Assembly (NCBI GenBank): GCA_905221605.1
Contig: CAJNDS010002486.1
Span: 294,954 to 358,953, forward strand
DNA length: 64,000 bases
From: Symbiodinium natans
Taxonomy: Eukaryota > Sar > Dinophyceae > Suessiales > Symbiodiniaceae
Direction: 5' to 3'
The notes under the pieces were generated by a model. That model searched no databases, was not told the DNA's origin, and saw only the letters and a list, made by a program, of their open reading frames with translations. The position numbers were made by a program, and so were the translations under genes. This document shows, one piece after another, positions 1-64,000 of this stretch (the stretch's first letter is position 1; the number at the start of each line of letters is the position of its first letter).

Positions 1-1660
1 TTCTCATGAAATACGCGTAACCCTCATCCCCCCCCCCCCCCCCCACACCCTACACCCTGAGCCCTAAGCCCTAAACCCGCAGCCTTACTTGGAACATCCC
101 TTCATAGGGTCGTAGATGTAGGAAAGAATGAGATGATCACGGCTAATTTTTTGTTGCACCCCCACGGAGCGGTTGTAAATGTCAGGTTCGCCACTGCTTT
201 TCCTTTCGTGCCCCCTAAGCCCGAAACCCCAAACCCAAAACCCAAAGCCCTGCACCCCCAAACGCAAAATCCTAAATCGGCCCAAGCCCTAAACCCCCCT
301 AAACCTGGAGTATTTTCAACACGAACCCTAAACCCTAAACCCCAAACCCCCTAAACCCTAAACCCCAAACCCTCAACCGAGGTAGGGCCTCTGCGACGAG
401 GCATGCCCAAGTGCCTGGAGCCGACCAGGCCCCATGTGGTCGGGGTTTGGGGTTTGGGGGGTTTGGGGTTTAGGGTTTGGGGTTTGGGGTTTAGGCTTTG
501 GGGTTTAGGGTTTAGGGTTTAGGAGGTTTGGGGTTTAGGGTTTAGGGTTTGGGTTTAGGGGTTTTAGGGGCAGAGGGGGGTCAGGGGGTTGAGTGTTTTA
601 GAGGTCTAGGGGTTTAGGGGGTTCAGGGTTTGGGGGCTTGAAGGTTGTTTTCTTGTAAGGTTGTTTTCTTGTCTTCGGGAGTTTGAGGGGTGTAAAAAAG
701 TGACATGTCAGGGGGGTTGGATGGCTTTGGGTTTCAGATGGGGTGTAGACTTTTCAGGGCTTCGGGGCGGTTTAGGGGTTTTGAGGCACCCCAAGAGGGA
801 GCCTCATTCAGAGAGCAGGCTTCTAGGGCGTCACCCTAAGCCTGAACCCTGAGCCGGCTCAAACAAACTTTAGGGTTTAGGGTTTAGGGTTTAGGGTTTA
901 GGGTTTAGGGTTTAGGGTTTAGGGTTTAGTTTAGGGTTTAGGGTTTAGGGTTTAGGAGCCCTAAACCCCTAAACCCTAAACCCTGGACCCTACACCCACA
1001 GCCCTATCTTCCACGACCTGCAACGCCGAAGATTTACTTTCCCCAGTCTGCCGACACTAGGGCCGCTGCTCCGTGACCCGCCAAACCCCCAACACCAAAC
1101 CCTCAAACTTGAAACCCTGCATCCTAACCCGAAAGGGCCTAAACGACCCTAGAACCCTAAAGCCCACACCCCCTTGTGAAGCCATCCTCCGCTTAAAACC
1201 GAAATTCTGGCAGAGGTGGGGTTTTGGGGTTTGAGCCCTAAACCTCATAAACCCGAAGCCCTAAACCTTAAAACCCTACACCCTAAACCCTAAACCCTAA
1301 AACCCTAAACCCTAAACCCTAAACCCTAAACCCTAAACCCTAAACCCGAAACTGTAGACTGCAATCCAGGTTGGGGCCGTCGCGCACGGCCATTGCGGGG
1401 GCCGGGCGGGACCAGGCCTGTTTAGGGTTTAGGGTTTGGGGTTTAGGGTTTAGGGATTGAGGGGGTTTTGGGGATTCTAGGGCTCCTTGAGAGGTTTTTA
1501 GAGGCCGTCAGAGGTTTTAGGGTTTCTTTTGGTTTTTTGAGGGGGTTAGGGGGTTTGACGATGTCTTAAGGGGGGTTGCAGGGGGGTTCAGGGCTTTGGG
1601 GTTTTCGGGGGTTTCAGGAGGTTTTGGTTGTAGGGTTGTAGGGTAGGGTTCGCGCTAGTT
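1..1660. repeat. Degenerate interstitial telomere-like repeats
   Basis: The stretch is mostly imperfect TTTAGGG or CCCTAAA units with C/A and G/T drift. Orientation flips several times: CCCTAAA at about 305-375, TTTAGGG at 445-560, TTTAGGG at 868-955, CCCTAAA at 958-990 and 1270-1347, TTTAGGG at 1421-1460. Single-copy patches lie between, for example 1360-1415. A C homopolymer of about 15 lies near 30-44. No convincing gene is visible. TTTAGGG is the telomere unit reported for dinoflagellates, but the flips argue for internal arrays rather than a chromosome end. Confidence 0.85.
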
Positions 1661-1938
1661 GTGTCACTTTGGTCGGGGTTCAGACTGCAGTTGAGGGGCC
1701 GGGCAGCGGAATTGGGTGTAGGGAACTTTGTATGGGTCTATCCATGTCTATACCCGACCCAAGTCTTGAAATCTCTGTTCTCAGGCGTAGAGTTCTATAT
1801 CCCGCAGGAGAGTGTGGCCCCAATGGATTGTAAAGGGTTTCAGCCCCCAGCTCAATACACAGCCACTATCTGCAGACTCGGTGCTCGCGCTTGCAGCGCG
1901 GCGGTGCTGGGTGTAGAAGAACCTGGTTTGGAGAAGCC

Positions 1939-3926
1939 ATGGCTTCTGAAGATTGGGAGGCTGCGGTCAGCAAGCTGGCGGCTCCCTCACATTCCTCGCG
2001 TTCCACACGGGACTTCAACGAGGTTATCGGGCTGTGTAGCCGGGCGAGAGCCTGGCAGGCGGCAATAGGCCTCTTCGCAGCCATGCCGCTGGCGGACGTG
2101 GCGCCGGACGTCGTCAGCTTCAACGCCGCCCTCAGCGCGTGCGGGCGCGCCGGCAAGTGGCAGTTGGCGCTCCGGCTGTTTCAAGACTTGGCAGGCAGGA
2201 CGAGTCTGGCGCCGAATGTGGTCAGCTTCGGCGCCGCCATCAGCGCCTGCGAGCGAGGCAGCCAGTGGCAGGCAGCGCTTGGCTTGCTCTTCGATATGCA
2301 AGACTTCAGTGTGCAAGCGAACGAAATCAGCACCAACGCAGCCATCACTGCATGTGACAGGGCCGGATGTTGGCAGCTGGCGCTGCTGTTGTTGTACGGC
2401 ATGGAGAGGTTCAGGGCCGCCGCAAATGTGGTCAGCTTCGGTGCTGCCATCTCTGCATGCGCCAGGGGTGGACGCTGGCAACTGGCGCTGCACCTCTTGT
2501 CTTCCATGCCCGAGGCAGGTGTAACGAGGAACGAGATCAGCTTCAACGCTGCAATCAGCGCCTGTGAGAAAGCCGGGAACTGGCAGACGGCACTGCAGCT
2601 GCTCTTCGACATGCCCGCGGAAGGGCTGGCGTCGAACGTGATCAGCTTCAACGCGGCGATCAGCGCTTGCCAGAAAGGTGGCCAGTGGCAGGCGGCGCTC
2701 CACCTTCTCGTGGCCATGCAGGGCGCCCGGGTGAGGGCGGACGATATCAGCTGCAATGCTGCCATCGGCGCCTGTGCAGAGGCCGGCCTCTGGCAGATGG
2801 CGCTCTGCTTGCTTGCCGAGCTTTGCTTCAACAGCATGAGGGCTGATCAGTTCAGCTACGGTGCTTCGATCAGCGCCTGTGAGAGGGCGGGGGCGTGGCA
2901 AACGGCTCTGCAGCACATGATGGTCTGCTCGCAGGAGCATGTGCGGGTGAACGAAATCATCTTCAACGCAGCCAGCAGTGCCTCTGAGAAGGGTGGCCGA
3001 TGGCAGGCAGCACAACATCTTCTGTGGGACATGACAGGCACAGGCCTTCGTCAGGATGTGATCAGCTTTAATGCGACGCTGAGTGCTTTTCAAAGGGCGC
3101 CGTGGTGGGGCACGGCCCTGCAACTGCTCCAGGTCATGCCGGAGTTTGGGCTGAGTGCCAACGTGGTCAGCTTCAATGCCGCTGTCAGCTGCTGTGAGAA
3201 GGGTGGACAATGGCGGTTTGCCCTGAAGCTGGCACCGCTACCTTGGGCACCTTTGGCACCTCGCAGCTCCGGCACGGGCTTCAACGCTGCCATCAGCGCC
3301 TGCGAGAAGAGCGGCGAGTGGCAGTTGGCACTTCCACTCTTGTGCAACATGCGCCGCGCGGCCGTCCAGGAAGACCGGATAAGCTTTAGTGCCAGCATCA
3401 GCGCCTGTGAGAAGCGCGGAAGGTGGCAAAGAGCGGTCCACTTGTTTCGGACGATGCAGGGCTTGAACGTGTCTGCAGATGAGGTTGCCTTCGGTGCCAT
3501 CATCAGTGCCTGCGAGAAGGGAGGGCAGTGGCAGCTGGCCTTTCAACCGCTCTCCCAGCTTCGTGCCATGGGACGAGAGCCCGACGAGATCAGCTTTTGT
3601 GCAGCCATCAGCGCCTGTGAGAAAGCCGGACAGTGGCAAGCAGCCTCGCAACTCGTCACGGGCATGTTAGAGGTCCAGGCTCGGGAGGGGGGGGAAACAT
3701 TGGGAAACTTAACCAGGATCCCAGTTTTTCAGGATAGATCCCCCCACCATTTCCCCAAGATGTTCGTAACCTTAGTCAGAGATGTGGGACCACCCTGGGA
3801 TGTCATTCGCGTGTTGCGGTGTGGACTCCTCAAGCTAGCTTCTAGCACTGGACATTGCAGGTGGATGTCGTGGAGGTGAGCTTCAACGCCGCCATCGGTG
3901 CATGCCACAAAGCCATGCAGGCCTGA
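1939..3926 (+). CDS. PPR (pentatricopeptide repeat) protein, two visible exons
   Basis: This is a helical-repeat protein predicted to bind RNA, most likely in plastid or mitochondrion. I chose ATG 1939 (MASEDWE..); the frame stays open further 5'. Exon 1 (1939-3678) encodes about 16 repeats of about 35 residues with the recurring core 'SFNAAISACEK.G.WQ.AL.LL..M'. A GC-AG intron (3679-3860) leads to exon 2 (3861-3926), which resumes exactly in repeat register (VEVSFNAAIGACHKA) and ends at TGA 3924. Joined this way, spacing from the helix-end Met to the next repeat is the usual eight residues. If the intron were not removed, the frame would run into unrelated sequence to 3879. One repeat (about 3190-3290) has a shortened, altered second helix. 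There is no clear targeting peptide, so a 5' exon may be missing. RNA target unknown. Confidence 0.85.
3679..3860 (+). other. Intron of the first PPR gene, GC-AG type
   Basis: The boundaries follow from repeat register: exon ends ..GTCCAG and resumes GTGGATGTC. The donor is GC and the acceptor is GCAG. CAGG occurs at both junctions. Length is 182 nt. Confidence 0.7.
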
Positions 3927-4299
3927 CTTCGGGTCGAGCTCGGCCCCCAACTACTTCCTTGACCTTTCCCTGCGGAGTCGTCTGGCCAGGAGGCTCTTGT
4001 CCCGACTCCTCCACAGGCAAATGCCAAGGAAGAAGTTGTGGCCGGGCATCGCCCACGGCTCGGACCCCCTATGGGCAGCTTGCGCGATGGTTTAAGCGGG
4101 GAACGCTGCTCTCATAGGCCGCTTCCGACGATGCCGCACTTTCTGGGCCCTCCTTCGTGCACGGGGGCGTTTCCTCTCACAGGTGTGGGTCCCCTTGTAC
4201 GTTCCCATTGTAAATACGGAGCCTTGTTTTTCGGGTACCCCAAACGGGGAGAAGCTGCCCGCATGAGGTCCCATAGATGCGTTCAGGAGTCCTGAGGCA

Positions 4300-5072
4300 A
4301 GGGTTCGGAACCTCCTTTCTTCCGAGACCAGACCGAACCTCCAAACCTTGGACCTTAGACCTCCCCTAAACCCCCCAAAACCACCCCAAGAAACCCTCAA
4401 GCGCAAAAGCCCTAAACCCCAGGCGCCTGACCTCGTCAGGGTGTCAAGTTAGTGACCCCAAACCCTAAACCCTAAAACCTAAACCCTGCTGAACCCTGAA
4501 CCCTAAACCATGAACCCTAAACCCAAACCCCAAACCCTCAAGAAAGCCGGAGGTCCGGACGCTTTACTACAGCACCACCACCGCGAGAGCCTACGGTCCG
4601 GCAGACCCGGGTGATGTGGCCCGGGGTCTCAGGGCTAGGATGTGTGTTGTTTTGGGTTCGGGGTTTAGGGTTTTGGGGTTTGGGGTTTAGGGTTTAGGGG
4701 TTTAGGTTTTAGGGGTTAGGGTTAGGATCTTGGGATGTTTCTTTTGGGGAGATGTAGGGTATGCCACGGGGCCCAAGCAAGGCAGGATTCTTTTTTGTAT
4801 TTTCTTTTGGAGGGTGAGGTGTTAGGGGGCTCAGGGTTCACCAGTGTCCCTTGAACATGTCGCGGCCAACCTTTTCAGCCACAGCCCCGCAGTCTTCAGA
4901 AGACGTGACCCTCCCACCTTATCGCACCCTGAAGTGACAACCCTAAACCCTGAACCTTAATCCGCAGGGTTTAGGGGCTTCGTCTGCTTGTTTTCAGATG
5001 CGCCTCGGAAAAGTGCGAGACAGAACCGCGACTAGCCCAAAGATGGACGTCATGGGCCTCATCGGTCACTGA
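4300..5072 (+). other. Exon-like islands among telomere-like repeats, ending in a possible terminal exon
   Basis: Blocks of CCCTAAA/TTTAGGG (about 4440-4530, 4660-4720, 4940-4960) separate short stretches with coding character on the + strand. The clearest are 4550-4642 (LYYSTTTARAYGPADPGDVA..) and 4998-5072, which follows a TTTTCAG acceptor-like site, reads MRLGKVRDRTATSPKMDVMG.. and stops at TGA 5070. I do not recognise the protein. The islands are inferred from composition and open frames only. Confidence 0.3.
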
Positions 5073-5572
5073 TCCCAGAAGGAAAGAGATACTTCGTCGG
5101 AAGTTCAGAAAGCTGGCTCTTTCTCACTCGGCTTTGTGTGTTTGTGTGTGTGTGTTGGTTTCCACGATGGTGTGGGGTTTGCTGCCCTCCTTGTCTTTTT
5201 TGCTATGACTTCTGGTATTCAAGTCTCACTTTGTTTCTCAGATGATGAGGTCCTGGGCAATTCTTTGCCCCATTAAGTGGCCTTGCGGAGCCTCAGTCGA
5301 ACGGGTCTGGCAGAGTAGAGCCCATACGAGCAGAAGGCGGGTCATGTACTCTCCGAAGATCCAGGCGCATTCAGGTACTTTTCCACCTCTGTGACTCACG
5401 TTGCCCTTCTTGCTGCAGCAGACTGAGGCAGCGGCAACCGTCGAGAACTTCATTGATGTGCCACATCCCTGGTCTGGCGTTCGTGCTTCCTCAAGTCTGG
5501 CCTAGGTCTGATAGTTGTTCGAAGCTGTTCTCATTTTGCCAAAACTTTCAAGTCCCAAATGGTGGACGTTTC

Positions 5573-6400
5573 GCAAGTACTGTTGCTGCTACTGCTATAG
5601 CTACTGCTACTGCTACGTTACTGCTACTATTGCTGCTACTAGTCCAAGTACTAGTACTAGTACTTGTACTACGATTACCGCTGCTGCAAGTCTGGCACTA
5701 GTACTAGGGTAGATCGCGTCCGTTCGCCCTGCGCATTTGTGGGACCAGCACATGCAATGCCCACTGCATCCACGCTCAAGGGTGACAACGCCCATGGTAC
5801 AGGCACATACATTGCCCCCCCCCCCCCCCCCCCCCCCCCGGCATCCATGGCCGAAGGTGGTAACGTCCATGCTTCCAGCACATACGTTTCCCACTGGATC
5901 CATGCCCCTAAGGTGGCGGTCATGCCCATGCTTCTGCAGATACGAAAAGAGAATTCTGGACATAAATCTCGAGTTTCTCGTGTTTCTAGGTCATGCACAT
6001 CCAGAATCTACTCTGCATAGAAATTCGAAACACAAAGCCACAGACGTTGGCAGCGCCAAAATGTCGAGTTTTGGTGGTTTGTTGGTACAACTCCACACGA
6101 CGGCGACGCACATTGAAAGCATACCAACACATCTTTGCGTCGGCCCGCCATGCTTTGCAGCATGTGACCACATGCGATGCGAGGCAAACGGATACGATCC
6201 GTCCTTGTACTAGTACCAGTACTTGGACGACGACTACTACTAGTATTGGCACTAGCACGACCACAACCGCATCCACTAACCACTACCACTATCCACTACC
6301 ACTACCACTGCCGCTACCACTGCCGTTGCCACCACTACAACTACTGCCACTGCTACCACTCCCACGACTCGCACCACTACCACCACCACTACTGCTGGTG
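5573..6400. repeat. Low-complexity trinucleotide and poly-C tracts
   Basis: TGC/TAC/ACT-type trinucleotide runs occur at about 5580-5700 and 6205-6395. A run of about 23 C lies at 5814-5838. Long open frames here in several phases are by-products of the triplet repeats. Between them I see no recognisable gene. Confidence 0.8.
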
Positions 6401-6737
6401 CTCTTAAAGAGCTTACGCTTTCAACTTTTTGCAACTTGCTATTGCCAACCACCGAAGCCATCAGCCCCCCCAGCAAGCAATTTGTCGGAGATTTTCCCAG
6501 GCACGGAATCGGGCAGCGGAGTGGCAAGTACTTGAAGTACCAGAAGAAGAGGCCTCTCAGGGTCGCTGCAAGTCCGAAGCCAGCCTCAGGAGCTGAACCT
6601 CAAGACCTGGTAGGCTCCAATTTTTGTGGGGAGAGCCTACTTACTGCCACTCGAGGCCCTGCCTCTTCAGTTTAGGGTCTAGGGTTTAGGGTTTAGGGTT
6701 TAGGGTGCAGCGCCCCCCAGAATCGGAATCGCAGTGA

Positions 6738-6985
6738 TTCGGAGACCCGGCCAGGGCTCCGCTCCTCGACCGATCGTCGGTGGGCTACTACACGGACTAC
6801 ATCGCCGCTTCCTTGGTGCAGTGGAAAGGTGTAGGGTTTCGGGTTTGAGGACTTGGTAGCCCAATTGTGCCCTTTTTCTAGGATCCCGTGTAAAAGTGGA
6901 CCGAAGCCCTTAAGAAGGGTATGGTTGCCGGGCTAGCAAGCTTCCTCGGATGCTGCGCCGCGATCGGCCTGTCGGCTTCTGAGGG
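6738..6985 (+). other. Two exon-like islands, possible membrane protein fragment
   Basis: 6738-6827 reads FGDPARAPLLDRSSVGYYTD.. then ..IAASLVQWK. After about 90 nt rich in TTTAGGG-like sequence, 6918-6980 reads GMVAGLASFLGCCAAIGLSA, a hydrophobic stretch. Joining them gives ..VQWK-GMVAGL.. in frame, with a short similar sequence (A-GGT) at both edges. This resembles the split genes elsewhere in the window, but the family is not recognised and the exact splice sites are unclear. Confidence 0.3.
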
Positions 6986-6989
6986 TTGG

Positions 6990-8018
6990 TTCTTAGGGAT
7001 CTTAGGGTGATTCCTGAAGAGCCCTAAACCAACAGCAGGCCTTCTCTTTCCCAACTCGCCATGTCGGTTGATGTTTATAACATTTAAATGGCACCCTCAA
7101 GTTGAAGGGCCTGGTAGATGTTTAGGTGCCCCAGAAAGGGATCCACAGACCATGTGTCGTGGCAAGGGCAGCTCCGCCATGCGTGAAGGCCCTGCCCCTG
7201 GATGATGCGCCGGTGACCAGAGCCCTTGCCAAGGAGAGCTCAAGACCTGAAAAGCATACGGGTTGTGCTAAGTTGGGGCCCCTTGGATAGCACTTACACC
7301 CCCGGGTTATCGGGGCATGTGGTCTCGCGAAGTTTTACGCTGCGTGATTGGCGCGACCCTGAGTCTGCACCCCGGGAGGGGTGTTCTGCCCTTCTCCACA
7401 GCACATCTATGACATGGGACCCCTCAGGTTTCCCCTCAGACCTGGCGCTCCCTCTGTACACGGCTGCAGCAACGAATGCACTGGGTCTCGACGCTCAGTG
7501 ACATTCCACCTGCAGCCTTCAGGGGCATGTTTAACTGGAATGCAGACAAAACTTTTTGCAGTGCACTTGGTATGCATTTCGAGGAACAGACTTTCAGCAA
7601 AACAAGCTCCTGAGAAACTCCCCGAAGGTCACCGTGCTGTGCTAGGGACAGCAAGGACATCGCGCGAATCCTCGAATTCATGTCGGGGCTCCATGTAGAC
7701 CTCCGGTAGTGAACCGACCATAGTAGAGGCACCGTGCGCCTGGTAGGTCCCCCCATAAACAAGCGAGCCGATGACCAATTATATAAGGGTGCAGACTGCC
7801 GACTGCCAGATCTTGCACATACAATGTTACAAGCATGATCAACACATTCCCCTGAAGCGCATCCGCATGGGTTGGCGAATAGCCATAATCAATTGCTAGG
7901 AGGAAAATCAGGCACGAAAACCCATTGCAATCTTTCGTGGAGGCAAAGTCTTCCGTTGTGCCGGATTGGGCGGTCTTCCCTCTCTAACAGCTGGGCGTTC
8001 TCTCCGCTGTGCATCCTG
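6990..8018. other. Stretch with no supported gene
   Basis: Several overlapping 90-108 codon frames (for example 7226-7501 and 7436-7762) occur on both strands, but none shows family motifs or intron evidence. Nothing else was recognised. Confidence 0.5.
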
Positions 8019-8105
8019 GGTAGGATAGGCCCTTCTTAATCCTCTTCTTGGCTCTCTTAAAAAGGACCTTATTCAAAGGGTCTATATCCCCAAGGGTCCC
8101 CCTAA
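8019..8105 (+). repeat. Dispersed repeat, family B (intergenic copy)
   Basis: A block containing CTTCTTGGCTCTCTTAAA and TCTATATCCCCAAGGGTCC is repeated, with a few differences, inside ChlH intron 3 (about 58185-58262). Both copies run directly into CCCTAAA repeats on their right. This suggests one mobile unit carried together with telomere-like sequence. Confidence 0.7.
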
Positions 8106-8700
8106 TCCTATCAAGCCCTAAACCCTAAGCCCTAAATCCTGATTATAATTCTAAACCCAAAACCCAAAACCCAAAACCCAAAACCCTAAACCCTAAACCC
8201 TAAACCCTAAACCCTAAACCCTAATCCTATCCCCTAGTGCAGGAGAACAAGCTGCGCAGCAACCCTCAGCATGCCAGCAGCGGCCCCGGATGTCGATCAC
8301 GGCATTTGGGGCTTCAGTGGGAAATTACACCCTGAGACCCCAATGAACCCTAAACCCTAAACCCCAAACCCTAAACCCTGAACTCTTAAACCCTAAACCC
8401 TAAACCCTAAACCCTAAAACCCCAAACCCCAAACCCCAAACCCCAAACCCCAAACCCCAAACCCCAAACCTCAGCCCAGTGCCCGTCGTCCCAAGAATCA
8501 GGTGGGTCGGCAGCGAAGTTCGACGACCAGACCGCCAGCAAGGAGTGCCAGGGCCACGATCGGAGTAAGCCCTAAGCCCTAAACCTTAAGCCCTAAACCC
8601 TAAACCCTCAAGCCCTAAGCCCTAAGCCCTGAACCCTAAGCCCTAAAACCCTAACCCTAAACCCTAAACCCTAAACCCTTAAACCTAAACCCTAGAACCT

Positions 8701-8792
8701 AAAACCTCAAACCTAAAACCTAAAACCTAAAACCTAAAACCTGAAACCTGACACCTGAAACCTGAAACCTGAAACCTGAAACCTGAAACCTG
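8701..8792 (+). repeat. Variant 7-mer array (AAACCTA / AAACCTG)
   Basis: A tandem run drifts from AAACCTA to AAACCTG units next to a normal CCCTAAA array. It looks like local amplification of telomere-repeat variants. Confidence 0.8.
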
Positions 8793-9581
8793 GAACCTAA
8801 ACCGCCTCAGCCCGTAAACCCCTACCCCTAAACCTCAAAGCCTTCAGCCGCCTAAACGCCCACGAAGCCAAAACCACCCACCCACGAAGGAGGCATGGAG
8901 GCGCTACTCGCGCAAGGAGGCGTGGTCCAACTGGGAGACGCACGTGGGGTTTAGGGTTTGGAGTTTAGGGTTTAGGGTTTAGGGTTGGGGTGTAGGGTTT
9001 AGGGCATAGGGTAAACCCTAAACCCTAAACCCCAAACCCTAAACCCTAAACCCCAAACCCGGTGGTCGGACTTTCCTGGCAGGCCGCCCGGGCGCGGCAG
9101 AAGAGCGCCAAGCCAAAGGTCCATTCCTTTTTTGGATTTAGGGTTTAGGGTTTAGGGTTTAGGGTTTAGGGTTTAGCTTTTGGTTGGTTCCTTCGTTCGG
9201 CTACTGGGCAACCTTGTGCGCAGGTCGGGCGCAGCAGCACGCTGCCCTCAGGTGATCTCCTGATGAAGAGGCGGCCAGCCCTAATCACCTATCTTCGAAC
9301 CCCAAAACCCCATAGCCCTACAACCCTGAAACTCTGGACCCCCAAAACCCTGCATTCATGAGGATTCCTTTTTTGAGTTCAGGGGTGAAGCTCCTTAACC
9401 AGCGAGAAAGCCCAAGCCCCAAGCCCTAAGCCCTCCATGGAGGTCCCTTGTTGAGGAACTTAACACAGCTACCACAATTCGGACACCACGTGATTTAGGA
9501 TGCGCTACCTAACATACACATTCTCAAAAAGGCCCCATGGCCTAAAGCCGAAACCCTGAACTCCAAGCCCTGGACTCGGAA

Positions 9582-9679
9582 TGCTCCCCCCTTACGCTAA
9601 CAGTCCTTCATAGGGATTATAGTACCCCCGACTACAATCCTTATTAAGGACTGTTAGTATAACTGTATAAGGGGGAACA
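9582..9679. mobile_element. Small inverted-repeat element (MITE-like), copy a
   Basis: The ends are inverted repeats: CTCCCCCCTTACGCTAACAG on the left and CTGTTAGTATAAC..AAGGGGGAAC on the right, with AGTCCTT..AAGGACT continuing the arms. The whole can fold into one hairpin of about 98 nt. Relatives lie at 30965-31043, 36254-36344 and 37618-37668, with a possible start of another at 63992. There is no coding capacity, so it would need an outside transposase. Confidence 0.75.
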
Positions 9680-10229
9680 TCTCAACCTAAACCCTAAACC
9701 TAAACAATAAACCCTAAACCCTCAACCCTCTGCAGTATCTTGGGGCTGTCAATCCTGAGATGCGCTGATCTGTTGCAAATCCGCAGGTCTGTCACCCATC
9801 AGGCTTTTGGGCCCCCGTATCGGGCGCGCGAGCCTCAGCCCCTCCTGCTTAAGCGGCAAGCTTCAGGGTTTTAGGGTTTAGGTAAACCCTAAACCCTAAA
9901 CCGTAAACCCTAAACCCTAAACCCTAAACCCTAAACCCTAAACCCTAAACCCTGAACCCTAAACCCTAAACCCTAAACCCTAAACCCTACACCCTAAACC
10001 CTAGACCCTAAACGGTTTGGGGTTTAGGGTTGAGGGCAGCGCGACGTGAATTTTCTGCAGAGGTCTTTGCAACGAAAGCCTAGGTCGTCTCGCACTGAAC
10101 CCAAACAACTCAGCCCCAGGTTTAGGGTTCGGGGTTTAGGGAACCCTCAGCGCAAGCCCGAAACCTGCAACGCTCACAGGATGCTCAGCTCTTGGAGACG
10201 TGGAGAATTGGAGAGTTATGATTGTGAAT

Positions 10230-10230
10230 T

Positions 10231-10304
<74 letters not shown>
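10230..10304 (+). repeat. ATG/GAT trinucleotide microsatellite
   Basis: About 24 perfect ATG units in a row, followed by A/T-rich sequence and a short TA and GT run (to about 10378). Confidence 0.95.
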
Positions 10305-10305
<1 letters not shown>

Positions 10306-13300
10306 ATTTATTATTATACATAATTTGAGAATTATGTATTTATTGTTATATATATATATATAGTGTGTGTGTGTGTGTTTGTGTTGTTTGTGTTGTTTGT
10401 TTAGGTGTTGTTGAAGTTTTTAGGGTGCGATTGGGTTTAGGGTTTAGGGTTGAAAGCCCGAGCCCTAAGCCCCAAGCGCCAAGGTTACGATGCAGCAAAC
10501 GCTAAACCCTAAACCCTAAGCCCTAAACCCTACACCCTAGACCCTAAACCCTAAACCCAAGCCCCTAAGCCCAAAAACATATATTCCTCAACCCTAGGAG
10601 CCCTCCTCTCCTCCTCCTAGTCCCAAGTGCAGCTACCCAGGTTCAAGAGCGAGCCGGCCAAGCCGCCCAGGACCGCCATCACAACGTTTAAGGGGTTTAG
10701 GGTTTAGGGTTTAGGGTTAAGGGTTAAGGGTTTAGGGTTTAGGGTTTAGGGTTTAGGGTTTAGGGAGTATCGATGGTGCCCTTACAATATTTTCCAGGCT
10801 ATTCTGGGGGGAGGTTCGAACATTCCGGGGGAAGGGCCTGCCCAGTGAAGGGTTTCGGGTGGGCGAGGCACCCTATAGCCTGCGAGTGTTTCTTGTGAGC
10901 CAGCGGCAGCCCAGACAGCATGCGGAGGCCGAATCTCTTCCTTCCGGGCCGAAACCATCCGTGCACGGCTCGGCTAGGGGGTGTGCCGTCTAAGGTTCAT
11001 AGGACCTGTGGGGCTTCAGGGCTTACAGGGCGTTTAGGGGGTCTTACAGGGCTTATAGCTTATCGGGCTTAAAGGGCTTAAAGGGCTTAAAGGGCTTAAA
11101 GGGCTTATAGGGTAGGGCTTATAGGGCTTTGTAGGGCTTAATCCTAAACCCTCGGTGCGGCCGGTCGGGACAGACATTTAGCATGGGCTAGGGCGGCCGT
11201 CATGGCAGGATGTAGCAGGTCACCAGAGGGTATAGGAATGTAATATTTCATGTGTAGATCATGGGGCTAGGTTTGCGTGAGTTGTGCTTGCCAGACTAGA
11301 GCAGGCAGGCAGGTAGGTTGATAGGTTAAACCAGGTTTAGGTTAGCACAGGTTGCCTGCAGTGGAGAAGGGTTCGACAGGTTATGTGCGAGTATCAGGGA
11401 GGACGTTCGTGCAGCGGGCTTCAGGGTAGTTGGGCAGGGCCGGGGGGACGAGGAACGAACGCCCGAAACTGTATGGAAACCTGAAGCCCCAAACCCTGAA
11501 GCCTTAACCCCGAACCCTAGATCCTACTAGCCACCACCTTAAAAGCCCTTCAAGCCGCACGTTCCGAGGGGTTTGACGAGTCCCCTCTGAACTGAGGCCC
11601 TCAACAGCCTACCGATCTGAGTTCACCGACCCCGGAGCGCAGAGGCCTTGTTGGTTGAGTCAGGGTTTAGGGTTTAGGGTTTAGGGTTTAGGGTTTAGGG
11701 TTTAGGGTTTAGGGTTAGGGTTTAGGGTTTCGGGTTTAGGGTTTAGGGTTTAGGGTTTAGGGTTTAAGGTTTAGGGTTTAGGGTGGCCTCGGGGGTTCAT
11801 CCGGGTGCCCTTCTTTGAGTACTGTGGTAGAGTTGTAGCAGGCAAGGATGCGAGAGTAGAGCCGGCCCCTTCCCCCCCCCCTTTTCCCCCAAAGATTTAG
11901 GGGGGCGATTTAGGTAAAATTTAGGTTTCTTCTGTTCTGTTTCTGTGCGGACTCACAAACTAAATTCGGGTGAAACGGGTTGGGTCGTGCAGCCCAGAAA
12001 CATGCTGCACTTGATCGTGGCCACTCTTTACTGCCCTGTGCAAAGTCAATGCACTGAAAAAGACGATATAAGGTATATACAGAGGGGTTATGTAGGGGAA
12101 GAAGATTAAGGATCCCTTCGGCTTGGGTGAGCTATTACATCATTGCCCGCGGAATCCCCAAACCCTCCAACCCCGAGCCACTGAAACCCCCCCCTCTAAC
12201 AGCGCGCGACCGGTTTGGTCCAAGCCACCGAATTCACCAAAGCCCCAAACCCATCACAGCCCGAAACCCATCATAACCCAAAACCTCAAACCCTAAACCC
12301 CAAACCTCAACCCCCAAGACCCCACCCAGCTGCTCATGCCAGACCCGAGACGCCGAGCGCCCAGCGCCCATCCACGGCCACGGCCAGGCTGGCAGCCTCG
12401 GGTCTTTGAGGTTTAGGGTTTAGGGTTAGGGTTAGGGTTTAGGGTTTAGGGTTTAGGGTTTAGGGTTTAGGGTTTAGGGTTTAGGGTTTAGGGTTTAGGG
12501 TTCCTCTTCTGGGTGCCTCTTTTGGGTGCCTCGTATTGGGTTCCTCTTTTGGGTTCCTCTTCTGGGCCAAGGTCAACAATATAGGTGGTGGGGGATTTTG
12601 GGAGGACAATTACCACCCCGCAGACCTCCATACTTCGTGCTGGAGCCCTGGACTCTTCTGCAAAGCCTTCGAATCATCTGGCTGTGCGAAAAAATGGGTT
12701 TCCGCGTTATGTTGACTTAACTTTCAAGTTCCTGAACATCGACCAAACGGCCCGAGGCCCCCCTGCCAAGCCAAACGTCAGTGGACGCCAGCATGTCCTT
12801 TTGTTAGACATGTGCTTGCAGCGAAAAACCCTAAACCCTAAACCCTAAACCCTAAACGCTAAACCCTAAACCCTAAACCCCAAACCCCAAACCCTAAACC
12901 CTAAACCCTAAACCCTCATGGGGCAAGACGCAGTATGCACATGGCTTCGGGTTCTGGGTGAGCAGGGAAGCCGTGGAAAGGGGGCTTGGAAAGGGCGGCT
13001 GCCATGAAAGGGGTCGTCCTCCGCCCCTCACCCTAATCCCACAAAACCTAATCCCACAAAACCCAAGGGTTTAGGGTTTAGGGTCTAGGGTCTAGGGTCT
13101 AGGGTTTCGGGTTTAGGGTTTAGGGTTTCGGATTTAGGGCCTTTTCGGCCCGGGATGCTTGAAAAGCCTGCAGGCTCCAGTCGGCCAGCGGTGCCGCGCA
13201 GCCTGCCGCCCCGAGGCAGAGTAGGGGTCTGGGGTGTAGGGTTCGGGGTTTCAACCCTAAACTCTATAAACCCTAAACCCTGAACCTTAAAACCTTCCCC

Positions 13301-13506
13301 CTTTTCCCCAAACCCTAAACCCTAAACCCGAAACCCAAAACTCTAAACCCTAAACCCTCGCCCACAGGAAGCCTGCCCGCTGCCAATCTGCCCCCGCCGG
13401 TGGCCGCAAGCCGGTCTCGCCGCCCTCGGAAGACTGGGGCGAAGGACCTTGGGGGCTTCAGGGGTTTAGGGTTTAGGGTTTAGGGTCTAGGGTTTAGGGT
13501 TTAGGG

Positions 13507-13606
13507 TTATTAGCTACCTTGGCATATTTTCTGTTTTTCCTTATTGGGTTGAAGAGGTTTACGTTTAGGACTCTTTTTCAGGGGTTTTCAGGGGCTATCC
13601 TAGATA
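13507..13606 (+). repeat. Introner-like dispersed repeat, family C (intergenic copy)
   Basis: CCTTATTGGGTTGAAGAGG, then GGACTCTTTTTCAG, then a GGGGCTATCCTAG end closely match the whole of ChlH intron 4 (58467-58562). Shorter matches occur in the glycosyltransferase introns at 38227-38388 and, inverted, 39820-39929. It may be an intron of an unrecognised gene or a free copy. Confidence 0.7.
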
Positions 13607-13609
13607 AAG

Positions 13610-14046
13610 AGTTGGGGTCTTAGGGCTTGAGTGCTTCAGGGCATTAGGGTCTTGGGGGCTTGCGGGCTTCGTGGTACACCGGGATTCAGGGCTTAGTGCT
13701 TCAGGGCATTTTTTTGGGGGCTTTCGGGGTTGTTTGGGATTTCGTGGGCACATCGGTCTGGTCGAAATGACCTGCGATTGAAAACACTCAGGGGTTTGAA
13801 AACATGCATGGCTAGACCGCTAGCAAGCCTAACAAACTTGAACCTCCAGGGTTTAGGGGAGGTTTCTAGAAGGATTGCATGCGAGGTGGACGCACTCCAT
13901 GTCAGCCTTTTTTTCTTTAGTACGGGGATGTGCATGAACTGTCTCGCCCGCCTCTGCTAGGAATCGAATCGCTTTCCGAAGCCCATTTCAGCTTCCGAGT
14001 TGCTCGTAGTTTCCGATTTTCATCTCCCTTTGCTTCGTCCTCCGCC
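13610..14046. other. Stretch with no supported gene
   Basis: G/T-rich degenerate repeat sequence with weak overlapping frames on both strands (13693-13935 and 13730-13960). Part of the right half could be 5' UTR of the following Cys-rich gene. Confidence 0.4.
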
Positions 14047-14466
14047 ATGCGCCGCTGCGCCCTGATCCTGGCGCTGCTGCTTTGCTGCGAGGGTGCCCGC
14101 GACAGCCAGAAGGAGCTGTTGAACCTCGTCGCCGAGGAGCGCGAGGAAGATGCCTCCCGGCTTCAGAACGTGGCTAACAGCTAGCAGACCCCCCATCCCA
14201 AGGAGAGCAGTTTTTCCTTAGTAAGAACTTTCGGGTGCAAGAAAAAGACCGTGGGTCGCCAGGCGTCGGGCAAGGCAGTGGAGGACCACGGCCATGATCA
14301 GAGCGATGCGAACCCCTGGAGATGCAGCGGCGGTGCATGGATCGAGGGGGGGCATGGCAACCACCAGTGCAGCTCAGACAGCGACTGCTGCAACAAGAGG
14401 GACTACAGCTACTGCTGCTGCAAGGACCAGTGTGCCCGTTGTGGGTACGGCCCCTGCAAACGCTAG
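14047..14466 (+). CDS. Small secreted cysteine-rich protein (two exons inferred)
   Basis: ATG 14047 begins a signal peptide: MRRC then a hydrophobic core ALILALLLCC and a small-residue cleavage region (EGARDS). An acidic, helix-prone linker follows. The first frame ends at TAG 14182. A second open stretch (about 14242-14466) encodes a Cys-rich domain with ten cysteines, including the clusters CSSDSDCC, YCCCKDQC and CARCGYGPC, then KR and TAG. A GC-AG intron at about 14173-14241 would join them in frame; its exact edges are uncertain. The Cys spacing recalls small disulfide-knot proteins, but I do not recognise a family and assign no activity. It would act outside the cell or in the secretory pathway. 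Confidence 0.5.
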
Positions 14467-14469
14467 TCA

Positions 14470-15470
14470 CCGAGTTGAGCTGCAAGGCACCTAAGTTTGG
14501 CCTCACCGCTTGGATGCGCCGTGGACCTCGAAAAGTCGGCATACTGTTTCGGTGAAAGGGCGCGTAGGGAGTGTGGGCAATAAGAGAGGGCATCGGCATA
14601 AACGCTGGCGAGCCTTGATACCAGGATTTGACGTCTTCTGGGGTCACGCCGCAGTACTCGTTCGTTGGCAAAGACTGGACGGCGTTGTAGGTTTGGAGTT
14701 CACGATTGTTGGGATTTTGGTCTTCTCGTCCTGTCGCATCCGAGCCTGAAGCCCAAAACCAGAAACTTAAACCCCAAACCCTCAACCCTAGGAGCCCTAA
14801 ACCCCAAGCTCCTGCTCCTGAGTGCCAGGCTCTTCCACCACTGCGTCCGTCGCGCCCCGGCCGGCCTCGGCCGTCGCGCGGTTGCAGGCCGGCGGGACTC
14901 TGCGCTGAACTAGTCAGAGGCTTCGGGATCCAAAAGAAGGGGTCGCTCAGATACATCCCCAAGCCATATTATCATCCTGATTCTAGGAGGCCCCAAATTA
15001 GGGGGAAGCCACCCACTTGCTTTCACCGAAAGCACAGGGAAGCGCCAGGTGTTCAGAGAAAGGGTGTGGGGGCGTTGATCTAAAGGTCCTTGTAGAGGTA
15101 CAAAGGAAGACGCGCCTTGAGCTGTTTGTCAAGCACTTCCGACCCTGAACCCTGAACTCCCGAAACCCCTCCATGGCTCATCTTGCTCTTGTGTGGGAGG
15201 CTCCGATCTCTCGAAACCCCAACCTCTGGTCCCGAGCTCCACCTGCTTTTGAATTCGGAGGGTCGTCTCTTAAAGGGTTTTGATGTATGGGCCCTTCATC
15301 TGCATAGGGTACAAAAGGGGCATTCAAGGGGCCTCTGTAAGGGGCACCCTTCTAAGGGCCCATACTAGGGGACCATGGAACTACCCTTGAGATTTCGGGG
15401 TTTTGGCTGGGTGTTACTCGCCAGGCGCTCTTGTGCCGAAACGAGGAGATCTTCAAGGCCCTCTTGGGTT
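14470..15470. other. Stretch with no supported gene
   Basis: Contains drifted CCCTAAA-like sequence (about 14750-14800), a short repeat rich in AAGGGGC (about 15270-15365) and weak overlapping frames. Nothing recognised. Confidence 0.45.
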
Positions 15471-15473
15471 TGT

Positions 15474-15672
15474 GGTAGGGTTTAGGGGTTTAGGGGCTTA
15501 GGGAGTTAGGGGTTTAGGGGTTTAGGGGTTTAGGGGTTTAGGGGTTTAGGGGTTTAGGGGTTTAGGGGTTTAGGGGTTTAGGGGTTTAGGGGTTTAGGGG
15601 TTTAGGGGTTTAGGGGTTTAGGGGTTTAGGTTTAGGGGTTTAGGGGTTTAGGGGTTTAGGGGTTTAGGGTTT
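15474..15672 (+). repeat. Homogeneous TTTAGGGG (8-mer) array
   Basis: More than 20 nearly perfect copies of TTTAGGGG run in tandem, one G longer than the TTTAGGG unit used elsewhere. A single shortened unit interrupts it near 15628. Confidence 0.9.
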
Positions 15673-15682
15673 GGGGTTCCTG

Positions 15683-15787
15683 GACAGCTTTCGAGTTGCC
15701 GGTTCCGCAACGCAAGTAGAGAGCGTCCGGGAAAGTCTTTTGCTGCCTCAGGTGCGCCGCGCCTGCTATCTGAGCCCCGGCCAGTGA
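15683..15787 (+). other. Possible terminal exon
   Basis: Directly after the repeat array the + strand reads DSFRVAGSATQVESVRESLL then ..PQVRRACYLSPGQ and stops at TGA 15785. An acceptor-like CAG lies at 15685-15687. It resembles the other small exon-like islands. Family unknown. Confidence 0.3.
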
Positions 15788-15799
15788 CCGGGGTTACGG

Positions 15800-18700
15800 G
15801 GTTTAGGTTCCATACGACCTATAGGGTTTAGGGTTTAGGGTTTAGGGTTTAGGGTTTAGGGTTACCCTCAGCGCTAGGCTCTGTGATCGCGCATCGATGC
15901 GCTTCCGGGACCTAGACCCATGACCCCAAGGGAAATGCATGCAATTCAAGTGGTGCAAGACGCACTTCTGGCCCCCTTCGGGCATTTCCCAAAATAGACC
16001 CTAAACCCTAAACCCTAAACCCTAAACCCTAAACCCTAAACCCTAAACCCTAATCCCCTTATATGCAGTCCTGGCAGGATTTTGGGGGTACTTCCTATTT
16101 TTGGGAAGCTCCCGATTTGGCCTTTGCAAGACACGATCTGTCCCTGGACTAGGGCAATAAAGAGCATCCTCTTCGAGGCCCTATAACACTGGGGTTTAGG
16201 GTTTAGGGTTTAGGGTTTAGGGTTTAGGGTTTAGGGTTTAGGGTTTAGGGTTTAGAGCACAGAGGTGGGGACTTTGTTGGGCTGAAGGATGTTGAAGGCT
16301 GAGGCCTAGAAGGACTTGAAAGCTACCAGAGGGTATTGTTGAGACTTTTTACGCCCCAAAAACCCAGAAGCCCCCAAAACCCCTGATCCCACCGAAAGGC
16401 TGAGGGTTTAATTTCAGGGTTCAGGGTTTTGGGGCTTCAGTACATGTAGCGTTTCAGGCTTGGGCTTAGTTTGGAATTGGCGCGATTAGGCATCACCAGG
16501 GGTGAAGTTTGGGCAGTTCAGGTCGGCTTCGCGTGACGCCCGTGTCTTGGGAGGTCTGCTAGCGAACGGACGGCACCCAAAGCCCTCGCCTGGCTATGTT
16601 TCTGCTGGCGACCGGTGCTGGTTGGCGGCTCTTGAACGCGAGAGCCGTTTCTTCCCGAGGCCCAAAGCCTTCGCCCCCCCCGCAGCTTCCTGGACCCAGT
16701 ATGGGAGGCTCCGGGGTGTGTGGATTTCCCGTGTACACTACTTCAGTGAACCCCGCAGCACTCATCGCTCTCGCGTCAGCTTGAGACCTTGGAATGCGCC
16801 ATCGCAATGCCTCCTTAGAGTTTCATAGCCTAGCACAGAATGTGGAATCCGAGCTGCAGTAGCTGCAGGGCTCGCAAAGCCGTCGGCATCAGACGAACGT
16901 CTGCTGCGTCTCAAGCCCTCACGGTCTCCGACGCCCTTGGTAAGCCTTTGTAAGAGCAAGTACCCTGTAGCCCTGTCGACTTGGTAAAACCGTGAAATCC
17001 CAACTCTAAACCCTAGTAGACAGTCCGATCATGATTTGTTGAGACATTGAGAGACAGAGAGAGAGAGAGAGAGAGACTATGCGCAGCGGAAGGAAAGAAG
17101 AGCCTGAGGGTTGGCGAGATGAAAAGGCTCCGCGTCAAGTCTCAGGCCCCCGGATTTTTTCCGGGGGCGCTTGCCCAAGAAGGCTGCCCAAGGCAGTGCC
17201 CGTAGATGTGGTCGAGATTGCAAAACCGGCGCAGTGAGAAATGACAGCTCTGCAATTTCGGGTGCACATGCCAAGAACTTCCAAAACACTGTGCTGCAAT
17301 TCTGAAAGACCATGAGATCTTGGGATTGCTGATGTTGGTCATGCAGGGCACGCAGCAAGGACCAGGCTCAGTCAACGATGCGGGGGGAGGAGATTCCTTT
17401 TTGTAAAGGGCAGTCTTCGAGATTAGCTAGTTCGATGTACTCTTTTGGTACTCTTTCTGAACAAGCGCGGCAGAAGGCGAAAAAGGCAACAAGGGACGGG
17501 GCCGCCGGGCCTTGGGGATTTATGAGTACTCATTTGCAGAGCTTTGCTGGTGCCCCCAGCCGGCTTGATTTTCGGCTGCTCGGAGCAAGTGCGCGCTTTT
17601 CGCAAGAGTCCTTCAAAAAAGGCTTGCAGACACATGGCTCTCCATCCGCTTTCGTCCTGCAGCGCCGCCACTCCGGACGGGGGCTGGGGTGCTAGGACGG
17701 CGCGCGGGTCGGCAGGGTTCGAAGGCGTTTCAGAGAGGCTCAGGCTTTCGGAACAGGCTGTTCGTCAACTTTCCCCAGCCAGCAAAACATTAGCTGCAAA
17801 AGTTTGCGAAGTCGGATAAACGAAGGACAGCGTCTTCGGACACGCAGCAACCAGGACCTTGGTACCGTAGACCTCATGCCTCTGGAACTGGAAATTGCGA
17901 ATTCGCGAGCGTAGCCAACATGTGGTCCGCGAGCACCTCGCGACACCTTGGACGAAGTGACGGCGGTAGTCCTGCGCAATGCCCGTGTCGGCGGCGTTGA
18001 AGACAAAGGTGGCTGTTTCGGAGCGGCGCATGTAGCTGGCAAGAGCATTCACAGTAGCAGTATCTTACAACCAAGACAAGTGCGAACACTCTGTTAGGCT
18101 GCGTGATGCGCCCCTAGCTTGAAAGTCAGCAGTGCCAAATGGACGCAACGACCATGCTGACACACGCAAACGTACCGTCGTACCGTCGGCCGGTGAGCTG
18201 CCAGCACGAGCGTGCGCGCATGTCAGGTGCAGGACATTCTCCGCTGCAGTCGCGGCACCCCGGAACCAGCGAACATTGCAATGACTGATGCACGACGTGC
18301 GACGCCCGCAGCGCCTATCTCCACCTCGTGCACTTAGCACATGCGGATTTATTCTGCAAGCTTGATTCTTGATTAAGGTCCTCTGCCCTTGGCCATTCGC
18401 GAGCGAAGCGATGTGGCACACCGTCGGTTGGGGGTTCCTGGCACCGTTTTCTGAGGTCTCCTTCGCGACTCCGCGGCCTCTTGTAGCCGCGTAGCCTAAC
18501 GAACATGCAGATGCTGGCCCTGCCATGGAGGCTCGGGGAAGTTGGGGTTTCAATGCGTGCAGGACCCATCTCGCTGGCCTGTCCACGTTGCTCTTTACGA
18601 AGTCCTAAACTGCCTGCGTTCCTCTCTTTTTACAAGTCTTTCATCGGGGAAGAAGCTTGATCTGCGGCTTGAAGCATTCGCCCAACTCGTTGTGACTTGG

Positions 18701-19079
18701 GGTGTCCAGATTTGGGGCGCGTGTCGAGGGCGTCAGGCCGAGAGGAGGCTAAGTGGCCAGCAAGCCTGGGGTTTCCGAGTCCAAGAGTCCACATGCTGCG
18801 GGGCTCGGAGGTCGTCAGGGGCGGGCCTCGGAGAGTGGGCGCCGTGCGACTGGCGGATTTGCGTGGGGGCCTTCATGGCCTGTCTTGCTGCTGCCCGGTG
18901 CACCTCCCCCAACCTTCAAAGCCAAGGTTTGCAAAAGAAAAGGACCAGAGGAACCCTGCAAGGGCAAGGCCAAAGGCACTCCTGCTGCTAAAAGGCGTGC
19001 CCGCAAGCGTGAGCCAAACTGGTGCGTCCGTTCGAAGAAGCGGTCTGATTCGGCTACACGGAAACATGCTCTTCGGAAA
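15800..19079. other. Repeat blocks and sequence with no supported gene
   Basis: TTTAGGG/CCCTAAA arrays occupy about 15823-15865, 15998-16053 and 16192-16254. A GA run lies at 17051-17075. From 16500 to 19079 several 80-170 codon frames overlap on both strands (17077-17358 -, 17765-18052 -, 18065-18586 -), without motifs I recognise. Some may be old retroelement debris, since recognisable debris begins at 19080. Confidence 0.4.
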
Positions 19080-19260
19080 CGTGTCCAACAGTTGAAGGCA
19101 CAAATCCGGCGTGACGCGCCGAGTGCATCAGACCGCCGACGCTTGGACATGGTCGTGTATGGCAACACGACAAACGGCGGCGCGCTGCGTTGCGACGCAA
19201 CTTTGGTATCCCCCTTAACCCAGTTTGGGCACCCGCAGCCATGCGCAGTGCGAACGATGC
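19080..19260 (+). pseudogene. Fragment of retroelement C-terminal endonuclease domain
   Basis: The frame reads SDRRRLDMVVYGNTT..ALRCDATLVSPLT..GHPQPCA, matching the segment after the Cys/His cluster in the larger element on the - strand (DRRRLDMLVYG..LCCDATLVSPLT). The match fades on both sides and stops follow. It is a decayed stand-alone piece. Confidence 0.65.
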
Positions 19261-19889
19261 TGCGACTTTCGAGTGGAGGAGCATCAAAACGTTTTCGCGA
19301 TGCTTGCTGTCTCGGAGCGTGAAAGTCCAGATACTCCCCCCTCGTCAAACTGCAAAAACTCGAGATCCGGGTCGCAAGCCCCGATGACGACTTTCTAAAA
19401 ACAAGTCCCGCCGGTCCGCCGGCAGTTACTCGGCCATAAAAGTTTCCTAACAGTTCAAGAGCCACTTGCTTGCACAGATCCACTTCAGTTCGGTTTTCTT
19501 CCTGAGCTGCGCGCAGCAGCGCGCACTGGCGTCCACACTGCTGGGCGACATTGGGCGCGCACCCGCGCAGCCGGGAAGCGATGGGCAGCCGACGCTGAGT
19601 GAAGTTGTCGAGCTGGCCGAGCCGGCGCTGCCTTCTCTGCTGCCGCTGCGCGCGCGTAAAACCGGTGGACTGGACAAACCTTGGCGGACGGAAAAGGGCC
19701 CGAGAAAAAACATGCGATGTCTGTCGCTGTGCAGGGGGCCCTGTGCAGCGCACTGGGCAAATGGACGATCGTTTGGGAAGCAGTCCTCGACCAATGCGGG
19801 CCGGGAAGGGGGTCAATTTCGGAACGCGGAGCTCTTTGCCTCTGCAGCCGCCAGGTTGCGCAAGCCGCCGTCCCACCTGCCCTCACCCA

Positions 19890-20405
19890 CGCGTTACGCC
19901 GGAAGCGAATCGTCGCATTGGCTAAACCCGCCCGCGTCGCCCGCATCCTCAACAGTTCGGGGGGGGGAAGCAAGCGTTCCGTTTACGCGACGCACAGTGC
20001 TGCCACCCATGCCTCCACTCACCGGGCTCGGCGGTCCCTTCCTGGGTGGGCTGGCTCCCTGGGCTGGGCGACGAGCTCCCACGAAGGCAGCCCATCCGTC
20101 CGCCTCGAGCACGCCGCGTGCCTCCGAGGCCGCCTGTAGGCACGCAGGCAATTGCCCATCAGTCAGGCCACGCGCAAAAGCGGCACAGCGATCGCAGCGC
20201 ACAGTGAGGGCATTTGCCGCGGCCCCAACACGCTGCTGTGCTGACGCGCGGGGCCTGTGAAAGGCCCAAGCCTCCCAGGTTGACGGGGAGCAGGGCTATT
20301 TGTGTCACTCGTCCTCTGCGGGCGCGCCTAGACACGCCAGCAAGGCACCGTGCCGCCGCACACGGCGCGATGAGGTCGGGCGGCACCGTCCTCAGAGCGT
20401 GCATG
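19890..20405 (-). pseudogene. Retroelement fragment downstream of RT, inverted
   Basis: On the - strand, HALRTVPPDLIAPCAA, then LLPVNLGGLGLS.. and HGWQHCASRKRNACF match in order the region between RT and the zinc cluster of the 23.8-28.9 kb element (HALRTVPPTAIASYAA, LPAALGGLGLQS, HGWQQHASRTRNLYF). Frameshifts separate the pieces. It lies head-to-head with the + strand copy that starts at about 20431, and both contain the same protein region, so they are separate insertions. Confidence 0.75.
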
Positions 20406-20430
20406 GTCAGCGCGCGGCGCTGCGCGCATA

Positions 20431-22440
20431 TTGATGCAGACGCCCACTCAAAAAGTCCAACTTGGTCCAGCGGCTGTGTCTGCGGCTCTGCGCGGCGCCA
20501 AGAGGGGCGGCGCTGCGGGCCTCTCCGGCATGCGGGCGGAGCATCTCAGGCTCCTGCTCCTGGACGTCAGCGCGCTCGAACTTTTGGCTCACGCGGCCAC
20601 CCAACTCGCCAATGCCCAGATCCCTGCTGCCATCGTCCCCGGCCTGGCACTGGCGCGTCTCACCGCGCTTCAAAAGCCCGGCGGCGGGGTGCGCGGGATC
20701 GCAACAGGCGACGTCTTCCGTCGGCTCGTCTCGCACGCGCTGGCTCAGGGCTGGGCCGACACATTCAACCAAGCTACACGCCCATACCAGTTCGCGCTCA
20801 AAGCTCGGGCCGGTACAGACGTACAGACGCCCTGGCGGCTCATGTGCGTGCGTCGCTCGATATGCGGCCGGATGCAGTAGTCGTGTCGCTGGACGGGCGA
20901 AATGCTTACGACAGCATGTCTTGGGCGGCTTTTTTGTCCGCGCTGAACTCCTGCGCGCCGGAGCTGGTACCTTTTGTACGCATGTGGTATGGCGACCCGT
21001 CCACGTACCTGTGGTGGGATGCGGCAGGTAATTGCCGAGAGGTTTCGCAGGGTGAGGGCTGCGAGCAGGGAGACCCGTTGGCCCCCACCCTGTACGCACG
21101 CGGACAGCATGGTGCTTTGAGCAGCGCGGCCTCGGCCCTCGCACTCGCCTTCCTCGACGACCTCTACATCGTCACCAATCGGGATCGTGCCAGTGGTCCA
21201 CCGCGTTGAGGACGAGTGCGGCATCGCGTCCAATGCAGGCAAAACCCGTGTCTACAGCCTGGCAGGGGGCCTGCCGCCGCCCGGAGTGGCCGAGCTGGGC
21301 ACGGACGTGTGGCGCGGGGACCGGCCCCTGGCGGAGTGCGGTCTGCTTGTGTTGGGCACGCCGGTCGGCCACTCGGAGTACGTGCGCGCCAGGGCAACGA
21401 CCCGAGCGCACGAAGAGCGCCACCTGCTAGAGCAGTTGCCCCGGCTCCCAGACCTCCAATGCGCTTGGCTGCTGTTGGCCATGTGCGCTTCCCCGCGCGC
21501 TACGCCCAGTTGCACGACGATGCAGTCTGGGAGACTTGGTCGCACTTCTGGGAGGCCTTCCTCCAGACGAAGCGGACGGAGCGCGCTCTCTGGCGGGGCT
21601 CCCCGCTGCGCTCGGAGGCCTGGGTTTGCAGTCGGCTGCGCGCATGGCACCGGCGGCCTTTTGGGCTGCCTGGGCTGATGCCTTGCCGGTACTCCGAGCG
21701 CGGGTGCCCGAGTTCGCCGCTTCCTGCGTGGATTACTTGGGCGGGGTGGAACCGCGCCCTGCTTACAGAGCGCGGCTGGTGCCCGCAGCCTTCTCCGGGC
21801 CGAAGGTTGGCATACATGCCCCGAATGGCGAGCTCTTGCCGAGGAAGCCCGCCCTCGCCCCCTCCCTTGCGCACGCCGGCCTGGGCGACTGGCCGCATGG
21901 TTGGCAAAGCCATGCGTCGCGTACCCGGAACCTTCACTTCCGCGACAGCGTGCTATTGCCATCCTTGCCGCCAGCCGCCTCTGCGCTTTTGCGTTCGCAG
22001 GCTGGGCCGCATGCGGGAGCCTGGCTAACAGCAGTGCCCGCTGAGCCCGCCATGACCTTGGAACCCCAAGCCATGCAGGTGGCACTGCGCCGACGCCTCC
22101 GCCTCGCACTCCCGCTCCACTCCGATCGCTGTGGGCCCTCTCCGGGGTGCGGCGCGCAAGTAGATGCTGTCGGGGACCACGCCTTGGCATGCCCCCGCAG
22201 CGGCCTCCTCGCCCGCCGTGCCAAGATAGTGGAACGGGCGTGGGTGCGGGCGGCTCGGGAAGCAGTTGGGGCAGACGGGCAAGTAGTCCCGCAGCAATGG
22301 CTGGCCCACACCACGGCCCCCCGGGTGGACCCTTCCGACAGGCGCCGCTTGGACCTGGTAATCTATGGCGCCACGCCTCTGGGCGGAGCGCTGTGCTGCG
22401 ACGCCACGCTGGTCTCCCCGCTGACGACCACAGCTTTCGA
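20431..22440 (+). pseudogene. Decayed RT retroelement copy, 5'-truncated
   Basis: It encodes, in at least three successive frames, RT motifs of the same family as the element at 23.8-28.9 kb. These are the fingers region (GAAGLSGMRAEHLRLL, about 20510), QKPGGGVRGIATGDVFRRLV, then after a frameshift near 20830 motif A (VVSLDGRNAYDSMS), motif B (GCEQGDPLAP) and motif C (AFLDDLYIV). After another frameshift near 21190 come the thumb region, then HGWQSHASRTRN, the Cys/His cluster (GCGAQVDAVGDHALACP) and RRRLDLVIYG..CCDATLVSPLT. Similarity ends abruptly at about 22430. The N-terminal half and the 3' end are missing. The high GC matches the intact copy and differs from the surroundings. Confidence 0.85.
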
Positions 22441-23755
22441 GGCCTTCCAGCCCCTGAATGCCGATGCTTTGTCGAACACTGGGGCCGCCATCTCCTTCAA
22501 GCTCCCCAATCAAACCTTGTCACCGGCAGCTCTTCGATCGGCCGTGAAACAGATTCTGGAACTGGACGAGAACGGCGAGAATTCCTGGCTCAAACTGGGG
22601 GAGTGGCAAAGGCTGCAGATTTCATTTTGCATGGGGATGAGACGTCGAGCCCCATGTTTGCAGGGGCTTGGGTCCTTCCACAGTTCGCGAGGCTTGCACC
22701 AATCGTTTTAGTTTGCTGTTTTGCACAGCACTTAATCGGAGAAAGGCCCCGATGAATCTCGCCCATTGGCCATCGCGACGCTCGAACCCAATGGAGCTGC
22801 AAAGAAAGAGTTAGAATCAGGGTTTGCTAAAGGAGGATAAGGAGAAAATTTCGGTGGATCCTTGAGAAGGCAGGTGAGCAAGTACCTACAAGGGGGACAT
22901 GTGCAAGGGGGACTCTTGTTCGAACAGCCCTCCTGCGGGCCTCTGTGAGCATTCGTCCACTGGTAGCTGCAGAAGTCATGTCCCGTGGCACCAGGAGTCG
23001 TGTTGCATACTTTCTATCTAACAACTTCGCTTGAGAAGCAAACCCACACCTTACCTAAGCCAGTTGTTTAAGCCAGTTGTTTCAATCACAGGCAGGGGGC
23101 TCTTTCGGGCATCAAGATTTCATCAGCCTCGCAATGGAAGTTGGTTCAGAAAATGATATAGTCCATGTCAGCTTTAAAACGATAATTTAGGCCAAAATCC
23201 GAGCATCACTACGATACATGCCGCATCCCAGGTACTAGTTACGCTTGCCTGGAAGCTTCGGGGCCATGACCCCCCCCCCCCCCCCCCCCCCACGTTGCAA
23301 AGTCACGCTGGCGTTCCAGGGATAACTCGTCTCTGGCATGACATCCTCGATATTCCTCGATGGATCTGGCCAAGACCTTGGATCATTGCAAGTGGGCCGC
23401 GACAGGTTTAGATGCTTCCGAGCCCGGATGCAAAAAGGCGGGATTCTGGGAAGTGCCAGCCCTGAAGTTCTGATAGTGAGCGCTGTCATGGTGGAGTGAT
23501 GCATCGTGTGCGACGTTGGACGTACAAGGACAGCAAGAAAACAAGCGTCTGAACCTGAAGTATCTTCAAAGTATCTGTTGCACCAACACCCTAGATTCCC
23601 TGCACCCTTCAATCTGGGTTGGATCTTTGAAGATCTCTTGGGCCCCTCGACCTTGAAGTCATTGATGCAAACTCCACTGCCCCCTACATCAACGGCGGAA
23701 ACCCGCACAAAGCACAGCGTCGTGTACAACCTGACCACACGGCACAAGTCTTCAT
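22441..23755. other. Stretch with no supported gene
   Basis: The open frame of the retroelement copy continues to 22711 without family similarity. A run of about 21 C lies at 23270-23291. Nothing else recognised. Confidence 0.5.
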
Positions 23756-23763
23756 TTGACTTT
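23756..23763. repeat. Target-site duplication, 3' side of retroelement
   Basis: TTGACTTT; matches 28852-28859. Its last three T overlap the T-run that is the element's A-tail. Confidence 0.75.
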
Positions 23764-23814
23764 TTTTTCTCGGACTTTTATGCCTGCTGATCCGTTCGGT
23801 CGGCTAAGCTGTTC

Positions 23815-26800
23815 CTAAACTACCCGGGCTGTAGTTATGCCCGCAGAGGCAGCCGGCTTGGGTCGGGCGGCCCAGGCTCCAGGAGGCGGTGGGGCAGGCT
23901 CGTCGGCCGCGGTGGAAGCGGACGGCCACGTACGACCCAGGGCCGTGGTGCCCACGGCCTGTTGAACGGCGACCGAGACGATGCTCCACCAACGTCTTGC
24001 CCAGCCGGATGCGGCCGCGCGGCGCACTGTTGGCGGCGCGCGGCATGCGCGAATGCGGACCATGTCGCGCATGAATCGCAGGGCCCCGCCATTCCAGCGA
24101 CCCCCGACCTCCGAGCCGAGCACGACGAGCCGCTGGGGCCCGCCGCCCGTGAGCTCCGGGTAGGCCGCCTGTTTGCGTCGTTCCGCAACGCGGAGCGCTG
24201 CCCCATCCGTGTCGGCGGCGCATGGTTGCGGTTGCCCCGTGCGCGTCAAGGGCGACACGAGGGTAGCGTCGCAGCACAGCGCGATGCCCATGGGCGTGGC
24301 CCCGTAAACCAGCATGTCCAGCCGCCTGCGGTCATCTGCCGCGACTCCTGGTGCCGAGGTGTGTCCGAACCATTGTTAGGGCACTACTTGTCCCTCGGGC
24401 CCGATTGCTTCCCGGGCGATCCGGACCCACGCTCTTTCGACCACTTTGGCGCGACGCGCCAGCAGCCCTGAGCGCGGGCATGCCAGCGCGTGGTCACCGA
24501 GCGCGTCCATGTGGCCCCCGCATCCGGGCGAGGGGCCGCACTGGCCAGCGGCAAGCTGTAACGGCAGCCGCAACCTGCGGCGCAGGGCTATCTGCATAGT
24601 CTGCGGTGGCAAGGTGGTCATTGCGTCACCGGGAATCGCCGACAGCCAAGCGCCGGCATGGGGACCAGATTGGGACCGTAGCACTGCTCGACGAGCAGGC
24701 GGCAATGACGGCAGCAGCACACGGTCGCGAAAGTACAAGTTCCGAGTGCGCGATGCATGTTGCTGCCATCCATGCGGCCAATCGCCCAGCTGTGGTTCCG
24801 CGGCTGGTTCCGGTCGCTGGTTTCCTGCTACATCCTGCCATGTGGGGCACGCCTCCCAGCCTTCCGTGAGGAGAAGCGTGCGGGCATCCGCCGCATGGCG
24901 GAGGCACGCCATTTCGGCCCCTCCCCGCTGGAGTGTTTCGACGCAGTGCGCCGCAAAAACCGGGAGCCTGGCCCCGACTGGCAAAGCGTCCGCCCAGGCT
25001 GCCCAGTAAGCCGCCGGCGCTGAGCGCGTCGCCGACTGCAGACCTAAGCCACCTAACGCTGCCGGCAGGAAAGCGGTCGCCCGCGCGAGGTGCGCATCCT
25101 CCGGTGGGGCCCCTGCCTCGCCGCCCAAGCAGTCCAGTAGCGTGTGCCAAATGGCATCGTCGTGGCCTGCGGCATACGAGGCAATTGCGGTTGGGGGCAC
25201 CGTGCGCAGCGCGTGGTTCGCGCGCGGAGACGCGCAGAGCGCGAGCAGCAACCATGAACATTGCAGGTCAGGGAGCTGGGGCAGTTGCTGCACCGCCCAG
25301 GCATGCACGAAATCCGTGTGGCCTACAGGGGAGCCCAGCACAACCATGCCTCGCTCGTGCGAGGGCCGGTCCCCCCTCCACACGTCGGGCCCAAGTTCAG
25401 CCAGGCCCGGCGGAGCAGGCCCCTCCGAGCCTCCGAGCCCTCGCGTTTTGCCAAGATTGGAGGCGATGCCACAGTGCTCCTCCACTGCCCCGGTCACCGT
25501 GTCGAGTGCCGGACGTGCTCTTGAGGCCACCGTGATGACGTAGAGGTCATCAAGGAATGCCAGCAGCTTGTCGGCTGGAAGGAGGTCGCCGGCTGCCCGT
25601 GCGAGAGCACCGTGTTGCCCCAAGGCAAATAACGCGGGGGCCAGCGGGTCGCCCTGCTCGCAGCCCTCGGCCTGGTGGACATCACGCCTGCGGCCGGCCG
25701 CGTCCCACCAGCTATAGGTGGAGGGGCGACCATAGAACATGCGCACGAAAGGCAGCAGTTCTGGCGCCACTTCCTGCAACTTGACCAGGAAAGCCGCTCG
25801 CGAGATGCTATCGTAGGCACTGCGGCCATCGAGCGAAACGACGACTACGTCCTCGCGCGAGTCCAGCGCCGCTCGGACAGTCGCAACGATGGCGTCAGTG
25901 CCCGCCCGCGACTGGAGTGCGTACTGGTACGGTCGCGTGGCGTGGTCGAGAGCGGTTCCCCACTGCTTTGCGAGAGCTCGCGCGACGAGGCGGCGGAATG
26001 CGTCGCCTGTGGCTATGCCGCGGACCCCGCCGTCAGGCTTTTGGAGAGCCGTCAATCGGGCCATGGCAACGGCGGCGGCCACTTCGGCGGGCACACGGGC
26101 CCGGGCCAATTGCGTGGCGGCGTGGGCCAGGAGCTCCTGCGCGGGGATATCCTGCAACAGCAGCTTAAGGTGCTCTGCCCGCATGCCGGACAGGCCTGGT
26201 GCGCCCCCGCGGCGCGCATCTCGCAGCGCGGACGCCACAGCTTTTGGCGTCAGGGTCACGGGCTCGGCTGGCTCGTGTGCGAGGGTGTCCGGCGGGATGG
26301 GCTGGCGTGGGACGGCAGGCCTGCGCGCTGGGTCCGTGAGGGCCGCATACGTTTGTTCTGTTCCCGGGGCCAGAGCTGGAGCTGTGAGGACTTGCCAGGC
26401 GCGCGAGACCTCGCCCATTCGTACTTTGGCGCACGCCCGCTCGCGGCGCCGGGCGTCGGCCTCCTCCGCGTTGGGCTCCGGAGCCGCGTCCGCTGCTCGG
26501 GGCAGCTGGCGCGCCTCGTGCAGCAAGCGGATCCACTCGCCCTGCTGGAATGCCGCTGCGCGACTGAGGAGCTCTTCGCGGCCGCCCGGGCCGCGCTTGA
26601 TGGCTGGCCGGGCCAGGAGCATGCGTGGCGCCAGGAGAAAAAGTTTCCACGCTCGGAGGGTCGCCCCATCTTCATCCCCAGTGGATCGCAAATGGTTCAA
26701 AGCGAGGCCAAAGCCCCGCGGACCGACGAGCGCATAAACGGGGGCACGTCCTGCAGCGTCGGGACTGGGTGGCGCAACTCCTCTTGCAAGTCGACGGCGT

Positions 26801-28305
26801 CCAGCTGCTCCCACGGGGACTCCCGCGGCAGGCCGTGCGGCGCTGGTGGGGGCGCCGGCTCCGCCGTCTACGCTCCGAGCACTCGTTTCGGGCTGGGGCA
26901 ACTCTGCGACCCCTTCCGGAGAACGCCGGCGCTGGTGTTGTCTGGCCCGCCTCCGTCCCCTGCTTCTCCGCTGTGGTCCTGGCAGTGGCGGACACTCGGG
27001 CGGCCGCTCTGTTTCCCACACCGCCCGCATGTCCGCGGCCAGGGCCTGGGTGCCCGCCGCGACCACGACCCCTCCGTACCCTTCCAACAGCGTCGCCTGC
27101 GCGGCTGCCGGCACGTACCCGTCAGCATCCGCGCAAAGGACCAGTGCAGCGGCCAGAGGGAGGGGCGCGTCCGGCAAGGAAAGGAGGGCCGAGGCGAGCG
27201 ACGCGTCGCGGCGGCTGGACACCTGCGCACCTGCTTCCGCCGCGTCAAGGTCGGCTATGGCGTGGAGCAACCGCGCCAACGCGCGCGGATGGGCCGGCTG
27301 AGTGTGCTGGAGTGTCGCCACCAGCTCAGTCCAGCGAGGGCCCGCCTGCTCATGCCTCCTCCAGGCCTCCGAGGCATCTGCGGTCAGGAAACCTGCGGCC
27401 TCGTGGAGCAGCGGTACGTACAGCCAGGACTGCCGCTCCCCTGGTGGCGCTCGGCGAGGCGGTCCCGCGGCCTGCCACGCGGGGCTAGAAGGCATGCCGA
27501 CAGTTGCCTGAACGTCATCGTGCTGCATTGGTGGGGCCGCCGGCAAAAAGTCAGGCGTAACGTCGCCAGCAGGGGTCGGGGCTGCGGCCCCATCAACGTC
27601 GGCCTCCGGGGCGGCGCGCGGGGAAGCCGCCGGAAACGCACGTGGTGATGCGAACGGCGTCGCGTCCGACAATGCGTCCTCACCCCCCGACGCTGCACCA
27701 GCGGGCACGAGGCACATCTGGGCCAGCGCATGCATCGCACGTTGCCTACGCGTCTCCACGTCAACGAGGTCTGGAGGGCCGGGATTATCGGCCTCGCCAA
27801 TCCGCCGGCCTGTGAAAGGGGTCGGCGTCCACGGGCGGGGCTCACTCCAGGCTCGAGCATGCGTGGGGTCGGAACCGCCCGTGTGCCGGCCTGAGTTGGG
27901 GACGAGCTCTACGGCCCAAGCATCGGAAGCGCATGCGGGCGACCATTGCCGTGCTTTGTGTGGCGCGCCCCGCCCCCCCGTCCGGCATGTACTGCTGTCA
28001 CGCCGACCGACACTGCCCGGCTGGTCGGACGTGGGCTGCAGAAGATGCCGCGGGGAGCGGGAGCGCGGCGGCCTGGCGTCGCGCACGAGCCCCCGGAGGT
28101 CCCGATGGCCAACGAGTAGACAAGCGCGGACCGTGCATTTTGCGCGCCGCCCTGCCCCCCCCCCATCCTCAACATGGTGGCCTGCTTGGCGGTCACCCCG
28201 AAGGACTTGGCCTGGAAGCTGATGGCGCGGAGGGGCGACGAACATCCCGCGAGGCAGAGGGGAGTGGCAGGCGGCGTGCGGAAGCCACAGGAGGCCGCGG
28301 GCCAT
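23815..28305 (-). CDS. Retroelement ORF2: reverse transcriptase with C-terminal nuclease-like domain, one internal stop
   Basis: The frame is 1496 codons, interrupted only by TAA at 24376-24378 (codon 1310), where the 20.4-22.4 kb copy has Gln. Start 28305 is the first ATG and may not be the true start. Visible in order: R-IGEADNPGPP (about 167-178); a long Ala/Pro/Arg-rich region; RT from about 685 (GAPGLSGMRAEHLK), QKPDGGVRGIATGDAFRRLV, motif A SLDGRSAYDS (about 825), motif B GCEQGDPLAPALFALG (about 885), motif C AFLDDLY (about 917), motif D ASNLGKTR; a Cys/His cluster CGPSPGCGG..DHALAC (about 1255-1275); then after the stop RRRLDMLVYG..CCDATLVSPLT and an ERRKQAAYPEL segment. The last part fits a restriction-like endonuclease (D..D..K) as in R2-type elements. 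No N-terminal AP endonuclease was seen. The copy is nearly intact, hence young, but may be disabled by the stop. Confidence 0.88.
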
Positions 28306-28753
28306 GTGGGCCGGGCAGAGTTGGGAGCGATGGAGTATGGGGCATGGTCGCTTGGTGGAGGACGCGGCAGAGCAGTTCCGTAGGCGACTGCCCTGCCGCA
28401 GCGGCCAAAGCTTCTAGCTCCTGCTCGCCCCCAGCTGCCAGGCAGTGGAGCAGCTCGGACGCCGCTACCGACCACGCCGGCGGCGGCACCTGTCGCATCT
28501 CCGACCGCCCCCACAGCAACGCCACCCCCAAGGCTCCAAGCACCAACCCGATACACAGCCAGCCCCAGCAGTGGGAGCATGGTCCCCAACCTGGCGCATA
28601 ATAGCGGGGCGCGACCGCCACGCAAGTAAGCACTGCGTGCGTCGCTGCCTCGCGGCACCCATCCGGGAACTGCATCGCGGCTGGAACCGCTTGGCGGGCT
28701 TGGTGCAGGGCCCATTGCGCGGCGGTCGTCAACACAGCCGGCCACCAGACCAT
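28193..28753 (-). CDS. Retroelement ORF1, small membrane-anchored protein candidate
   Basis: From the first ATG after the leader (28753) the frame encodes 186 residues. The N-terminal part is moderately hydrophobic (MVWWPAVLTTAAQWAL). A Cys-rich bend (GPCSHCWGW) leads into a strong transmembrane-like segment (LCIGLVLGALGVALLWG, about residues 65-82). Then comes a charged helical region (ASELLHCLAAGGEQELEALA) and a Pro/Arg-rich tail. It overlaps the ORF2 frame by about 110 nt, with ORF2 in +1 relative to it. I do not recognise a characterised family. An ORF of 328 codons in a third frame (28895-27909) covers the same DNA but begins outside the element, so I prefer this one. Confidence 0.5.
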   Translation of the reverse strand: MVWWPAVLTTAAQWALHQARQAVPAAMQFPDGCREAATHAVLTCVAVAPRYYAPGWGPCSHCWGWLCIGLVLGALGVALLWGRSEMRQVPPPAWSVAASELLHCLAAGGEQELEALAAAAGQSPTELLCRVLHQATMPHTPSLPTLPGPHGPRPPVASARRLPLPSASRDVRRPSAPSASRPSPSG

Positions 28754-28800
28754 GACACGCCGAAAGAAAAAAACGAAACGGGAGGCGGGAAACGTTTGAG

Positions 28801-28852
28801 CTTGAGCAACGCAACTTGAGCCAAAACTCCCTTGAGCCAAAATGGCTACGGT
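28801..28852 (-). other. Spliced leader plus stacked relic leaders at retroelement 5' end
   Basis: 28852-28831 read on the - strand gives the 22-nt dinoflagellate spliced leader in full (ACCGTAGCCATTTTGG.. ending ..GCTCAAG). It is followed at once by GGAGTTTTGGCTCAAG (28830-28815) and by TTGCGTTGCTCAAG (28814-28801), each ending with the leader's last 7-12 bases. Trans-splicing adds this leader to nuclear mRNAs in dinoflagellates; relic leaders in tandem are the known signature of mRNAs that were reverse-transcribed, inserted and trans-spliced again. Here they imply at least two earlier rounds. Confidence 0.92.
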
Positions 28853-28859
28853 TGACTTT
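28852..28859. repeat. Target-site duplication, 5' side of retroelement
   Basis: TTGACTTT immediately outside the spliced leader. The first T is shared with the variable first base of the leader. Confidence 0.75.
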
Positions 28860-30529
28860 CAGACCTGAACACGCCGCGGCCGCGTTGGCTGTCACAGCGG
28901 CCTACTGCACACCTGCATTGGACTTGATCCAGCTAGTTTATTGGGGGTTTGAGGGTTGAGGGCTTGGGCTTACAGTACTGACTTCGGGCTAAAGTGGTTG
29001 CAGCAAAATGCAGTGAACCCACGCCAAGTTTAAGTTCAGCCCGCGAAGCCTTCGAAATTTTCTGGCGCCATGCGTGTCGCAGTCAGCGGCAAGGCAGCTT
29101 GGGGTGGAGGAGCTGCAGACAAAATCCAGTTTTTAGGGCTCCGTAAGTAAACCTTTATTGGAGGCACCTGTCGTCCGCCGGGGGTTTGCGGATTTTGGGT
29201 TCGAGCTCCTCGCGTGGAGAATGCAAGGTGGAGAGTTGAGTCATACACGCCCAGGCATTCGAGAGTTGCAAACGGGTATCAAGCGGGATGTAGAAATCAC
29301 TTGTGATCACCGCTAGCACCCAATCATATGCAGTTGCTGTGCCTACATGTTTGCGAGACAGGCTGCGTGAGCTATTTCACAGTGAATAGGTGGCCCCCTC
29401 TGGGAGCTTTGTTTGGGTGGGCGACGGGCTCAACCGGGGCATGTGCTTAGGTGACTAATGATTGGCTAATTCTTTGCGAATACCTCGGCACGGGAAGGTG
29501 CACGATGCGAGCCTCGTTACCTGCATGCAAGATCTCGTAAGCCATGCTTCTTGCATAGCCTTACCTACATGCAAGAACTCCGACGCAGTGCCTGTAGCGT
29601 AGAATTTTCTGAGCTCAGAGGAGTGACCAAGATACCCTCAGTGCTGTTCCTGGTGCTGTGGATGTGCCACGGGGCGAAGTTTGAAGATGAGGAGAGGCTT
29701 CTGCAAGCAAACCCCAATTGTTTGCATCGTGTTTCGACTGTTTGTTGGAGATGGTTTGCCCAAGAACTCACACTTTAGCAATTTCTTGGCTGAAGTTTGA
29801 GGCTGGGCATTTGTGTTGCGCGGGTGGCTGTCGCGCTTTTGTGCGTACTTCCTTCCAAACAATAGGAAAATCAATGTAATAAGTAATTAGTAATATCACT
29901 CTGTAGTAACATCACGATATCACGTTGTTTGAAGCCCAGACCTTGTCAACCCTATTGGAGAGCGTAAACAGGAGAAGGTCCGACAGGCCTTGGCGGCCCT
30001 GGAAGAAGAGGATTCGACGCCAGGGTGGCTTGGCAGTTTGCGTGTATGCGGTTCCCCCAGGTTTCGAGATTTATGGCGTTAGCCGGCTATGTCCGGCAAG
30101 TTGCATGCGTGGGCCTGCATGCGAGGCTTCGATGCAAGAGGCACATCACACACAGAAGTGCAAAAGGGGGGCTGATGGTTCTTGAGAGGGTGTCGGGATG
30201 ATTTCAAGCAGTGGGGTGACTTCCAGTCACCAACATCATCGCCCAACCACCCTTTGCGTGATGCGGTCACTGCAGGGGCTATTATGGTTTCCTGGCCGCT
30301 TCTGAACACTTAGTTTGGCGCGCTCAACTGGGGCACGTTGTTTCTTTGGCAGGACTGTTCGACTTGGAAGCTTAACTGCGTGGGACATAGAGACTGGGGT
30401 TTTGCTAATCATCGCTATCTGCGCTCGAAGTCAAGCGAAGGGCTTCTTGTAGCTAGCAAGCGAACCCCACTAAGTGGTCATGAGTGCGCGAGAATGAGTG
30501 AAAATTTGCACTGCCAGAAGAAGTTCTAG
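28860..30529. other. Stretch with no supported gene
   Basis: No telomere-like arrays and only weak frames below 90 codons on both strands. Nothing recognised. Confidence 0.5.
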
Positions 30530-30845
30530 TTGGGCAAACCACACACGCCCAAACGCGGTCCTTCCCCGCTACCTCCGTGGCCGGAGGCACGCGAGAAGAC
30601 ATTTCCAGCGCCTTCGTCAACTGCAAAAGGAGCTGGAAAAGCTGGATGCAGACTACAACGAACCCTGGTCTAGAAAGCTTCGGCTGGGTTTGTGTACCGA
30701 GAGAATCCGAGACAGGAACCGCGCAGTCACGCGTTCCCTTGTCTGTCGACAGTACCTGCCCGAAGCCTTGAGTTGCCTCAAGTTTGAACTCCATCAGCCC
30801 AGCTGGCTGCCTCCCACCCCCATGCTTCGCGAAGCTTGGGTGTGA
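30530..30845 (+). CDS. Hypothetical ORF or exon, basic with coiled-coil-like segment
   Basis: The + frame (open from 30498, stop at 30843) has coding-like composition: basic RGRRHARRHFQRLR, a heptad-like stretch LRQLQKELEKLDADY, then WSRKLRLGLCTERIRDRNRA and a Leu/Pro-rich end. There is no ATG near the start, so it may be an internal or last exon. Family not recognised. A 168-codon frame on the opposite strand is probably its shadow. Confidence 0.35.
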
Positions 30846-30964
30846 CGTGTGGGCGGAAGAATGGGCAAGATGGCTGGTTGCGACGTAAACATCCAGCTGC
30901 GACCCGCAACAACCCCGATCCTGTCTCGCTGGCCCCCTCCGATCCACCCCGCAAGGCACCCTGA

Positions 30965-31043
30965 TGTTCCCCCCCTTAGAGTAGCAGTCCTTGGTACTCA
31001 GTACTGCAATCCTTACTAAGGACTGTGAGTATAAGGGGGTCCC
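30965..31043. mobile_element. Small inverted-repeat element (MITE-like), copy b
   Basis: GTTCCCCCCCTTAGAGTAGC AGTCCTT on the left mirrors AAGGACTGTGAGTATAAGGG GG on the right. Shorter centre than copy a. Confidence 0.75.
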
Positions 31044-31154
31044 AGACTCAAACCTTCAACCCAGGACTCCGACATCGAGCAGAACTCCACTGCTTCGGCC
31101 CGGGTCAACAGCACGGATGTGCGGCGGCACTGGCTCTTTGGGCCGCCAGGCGGA

Positions 31155-31275
31155 GGGGTTTAGGGTTTAGGGCGAATAGGGTTTAAGGTTTAGGGTTTAG
31201 GGTTTAGGGTTTAGGGTTTAGGGTTTAGGGTTTAGGGTTTAGGGTTTAGGGTTTGGGGTTTGGGGTTTAGGGTAG
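31155..31275 (+). repeat. TTTAGGG array
   Basis: A tandem TTTAGGG run with a few TTTGGGG variants at the right end. Confidence 0.9.
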
Positions 31276-31279
31276 CAGG

Positions 31280-33090
31280 GCCTTCATAACTAGGACAGGG
31301 TTTTGGGGGTGGGGGGGGGGTTTCCAGTATAATTCTACAGGCGCCATAAGGGAATACTATGAGTAAGTATTCCGACCCCTATATTGCATCCTACGCAATT
31401 CTGCGGCAAGAAGGGTTTGACGTGGTTGGTGTTAAGAGGGCTGCAGGTTTGCCCACGACCTGCGCAGATTGTTCCCGGGGTCTGAGACACTTTAAATTTC
31501 CCAAATGCGGAGGAGAGGGGTCTCTACAATGGACACAGGATGAGCTGCCTACTGAACCTACTGCAGCTCAGCCCCCCGATAGTCAGCGTTTGCCTTCCCG
31601 GTATGTTCATATCCCACCTGCCCGGCCTCGACAGCGCAGATGGTGACAGTGCGGATGGCGACAATGCATCCTGTGCTGACGAGAACACTTCGAGTGTCTC
31701 GGGTGTGTAGAGGGAGTCTGAGCCGAGGCCCGCGGTTTGTGTGGTGTTGCATTGGATAGTGCCGGCAGCTAGGTTCTCACAAGTGGAGGAACTGGTGGTT
31801 TGTAAAGACATGCCCTGTAATCGGCAAACTCAGGTAAACCCTAAGAGCTTAAGGACTTCAAGGGGGGCCGATCTGGGGATCGAAGAAGTAGAGGTGTGCA
31901 ATGCGGACCTCCCTTGCCCGCAAAGGTTTTGGAGTCAGGATTCGGGATTCACTAAACCTCAAAACCTCAAGCCGAAAAAGCACCCGAGGGCCCAGCCAGC
32001 AAGTCAAGGCGTCAACCTGAGCAACACGACCTTCATGCGGTCACTTGTCCGGCGCTTCTTCGTCGCAGAGGACACGCCAAGCCGTGAGGACACCCGACTT
32101 GCATTCGGATGTAAAATTTGGCTTCTCCTCCAGGGAAGGGTTGGAGCTTCAAGGAGGGCCAGGAGTGCCCCCTCCCCCCTAGTATATCACCCCCCTCTGT
32201 CCCCTACTATGAACATACCCCCCCCTTTTACGCAGCTTCACTATAATGGGAGTATTCAATATCCGGGGAGGGATCAAGAGTCATCCAGGCTCGGGCCACG
32301 GAAAGCCCCAAGCCGATCAGATCCCCAGTTCCCCACCAAGTGCCCAGACTGAGGCGATCGCCTTGGAGTGTCTTGGCAGCTTGCTGGGTCACCCTCACCC
32401 CTGCACCCCCCCCCCCCCCCCCCCCCCCAAAACAAATTCCGGGAAACGCAAAAAAATGTCTTGGCTGCCTTGTGTGAACGCGGACGTCGGAACCCCAACC
32501 CAGCTATGTGGATGGCAAAGACTCAGACACAAAACCTGTAGGTAGGCTTCAGTCCACCGGAAGGCACTTTGGATATCGTTGGTTTTCAGTCGCCCCCTTA
32601 AAGGCCTAGAAGTAGTAGGGAAGATTTGAGGGTACGTACCCTTTTTTGGCCCGATCATGACATCCAAGCAGGGCCTTTTTGTGGGAGCTACCTGAGGGAA
32701 CAGTGGAAGCCCTGCTAAAAACTCGACACATTTAGGGTTTAGGGACCTTCCTCCCCCCCCCAGCTGCTGAAGGAAGGTCATCAAGAAGCGGCATCGGTAC
32801 ATTACCGAGAAGATGGAGACAGACCTGGCCGTGGTGTCTTGCTTTGGGATTTGTCGGGTTCCCTTCGGTTCGGTATCGGTGCCAACTGGTCAGTTCAGTC
32901 CAAGGCTCCTTTAAGAGGGCGGAAGCCCTAAAGGATTCCTTCAGTTAGGGCTTAGGGTTTTGGGTTAAGGGGGACCCGAAGCAGCCCTGAAAGCCATGTA
33001 AAGGATTCGAAGCTGAAGGCGCTCCCTCAAACGCTAAGACCGCCCACTGCAGTCAAGCCTCAGTCGTCTTTGCAGTGACGATTTAGGGTT
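31280..33090. other. Stretch with no supported gene
   Basis: Frames at 31359-31646 and 31741-32352 (+) are open but lack recognisable motifs. A run of about 21 C lies at 32408-32428. Confidence 0.45.
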
Positions 33091-33094
33091 GAAG

Positions 33095-33535
33095 GGTTCT
33101 TAGGGTTTAGGGTTTAGGGTTTAGGGTTTAGGGTTTAGTACTACTGAGAGTCTTTCTTTGCGGCCAACGTGCTGCGGCGCTACAGTGGGCAATGGGCTAA
33201 GACGATCACTGGGGGACTCGCCGCGTGGTGAGGGACCTCCCGTGCTTGAAAAGGCGTTCAGGGACCACAGGTCCAAAGCCGACGCAACCCCGAGACCCGC
33301 ACATCAATCTTCATGAGGCCACTTACAACCCTACTCGTAATACAAGTTCCCATGAACCTTCAAGTATAACCCCCCCTAAACCCTAAACCCTAAACCCTAA
33401 GCCCTAAACCCTAAACCCTAAACCCTAAATCCTAAACCCTAAACCCTAAACCCTAAACCCTAAACCCTAAACCCTAAACCCTAAACCCCAAACCCCAAAC
33501 CCCAAACCCTAAGCCCTAAACCCTAAGCATCGCGC
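33095..33535. repeat. Opposed telomere-like arrays around an exon-like island
   Basis: TTTAGGG units at about 33096-33140 face CCCTAAA units at 33377-33530. Between them 33154-33231 reads FFAANVLRRYSGQWAKTITG then GLAAW and TGA on the + strand, a possible terminal exon of unknown family. Confidence 0.6.
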
Positions 33536-33539
33536 AATG

Positions 33540-34355
33540 AGACCCGAAGCCCGAAACATCCGAATCACCAAGCCCAGGTGCGGCAGTTCACGGTTCCGTC
33601 GGTGCTGCCTGCTTGGCCCACCTCCGAGAAGCAGGCTTGTCGGGAAAGTGCGAGGGGTTTAGGGATGGTTTAGGGTTAGGGGTTTAGGGTTCGAGGACTA
33701 GGGTTCAGAGTGCTGAGTGCGCTTCTACAGCTGCATGGGCATGTCTGGGACCGACACATGGCCTGTGCCTGGACTGGGCTCTGAGTGGCTGGTGTCTGAG
33801 CTGGGATCCTGTTCTCGCACGCTGCGTGTGTGCGTCACCTGAGAGAGACGTTGCATTGGAGAGTTCGAGAAGTGCTGCTCAACTGGTCCCTTAGGATACC
33901 GAGAGCATGATGAATTCAGGGGTTTCAAGAATTAGGAAACACAACTTGAGATGTGAGATTCGAACAGCCTAAAGTCGCCTTTTGAGACTTTCGCTTGGTG
34001 TTGGTGCACTGCCCAGTGTTGGAGTGATTTAGCTCAGAGTGAGTGTTCATTGGTTCCTGAGCTCGCTTTAAACTCCTTTGGGGGTGTGCATCGAATGGAT
34101 GAACTGACACTGAGGCATTGAGGCTGAGACCTTTGACGCTAACGTTTGAACTCAGGGGGCTTGTAGTGTAGTAGTGGTCGTCTTAGTTTTCGTGGCTAGT
34201 TTCGAGTTGTTGAACATCCAGGAAAAGTAGCTGGAAGCCTCGACCTTCTTTGAGTTTTTTGTTACCTTTTAAGCCACGTCTCTCTTTTCGCTTCGCGCTC
34301 TTTTTTCCAGTGGATATGGACAGACTGTTCCTGCAATGTGGCCTGAGTGTCAGCG
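33540..34355. other. Stretch with no supported gene
   Basis: Only short weak frames (33725-33928, 33925-34110, both -). Nothing recognised. Confidence 0.5.
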
Positions 34356-34357
34356 GT

Positions 34358-34488
34358 CCTAAACCCTAAACCTTAAACCCTAAACCCTAAACCCTAAACC
34401 CTAAACCCTAAACCCTAAACCCTAAACCCTAAACCCTAAACCCTAAACCCTAAACCCTAAACCCTAAACCCTAAACCCTAAACCCTGC
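34358..34488 (+). repeat. Long homogeneous CCCTAAA array
   Basis: About 18 nearly perfect units, one of the cleanest 7-mer arrays in the window. Confidence 0.95.
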
Positions 34489-36253
34489 CTCCTTTGATTC
34501 CTTCATCAATATTTCCCCCTTTCGAAAATCTCACGATGATGTGCGAGATGGACATTTGCACCCCTGCGGTGTGTTACGAGGCTGCTAGGCAGGTGGCAAC
34601 AACTCAAAACCCAAAAACTCTAAAAACCTAAAGCCCAAAAACCCTAAACCCCAAACCCCAAATCCCTAAACCCCCCTGAAGGTGGCCTTCCTTTTCTTGA
34701 CCGTGGACGGCTTAGACTTCGAGGCTCGCGGGATGCCCCTTCAGTGGCCTACAGAATTTGCGAAGAAGCGACTCAGAGTTCGCAGGGCTGAGGGTTTAGA
34801 GCGTTTGTAGGGTTTGATAGGGTTTGATAGGGTTCGATAGGGGTTGATAGGGTTTGTGAGAGGGCTCAGGGTGTATGGAGTTTAGGGTTTGGAGTTTCGG
34901 GTTAAATTTAAGGCTGATAGACCCATGAACCCTAAGAGGGTTTAGGGGTCCATGGTGTTTGCCAGGACGTTTGGGACAAGTTCTTCGCGGATGTCGGGAC
35001 GCCCCTCGGGTTTTGCCCATCTGGCTCCTCAAAACCCTGAAGCGTCAAACCCCAAGCCACGCACCAGGACAAAGGGGGGCGCATCCAGTAAAAAACATCC
35101 TGAATGCGAAAACCCCTGATTTAGGCGTGTGCGCCATGGCACAAGTGGGTGTAAGGATGACGTCGACCAACACCCAAGTTGCGGAGGGCGCAAGTTTCGG
35201 GTTCAGAGAGGGTTACCTGTAGCATGTTTAAGGTACTTTTAAGCCATCCTAGGGTACTTGTAAGCCATCTTTGGAGCAACCCAAGCAAGGTATGGCGCCT
35301 ATTCCATCTACGTCCACCGTGCGAGCAGCAAGGAAGCAGGGGGTCGCCGTTTTGCGGAGGGCTTCGGTGGCCGCCCGGCTGGTTTGGGGTTGAAGGTTGA
35401 TAGTGCGCCTCAGTCCTGGCAGTTTCCAAACTCTAAACCCTAAACCCTAAACCCTAAACCCTAAACCCTAAACCCTAAACCCTAAACCCTAAACCCTAAA
35501 CCCTAAATCCTAAACCCTCGTAGCTTGTTGGTCGGTGTTACGTGGCCTGGCAGGGCAGGGGAGGTTAATGACACAGACCTTCTACGGAAGGGGACTGCTC
35601 AGTCCACCATTGTAGGCGCGCCGGCGGTTGCGTGTCTTTCTTCCGGTAACCACGACTTGACCCTGCGGATGCGGGTGCTGGATGTGCGTGCAGTGCGGGT
35701 GGCGAAAACCTTAAACCCTCGAAAAAAGGGTTTGAATGCCCACCTCCCCGGGGTCCTGTAGGACCCGTTCTCTCGTGGGACCCGTCGGCTGAGGATGCGG
35801 ACGCCGCAGCACCTTAAGCCCTCACCCAAACTCAAGACCCAAAGCCCAAAACCCAAAACCCAAAACATCCCAAAAACCCAAAACCCTAAACCCTCAACCC
35901 TGAACCCTAAACCCTGAACCCTGAACCCTGAACCCTGAGCCAAAGCTTGGAGCTTTTTTTTGGAACCTCGAATCCGAGGCTGGTCTCGGTCCTGGAGCAA
36001 GGCTACCACGTGCCTGGGATCAGGTGTCGGGGTGTAGGCCTTCGGGGTGAGGGGTTTCGGTTGCTAAGGGGTATAAGGAGGGACCCCCTAGAAGGGACCC
36101 TTATCTTCCCCTATATACTATATGTACTACTATATATCCCTTACAAAAAAAAACCTTATAGAGTCCCTACAGCCTAAGTAGAACCTGAGTCAGCCCCAAA
36201 GAACCCCTAAGGTCCCTTACAAGGGTCCCTCCTTTCGTTCCTTGAAGTTGGGA

Positions 36254-36344
36254 TGTTCCCCCTTTTACTAACAGTCCTGAATAGGTATAATGCCCTCTAG
36301 TATAATCTCTATTAAGGACTGTTAGCAATCATCAGGGGGAACAT
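36254..36344. mobile_element. Small inverted-repeat element (MITE-like), copy c
   Basis: GTTCCCCCTTTTACTAACAG and CTGTTAGCAATCATCAGGGG GAAC are inverted ends. The centre ATTATACC..CTCTAGTATAATC is itself partly palindromic. Confidence 0.8.
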
Positions 36345-37617
36345 TTGAAGGTTTCGGGCACGCGGGGGTTTGCGAGCAACTTGACAGTGCTGATTCCCCG
36401 GCAGACTTCCTGTAGGCCTGCAAGCACGGGTTCGGGGTGGCCTGGCCCTTCTGAAAGCTCTCTCCAGCCGAAGCTCAAGGTAGGAGTTTTCGTCCCAGTT
36501 TTTCTTTGGTGCTTTGGATATAGCTATACAACGGTCGTTGTAGAGCTAGAATTATGTAGGGGGGGTTCTACGGGGATGGTACGGGCTCCTGTATTCGTTG
36601 CATGTGCCGAACTTCCCACCCACTGCACGTCCGCCAAGGCCCCTGAGCCGCTGGGGAGCCGTGGAGATTCCGCAGGTGCCGTTGGCAATCCCAGGGTTCA
36701 GGCTTCAGGGTTCAGGGTTCAGGGTTTAGGGTTTAGGGCTCTCGGGTTTAGCGTTTTAGGGCTTTAGGGCTTTAGGGCTTTAGGGTTTAGCGTCCAAAGC
36801 TCAGGGTTCAGGGTTCAGGGTTCAGGTTTTAGGGTTTAGGGTTCAGTGTTTAGGGTTTAGGGTTTGCGGAGGGTTTAGGGTTTTAGGGTTTAGCGTTCAT
36901 GAGTGCCACTGGGGGTTGAGTCTCTTCGTGCTGCTGCGTTCGGATTCTTGGGCTGTGGTGTGGCTGGATGTCACGGACGGCTGGCAAAGTCTGACATTTG
37001 CACAGCATGAGGACCTTTACTCCGTTTTGCACTTCGTCATTTGTCATCTCAGATATGTGGACACCTGGCTGTCTTTCCAAGTTCTCTTCGCGCATACTGC
37101 TTTTGAGATCTTTGAGCATACCCTCTATGATGTCACTGTCAAGCTATACAAAGCATTCCAGAGAGTAGTGTCTTATCAAGTTGTGCCTGAAGCTTGGTGC
37201 CGCGAAGTGGCGACTCTCGCCCTGCAGTCATAGGCACTGTGGTGTGGGGGCGGGCTGGGCAGAAAGGGCAGCAGTCGAGTCCCTTGTGAAAAAGGGTTTA
37301 GCGTTTTGGGGTTTAGGGTTTAGGCTTGAAACGTCATGGAATTAGGGGTTTAGGCCTCGGCCTCAGCACAAGTGGTTTGGGGTTCTTCCGTGCCAAAAGG
37401 ACTAGGAGGCGGGTTTCAGGTGTTTAGCGACAAAGAAAGGATGAATTGTAGGGCTTAGTGGTTTAGGGTTCGGTATGATTGGTATAGCTGTGATCGTCCT
37501 GCTGATTCAGTGCGGGTGAGTGTAACTGTGGTCGGCGGGATCATGTCGTAGTGCCGCGGCGCAAGAGTCCTTGATGCAAAGCTGGTTGAGGGTTCATGGT
37601 TGAGGGTTCGTTTGGGG

Positions 37618-37668
37618 TGTTCCCCCTTCTCATCCCTATGAAGGACTGTTAGTATGAGGGGAAACATC
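37618..37668. mobile_element. Small inverted-repeat element (MITE-like), copy d, short form
   Basis: GTTCCCCCTTCTCATCCC runs almost directly into GAAGGACTGTTAGTATGAGG GGAAAC. The left arm lacks the TAACAGTCC part, so this looks like an internal deletion of the longer form. Confidence 0.65.
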
Positions 37669-37894
37669 CCAAGGGTTCATGGTTGAGGGTTCGTGGTGGG
37701 AGGCCGGCAGCACGGGGAACCTGAAAGACAGCACCTGATGAACACTCTCTGCATGCAAAGATCGTCAAGAGGCTTCCATCCTTAAAGCCGTGTGAGCCCC
37801 CTGTTTGGACACCGGATATACAATACCACAGAGGACCCAAGAAGGTGGGGATGCTAAAGAATCGACTTCCTCGTACGATGGTGCTGTCTGCAAG

Positions 37895-38841
37895 GTGGAG
37901 AATCGCTGGTGTGCCCTTTTCGGGGTAGAGGTGGCCCTCCTGCACGCGGCTCTCCAGGCCCCTGCCCCAGCTGGACGTTTCAGCGCACAAATCGGAAGAA
38001 ATTCTTCGGTAATCTGGTCAAGTGGGTCCCTGCCATACTACGGCCCCTTCTTCTGAAGGGTACAGAAGAAAGGGGATTCTACATATGGAGTGAGCTGGCC
38101 ATGCGATTGTCCCAATGTCTGGGGCCCCTGAGTCCAACCTCCAGTGACGCTCTGCCGTTGTCCCCCGCAAGGATGCCAGAAACCAGCAGTTCGTGTTCGT
38201 GTCGCACAACACGATACCTCTCAAGAGTTCCTTGGCCATATTCCTGGGCAGGCCCTTGGGAGATTTGATGTCTTCCCTCATTGGGTTTAAGAGGCTTACC
38301 TTTAGGGAAAAGATCAGGTACTTTAGAAGGCCAACAGGGCCAGCCCGCCATTCAAGGGTTGTCGGACAGCAGCTTGATGAATGAGCAGGTTTCGATTACG
38401 TCTACAAGCAGCTTGTTGTGAACTCGCCTGCCACAAGCAAGTTCTGCTTCGCGGACACTGGGCTGCAACCTGACCCAGGGGCTTCGTTTTTTTTTTTTCG
38501 GACCTGACTGCCGTGGCCGGTACCGCAGAGTGCAAAGCACATGGCTTTAATAGCCAGCTTGCAAGTGATCTGACGTACCTGGGTTCCGGCTGAATCTTGA
38601 GGCCTCTGCTCTTGCCGGCACTAGGCCAACAGTCATCCTCGGAGTGTGCAAGCTCGAAGGAACCGGCCTTCCACAAGATGGCGACCTCTGAAACCATCCG
38701 GAATGAGCTGCGCCGGCAGTGTGTGTCTTGGCCGCAGTTCCTTGAAGCTGGTCAGCTCGGCTGGGGGCAACAAGAAAACCTAAATCCTTGGCCTGCAGTT
38801 CCTTGCCGCCTACGCGCGTGAGGAAAACCTAACCCATCCGG

Positions 38842-38878
<37 letters not shown>

Positions 38879-40375
38879 ATGCGTGCAGAGAGAAAGAGAG
38901 AGAGAGAGAGAGAGCAGAATCAAAATACAAAGAGGGTAAGGCCAGTCCCTTGGGCCTGAAGCTTCCCGAAATAATGACAAAGCCAGCGAGCATCCATCTG
39001 TCCTGAAATTTGGGACCCTTCCTAGGAAATCGGACCCTTTGTTGCGTGGTCCGGGAATAGGGACCCGGACGGGGCAGACCACGCCAGACCAAGCGGCAAA
39101 CAGAAGCCCACTGCCCTTGAACTTGCTGTGGCTGTTGAGTAGGAACTTGAACCTCGAAGTTTCTTTATGCGGGATAGAGCTATGGCTGGGGGTGAATAAG
39201 GTTATGCTAGGTGAGTTGCCATACTAGGGAGACATGATGGAGATAGATAGACATAGTAACTGCTATGGGTTCCTTAATATGATAAGCGAAACCACCAACC
39301 AAAAACCTTGCCGACCCCCATCCAGAATAGGCCCGACGCCCAGGTCTTCCGCGACTTCTACCGGAGCCTCTCCCCCCGCGCTTGGGGCCAAAAATGTATC
39401 AGCTGTATAAGGGTTTGGGTCTACAAGCTTTCTTCTTTTCAAGCTGTATTTTGATGTTCGGGGTTGCGCTCGATGGTGCTTGCCTGTTTACGCGGTCTCT
39501 CTGCATCGCAAGGCACGATGAAGCATCACCAGTGGGTGGTCTTGAAGCGCGAGCACGCGGAGATCGTCATACAGCGGGCAGAGGAGGCCCTGATTTCGTG
39601 GAAGGAGACCTGGCATAAACCCCAAACCCTGAACCCTAAACCCCAAACCCCAAACCCTAAACCCTAAACTCCTAGTCGGGTGGCAAAAAAAAACCCTAAA
39701 CTCCTGGAAGGAGACCTGGCAGTTCGCTGCCCCGGACCTCCTGAACATGGGCGAGGGGTGTAGCGATGAGTCGGTGCCCGGAACGGCGCTTTTGCTCGAC
39801 TTGGAGCAGACCGAGAGGAGTACCTTTGTCATAGTTGGGTACCATTTTACATTCTTAAGGGTACTTAAACCCAATAAGGAAAAAAAGATAAACATTTAGG
39901 TGTTTAATATTATCCCAACCACGAACTAGGTACGGGGAATACCTGGCTAGACTTAACACGCATGGGAGTGGAGCAGCAGTGCCTGACCTATGTGCTTTGG
40001 CGGCATTGCTTCACCGACACGAAGCTGGATCACTCGGAGAACATTGCGAAGGACCTGGACATTGTGTTTAAACATGGCAAGTTCCGCATGCTCACCGACC
40101 GTGAGTTCAACTTCTTCAAATCTGCCCTAAAGCGTGAGCTCAATGGATACCCGGCTGTCTTCGACTCACTATCTATCGAGTACCTCTGGAAGCTTGTGCA
40201 AGAAGGCTTCATGTTCGCCCGCAAGTTCGTGAAGGGACTTCGGGTCACAGTGGGGAACGGCGACTTCCCCCTCGCGGCAGTCTTGCCAGCCCTGTGGGAC
40301 CTCGTAGACGACTTCAATGCCTCACAGAGGGTTTGGACACGGCTGGCGACGGAAGGAAAACCGCGACCGGTCTGA
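37895..40375 (+). CDS. Core-2/I-branching-type glycosyltransferase (GT14-like), multi-exon, 5' end not found
   Basis: Exons were found by joining short stretches in frame: 37895-37957 (WCALFGVEVALLHAALQ), 38172-38226 (NQQFVFVSHNTIPLK), 38389 to about 38470 (FDYVYKQLV..SKFCFADT), about 38657-38722 (FHKMATSETIRNELRRQC), 39344-39386 (VFRDFYRSLSPRAWG), 39513-39604 (KHHQWVVLKREHAEIV), 39711-39819 (APDLLNMG..), 39930-40375 (..GVEQQCLTYVLWRHCF to TGA). The 'FVFVSHNTIPLKSF..Y' and 'KHHQWVVLKREHAEIV' signatures, with an acidic loop and the 'QC.TYVLWRHCF' segment, fit the Branch family that transfers N-acetylglucosamine or xylose in the Golgi. Inferred introns are GC, GT, GT, GC, GA and GT types; the exon 3/4 junction is unresolved. 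N-terminal exons with any membrane anchor lie upstream or are unrecognised. Family call from memory of motifs. Confidence 0.6.
38227..38388 (+). other. Glycosyltransferase intron carrying repeat family C
   Basis: GT-AG intron placed by frame (K-SFDYVY). It contains CCCTCATTGGGTTTAAGAGG, shared with 13507-13606 and ChlH intron 4. Confidence 0.6.
39605..39710 (+). other. Glycosyltransferase intron with telomere-like repeats and 17-bp flanking direct repeat
   Basis: TGGAAGGAGACCTGGCA occurs at 39599-39615 and again at 39705-39721. Between the copies lie CCCTAAA/CCCCAAA units. Removing one copy plus the repeats restores the frame (ISWK-ETWQFAAPD). With an AG acceptor the donor is GA. Confidence 0.7.
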
Positions 40376-42633
40376 CAGAGGTGCCTCTGTGTGTTCATAT
40401 ACGGAGCAGGCCCAAAGACGAGCTCAGCTCTCTTTGCTGATATCGATTGATTTTCGTCTCCATTTACTTTGTTTCAATTGGTTTCTATATGTTTCTATGG
40501 GCGCGTGCCCTCAAGATGCGTCGTCACGATCCTGGCTGCTCGTTAGTGACAGCTCACCGTCGGCTTGGTGCACAGGCGAAGCCCTCCAACAGAGCCCCTT
40601 TAAACGCAGAGTTTAGGGCTTAGGGTTTAGGGTTTAGGGCCTTGGAAATCTCGGAAGGTTGCTAGAACCCAGAGCGTTTTTGCATGCTTTGGTGCCCGTG
40701 TACCTCCGTGAGAGTGTGCAGGACCTAATCCTGCCAAAGACAGAATTTGTGGCTATCTAATTAGAGCCGGTTTTTAATGAGAAGACACGCTGCACTTCGT
40801 GGCCCCCACCTGTATGGTTTAGGCCTAAATTATTGCGCGGATCCCATGCCACGAGAATCGCAATGTTTGTCTCGGCAACATCTAGAGAGTCCCCTAAACC
40901 CTGAGCTTTAAGCCCTGAGCCCTGCACTCTAAACCTTGGAGATTTTGCATTTTAACGGCCCCAGCTCTCCCCCCCATCTAAACCCTGCCTTCCCGAAACC
41001 CGGATCCGCTTTCGGTGGGATCTTCAGCTTGTGGGGCTTATGCCCTTCACGCCCTAGGTGTGGATGCAGGCGCAGAGGCTGAAAAAAGCTTTGGGGGAGC
41101 TGCCAGAATTCAGGTCCGCAGTTGGAGTCAGTCTTCAAGGTGATCTGCTGGTTCTGCTCTGTTTCGGCCTGGGCTGAGTGCTGACAAGAAGGGTGTCGTG
41201 CATGTCACGTGAACAAACGAAGGTAGGCACAGTGCGGGGTCTATCTCCAGCATGAACAAACTCCAGGCCTCGGTCCGCGCAAGTCGGTACTGGCCAGAAG
41301 CGGGGTCTTTGGAGATCGTTTTGTGCGATGGCGGTGGCCATGCTGCAGAGTACGGGCGTGCGGGAGGCACATGGTTTTAGGGTTTAGGGTTTAGGGTCTA
41401 GGGTCTAGGGTTTAGGGTTTAGGGTTTAGGGTTTAGGCGAGACATGGCAGTGGCGAGCAGCAGCCAGGCGCCGCCCAAGATGGCCTAAATCCAGCACTGT
41501 CCAGAATGATCGCCTAGCATGCCCGACCCTACACACAGATATGCTGGGGATAGGGTTGAGGGTTTAGGGGATAGGGTTTAGGGTTTAGGGTTTAGGCGGG
41601 GACCTTTGAAAAACGATACCCTTGCGGCGTGTAACATGCACTGATGGGAGCCATGCATAACAGAGTCTGATGCTGCAAGTCTTGTTGCTGGTTGCTGTTC
41701 ATGGCCGATGTTCCGTGCTTTTCCTTGGCTTTCAGAGCTTGGGGCTTACGCGGGGGTTTACAAACAATGGTAGGTGTCCCATGCAGGATGTGAGACTGGG
41801 CCAGGATCCTAGGCCCGGCTACGCTTTAGGCTGCTGGTACAGTTCAGGGCGGTTGGGTTCCGGAGCAATGGTCGTGGCTCGCCCTTCGCTTGTCAAGTGG
41901 CTTGTTCGGCATCCAAGAAACCAGGGCCCTGCCACAGCCAGGGGCATGGTGTCAGGAGATCTGCTGGTCGGGAGGCGTGGAAAAGGTGCAGCAGTCACCC
42001 AAGCAGCTCACAGGGGTTCAACAGATCGCCGCCTTCCTCGACTTCAGCTGCTGGGAACCGCCGGCTGCTCTCTGGGCCTCTGGGCGGCGTGCCGCGGGCG
42101 GCTGCGCCGGCGCAGCGCCGGGCGCAGCGCTGGGCGCAGCGCCGGGCACACGCAGAGGCCCAGCCGAGGAGAAGCTGGGCGCCGCCTCCTGGGATGGTTC
42201 CAGCACATCCTTCGCCTGCTTCGGAGAGTCGAGGAGATGACCTTTCGGGAGACCAGGCGGGTGATCCAGCCAAAGCTGCTGAAAAACTGCCGGTGCAGGG
42301 TTTTTTTGGAGGCTCGGGTCCTTGGGAGTCTTTGGCTTAGGTTCCTGGTGTGGGTCTGGGTCGTAATCGCAAAAGGCTCGCGGGAGTTCCGCAGTTCTGT
42401 TCTGCAGAATAGGCTGGCGAGCTCCGCAACGCGTAAGCTACAGACAAGCTGGAATCGGTTAAGATTTGCTGTTGGTGATGATCTGGCCTACGGCCTGCGC
42501 CGTGGAAATGTGTCCTTCCTTCCCTTCTATTCTACATTCGCAGCCAATCTCCGCACCTCACCAGCAGGAAAGAGCGTGCCCTGAACCAATTTGCAGCCAT
42601 GTAGGGTCAAGGCAGCCCTGCATCGCCATTGCC
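40376..42633. other. Stretch with little supported coding; possible 5' part of next gene
   Basis: TTTAGGG arrays lie at about 40610-40640, 41376-41437 and 41555-41595. From 41670 to 42584 several + frames overlap, one of 304 codons; an Ala/Gly-rich 12-mer repeat (GCGCAGCGCCGG-like, 42108-42150) inflates them. Some may be 5' exons of the following PPR gene, but no PPR motif is visible here. Confidence 0.35.
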
Positions 42634-45600
42634 ATGGCGTCCGTGAGCCGATGGCAGGAAGATCTCCATCTCGTTCTGCAGCGGAGCTTGCGCCTCATTC
42701 CCGGGTCCCTGGGGGATGGGTCTCTCTGCCTCCGACCTCTTGGCAAGGCAAAGCTCTGGCAGGTGGCTGAATCTTTGCTTTCACGGCTTCGGACTGTGCT
42801 GCGCTTGGGCATGGTGGCTTACAACACCGTCGCCAGTGCGACCTCGAAGGCCCAAATGTCAACGCGCAACACCGTAGAGACTCTTAAGGTCCCCCCTACC
42901 CCACCCCCCCCTAAACCCTGCCTAAATACCCTGTAGGCCGTGTGGCACCGGGCCCTGCACCACTTGGAGGCTAGCCAGTGCGGCCTCCGACCCGATTGCG
43001 TGGCGGGCAACGTGGCCATGAACGCGCTGGGTGGGCGGTGGCAGGCCGCCGCCCGTGCCTTCGATAACCTCCGGAGCTGGAACCTGCTGGACCAGGTGTC
43101 TTTCAACACCCTCATCCGTGCCTGCGAGGGTGACGCAAGCTCAGCAAGCTCGTGGAACTGGGCCGTGCAGCTTCTGGAGCAGTGCTGGGCGGTCCGAACG
43201 CGTGACGTGGTGTCTTACAGCTCAGTGCTCCATGCCTGCAGGAATCGGAACCGCCGGAACGACTGGCAGAGGAGCTTCCTGTTGCTGAGAGACTTGAAGA
43301 CCGATGAGGTGCAGCCCGACATTGTGCTTTGGTCAGCTGCGGTGAACTGGATCGCAAGCTCTGGGTCCTGGTCGACGGCCTTGCTGCTGCTCTCAAGGCG
43401 CTAGCCAAATTTCATGCTCAGCCGCGACCAAAACCCGAAGGAACTCCCCGAAGCGGTTGACAATTTTTTGTGGTTGGTTCTGACTCGCTGAAGGTTGCCG
43501 GTTCATGAGGCCCAGCCCAACATTCAGACATTTGGCGCCGCCTTGGGCGCCTTTCACGTGGGTGGTGGATGGAGTCGGGCTCTCTACCTCATGGAGGACA
43601 GAAGCACAAGGGGGTTAAGCTTGCGTCAGGGGAAAGACGGAGGGACCCCAACGAGGCCCTTGTGTGCTGCAGTGCTGCCCAAGCTCTGAGCCTGAAAGGA
43701 TGTGCAGACTGCAAGCCTCCGCGCAAACATCTTGAGCTACAACGCCGCCATCACAGCATGCATCTGGGAGCAAATCATGCGATGTTGGTTGGTGACATGC
43801 TTTGGTGACTTTAGTGGGTGCTTGACGTTGGTTAGATGGGGTCGTGGCAGTGCAGCCCACTACTGGCAACAGTAGCTTCGATTGCCTACCATGTGAACGA
43901 AATGTCGCAGGGCATCCCGATACCGAGGTGAGAAGGATGGCGCGTGGCAGGTGTCGTTGGCGCTGTATGCTATTCTGGCTGAGAGCGGCCTTGAGCCAGA
44001 CTTAATCACTTGCAACGCCGCAGCCCGGCCGATAATCACATACCCAGCTCATCTGGTTTTGAGGGGGGGGGGGCTCATGTCTCCCTGTCTCGCTCGCTTC
44101 CTCGGCATGCTTTCACGTACATTTCTGAGGTTCTCAGTGCCTTAGCCCGGGGAAGCTGGCAGCTGGCACTGGCTTTCTTCTGGGAGCTCAAAGAAGAACG
44201 ACAGACTTTGGACGTGGTGAGCCTTGGGGCTGCCCTCTCGGCCTTCGACCGCGTGTGCCTGTGGGAGCAGGGCCTTGCTTTGCTTGCTGAGCTTCCGGCC
44301 ATGCGGCTCCGGGCCAACGCCGTGATCTGCAACACGGCTATGAGCGCCTGTGCGAAAGCGGGTCGTTGGCAGGTAGCCGCCTGGCTTATGGACTCGGGTC
44401 GGGATGTGATCTCCTTCAATTGTGCCATTGCCGCAAGCGGAAGGGCGGAGGAGTGGCGCCCGGCCTTGAGCCTGTTCTGCAAGCTCCAAACCTGCCGAGA
44501 GGCCACTCTCACCAGCTACAACTCGGCCATCGTGTCCTGTGCTGGGAGTGGGGGTGGGAGCTGGCGCTGGGCCCTGACCCTCCTCGGCTCCGTGCCTTCG
44601 GCGCTGGGTCCGGACACCGTCTCCTTCGACGCCGCGCTCCGGGCGTGTGAGGCCGCGGGTCGATGGCGAGAGGCTCTTCAGCTGCTCAGCGACTTCCGAG
44701 CTGCCGGCCTGCTACCCGAGGCTCCTTTGTCAGAAGTTTGCAAAGGGCACGATAACACAGGCCATGACCCTGCCTTCCTCTCCCCCCAAGAAGATCACCG
44801 AAGCACATGCCTAAAAGCTCCATTTTTTGGTTAGGAAGAGCCTAACCTCAAACATCCCTGCGACGTGCTGAGGTGATCACTTACAGCGCAGCGATCGGCG
44901 CCTGCCAGGCTGCCCGGCAGCGTCTCGGCCGCAGGAGGGGACACACCTCTTACTCTTACCTGTCATCAGTATGTTGGGGTCTCACCTACAGGGTGGGGGG
45001 GGTCATCTCCTGTATCAGGGGAACCCTCACATCCGCAACAGTCTTGCCAGTACTTCTGGAATCCCCAATCAGCACCGGACACGAGGCTCAAGAACTTCGG
45101 GGCCCCAAGCGGAATTGGCGTCCTGTTCCCTCTCCGAAGTGAGCCCCGCAGTGTGGCAACAAGAGCCTAGACTGTTTGGCACCAACGGAACACAAACACC
45201 CAAAGAGCCCAAGCATCTTCAACGAGGTGGCAGGCGGCCGGCATCCTGCTCGAAGCACTCCGATTGCAGGAGCTCCGGCCGAGCCGCTTGGCCCTAGTAG
45301 GGGGGTTGGGGGTGGGGGGGGGGGGGGGATGTTGAGCTTCTCAGTTTCAGAGCGAAGCTACCATAGTCAGGAAACCATCCCAAAATCACCATACATCTAC
45401 TGGTTATGGTAGCTGAATGTGTTCCTCAACAGAAACCCAGGGTTGCGGATTGTCCCTGAAGTCATGGCATCTTGGCAGATTTGAATATGTGTGCTGTAGA
45501 TGTACAGGCAAGTCGCGCGTCATGTCGTTGCGCCAAGCATGTATGCGTGGCTATGTAGAAGCATGCATGGTGTGCCGCGCCTTGACAACACATGTGCCAT

Positions 45601-48600
45601 TGCCGTGCGCGCTGCAGGCATCGTGACGGCCGCTACAGCCGTCCTGGCTGCCACATGTGGCCAACAGGGATTGGAGGAGGGGTGGGTACCCACAAAACTA
45701 TTGAAATGGGCCAGATGCAGGATTCTGCTGCTTGACCGCGTGCACCTGAGTTTCCCCAAAAAGCTGCTCACACACTTCGGGAGTTGAGCCATTGGTTGCC
45801 TGCGTGCGAGGTGAGGCGTTGGCTCCATCATCTGGAGCGTCGCGGATTATCCGGTCTGGCAGGTATCCGAAGCCACTAGGGGCCGGAACCTGCGTGTTGG
45901 CATAGCTGCCGGGGGAGTCAGCCCTTGAGCCCTAAATTACTACATCCCCCCAAAACCTAATTCTCTTAAATCTACGATGGCTGGAGCTTTCAATATTAGA
46001 GATTGGGGTTCCGGGGTACCGGGTACGACACCCTTCGTGCCGAGTCGTGCATGAGAATTGCTGCGCTGGTGCGATCGGTATCGATCAGCAGCGGCGTTGC
46101 GAATGACCTTCGGATCAGATTGACAAGGCTGCACACGTCCCATTTCAACCGAGCACGGACACAAGCCCATGGATAAGCAATAAGATATCATACCGCATCC
46201 TTTTCGTATCCTCTTCAACAGGTTGTTTTTCCAGTGTTCTTATTGCAGGACAAGGGCTCAAAGACGCTCTGCGCCGAGTCGGTGACCGGTTGGGGCGCCT
46301 GTGCACCGCCTGCACTTCTGTTTAGGGCCCTACCGTTACCTGTGCAGTGCAGACGTGCTTGTGTGCGGGTGTCAGGGGCAACGTCTGCAAAACAGTCTGA
46401 GACTCCTTTAAGTCGGAGACCCAAAATGTGGAGATCATTCTGTATCCACGTTATGAGAACTTCACTCATTTCACCTCAAGGTGTGATGGCAGGCTTCGAA
46501 GTGCATGGGGGCCATTGACTGCAAAGCTTAGCGCGGCCCTCCCCAGACTGTTCTCCCTTAACGCTTGGCCCGAGCAGCTGCAGCGGCTCGCAGGCACATG
46601 TTTGGAAGTCTCGATTCCCATGCCCGGCGAGGAGACGGGAGTGCACTGGAGATGAGCGACGTCAATCTGCTCGCTCGAAGCCCGTGGCGCCGGGCGCTGC
46701 ATCTTTTCGAGGATCTTGGCGTATGCGACATCTCCGCCTGTACGGCAGTCACGCGCCTGCACCCGAACCATCCCGAACTAAACCCCGGCCGCTTGTTTTC
46801 CACAAATGGACTTGCATTGCGGTCTCGTCGGTGTCGGGGTGTGTGTGTGTAGGTGTGCATTTTACTAGCTTCCATTTTCTCTTTGCTTAGGATCAACGCA
46901 CTGCCTGGCCAGCTTTCGATCCTCTGAGGTGATCACTGCGTGTGGGACGGGGGAGCAGTGGCAGCGTGCTCTGGGCCTCCTGTGCATGGTGGATGGCCTA
47001 AGCCTGAAGAAGGACCTGATCAGCTACAACGCCGCGCTGCGGGCATGTGCGAAAGGTGCTCAGTGGCAGCACGCCGTGGAGGTCCTGCGGTCCCTGCGAG
47101 CCAGCCGGTTGCAAGGTGACAGCGTGACCTACCGGACTGCCATCGGTGCTTGTCGGTGCCACTGGGGTTACGCGTTGGCCCTGCTCCAAGACGCCCAGGG
47201 GATGAAGCTCGACATGGGCATGAGCTCTTATGGGGTGGTCATGTCCGCATGTCAAAGTGCAAGTTGCTGGAAGGAAGCCCTCCAGGTTTTTGCAGCCGCA
47301 GCTCAGGCGAGCGTTCAGGCCGATGCGCGTAGCTTCACTTCGGCCATCAGCTCCGGTGTCCGAGGGGAGGATTGGCAAGGGGCCGTTGCGAGGTTCTGTG
47401 AGATGCTTCGGAAGGGCGTGGAAACCGACAGCATCGTGCAGAACGCTGGGCTGCTTGCCAAAGGCTTTCTCCTCTGGCAGGCTGCCTTGCAACAGCTTGG
47501 TGAGCTAGAACAGACCTTCCTTCGAGCCGATGCCGCCTCCTACAACACTGTTCTAAGCGCTTGCGAAGGGCACTGGCAGGAATGCCTTGTGATGGTAGTT
47601 GATATGGAGCAGAAGGCGATAAAGAAGACCGTTGTGTCGATGGGTGCGCTGTTGTCGGGCAAAAACGAGCTAAGCGAAAGCTGGGGCAGGCCATTGGAGT
47701 TGCTGGTGTCCTGCTACCGGAGGTCTGCAGAGACCAACGTGATCTCCCACACAAACCTCTTGGCAGGGATGGCTGCTAGCTGGTTTCATGCTGCGGCTTA
47801 CTTCAGTAGCTTATCGACGCGAGGTGTGGCCAAGACCCTTCCCATGGAGACAGCCGCGTTAAATGGGCTTCGTGCAGCAGGTCGTTGGCGGCAAGTTCTA
47901 CACGTCGCAGCTGCAGCCAGGGAAAGAGACCAGGCCATGAGCCATATGGTGGTCGACTCACATATCTCGGCTTCTCAGTGGTGGCATGGAGTCCAAGCCT
48001 GCACCTCACTAGCGAGGCGCAGCCTTGAGCCAAGCCTTCTCACGGTAAACCTGGCTGTATCTGCTGGTGCTGCACTCCGGCAGTGGCACCGCGGCTTGGG
48101 GTTTCTGTCCTCGCGGTCGTTGCAGGATGTGCGGACGGTCAATGGAGCCCTGCACTCGGCGAGCGAGAACGGGCAATGGAGTCTGGCCTTGACGCTGCTC
48201 CAGAACCTTGCCTTGTCAGCATTGGAGGCCAGCGTTGTCTCGTACAGCACGGCCATGACGGCGTGTGGGGCGAAAGGCAGCTGGCCACATGTGCTACTAC
48301 TTCTCAATCGGCTGGAAGGTCAGGGCTTGGAAGCCACGACGATCGTCTGCAACTCGGCCATCGTGTCCTGCGCTGGGAGTGGGAGTGGGAGCTGGCGCTT
48401 TGCCCTGTCCCTCTTCGGGTACGTGCCTTCGGCGTCCGGGCCGGACACGGTCTCCTTCGACGGGGCGCTCCAGGCGTGCGAGGCCGCGGGTCGATGGCGA
48501 GCGGCTCTTCAGCTGCTCAGTGACTTGCAAGCTTGCGGCCTGCAACCCGAGGTACCTTGGTGCTTCAGAAGTGAGAAAGTGTGCCATAACGCAGGCTCTG

Positions 48601-51600
48601 ACCCTGCCTTCCTCCCCCCTTGAAGCACGTGTTTGGGAGCACCCTGTTTTGAAGCAAAAGGCCCTTCTTCGTATCAAAGCGTTCCCTAGGAGCTCGGCCC
48701 GCTGAGGCGATCGCCTACAGCGCGGCGATCGGCGCAAGCCAGGACGCCAGGCAGCGCCTCGGCCGCGGGAGGTGTGCGTGGCCTTGAACTTGATCATTAT
48801 TTGCAAAGTGTTATAACTCATATCTTTCTTCTTCATACATACTGTCAGGAGGTTCCTAGCATAAGTATGTCGGGGTCTTACCATGGGTGGAGGCATCCCC
48901 TATTTATTTGGGGAAGAACTCACATTCGCACGGTCTGGCCAGTACTTATGGCAAGCCCGTGTTCACCGAGGTGGCAGGCGGCCGGCATTTTGCTGGAAGC
49001 ACTCCAATTGCAGGAGCTCCAGCCCAGTCGCCTGGCTATGCAGGGGTGTTGAGCTTCCCAGTTCCAGAATTACCATAGTCAGGTAGGCAGAAGAATTACT
49101 ATACCTGTACTGCTTACGGTAACTTAGATTTGCGTTCCTTAAGAGCAACCCAGGGTTGCGGCTTGTCCCTGAAGTCATGGCATCTTGGTTGGGGCTGGTG
49201 TTGGGGCCTCTACCTACTGGGAAGGCCACTCATGTGTTGGAAGCCCTAACCGTAGTTACATACATGTATTGTATGTAAAATTTGTCCATATGCACACTTC
49301 TGTAGCAAACCGCGGTTGAGGTTGCAATTGCTTCCTTGCATAGCACTACGTGTACTGTGAAGGAAAGTCGCGCGGCATGTCGAGCCAAGAATGTGCTGGC
49401 GTAATGTGTGGCTAAATGGAAGTATGGTGTGCCGCGCCTTGAGAACACATCTGTCACTGCTGTGCGCGCCGCAGGCCTCGTGACGGCCGCTACAGCCGTC
49501 CTGGCCGCCACATGTGGCCAACAGGGGTTGGAGGAGTGGTGGGTACCCACAAAACTTTTGAAAAGGGCCAGATGCAGGATTCTGATGATTGACCGCGTGC
49601 ACCTGAATTACCCTCAAAAGCTGCTCACACTCTTCGGGAGTTGAGCCATTGGTTGCCTGCGTGCGAGGTGAGGCGTTGGCTCCGTCATCTGGAGCGTCGC
49701 GGATTATCCGGTCTGGCAGGTATCCGAAGCCACTAGGGGCCGGAAACTGCGTGTTCGGAAAATTACTACATCCCCCCAAAACCAAACTCTCTTAAATCTA
49801 CTATAGCTGGAGCTTTTAATGCTAGAGATTGGAGTTCAGTCTTTTGGGTTAGGACACCCTTGGTGCCGTGCATGAGAATTGCCGCGTTGGTGCGATCGGT
49901 ATCGATCAGCAACGGCCTTCAGATTGACAAGGCTGCACAAGTCCCACTTCAACCGAGCACGGGCAGAAGTACATGATAAATAATGAGATGTCATACCGTG
50001 TTGTCTCGGATCCTTTTCAACATGTTGATTTACAAGTGTTCTTATTGCTGGACAGTGGGCTTAAGGACGCTCTGCACCGAGTCGGTGACCGGTTGGGGGC
50101 GCCTGTGCACCGCCTGCACTTCTGTTTAGGGCCCTACCGTTACCTGTGCAGTGCAGACGTGCTTGTGTGCGGGTGTCAGGGGCAATGTCTGCAAAACAGT
50201 CTGAGACTCCTTCAAGTCGGAGACCAAAAATGTGGAGATCATTCTGTATCCACGTTATGAGAACTTCACTCATTTCACCTCACGGTGTGATGGCAGGCTT
50301 CGAAGTGCATGGGGGCCATTGACTGCAAAGCTTAGCGCGGCCCTCCCCAGACTGTTCTCCCTCAACGCTTGGCCCGAGCAGCTGCAGCGGCTCGCAGGCA
50401 CATGTTTGGAAGTCTCGATTCCCATGCCCGGCGAGGAGACGGGAGTGCACTGGAGATGAGCGACGTCAATCTGCTCGCTCGAAGCCCGTGGCGCCGGGCG
50501 CTGCATCTTTTCGAGGATCTTGGCGTATGCGACATCTCCGCCTGTACGGCAGTCACGCGCCTGCACCCGAACCATCCCGAACTAAACCCCGGCCGCTTGT
50601 TTTCCACAAATGGACTTGCATTGCGGTCTCGTCGGTGTCGGGGTGTGTGTGTGTGTAGGTGTGCATTTTACTAGCTTCCATTTTCTCTTTGCTTAGGATC
50701 AACGCACTGCCTGGCCAGCTTTCGATCCTCTGAGGTGATCACTGCGTGTGGGACGGGGGAGCAGTGGCAGCGTGCTCTGGGCCTCCTGTGCATGGTGGAT
50801 GGCCTAAGCCTGAAGAAGGACCTGATCAGCTACAACGCCGCGCTGCGGGCATGTGCGAAAGGTGCTCAGTGGCAGCACGCCGTGGAGGTCCTGCGGTCCC
50901 TGCGAGCCAGCCGGTTGCAAGGTGACAGCGTGACCTACCGGACTGCCATCGGTGCTTGTCGGTGCCACTGGGGTTACGCGTTGGCCCTGCTCCAAGACGC
51001 CCAGGGGATGAAGCTCGACATGGGCATGAGCTCTTATGGGGTGGTCATGTCCGCATGTCAAAGTGCAAGTTGCTGGAAGGAAGCCCTCCAGGTTTTTGCA
51101 GCCGCAGCTCAGGCGAGCGTTCAGGCCGATGCGCGTAGCTTCACTTCGGCCATCAGCTCCGGTGTCCGAGGGGAGGATTGGCAAGGGGCCGTTGCGAGGT
51201 TCTGTGAGATGCTTCGGAAGGGCGTGGAAACCGACAGCATCGTGCAGAACGCTGGGCTGCTTGCCAAAGGCTTTCTCCTCTGGCAGGCTGCCTTGCAACA
51301 GATTGGTGAGCTAGAACAGACCTTCCTTCGAGCCGATGCCGCCTCCTACAACACTGTTCTAAGCGCTTGCGAAGGGCACTGGCAGGAATGCCTTGTGATG
51401 GTAGTTGATATGGAGCAGAAGGCGATAAAGAAGACCGTTGTGTCGATGGGTGCGCTGTTGTCGGGCAAAAACGAGCTAAGCGAAAGCTGGGGCAGGCCAT
51501 TGGAGTTGCTGGTGTCCTGCTACCGGAGGTCTGCAGAGACCAACGTGATCTCCCACACAAACCTCTTGGCAGGGATGGCTGCTAGCTGGTTTCATGCTGC

Positions 51601-52330
51601 GGCTTACTTCAGTAGCTTATCGACGCGAGGTGTGGCCAAGACCCTTCCCATGGAGACAGCCGCGTTAAATGGGCTGCGTGCGGCAGGTCGTTGGCGGCAA
51701 GTTCTACACGTCGCAGCTGCAGCCAGGGAAAGAGACCAGGCCATGAGCCATATGGTGATCGACTCACATATCTCGGCTTCTCAGTGGTGGCATGGAGTCC
51801 AAGCCTGCACCTCACTAGCGAGGCGCAGCCTTGAGCCAAGCCTTCTCACGGTAAACCTGGCTGTATCTGCTGGTGCTGCACTCCGGCAGTGGCACCGCGG
51901 CTTGGGGTTTCTGTCCTCGCGGTCGTTGCAGGATGTGCGGACGGTCAATGGAGCCCTGCACTCGGCGAGCGAGAACGGGCAATGGAGTCTGGCCTTGACG
52001 CTGCTCCAGAACCTTGCCTTGTCAGCATTGGAGGCCAGCGTTGTCTCGTACAGCACGGCCATGACGGCGTGTGGGGCGAAAGGCAGCTGGCCACATGTGC
52101 TACTACTTCTCAATCGGCTGGAAGGTCAGGGCTTGGAAGCCACGACGATCGTCTGCAACTCGGCCATCTCTGCCCTGGGCAAAGCCATGCAGTGGCAGCT
52201 GGCTTTATGGCTGCTGTTGCACGCGCAAATCGACGCAGATGAGAACAGCTACGATGCCCTCATGCTTGCCTGCAGTCGGGCTGAACAAGTTTTGCATGAG
52301 GAGGAAAACCAACACTGCAGGGGACAGTGT
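42634..52330 (+). CDS. Large multi-exon PPR gene with an internal 3.8 kb tandem duplication
   Basis: This is a PPR helical-repeat protein, probably organelle RNA-binding. Placed exons: 42634-42849, 42937-43397, 43494-43596, 43708-43767, 43936-44022, 44130-44720, 44873-44919, from 45227, about 46565-46744, 46929-48551, 48707-48753, from 48971, about 50369-50548, 50735 to about 52320. Joined ends restore the 35-residue repeat (five residues between the Cys and Trp of each first helix, eight between the helix-end Met and the next repeat). Donors are mainly GC (for example 42850, 43398, 44023, 44721, 44920, 46745), with GA at 43597 and 43768 and GT at 48552. ATG 42634 (MASVSRWQ) is the most likely start seen. 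The gene ends near a GT microsatellite; its stop is not certain. Whether this is one transcript or two to three genes cannot be decided from DNA alone. Confidence 0.7.
44518..48359 (+). repeat. Tandem duplication unit 1 (within PPR gene)
   Basis: The unit starts and ends in the same PPR codons (CAACTCGGCCATC, 'NSAI') at 44518 and about 48351. It matches 48360-52167 along its length. Similarity is moderate at the left (about 44.5-46.2 kb) and almost complete from about 46.25 kb to the end. Confidence 0.85.
45560..45787 (+). other. Frame conserved between both duplication units (unit 1)
   Basis: The frame GVPRL.NT..AVRAAG.VTAATAV then LAATCGQQGLEE.WVPTKLL ..DRVHL.. is open in both units (here and 49427-49644) and ends at the same TGA, despite several differences. 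It could be an exon or a small gene; PPR character is weak. Confidence 0.35.
46929..48551 (+). CDS. Long PPR exon, unit 1 copy
   Basis: It encodes about 14-15 PPR-like repeats beginning VITACGTGEQWQRALGLL after a GC-AG intron (46745-46928) that joins ..DISACT to VITAC in repeat register. It ends ..GLQPE at a GT donor (48552); the next exon begins 48707 (AIAYSAAIGAS). The middle repeats (47500-48050) are more divergent than those of the 1939-3926 gene. Compared with 50735-52167, only two residues differ (L/I and V/I). Confidence 0.8.
48360..52167 (+). repeat. Tandem duplication unit 2 (within PPR gene)
   Basis: Second copy of the 3.8 kb unit. At its end CAACTCGGCCATC continues into TCTGCCCTGGGCAAAGCC (ordinary PPR, 'SALGKAMQWQLAL') instead of GTGTCCTGCGCTGGG, which follows the same motif at 44532 and 48364. 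This is the pattern of unequal crossing-over between PPR repeats. Confidence 0.85.
49427..49644 (+). other. Frame conserved between both duplication units (unit 2)
   Basis: Partner of 45560-45787, same stop, no frameshift between the copies although the surrounding DNA has several indels. Confidence 0.35.
50735..52320 (+). CDS. Long PPR exon, unit 2 copy with the original 3' end
   Basis: Nearly identical to 46929-48359 up to ..TTIVCNSAI, then continues SALGKAMQWQLALWLLLHAQ and ENSYDALMLACSRAEQ before running into a GT microsatellite. The frame stays open through the GT repeat (Val-Cys repeats) to 52558; that part is unlikely to be protein. The true 3' exon end is probably a donor near 52290-52330. 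Confidence 0.75.
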
Positions 52331-52336
52331 GCGAAA

Positions 52337-52700
<364 letters not shown>

Positions 52701-52828
52701 GCGCTGCCACGGACTCTTGGCCGGCTGACATGCCAGCCGGAGGCTCGGCCTGTGTTGTGTCTGGGGTTGCGATACGGTTCTTGGGTTCGGGCTTAGGGTT
52801 TAGGGGTGAAGAGGAGGGAGAGGGAGAC

Positions 52829-52859
<31 letters not shown>

Positions 52860-54669
52860 GAGGAAGAGGGGAGAGAGTGTGTGTGTGTGTTGTGTGTGTG
52901 TGCGTGTGAGAAGGACTGTGTGGGTGTGTGGGGTTTCGCCTGGCAAACATGGCTAAATAGAAGGGCTTGCGCGTTCGCAAGGGCTCCATCGGCACGGGCC
53001 CCAGACCCTGATACTCTAAACACACACACATATAAGACTCTGAACACTTACATATTTGCAGATTTTCATCAATCTACAGGCAAAAGCACGGCATGCCAAC
53101 AGCAGTTGAGAAACAGTAACTTGGACTTGATGGGAGTTGCAGGCCTTAACAAAGACCGACATGCGTACGTTGAGAACGCCTATGTATATATATTCTACTA
53201 GAATTCCGATTAAGGTACTATGAACCAGAATAAACTACTCATATTGCTTGAATATCTGATTGGCAACATGATGTCTCCTACTTCAGTGGGCCCAGGTGGT
53301 GCACACCCTGGTGCACCTTGTAGTTTGAATGGAGCCAAGGACGCCTTGCGGTTGATCCCTGGGTTTAGGCTTTTCAGGCCTGGATGTAAAAGGGTTTGGG
53401 GTGTGGTGGGGCAGTTTGGCAGTTTGCCGCATGGTTGGCACTCCTTGTGGTTTGTGCAACTATTTCCGGGCGCCGGTCGGTAGCCGAAACCCGCAACCCT
53501 AGACGACCTTAGAAGGACTCTCCGAAACATGCTGCAGCTTGGGAGCACTTTCGCCCTAGGCCACGACACACCTGCGAGGTTCGAGCCTATACTAATCGAA
53601 CAAGAGTAATGAGCATATACGTGCTTCGCACGCTCAGGGTTTTGGGTCCTCCGAGTCTTGAAGGAAACTCCACCAGGGTCGTCGTCCAACTCGCACCCAA
53701 AGCTACGCTCGCTTCATGTGGTCGAGTTAACATGTAGTCGAAGAGTGTATGCCATTATATCTTTTTGTGTACTTTATGCCAAATCTTATGCCTTGTTGCG
53801 AAGCCGGGCAACGGAAGCATGCCCCTTGCTTCTGCTCCCAGAACTGGACTCCGGCACCCCTTAAGAAAGCTAAGCTGAGAGTCAGGAGTCTCGGCTGACT
53901 CAGGTGTTTGCTTGCTTGCTGTGGGCTGGATGCCGTGAGTGTTGGGAAGCTCCGAGCCTATCTCGATCGTGAAGAGCCAGCGAGAGGGCGAAAATGTGCA
54001 TTGGCAACTGTTTGCCCGAGCATCACAGTGTCCCATCAAGAGGCTGAAGATGTTCTTGTGATAGAGGAGGACACACAACGATCTCGACAGCTGCACACTT
54101 GACGCCTGCGGTCAAGAAAGCTTTTGCTGGCAAAACTCAGCTGAGCTCCTTGCCACCGCGTTTCGAACTCGCCCGGGTCCCCCACTGAGAATCCCGCACA
54201 GAATCCTGCTCTTTGGAGTGCTCACCCAGAGAGACCCTCACAGCATCCCTGCGCCAACTCCGTCAGTGGCAGGAGGGGAACCCAACAGGGGCCCCCAAGG
54301 GGCCAAGGGAAGCCGAGAAGGCGAACTTAAAGAAAGGCGGGGGGTCGTTCACAAGACGTTCTGGCCCTTGAGCAGGGTATGCGGACCCCAGAAGCTGAAG
54401 GGCAGGAATCCGTGGAGGTGCGCAGGGATAGGGGGCTCATAAGAAAACCTCTGACGCCCTTGATCCGCGATCGCTGCTTGTTGCGGCGCCATGCTGCGAA
54501 TCACATGTTGCCTGGGGCAAAGTCGCGTGACCACTTGCCAATTCCGATGCCCAACTGCTGCATGTTCTGCTCCATCCGGGCACCATCGACGCAGAAGCTG
54601 AACCCAAATGGATTTGGCCCAAGTCTCAATTCTCCTCGGTTTTTTTAAAGCCCCCGATCCGCCACGAAG
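52701..54669. other. Intergenic stretch before ChlH, no supported gene
   Basis: GA-rich microsatellite at 52815-52875 and a GT run at 52877-52905. Frames at 53220-53483, 53908-54102 and 54218-54442 (+) show no motifs. The last 150 nt before 54670 probably include the 5' UTR and a trans-splice acceptor of the next gene; an AG directly precedes ATG 54670. Confidence 0.5.
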
Positions 54670-57600
54670 ATGTCGGGCCAGGCCAGCCAGGCCTTTGTCA
54701 TGGCCGGGAATGCTGGAGCAGTACCTGAATCAGGTCTCGCCTACACCTCCCAGCCGTCCCTGTCGCAGATCCCGGTGCGCGCCCGACCGGGCGCTGTCTC
54801 GGCGCAGAGCGCGACGGGCGCGGACATCCACGCGACGATGTCGGGCCCGGCAGCTCTGATGGGTGGCTCGTTGCTGGGGCTGTGTGCAAGTTCCACGCGC
54901 TCCAAGCGCAGCTCCAAGCGCAGCTCCAAGCGCACAGCCCTGCACGTTGCCACGGCCGACGTCCAGACGCTGAACGCTCCAGACGGGGAGGACGAGATGA
55001 TGGCAGGTGTTTCCGGTGGCGCCATGGGTGGCTACACGCAGTCAAATGTGGCTGCGCGCCGTGTGGTCCCCTCTGAGGCACAGCGGCAGGGCCGGAAGTA
55101 CGTGAAAGTGGTTTACGTCGTTCTGGAGTCCCAATACCAGTCGGCGATGACGACTGCCATCCGTCAGATCAACAAGTCGCCGGGCCCAGTTTGCATGGAG
55201 TGCGTGGGCTACTTGCTGGAGGAGATCCGGGATACCACCAGTGAGGAGCAGTTGGCCAAGGACCTAGATGACGCCAACATCTTCATCTGCTCCTTGATCT
55301 TCGTGCAGGAGCTGGCCGAGAAGCTCGTGAAGATAGTAGAGCCCCGCCGTGAGAACCTGGACGCGTGCCTCTGCTTCCCCTCCATGCCGGAGGTGATGAA
55401 GCAGAACCTATATCCCCCTTGGGAATTCTTTTTGCATTTTTGTTTATATAAAACCCAAGAGAAAATATCAAACATATTGTTTTTATTAAGGTTCTAAGGG
55501 GGAGTGTAGGAACAAGCTTGGCACCTTCGACCTGACCCAGATTGCCGGAGGGCCCCTGGGCAGTTTCGCGCAGCAGGTCAAGGACCTGCGCCAGAAGTCT
55601 CTCTCCAAGAACAAGCCGGCCTCGGGTGGCAATTTCCAGGATAGCCTCCTCAAGCTCGTCCGAACCTTGCCAAAGGTCCTGAAGTTCTTGCCAGGAGATC
55701 AGGCCAAAGATGCCAGGACCTTCGTCCTGTCACTGCAACATTGGCTTGGTGGAACGCCAGAGAATCTGGAGGCAATGCTCTTGCGAGTGGCCGGCGGCTA
55801 CGTTGCCGGCGTGGAGGACATCGACACGGATGCGCTGATGGAGCCTGTGGTCCTGCCAGACATGGGAATTTGGCATCCGCTTGCCCCGCAGATCTTCGAC
55901 AGCATGAGCGAGTACAAGGAGTGGTACGACAACGTGCATTGCCCTGCTTCGGGCATTCTCCCAAACGCGCCAACCATCGGGCTTGTCTTGCAGAAGTCGC
56001 ACATCGCGACCAAGGATGATGGCCACTACGTGGGCGTCGTGCAGGAGTTGGAGCGCCGTGGCGCACGTGTCGCGTGCACCTACACCGGCGGGCTGGACTT
56101 CTCGGTGCCGGTCCAGGAGTATTTGGCTGGACCTACTGGTGAAGGAATGGTGGATGCCCTTGTGAACCTGACCGGCTTCTCATTGGTTGGTGGCCCGGCA
56201 TCTCAAGATGCCAAGAAGGCCAAGGAGGTCCTCATGAAGCTCAACCGACCCTATCTGGTTAGTGTTCCGCTGGTCTTCCAGTCCTTCACGGAGTGGCAGA
56301 ACAGCCAGCTGGGTCTGCACCCGGTGCAGGTGGCCTTGCAGGTCTCTCTGCCCGAGATTGATGGTGCCATTGAGCCCTTGATCTTCTCAGGGCGCGATGG
56401 CACCAGTGGCCGCTCCATCCCTATGCAGGACCGCATCGGCGCAGTGGCGACCCGGGCCATGAACTGGGCAAACCTGCGCCAGAAGCCCAACTCGGAGAAG
56501 AAGCTGAGCATCTGCGTCTTCCAGTTCCCCCCAGACAAGGGCAACGTTGGCACGGCCGCATACCTTGATGTCTTCGGCAGCATCTACGCAGTAATGGGCG
56601 AGTTGAAGAAGCAGGGCTACACCATCGATGACATGCCTGAGAATGCCGAGGGCTTGCAGAAGTCCATCCTGGAGGACCCGGAGGCTGCGATGTCCATGTC
56701 GGACTTGAACGTCGCCTACCGCATGAGCGTGGACGAGTACGAGGAGCTCTGCCCTTTCGCCACGGACCTGCGTGAGAACTGGGGCCCTCCGCCCGGGGAG
56801 TTGAACACCGATGGCCGGGACATGCTGATCTACGGCAAGCATTTCGGAAACATCTTCCTCGGCGTGCAGCCCACGTTCGGCTACGAGGGTGACCCGATGA
56901 GGCTGCTCTTTGCCAAGTCGGCATCTCCTCACCATGGCTTCGCTGCCTTCTACACGTACCTGGAGTTCATCTTCAAGGCCGACGCCCTGCTCCACTTCGG
57001 AACCCACGGATCCCTGGAGTTCATGCCGGGGAAGCAGGTGGGTATGTCGGGCAGCTGCTATCCGGATCGCCTCATCTCAGTGCTGCCCAACCTGTACTAC
57101 TATGCTGCGAACAACCCCTCGGAGGCCACCATCGCCAAGCGCCGCTCTTACGCGTCCACGATCTCCTACCTCACGCCGCCCGCTGAGAATGCCGGCCTCT
57201 ACAAGGGTTTGAAGGAGCTCAGTGAGCTGGTGAAGTCCTACCAAGGCCTCCGTGAGAACGAGCAGCGAGGTGCCTCGATTGTGAACAGCATCGTGGCAAC
57301 GGCTCGGCAATGCAACCTGGACAAGGACATTGACGAGCTTCCCTCCGAGGAGGAGGACATGGCGGGCGTGTCCCTTGATGAGCGTGATGCTGTTGTCGGA
57401 AAGGTGTACAGGCTACTCATGGAGATTGAGTCCCGAGCATTGCCCATGGGCCTGCATCAAGTGGGCGTGCCGCCCACGGCAGAGGAGAGCGTGGCCACGC
57501 TGGTCAACATCGCCCAGCTAGACCGTCCGGAGATGGGCATCAAGAGCCTGCCGCGCCTGCTCGCAGAGTGTCGGGGGAAGGACATCGAGGCCGTCTACAA

Positions 57601-60054
57601 GGGCAACAACGACGGAGTCCTGGAGGACGTGGCCCTTGTGCAGGAGATCACCTTGGCGAGTCGGGCAGCCGTCGGGGCCCTGGTGCAGCAGTCCACGAAC
57701 TCGGAGGGCCGCGTGGAGGAAGTAAACCCCTTCATGCAGGACGTCTTCAACTTCTTCTCAGGCGGCTCTGAGTACAAGAAGGCCCTTGAGGAGGTGGGCT
57801 TCGACGGTGTCAGCGATGACGACCTGAAGCCCCTCTTCGAGTACTTGCAGGCGTGCCTCGGGGAGGTCGTGCGCAACAACGAGGTGGGGGGTTTTCCCGA
57901 AATCCTAGGGGTACCTCATTTGGGGTTCCCTTTCTAAGGAATCCTCTTCTTTTTGGGGGTTCATACTATATAGGGCTCCCCCCTGAGTTTCGTAAACCCC
58001 CCCCCCCCTTTAGGTCGGAAGCCTGATCAACGCCCTGGACGGGAAGTTCATCGAGCCGGGCCCCGGTGGGGACCCCATCCGGAACCCAGATGTGCTTCCG
58101 ACCGGCAAGAACATGCACGCCCTGGATCCCAACTCCATCCCCACCAAGGCCTCCTGGGAGAAGGGGGGGGACCCTTAAAAAGGGGAACCCTTCTGAACCC
58201 TCTCCTGGCTCTCTTAAACAGGGGACCTTATTCAGGGGCTCTATATCCCCAAGGGTCCAGGGACACCCGAAACCCTGAACCCTAAACTTACCCTAAACCC
58301 TAAACCCAAAGACCCTAAACCCTAACCCTAAACCCTAAACCCCAATCCTGTCCCCACCAAGGCGGCCACGGATGTGGCGATGGTGGTCGTGGATCGCCTC
58401 CTCGATTCACTCACGGAGCAGCAGGGTGAGATGCCCGAGTCGATCGCCTTCACTCTTTGGGGTACCGACACTCGGGACATTTTAAAATTTTTCCCTATTG
58501 GGTCGAAGAGGATTATTATCTTGAGGACTCTTTTTCAGAGGGTTTTCCAGGGGCCATCCCAGGACAACATCAAGACCTACGGCGAGTCCTTGGCACAGGT
58601 GCTGGCGCTGGTTGGAGCACGTCCCGTTCCAGACTCTTTGGGCCGAGTGAACAAGGTCTACCGGTTGCTTAAGAACCCCCCAAATTAAAATTCTTACCTC
58701 TAAGGGTAATATAAATACTGTAATTGTTTTGTGTTTCTTAAGCAAATATAAAAGAGGTGGAATTGATTCCGCTGGAAGAGCTGGGACGACCCCGGGTCGA
58801 CGTCGTGTGCAACTGCTCCGGCGTCTTCCGTGACCTCTTCATCAATCAGATGAACCTGCTCGACCGCGCCATCAAGGCAGCAGCGGAGGCAGATGAGCCT
58901 CCCGAGCAGAACTTCGTCCGCAAGCATGCCATGGAGCAGGCAGAGGAGCTCAACATCTCTCTCAGGCAGGCGGCGACACGTGTCTTCTCCAACGCAGCGG
59001 GCTCATATTCTGCAAACGTTGGCATTGCCGTGGAGAACGGCGCCAGCGTTGACGAAGAGCAGTTGCAGGAGCAGTTTGTCACTCGAAAAGGCTTTGCGCT
59101 CAGCTCAGATGCGCCCGGGGAGCTCATTGAGTCTTCTGGCTTGTTCAAGTCCGCCCTCAGCAAGGTGGACGTCACTTTCCAGAATCTGGACAGCAGCGAG
59201 ATCTCGCTCACTGATGTCTCCCATTACTTCGACAACGACCCCACCAAGGTGGTCTCCAACCTCCGAAAGGACGGAAAGAAGCCGGCGGCTCTCATTGCGG
59301 ACACGACTACGGCCAACGCCCAGGTCCGGTCCCTCTCTGCCCAGGTGGGGTCTTTCCAGAAATAGTTGTACCGGCGAATTACCCCTTATCCAATCCTTAG
59401 TGGGGTACCTACACCCTAAACCCTAACCCTAAACCCTAAACCCTAAACCCTAAACCCTAAACCCTAAACCCTAAACCCTAAACCCTAAACCCTAAACCGC
59501 CTAAACCCTCAACCCTCAACCCTAACCCCTAAACCCTAAACCCTTAAACGGTAACCCCAAACCCAGCCGCCAGGTCCGGTTGGACAGCAGGACCAAGCTC
59601 CTGAACCCGAAGTTCTACGAGGCGAACTTGAAGGGAGGCTACGAGGGTGTCCGAGAGATCTCCAAGCGGATGAGATTCTAGGATGCCCAGTAGTGCCCTT
59701 ATTCCCTTTTTATTGGGTTCTCATCGCATCTAAACCCCTATAAACCAAAAAGGGTGCACTTTTTTTTCTCTTAGGTTACTGGGGAACCCAGGATTTACTT
59801 TCGGCTGGAGTACGACCGCAGACGCCGTGGACAACTTCGTCTACGAGGACTGCAACACGACCTACATCCAAGACGAGGAAATCAAGAACAAGATGCTGGA
59901 GGCGAACCCAGATGCTCTGAGGGACATGGTGCAGACCTTCCTGGAAGCCAATGCAAAGGGCTACTGGGACACTGACGAGGAGAACATCCAGAAATTGCGG
60001 GATGTCTACCAGGAGTGCGAGGACAAGATCGAGGGCGTCGACTTTGCGGCCTGA
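54670..60054 (+). CDS. chlH: Magnesium chelatase subunit H (ChlH), eight exons
   Basis: ChlH binds protoporphyrin IX and, with ChlD and ChlI, inserts Mg2+ in the first committed step of chlorophyll synthesis in the plastid. Exons: 54670-55403, 55510-57883, 58014-58148, 58362-58466, 58563-58655, 58757-59323, 59574-59673, 59792-60054. Joined, they give exactly 1457 codons including TGA, about 1456 residues, slightly longer than plant ChlH because of the N-terminal extension. Seen: [14 protein letters not shown] (about 155), [20 protein letters not shown] (about 740), [75 protein letters not shown] and a DKIEGVDF end. The extension has a Ser/Lys/Arg repeat ([12 protein letters not shown]) and a short hydrophobic patch but no clear N-terminal signal peptide, so a further 5' exon with the plastid leader may exist. 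CobN is excluded by these ChlH-specific segments. Confidence 0.96.
55404..55509 (+). other. ChlH intron 1 (GA-AG, inverted-repeat ends)
   Basis: GAAC occurs at both junctions. The ends are imperfect inverted repeats: CCTATATCCCCCTT on the left against AAGGGGGAGTGTAGG on the right. Confidence 0.85.
57884..58013 (+). other. ChlH intron 2 (GT-AG)
   Basis: Placed by ..[13 protein letters not shown]... AGGT occurs at both junctions. Contains a C run before the acceptor. Confidence 0.85.
58149..58361 (+). other. ChlH intron 3 (GC-AG) with telomere-like repeats, family B repeat and 13-bp flanking repeat
   Basis: TCCCCACCAAGGC occurs at both ends of the intron. Inside are a family B block (about 58185-58262, shared with 8019-8105) and CCCTAAA units (58278-58340). 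Confidence 0.85.
58467..58562 (+). other. ChlH intron 4 (GA-AG), family C repeat
   Basis: GACA at both junctions. Nearly the whole intron is related to 13507-13606. Confidence 0.85.
58656..58756 (+). other. ChlH intron 5 (GT-AG, inverted-repeat ends)
   Basis: TTGCTTAAGAA near the left end is mirrored by TTCTTAAGCAA near the right end. The frame ..[13 protein letters not shown].. fixes the junction. Confidence 0.85.
59324..59573 (+). other. ChlH intron 6 (GT-AG) with telomere-like repeats and 11-bp flanking repeat
   Basis: CCAGGTCCGGT occurs at both junctions. A CCCTAAA array fills about 59410-59550. Confidence 0.9.
59674..59791 (+). other. ChlH intron 7 (GA-AG)
   Basis: GATT at both junctions; [18 protein letters not shown] gives the expected spacing. 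An alternative acceptor CTTAG 17 nt upstream would break the frame. Confidence 0.8.
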
Positions 60055-61418
60055 GAAGGTATCTCTTGGATTGCTCCAAGGTGAAGCACGGGAGCAGTCG
60101 CAGCAGCTTGAGTTCAAGAAAGCCTCGCAACTCTGAAAACTGTAGTTCCTTGTAGCAATCCTCTCATATCAGGGCCAGGTTGCTGCGAAGCCTTCTTTGA
60201 TTTTGTCCTTAGCCAGCTGACTGAAGAAGCATACACAGGCAGCACTGGCGCAGCACAGGCAGCGAATGAGCAACTAAACATGTCGATGAAGAGAAGCACA
60301 CTACATCGTCATTGTGTCAGTGTATCTTCAGCGCCGAACGAGCTGGCCTGAAATCTTTAAGAAGCGTCTCGCAAGAACAGATGAGGTCGGAGCATAAAGT
60401 CCTGCTCCGACGTTTCTCCTGAATCTGAATGTGTTCACCTGCTCCGGCGTTCGGGGCGCAGTGAGCAATCCTGCGGAATCACTGTCCAAGTTGCTCGTGC
60501 TCTCTGGCATAAGCCAATGAGTCGACGGGAGGATCCACAGAGTTCTACAAGACAAGCCCCGACCTCGTAATCGGATCTCCCTTTCGGCTGAGGGAACAGC
60601 TTGGCAGCAGTTGCACTTTTTTGAGTCGCGGCATGTCGTGGCCGAGCTTCGATCGCTCAGCCACGCCACACCGTTACGGCGGCGGCGAAGTTGTGACAAC
60701 CTTAATTCCGTGTAGCATCCGATGGCTTTCCTGGCACATGGGACACGTACAACCCACTTAGGGCCGAGAGCCCAGCTTTCAAGGCCGCTGCTCCGCTGGT
60801 GCCTTGAGCTGCGCAGCTGCGCGCGCACGCGGAAGAAAGCTTTCGGACAGCTGCCGGGCCTTGCCTTGTGCGAGTCTTGCTGCTGGTTCGTAGGGAGTGG
60901 GGGAATAAGGTACCCTACATGATCCCTTAAAGGGTCTATATAGGGGGAGATAGGGTACCTCATTCCCTCATTCCCTACTAACCAACATGAAGGAGTGCGA
61001 GGGTCGAAGCCCCTAGCCTGCCCCGTCTAGCCTGCCCCGTGAAGGCTCTGAGCGCTTACTCGCTGCATCTCGCTGCTCAGACTTTGAGAACCACATCCTG
61101 TTTGGGAACCGAAAAAAGCACTAAACAGCACCCTAAACCCCAAGCCCTGAACCCTGACTTAAGTATTATTTGAGTGTACCATGACGGTTGCAAAAGTTTC
61201 AACCTACTTACTCCGAACAAGGCACCGGGTGGCAAAATGAACCCTCAAACCATATATGCAAACAGCCTAAAGGCAGAACCCTTCCAAGCCGACCTAAACC
61301 CTGAACCCTGAACCCTGAACCCTGAACCCTAAACCCTAAACCCTAAACCCTAAACCCTAAACCCTAAACCCTAAACCCTAAACCCTAAACCCTAAACCCT
61401 CCGTCCGCCTTCCCTGAC
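60055..61418. other. Intergenic stretch after ChlH
   Basis: ChlH 3' UTR, then no supported gene; the 211-codon - frame at 60328-60963 lacks motifs. A hairpin with arms GGTACCCTA (60909-60917) and TAGGGTACC (60951-60959) is present. CCCTAAA arrays fill 61295-61399. Confidence 0.5.
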
Positions 61419-61475
61419 ATGGCGATGCTGACAGCAGCGGCGCTGGCCGGGAGCGCCGTGTTCGGCGCCTCCGCA
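61419..61475 (+). other. Possible first exon with hydrophobic N-terminus
   Basis: Directly after the CCCTAAA array, ATG 61419 reads MAMLTAAALAGSAVFGASA before sequence with a G-run and simple repeats. It could start the following membrane-protein gene, but the link is not shown. Confidence 0.25.
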
Positions 61476-62060
61476 TGGATAGTTCTCGACTATTTGCTTA
61501 AGACCCCCCTCCACAAAAGCAGTTAAGAAAGAATAATCCCTATAGTTCCCCTTATAAGGAAGAGTATTTATATTTTTTTTTTTTGGGGGGGGGGGGCTCT
61601 TAAGCAATAGTAGTTCTGGAGTTTATGAACAGCGGACTTCCAGGGCCCTAATAGGGGTTCGGATTTAGGGTTTAGGGTTTAGGGTTCTGCAAGTGCAAGT
61701 AAGTGCCATGCAAGAGCGGTCTGTTTACGCGGTGGCCAAAGAGCTACTGCCGATTTGAGTCGGCTATTCCTGTAAGTGCAGTGGTCGCGGACCATTGCCT
61801 CTTTTGTGCTGGCTGTGATGCCACGACAGGCCTGACATTGACTGAGCGCCTGTGAGAGAGAGCAAGAGAGAGAGAGAGAGGGAGGGTTTAGGGTTCTGTG
61901 TGTGCGGCAGACAGTCGAAGCTCCTAAGCCAGACAGTCGCAAGAGATAACCCTTGAACAAAACCTCCACCCTGAGCCAGAGTGTACAAGAGTACTCGGCC
62001 GCCCGACCCCGGAGCCCTAAACAGGGCAGTGCTTGAGCCAGCTAGTCGCCGCATAAAGTC

Positions 62061-62442
62061 ATGATTGCCTCCAGCTACGCGGGCAATGGCATGAAACCTG
62101 CACAAATAGACCCGAAGCGCGCCTCAGGCTACAACCGCGAGAACTTCCAGTTTGACAAGAAGCAGACGCTTGAGAGCTCCCTGTCTGAGCTGCTGTGTCG
62201 GGGGGTGGGGGAGGTTCGGGGTTTAGGGTTCAGGTTTTGGGGTTAGAGGCGCCCCTAAGCCCCGATCCGTGACCTTACAGACGCTCATCTCCTTCTTTGG
62301 CAGAGAAAGGCCATAAGAGTCATGCGGGCAACTGTCGTTTTGTCCTCGTACTGTTGCTGCCTTGCAAGCATAGCAACTGCTCAACTCCTATTTCTTGAAC
62401 CCGTGCGAGACAGAGAGAGAGAGCGAGAGGGAGAGAGCGGGA

Positions 62443-62480
<38 letters not shown>

Positions 62481-63370
62481 GAAGAGAGGGAGAGAGACGG
62501 AGAGAGCGAGAGAGAGAGTGCAGTGCAGACTCCGAGACCATCCGGGTGGGGTGCGTGCCCCTCAAGCCCCGCAGCAGCAGAAGAAGAAAAGGAAGAAAAG
62601 AAAGAGAAGAAGCAGGAGGAGAAGAAAAGGAAGAAGCGAGAGTCCAAGGAGAGGGCCTGCGATGGGGCATGCAGCTCAAGCGCTTTCAACTCTTTCGGGA
62701 CGACGTCCGGGATTTGGTCAACCTCACGGTGGACCGACCCTCGCCGCAGACTGAAGTGGGTTCTTGCTAAGACACTTAAGTGGCGCTAACCGTTGACGTA
62801 GTAAGGAAAGCATACTTTGTAATTTTATCTCGATACAATGGTAACTCAGTTTAAGTTCCCTCACCACCAACCATGCTTCTTAAGCTTCTGAACATTGAGT
62901 TGTTGTCGGGGCTCCCGAACTGTGGAGGAATGGACGTCTACCACCTGATCGGGGCGCTGTTCATGAAGTTCTGCATCATCGTCTTCTGCAAAGGGCGGAT
63001 ACAGGCATCTGCTCCGCCCTTCGTGCTGCACCTCTTCCAGCTGTCCAATGCGTGTGCCTTCCTGCAGCACAGCTGCAGCTTCCCTCCCATGTTTACCTGG
63101 CAGCTAAGCGGGCGGCAAAAAAACCCTAAACCCTAAACTTTTTTGCGAAGCCTTCTGTGCAGCGCTACCGCTTGCTGCATTCCACAAGTTATCCGGGGCA
63201 TGGCTTTCAGCACGTAGGGTTGTGTAGACTCGGATGAGGCCCAAAGAATCCGAAAGCCTCCTAAACCCTAAAACCCTAAACTCTAAACCCCAGGTACTTG
63301 TTGCTGGCCGTTTGGCTGAGCATGCACGCTTCGATCGCGTCCCACAGCTTTGGGGTGAAGATGTGTCTGA
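62061..63370 (+). CDS. Multi-exon membrane protein, uncharacterised dinoflagellate family (partial)
   Basis: Exon pieces: 62061 to about 62168 (YNRENFQFDKKQT), about 62675-62735 (LKRFQLFRDDVRDLVNLTV), 62928-63063 (MDVYHLIGALFMKFCIIVF, ..PPFVLHLFQLSNACAF), from 63294 (YLLLAVWLSMHASIASHSFG). Joining the last three with GA-AG (62736-62927) and GC-AG (63064-63293) introns gives one continuous reading with two strong membrane segments around 'VYHLIGALFMKFCIIVF' and 'LLLAVWLSMHAS'. I recall similar 'DVRDL..TV..MD.YH..GALF' and 'AVWLSMHASIASHSFGV' sequences in many dinoflagellate proteins without assigned function. The join after the first exon and the 3' end are not resolved; intron 63064-63293 contains CCCTAAA units. 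Confidence 0.55.
62405..62520 (+). repeat. GA-rich microsatellite in intron
   Basis: GAGAGA runs with interruptions, followed by an AAG/AGG-rich stretch to about 62650. Open frames through it (Arg/Glu repeats) are artefacts. Confidence 0.9.
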
Positions 63371-63990
63371 GCTGCTCTGGTTTTGGGGTTTGGGGTGTCC
63401 GGATAAACAACCATCAGTCGGGACGATCCAAACCGGGGACCCCAGTGGCAGCCTTCTTTGTTCGTTCTTTTGTTATATTTCCCCACCTTCGGTGTGGGGT
63501 TGTTAGATTTTAAACTCAACTCTTCTCCTCGCCCGAAACTCTTCTCCTCGCCCGGTCTACTCCTAGAGACTCCCTGGAGTGCCCAACCCCAGAGATTGGA
63601 GTGCCCAACTCAGACACTGCTGGAGTGCCCAACCCCAGAGACTCCTAAAGTGCCCAGCCCCAGAGAGTCCCTGGAGTCCCCAACCCCCATTGCAAGCAAA
63701 AACTAAGAAAGCGTGTTTGAATCAATGTGTCTTTGTTTGAACATCTTATTTGCGCTCTTTCCTTGTAACGAGGAGCAAGGTGGGGATGTTCGAAGTAAAG
63801 TATGTTTTTTTGGTTGCTTGCTTCGTTTGTTGGCTTTAGAGTTTGGGGTCCAGGTTTTAGGCACCCCAGGAGACCTGAAGCAAAGGGTTGAGGGTGGCCT
63901 GTTCTTCAAGAGCTTCGCCTCCCGTGCAAACCCCATGAAAGCAAGAAAGGCTGGACCCCTTCTCTTGGTTGTTGGGGGTATCTACCTGGG
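63371..63990. other. Stretch with no supported gene
   Basis: A short tandem pattern with GGAGTGCCCAACCCCAGAGA-like units occurs at about 63570-63690. Further exons of the membrane-protein gene may lie here but were not recognised. Confidence 0.4.
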
Positions 63991-63991
63991 G

Positions 63992-64000
63992 ATGTTCCCC
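63992..64000. mobile_element. Possible start of another MITE-like copy, cut by window end
   Basis: The window ends in ATGTTCCCC, the left terminus shared by the MITE-like copies. Too short to be sure. Confidence 0.3.

Follow-up and report, generated by a model that had tools for sequence, protein, structure and literature searches.

How does a retroelement come to carry the spliced leader of its host at its very start? This question is raised by a 64,000-nt stretch of the Symbiodinium natans genome (here called the window; C2174:294954-358953 of the 759 Mb genome), which contains on its minus strand a non-LTR retroelement of ~5.1 kb with an 8-nt target-site duplication (TSD) and an A-tail. 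The 5' end of this element reads ...GGTCTG AAAGTCAA CCGTAGCCATTTTGGCTCAAG GGAGTTTTGGCTCAAG TTGCGTTGCTCAAG CTCAAACG... A first-pass annotation of the letters alone had described a full 22-nt leader at 28852-28831 (minus strand), two shorter pieces ending in the leader's 3' bases, and a 5' UTR with ORFs directly after them, and had proposed that the element's own RNA is trans-spliced and copied back, each round adding a leader. The description held (Table 1), with the refinement that 21 nt of the leader are exact (28851-28831) and that the A at 28852, which precedes them, may be part of the target duplication and not leader nt 1. This was the sole leader match in the window even when up to 3 mismatches were allowed (0.01 expected). 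The 12-nt leader suffix in the first relic occurred in 0 of 200,000 simulated 32-nt stretches (first-order simulation), and the GCTCAAG of the second was found in the next 16 nt in 0.07% of simulated trials (P ~0.0007). Next comes a CTCAAA that lines up with CTCAAG close to the start of two related copies, C2106 (L018) and C2049 (L019), and can be read, weakly, as a third leader remnant.

Table 1. Features of the leader-led element, from its 5' to its 3' end (positions are those of the window).
Feature	Position	Strand	Remark
5' TSD copy AAAGTCAA	28852..28859	-	last A perhaps common with leader nt 1
Dinoflagellate spliced leader, complete 22-nt (ACCGTAGCCATTTTGGCTCAAG)	28831..28852	-	sequence match
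Relic 1, GGAG+TTTTGGCTCAAG (last 12 leader nt, exact)	28815..28830	-	sequence match
Relic 2, TTGCGTT+GCTCAAG (last 7 leader nt, exact)	28801..28814	-	sequence match
Possible relic 3, CTCAAA	28795..28800	-	aligned with CTCAAG of C2106 and C2049
5' UTR	28754..28794	-	common to C657, C2106 and C2049 from 28789 or 28785 on, 94-97%
Upstream ORF (MVWWPAV...)	28193..28753	-	ATG at 28753; overlaps RT frame
Long RT ORF, 1345 aa stop to stop	24376..28413	-	RVT_1; in-frame TAA at end
RT frame continued past TAA to TAG 23817-23815	23815..24375	-	translation
Short 3' UTR, 46 nt	23769..23814	-	between TAG and A-tail
A-tail, 8 A, 3 common with TSD	23761..23768	-	adjoins TSD
3' TSD copy AAAGTCAA	23756..23763	-	same 8-mer right after A-run

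The body of the element combines a reverse transcriptase (RT) domain with an A-tail, a TSD and no long terminal repeats, as expected of a LINE. The long frame matches RVT_1 (E 1.3e-10, 41.8 bits against a cut-off of 29.6; nt 26043-25504), and comparison of the RT protein with the PDB at E <=0.1 returned only two R2 retrotransposon proteins, both weakly (E 0.0043 and 0.0055). Zinc-knuckle (CCHC-like) and restriction-like-endonuclease-like motifs were recognised by eye in the stretch past the TAA, and a Pfam search with the upstream ORF gave no match. The 3' end, 5.1 kb from the leader, reads ...GTCCGAG AAAAAAAA GTCAA; GTCAA follows just one of the 103 runs of at least five A in the window (both strands), namely the tail of the element. 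A genome search with the joined flanks hit nothing but each flank at its own place, the two hits having precisely 8 nt in common, and revealed no empty site elsewhere. Among the copies listed for 19 direct-repeat families of at least 60 nt, none paired the ends of the element. Insertion at the fixed 28S rDNA site of R2 was not seen, the window having no Rfam match at the gathering score. Other copies (C657 and C1769) begin further in, a variable 5' truncation of the kind found in LINEs. The single in-frame stop (TAA) of the window copy counts against the proposed cycle of trans-splicing and copying.

The window holds further sequences of interest. A second, decayed RT copy lies inverted at 20506-22426 (+), 66-67% identical to the first in two long blocks and with its frame broken; Pfam gave no match to the C-terminus of copy 2, and an AlphaFold model of the C-terminal 426 aa of copy 2 reached a pLDDT of 32.8. 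A fragment at 19131-19246 (+) resembles the C-terminal region of the element. Within the RT frame, 27775-27810 (-) encodes GRRIGEADNPGP, which we take to resemble the NPGP end of 2A-like skipping peptides, the residues before it misfitting the consensus. Finally, 44499-47135 and 48330-50941 form a ~3.8 kb tandem duplication with blocks 83-100% identical, containing ORFs that look pentatricopeptide-like (PPR) by eye.

We then determined whether leaders precede other RT elements. The exact leader occurs 205 times in the genome (104 forward and 101 reverse matches) and its reversed pattern not once; all 205 places were sorted by their next base (38 + 91 + 76) and checked by eye against the 76 rows obtained by searching the genome with the window RT protein, for which 69 of 2561 first-look candidates were scored. 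An exact leader on the same strand lay within 5 kb upstream of five of the 76 RT rows (window, C323, C646, C638 and C2265) against an expected 0.05 (P 3e-9), and the excess persisted with the window excluded (4/75, P 3e-7). On the opposite strand, an exact leader was seen at one of the 76 rows (C1792; P of at least one = 0.05). Six exact leaders on one strand at C479:102078-129867 (+), with ~3.8 kb spacing and in two groups of three, form a tandem array, perhaps of SL genes or of an amplified retrocopy.

The 5' regions of all 15 other RT rows whose open frame reaches 1200 aa or more were also inspected. A sense leader suffix of at least 14 nt was present in seven (C315, C646, C638, C1876, C2055, C767 and C2047), which represent six distinct loci since C767 and C2047 are 100% identical over 3001 nt; among simulated sequences, 1 of 600 had a suffix of even 12 nt or more. 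Leaders at the start of further RT elements support the first-pass annotation. It had named other long copies without a leader as evidence to the contrary, and this was encountered in part: the remaining eight rows (C513, C2249, C1769, C813, C761, C2254, C402 and C233) lacked a sense leader. Two of these are sisters of leader-led elements, C1769 truncated and C2249 rearranged; the other six count against the proposed cycle. One of the 15 rows (C761) carried an antisense suffix, a decayed relic stack upstream of the RT on the plus strand at ~C761:5074-5130 (L064, C761:4214-7214); the exact antisense leader at C1792:672722 (+) also lies upstream of an RT. Both count against trans-splicing of the element's own RNA, and it is suggested that they are other retrocopies or inverted 5' ends. 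The canonical 15-nt relic was present at C646, C323, C315, C767 and C1876, and absent from the window copy, C638 and C2055. At several leader-led loci TSDs were short or absent (none at C638, at most 2 nt at C323, 2-5 nt at C646), which also counts against the proposed cycle.

A search with the 5' 553 nt of the element gave 12 matches in the genome, the window itself included. In comparing their 5' ends we relied on junction strings, because the alignment flanks were partly forced. The nearest relative, C657 (94-98% identical in three long blocks, with an A8 tail), begins 67 nt in, just past the leader stack and without a leader, which counts against the proposed cycle. After unrelated flanks, C2106 and C2049, which are both rearranged in their interior, open with CTCAAG TGCCCCC...; this CTCAAG may be the 6-nt end of a leader. 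A shorter, rearranged relative at C2 (L021) starts CCGCAGCCATTTTGGCTCAAG TTTTCGCTCAAG ATTTGGCCCAAG TTGCGGGGTTCAAG; its unit TTGCGGGGTTCAAG equals relic 2 of the window at 11 of 14 nt, and further units lie outside it.

Close relatives differed in the number and arrangement of their leaders. In one family, C646 has four leaders, C2346 (74% identical) has one that is truncated, and C1769, a 97% sister of C646, has none and begins 6 nt past the C646 leader junction. At C323 the leader is followed by a canonical relic and TTTCTTGCCGG, and its 96-99% sister C2249 has the leader, TGATCAAAATCGCTGGTAG and TTTCTTGCCGG, with the leader in an inverted 5' piece. The 19 extra nt of C2249 end in AG and may represent 5' flank that was read through and then trans-spliced. 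In its inverted end, leader nt 3-8 adjoin 91 nt of the element's 3' end, the two overlapping by 6 nt, much as twin priming would do; the complex order of its pieces counts against the proposed cycle. At C174 stands an 89% sister of C3 whose leader and relic are the same and whose 5' flank is different. The unequal arrangements among relatives indicate that leaders were gained or lost independently.

Could one captured leader, multiplied by tandem slippage, have given rise to the stacks instead, without repeated cycles? The C646 stack, whose three 15-nt relics are perfect and identical, would suit such an origin, as would L099 (C557:297300-297720, minus strand), where four perfect tandem leaders (SL and three relics) precede sequence unlike C646, indicating that four-leader stacks are not unique to that locus. 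In contrast, relic length, spacing and intervening bases vary in the window, L021 and C2055, and C323 and C2249 differ between the leader and their common UTR. Slippage as the general source of the stacks therefore appears unlikely to us. Repeated addition of leaders, as claimed in the first-pass annotation, receives partial support: the arrangements of relatives differ as it predicts, but the C646 relics could be slippage products and relics are not general.

The exact boundaries of the leaders bear on how they were acquired. Template jumping by LINE reverse transcriptases is known, and an enzyme that left the element RNA during insertion and continued on SL RNA, or on an mRNA bearing the leader, could in principle add a leader; copies that start a few nt from the leader junction, where cDNA often ends, are in keeping with this. 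Against it, the leaders read end at the exact exon end (...CAAG) with different sequence following at different loci, and canonical 15-nt relics have their first base immediately behind the AG of leader nt 6-7. We regard such jumping as quite improbable. The exact exon end together with the absence of common sequence after the leader is instead the basis for taking trans-splicing as the leader source, since the differing post-leader sequences mean that no common SL-RNA intron was carried along.

To see what follows leaders elsewhere, we took the first 16 listed leaders minus L038 (1.1 kb from L037), leaving 15 loci, each read for 2.2-4.2 kb past the leader. Ten ORFs from nine of them were searched for domains; the remaining six loci had only ORFs of at most 160 aa. 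RVT_1 was found at three of the nine (C3, E 1.8e-8; C111, 1.8e-13; C156, 1.3e-24). The window RT matched none of the 15 loci by tblastn at E 0.01, and these three RTs thus belong to other lineages. The C156 RT matches R2 and L1 ORF2p chains and the C111 RT weakly matches R2; AP-endonuclease-like stretches lie below Pfam cut-offs at C111 and C156 and were seen by eye only at C3. A 666-aa open stretch with an OTU-like cysteine protease domain (E 4.5e-10) at L083 (C36:1077471-1079471; leader at C36:1075271) is possibly another type of retroelement. A PUF-repeat gene follows one of 30 sampled leader loci, which shows that tagging extends to host retrocopies; at the other 29, no Pfam match reaching the cut-off was obtained with the longest ORF in the first 1.5 kb. 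Exact CTCAAG within 40 nt after the leader was seen at 4 of the 30 loci and in 2 of 30 control stretches 500 nt further, which indicates that relic stacks are no general feature of genomic leaders.

Upstream of six of these 30 leaders (L026, L040, L041, L042, L047 and L049), telomere-like CCCTAAA repeats occur at a distance of no more than 25 nt, compared, roughly, with 3.4% of 25-nt tiles of the window (both strands), and a preference of leader-led insertions for such repeats is possible. A pattern search of viral contigs for relatives of the element matched seven stretches, none of which was confirmed. An exact-leader scan yielded one viral-contig record and two prokaryote-contig records, in which no RT element was recognised, and an 18-nt form of the leader added one more viral-contig record. 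The AT-rich, virus-like L001 (IMGVR_UViG_3300045993_001077) has exact leaders at 2746-2766 and 2893-2913 (-), and by eye its GC-richer, leader-led stretch at ~1790-2766 resembles the retrocopy of a host mRNA in a large DNA virus.

Empty insertion sites showed what had been inserted. At C646, GCTGGCGAGA passes into CCGTAGCC at the 5' junction and A14 into GACCAGGTGTCC at the 3' junction; the corresponding empty site at C813 reads GCTGGCGAGACCAGGTGTCC, with no leader and with flanks 96.5% and 96.0% identical. For C767, 20 of the 42 matches listed for the joined flanks span the junction (own site excluded), and three paralogues read ATTCTTACAAACA(A/C)ACATGTG, again without a leader. Four rows span the junction of C1876, and the one that was read has no leader. 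The filled C323 site has CCACTTGGA followed by ACCGTAG... at one end and A14 followed by CTTGTAAGC at the other, and its sole spanning row, C93, reads CCACTTGGAACTTGTAAGC and matches the 3' flank over no more than 28 nt. A TSD of ACTTGGA/ACTTGTA considered for C323 was withdrawn, as C93 allows a duplication of at most 2 nt. Genome searches for empty sites of C638, C315 and C2055 returned only their own halves. The leader is complete in C646 and C323 and 5'-truncated in C767 and C1876. Since the empty sites of all four loci, which belong to the RT group of the window and hold A-tailed units, lack it, leader and element were inserted as one unit, and comparison of the filled and empty junctions shows the leader to be the first sequence of that unit at each of them. 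In the window, the TSD likewise lies outside the leader. A leader outside the TSD-bounded unit, which the first-pass annotation had named as contrary evidence, was not encountered at the window or at the four empty-site loci.

These sites also weigh on two further explanations. One holds that the leader belongs to a host retrogene or other resident sequence beside which the RT element inserted. SL-tagged host retrogenes are common in dinoflagellates according to the available text of PMC12014239 and PMC6050394, and the PUF gene described above is an example in its favour; against it stand the leaderless empty sites of C646, C323, C767 and C1876, which match both flanks, the window TSD outside the leader, and the position of the leader at the same end of eight RT loci (window and C323 counted). 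We rejected this explanation at the four loci on the basis of their empty sites and consider it highly improbable overall. That the element targets spliced-leader RNA genes, the leader being target-site DNA, can hardly be credited: the R2-like class, to which the RT is weakly nearest in the PDB, does include SL-gene-specific elements, but insertion in an SL RNA gene was not found, the four empty sites being leaderless, the leaders are stacked and truncated, and the 5' flanks differ among the loci read, the duplicates C767 and C2047 excepted.

Taken together, we consider it very probable that the RNA of the element is trans-spliced like a host mRNA and that target-primed reverse transcription then copies it as far as the cap or nearly so. 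The 22-nt leader would be joined by trans-splicing to an AG acceptor located at the element's 5' end or a little upstream. The capped and tailed RNA would then undergo target-primed reverse transcription, for which the A-tail, short duplications, truncation and inversion argue, and the leader would be turned into DNA whenever the cDNA reaches or nearly reaches the cap. The next leader, added in a subsequent cycle, could be joined at the AG inside the old one (CCGTAG/CCATTTT), leaving a 15-nt relic; alternatively, splicing at an AG in the flank would leave a shortened relic after a few foreign bases, as in the window, where relic 1 (GGAG and 12 nt) may derive from a copy cut short inside the leader and later spliced at a flank AG. 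Repeated cycles would stack the relics, each productive cycle being able to add a leader. C657 and C1769 have lost the leader region, C2106 and C2049 most of it, which suggests that the leader or its vicinity is where cDNA synthesis often stops, and a fresh leader in the next cycle would render such losses harmless. The element, we infer, could benefit by having its 5' end renewed and capped, with small losses there made good.

CRE/SLACS/CZAR and NeSL are LINEs of the RLE type that are tied to spliced leaders because they insert into SL RNA genes; unlike theirs, the empty sites described here have no leader. The element resembles R2-type and other LINEs in its RT domain, short 3' UTR, A-tail, TSD, 5' truncation and the twin-priming-like inversion of C2249, and differs from them in the host spliced leader at its start and, in the window, in its insertion outside 28S rDNA. 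DinoSL-tagged retrogenes arising by mRNA recycling were reported by Slamovits and Keeling (2008), as cited in PMC3229502, of which the available text places the start of the canonical relic right after the AG at leader nt 6-7. The present copies share with such retrogenes a genomic 5' leader, relic stacks and the canonical 15-nt relic CCATTTTGGCTCAAG (PMC12014239 and PMC6050394, available text), the leader or relic standing at the DNA-level 5' end as part of the retroposed unit. Unlike in those retrogenes, a reverse transcriptase is encoded by the very RNA that is recycled, which may therefore drive its own repeated cycling. The type of retroelement behind dinoflagellate retroposition is given as unknown in the accessible portion of PMC6050394, where LTR elements are deemed more likely; in contrast, the A-tails, empty sites and inverted end found here are non-LTR signatures.

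Comparable cases come from other hosts and from viruses. Trypanosomatid L1Tc, with its Pr77, is likewise a LINE in a host with spliced-leader trans-splicing, but according to the available parts of PMC4748587 and PMC8190864 it uses an internal promoter and unspliced RNA, whereas here the leader is present in genomic copies. In Hydra, the host leader is found on ~30% of Iso-Seq reads from transposable elements (PMC12220107); the portion available describes these leaders at the RNA level and no leader built into genomic copies, in contrast to the copies reported here. Endogenous dinoRNAV has a dinoSL within 500 bp of 6 of 26 RdRp copies, and retroelements including LINEs were proposed as the machinery in the text available of PMC10235124. 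Those copies, too, reflect leader-bearing RNA copied into dinoflagellate DNA, but as passenger RNA, unlike the window element with its own reverse transcriptase. A full-text literature search, with subscription papers and preprints mostly outside its scope, found no account of leader-led LINE copies. SL-tagged retrocopies are thus already known, and leader-led LINE copies, as recognised here from genomic sequence, appear to be without a report in the literature covered.

For a LINE copy, lack of the promoter or of the first bases is usually fatal. Adding a host leader to each RNA could solve this 5'-end problem and leave a countable trace in the DNA, so that 5' ends could turn into a record of cycles and a handle on copies that have passed through RNA. 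More tentatively, LINEs of both endonuclease classes might obtain from host trans-splicing a cap, a 5' end and the AG acceptor for the next cycle, which may allow a promoterless life in read-through transcription with repair of the 5' end, the same machinery making SL-tagged retrogenes. Leader-led LINEs bear on which retroelements make the SL-tagged retrogenes of dinoflagellates.
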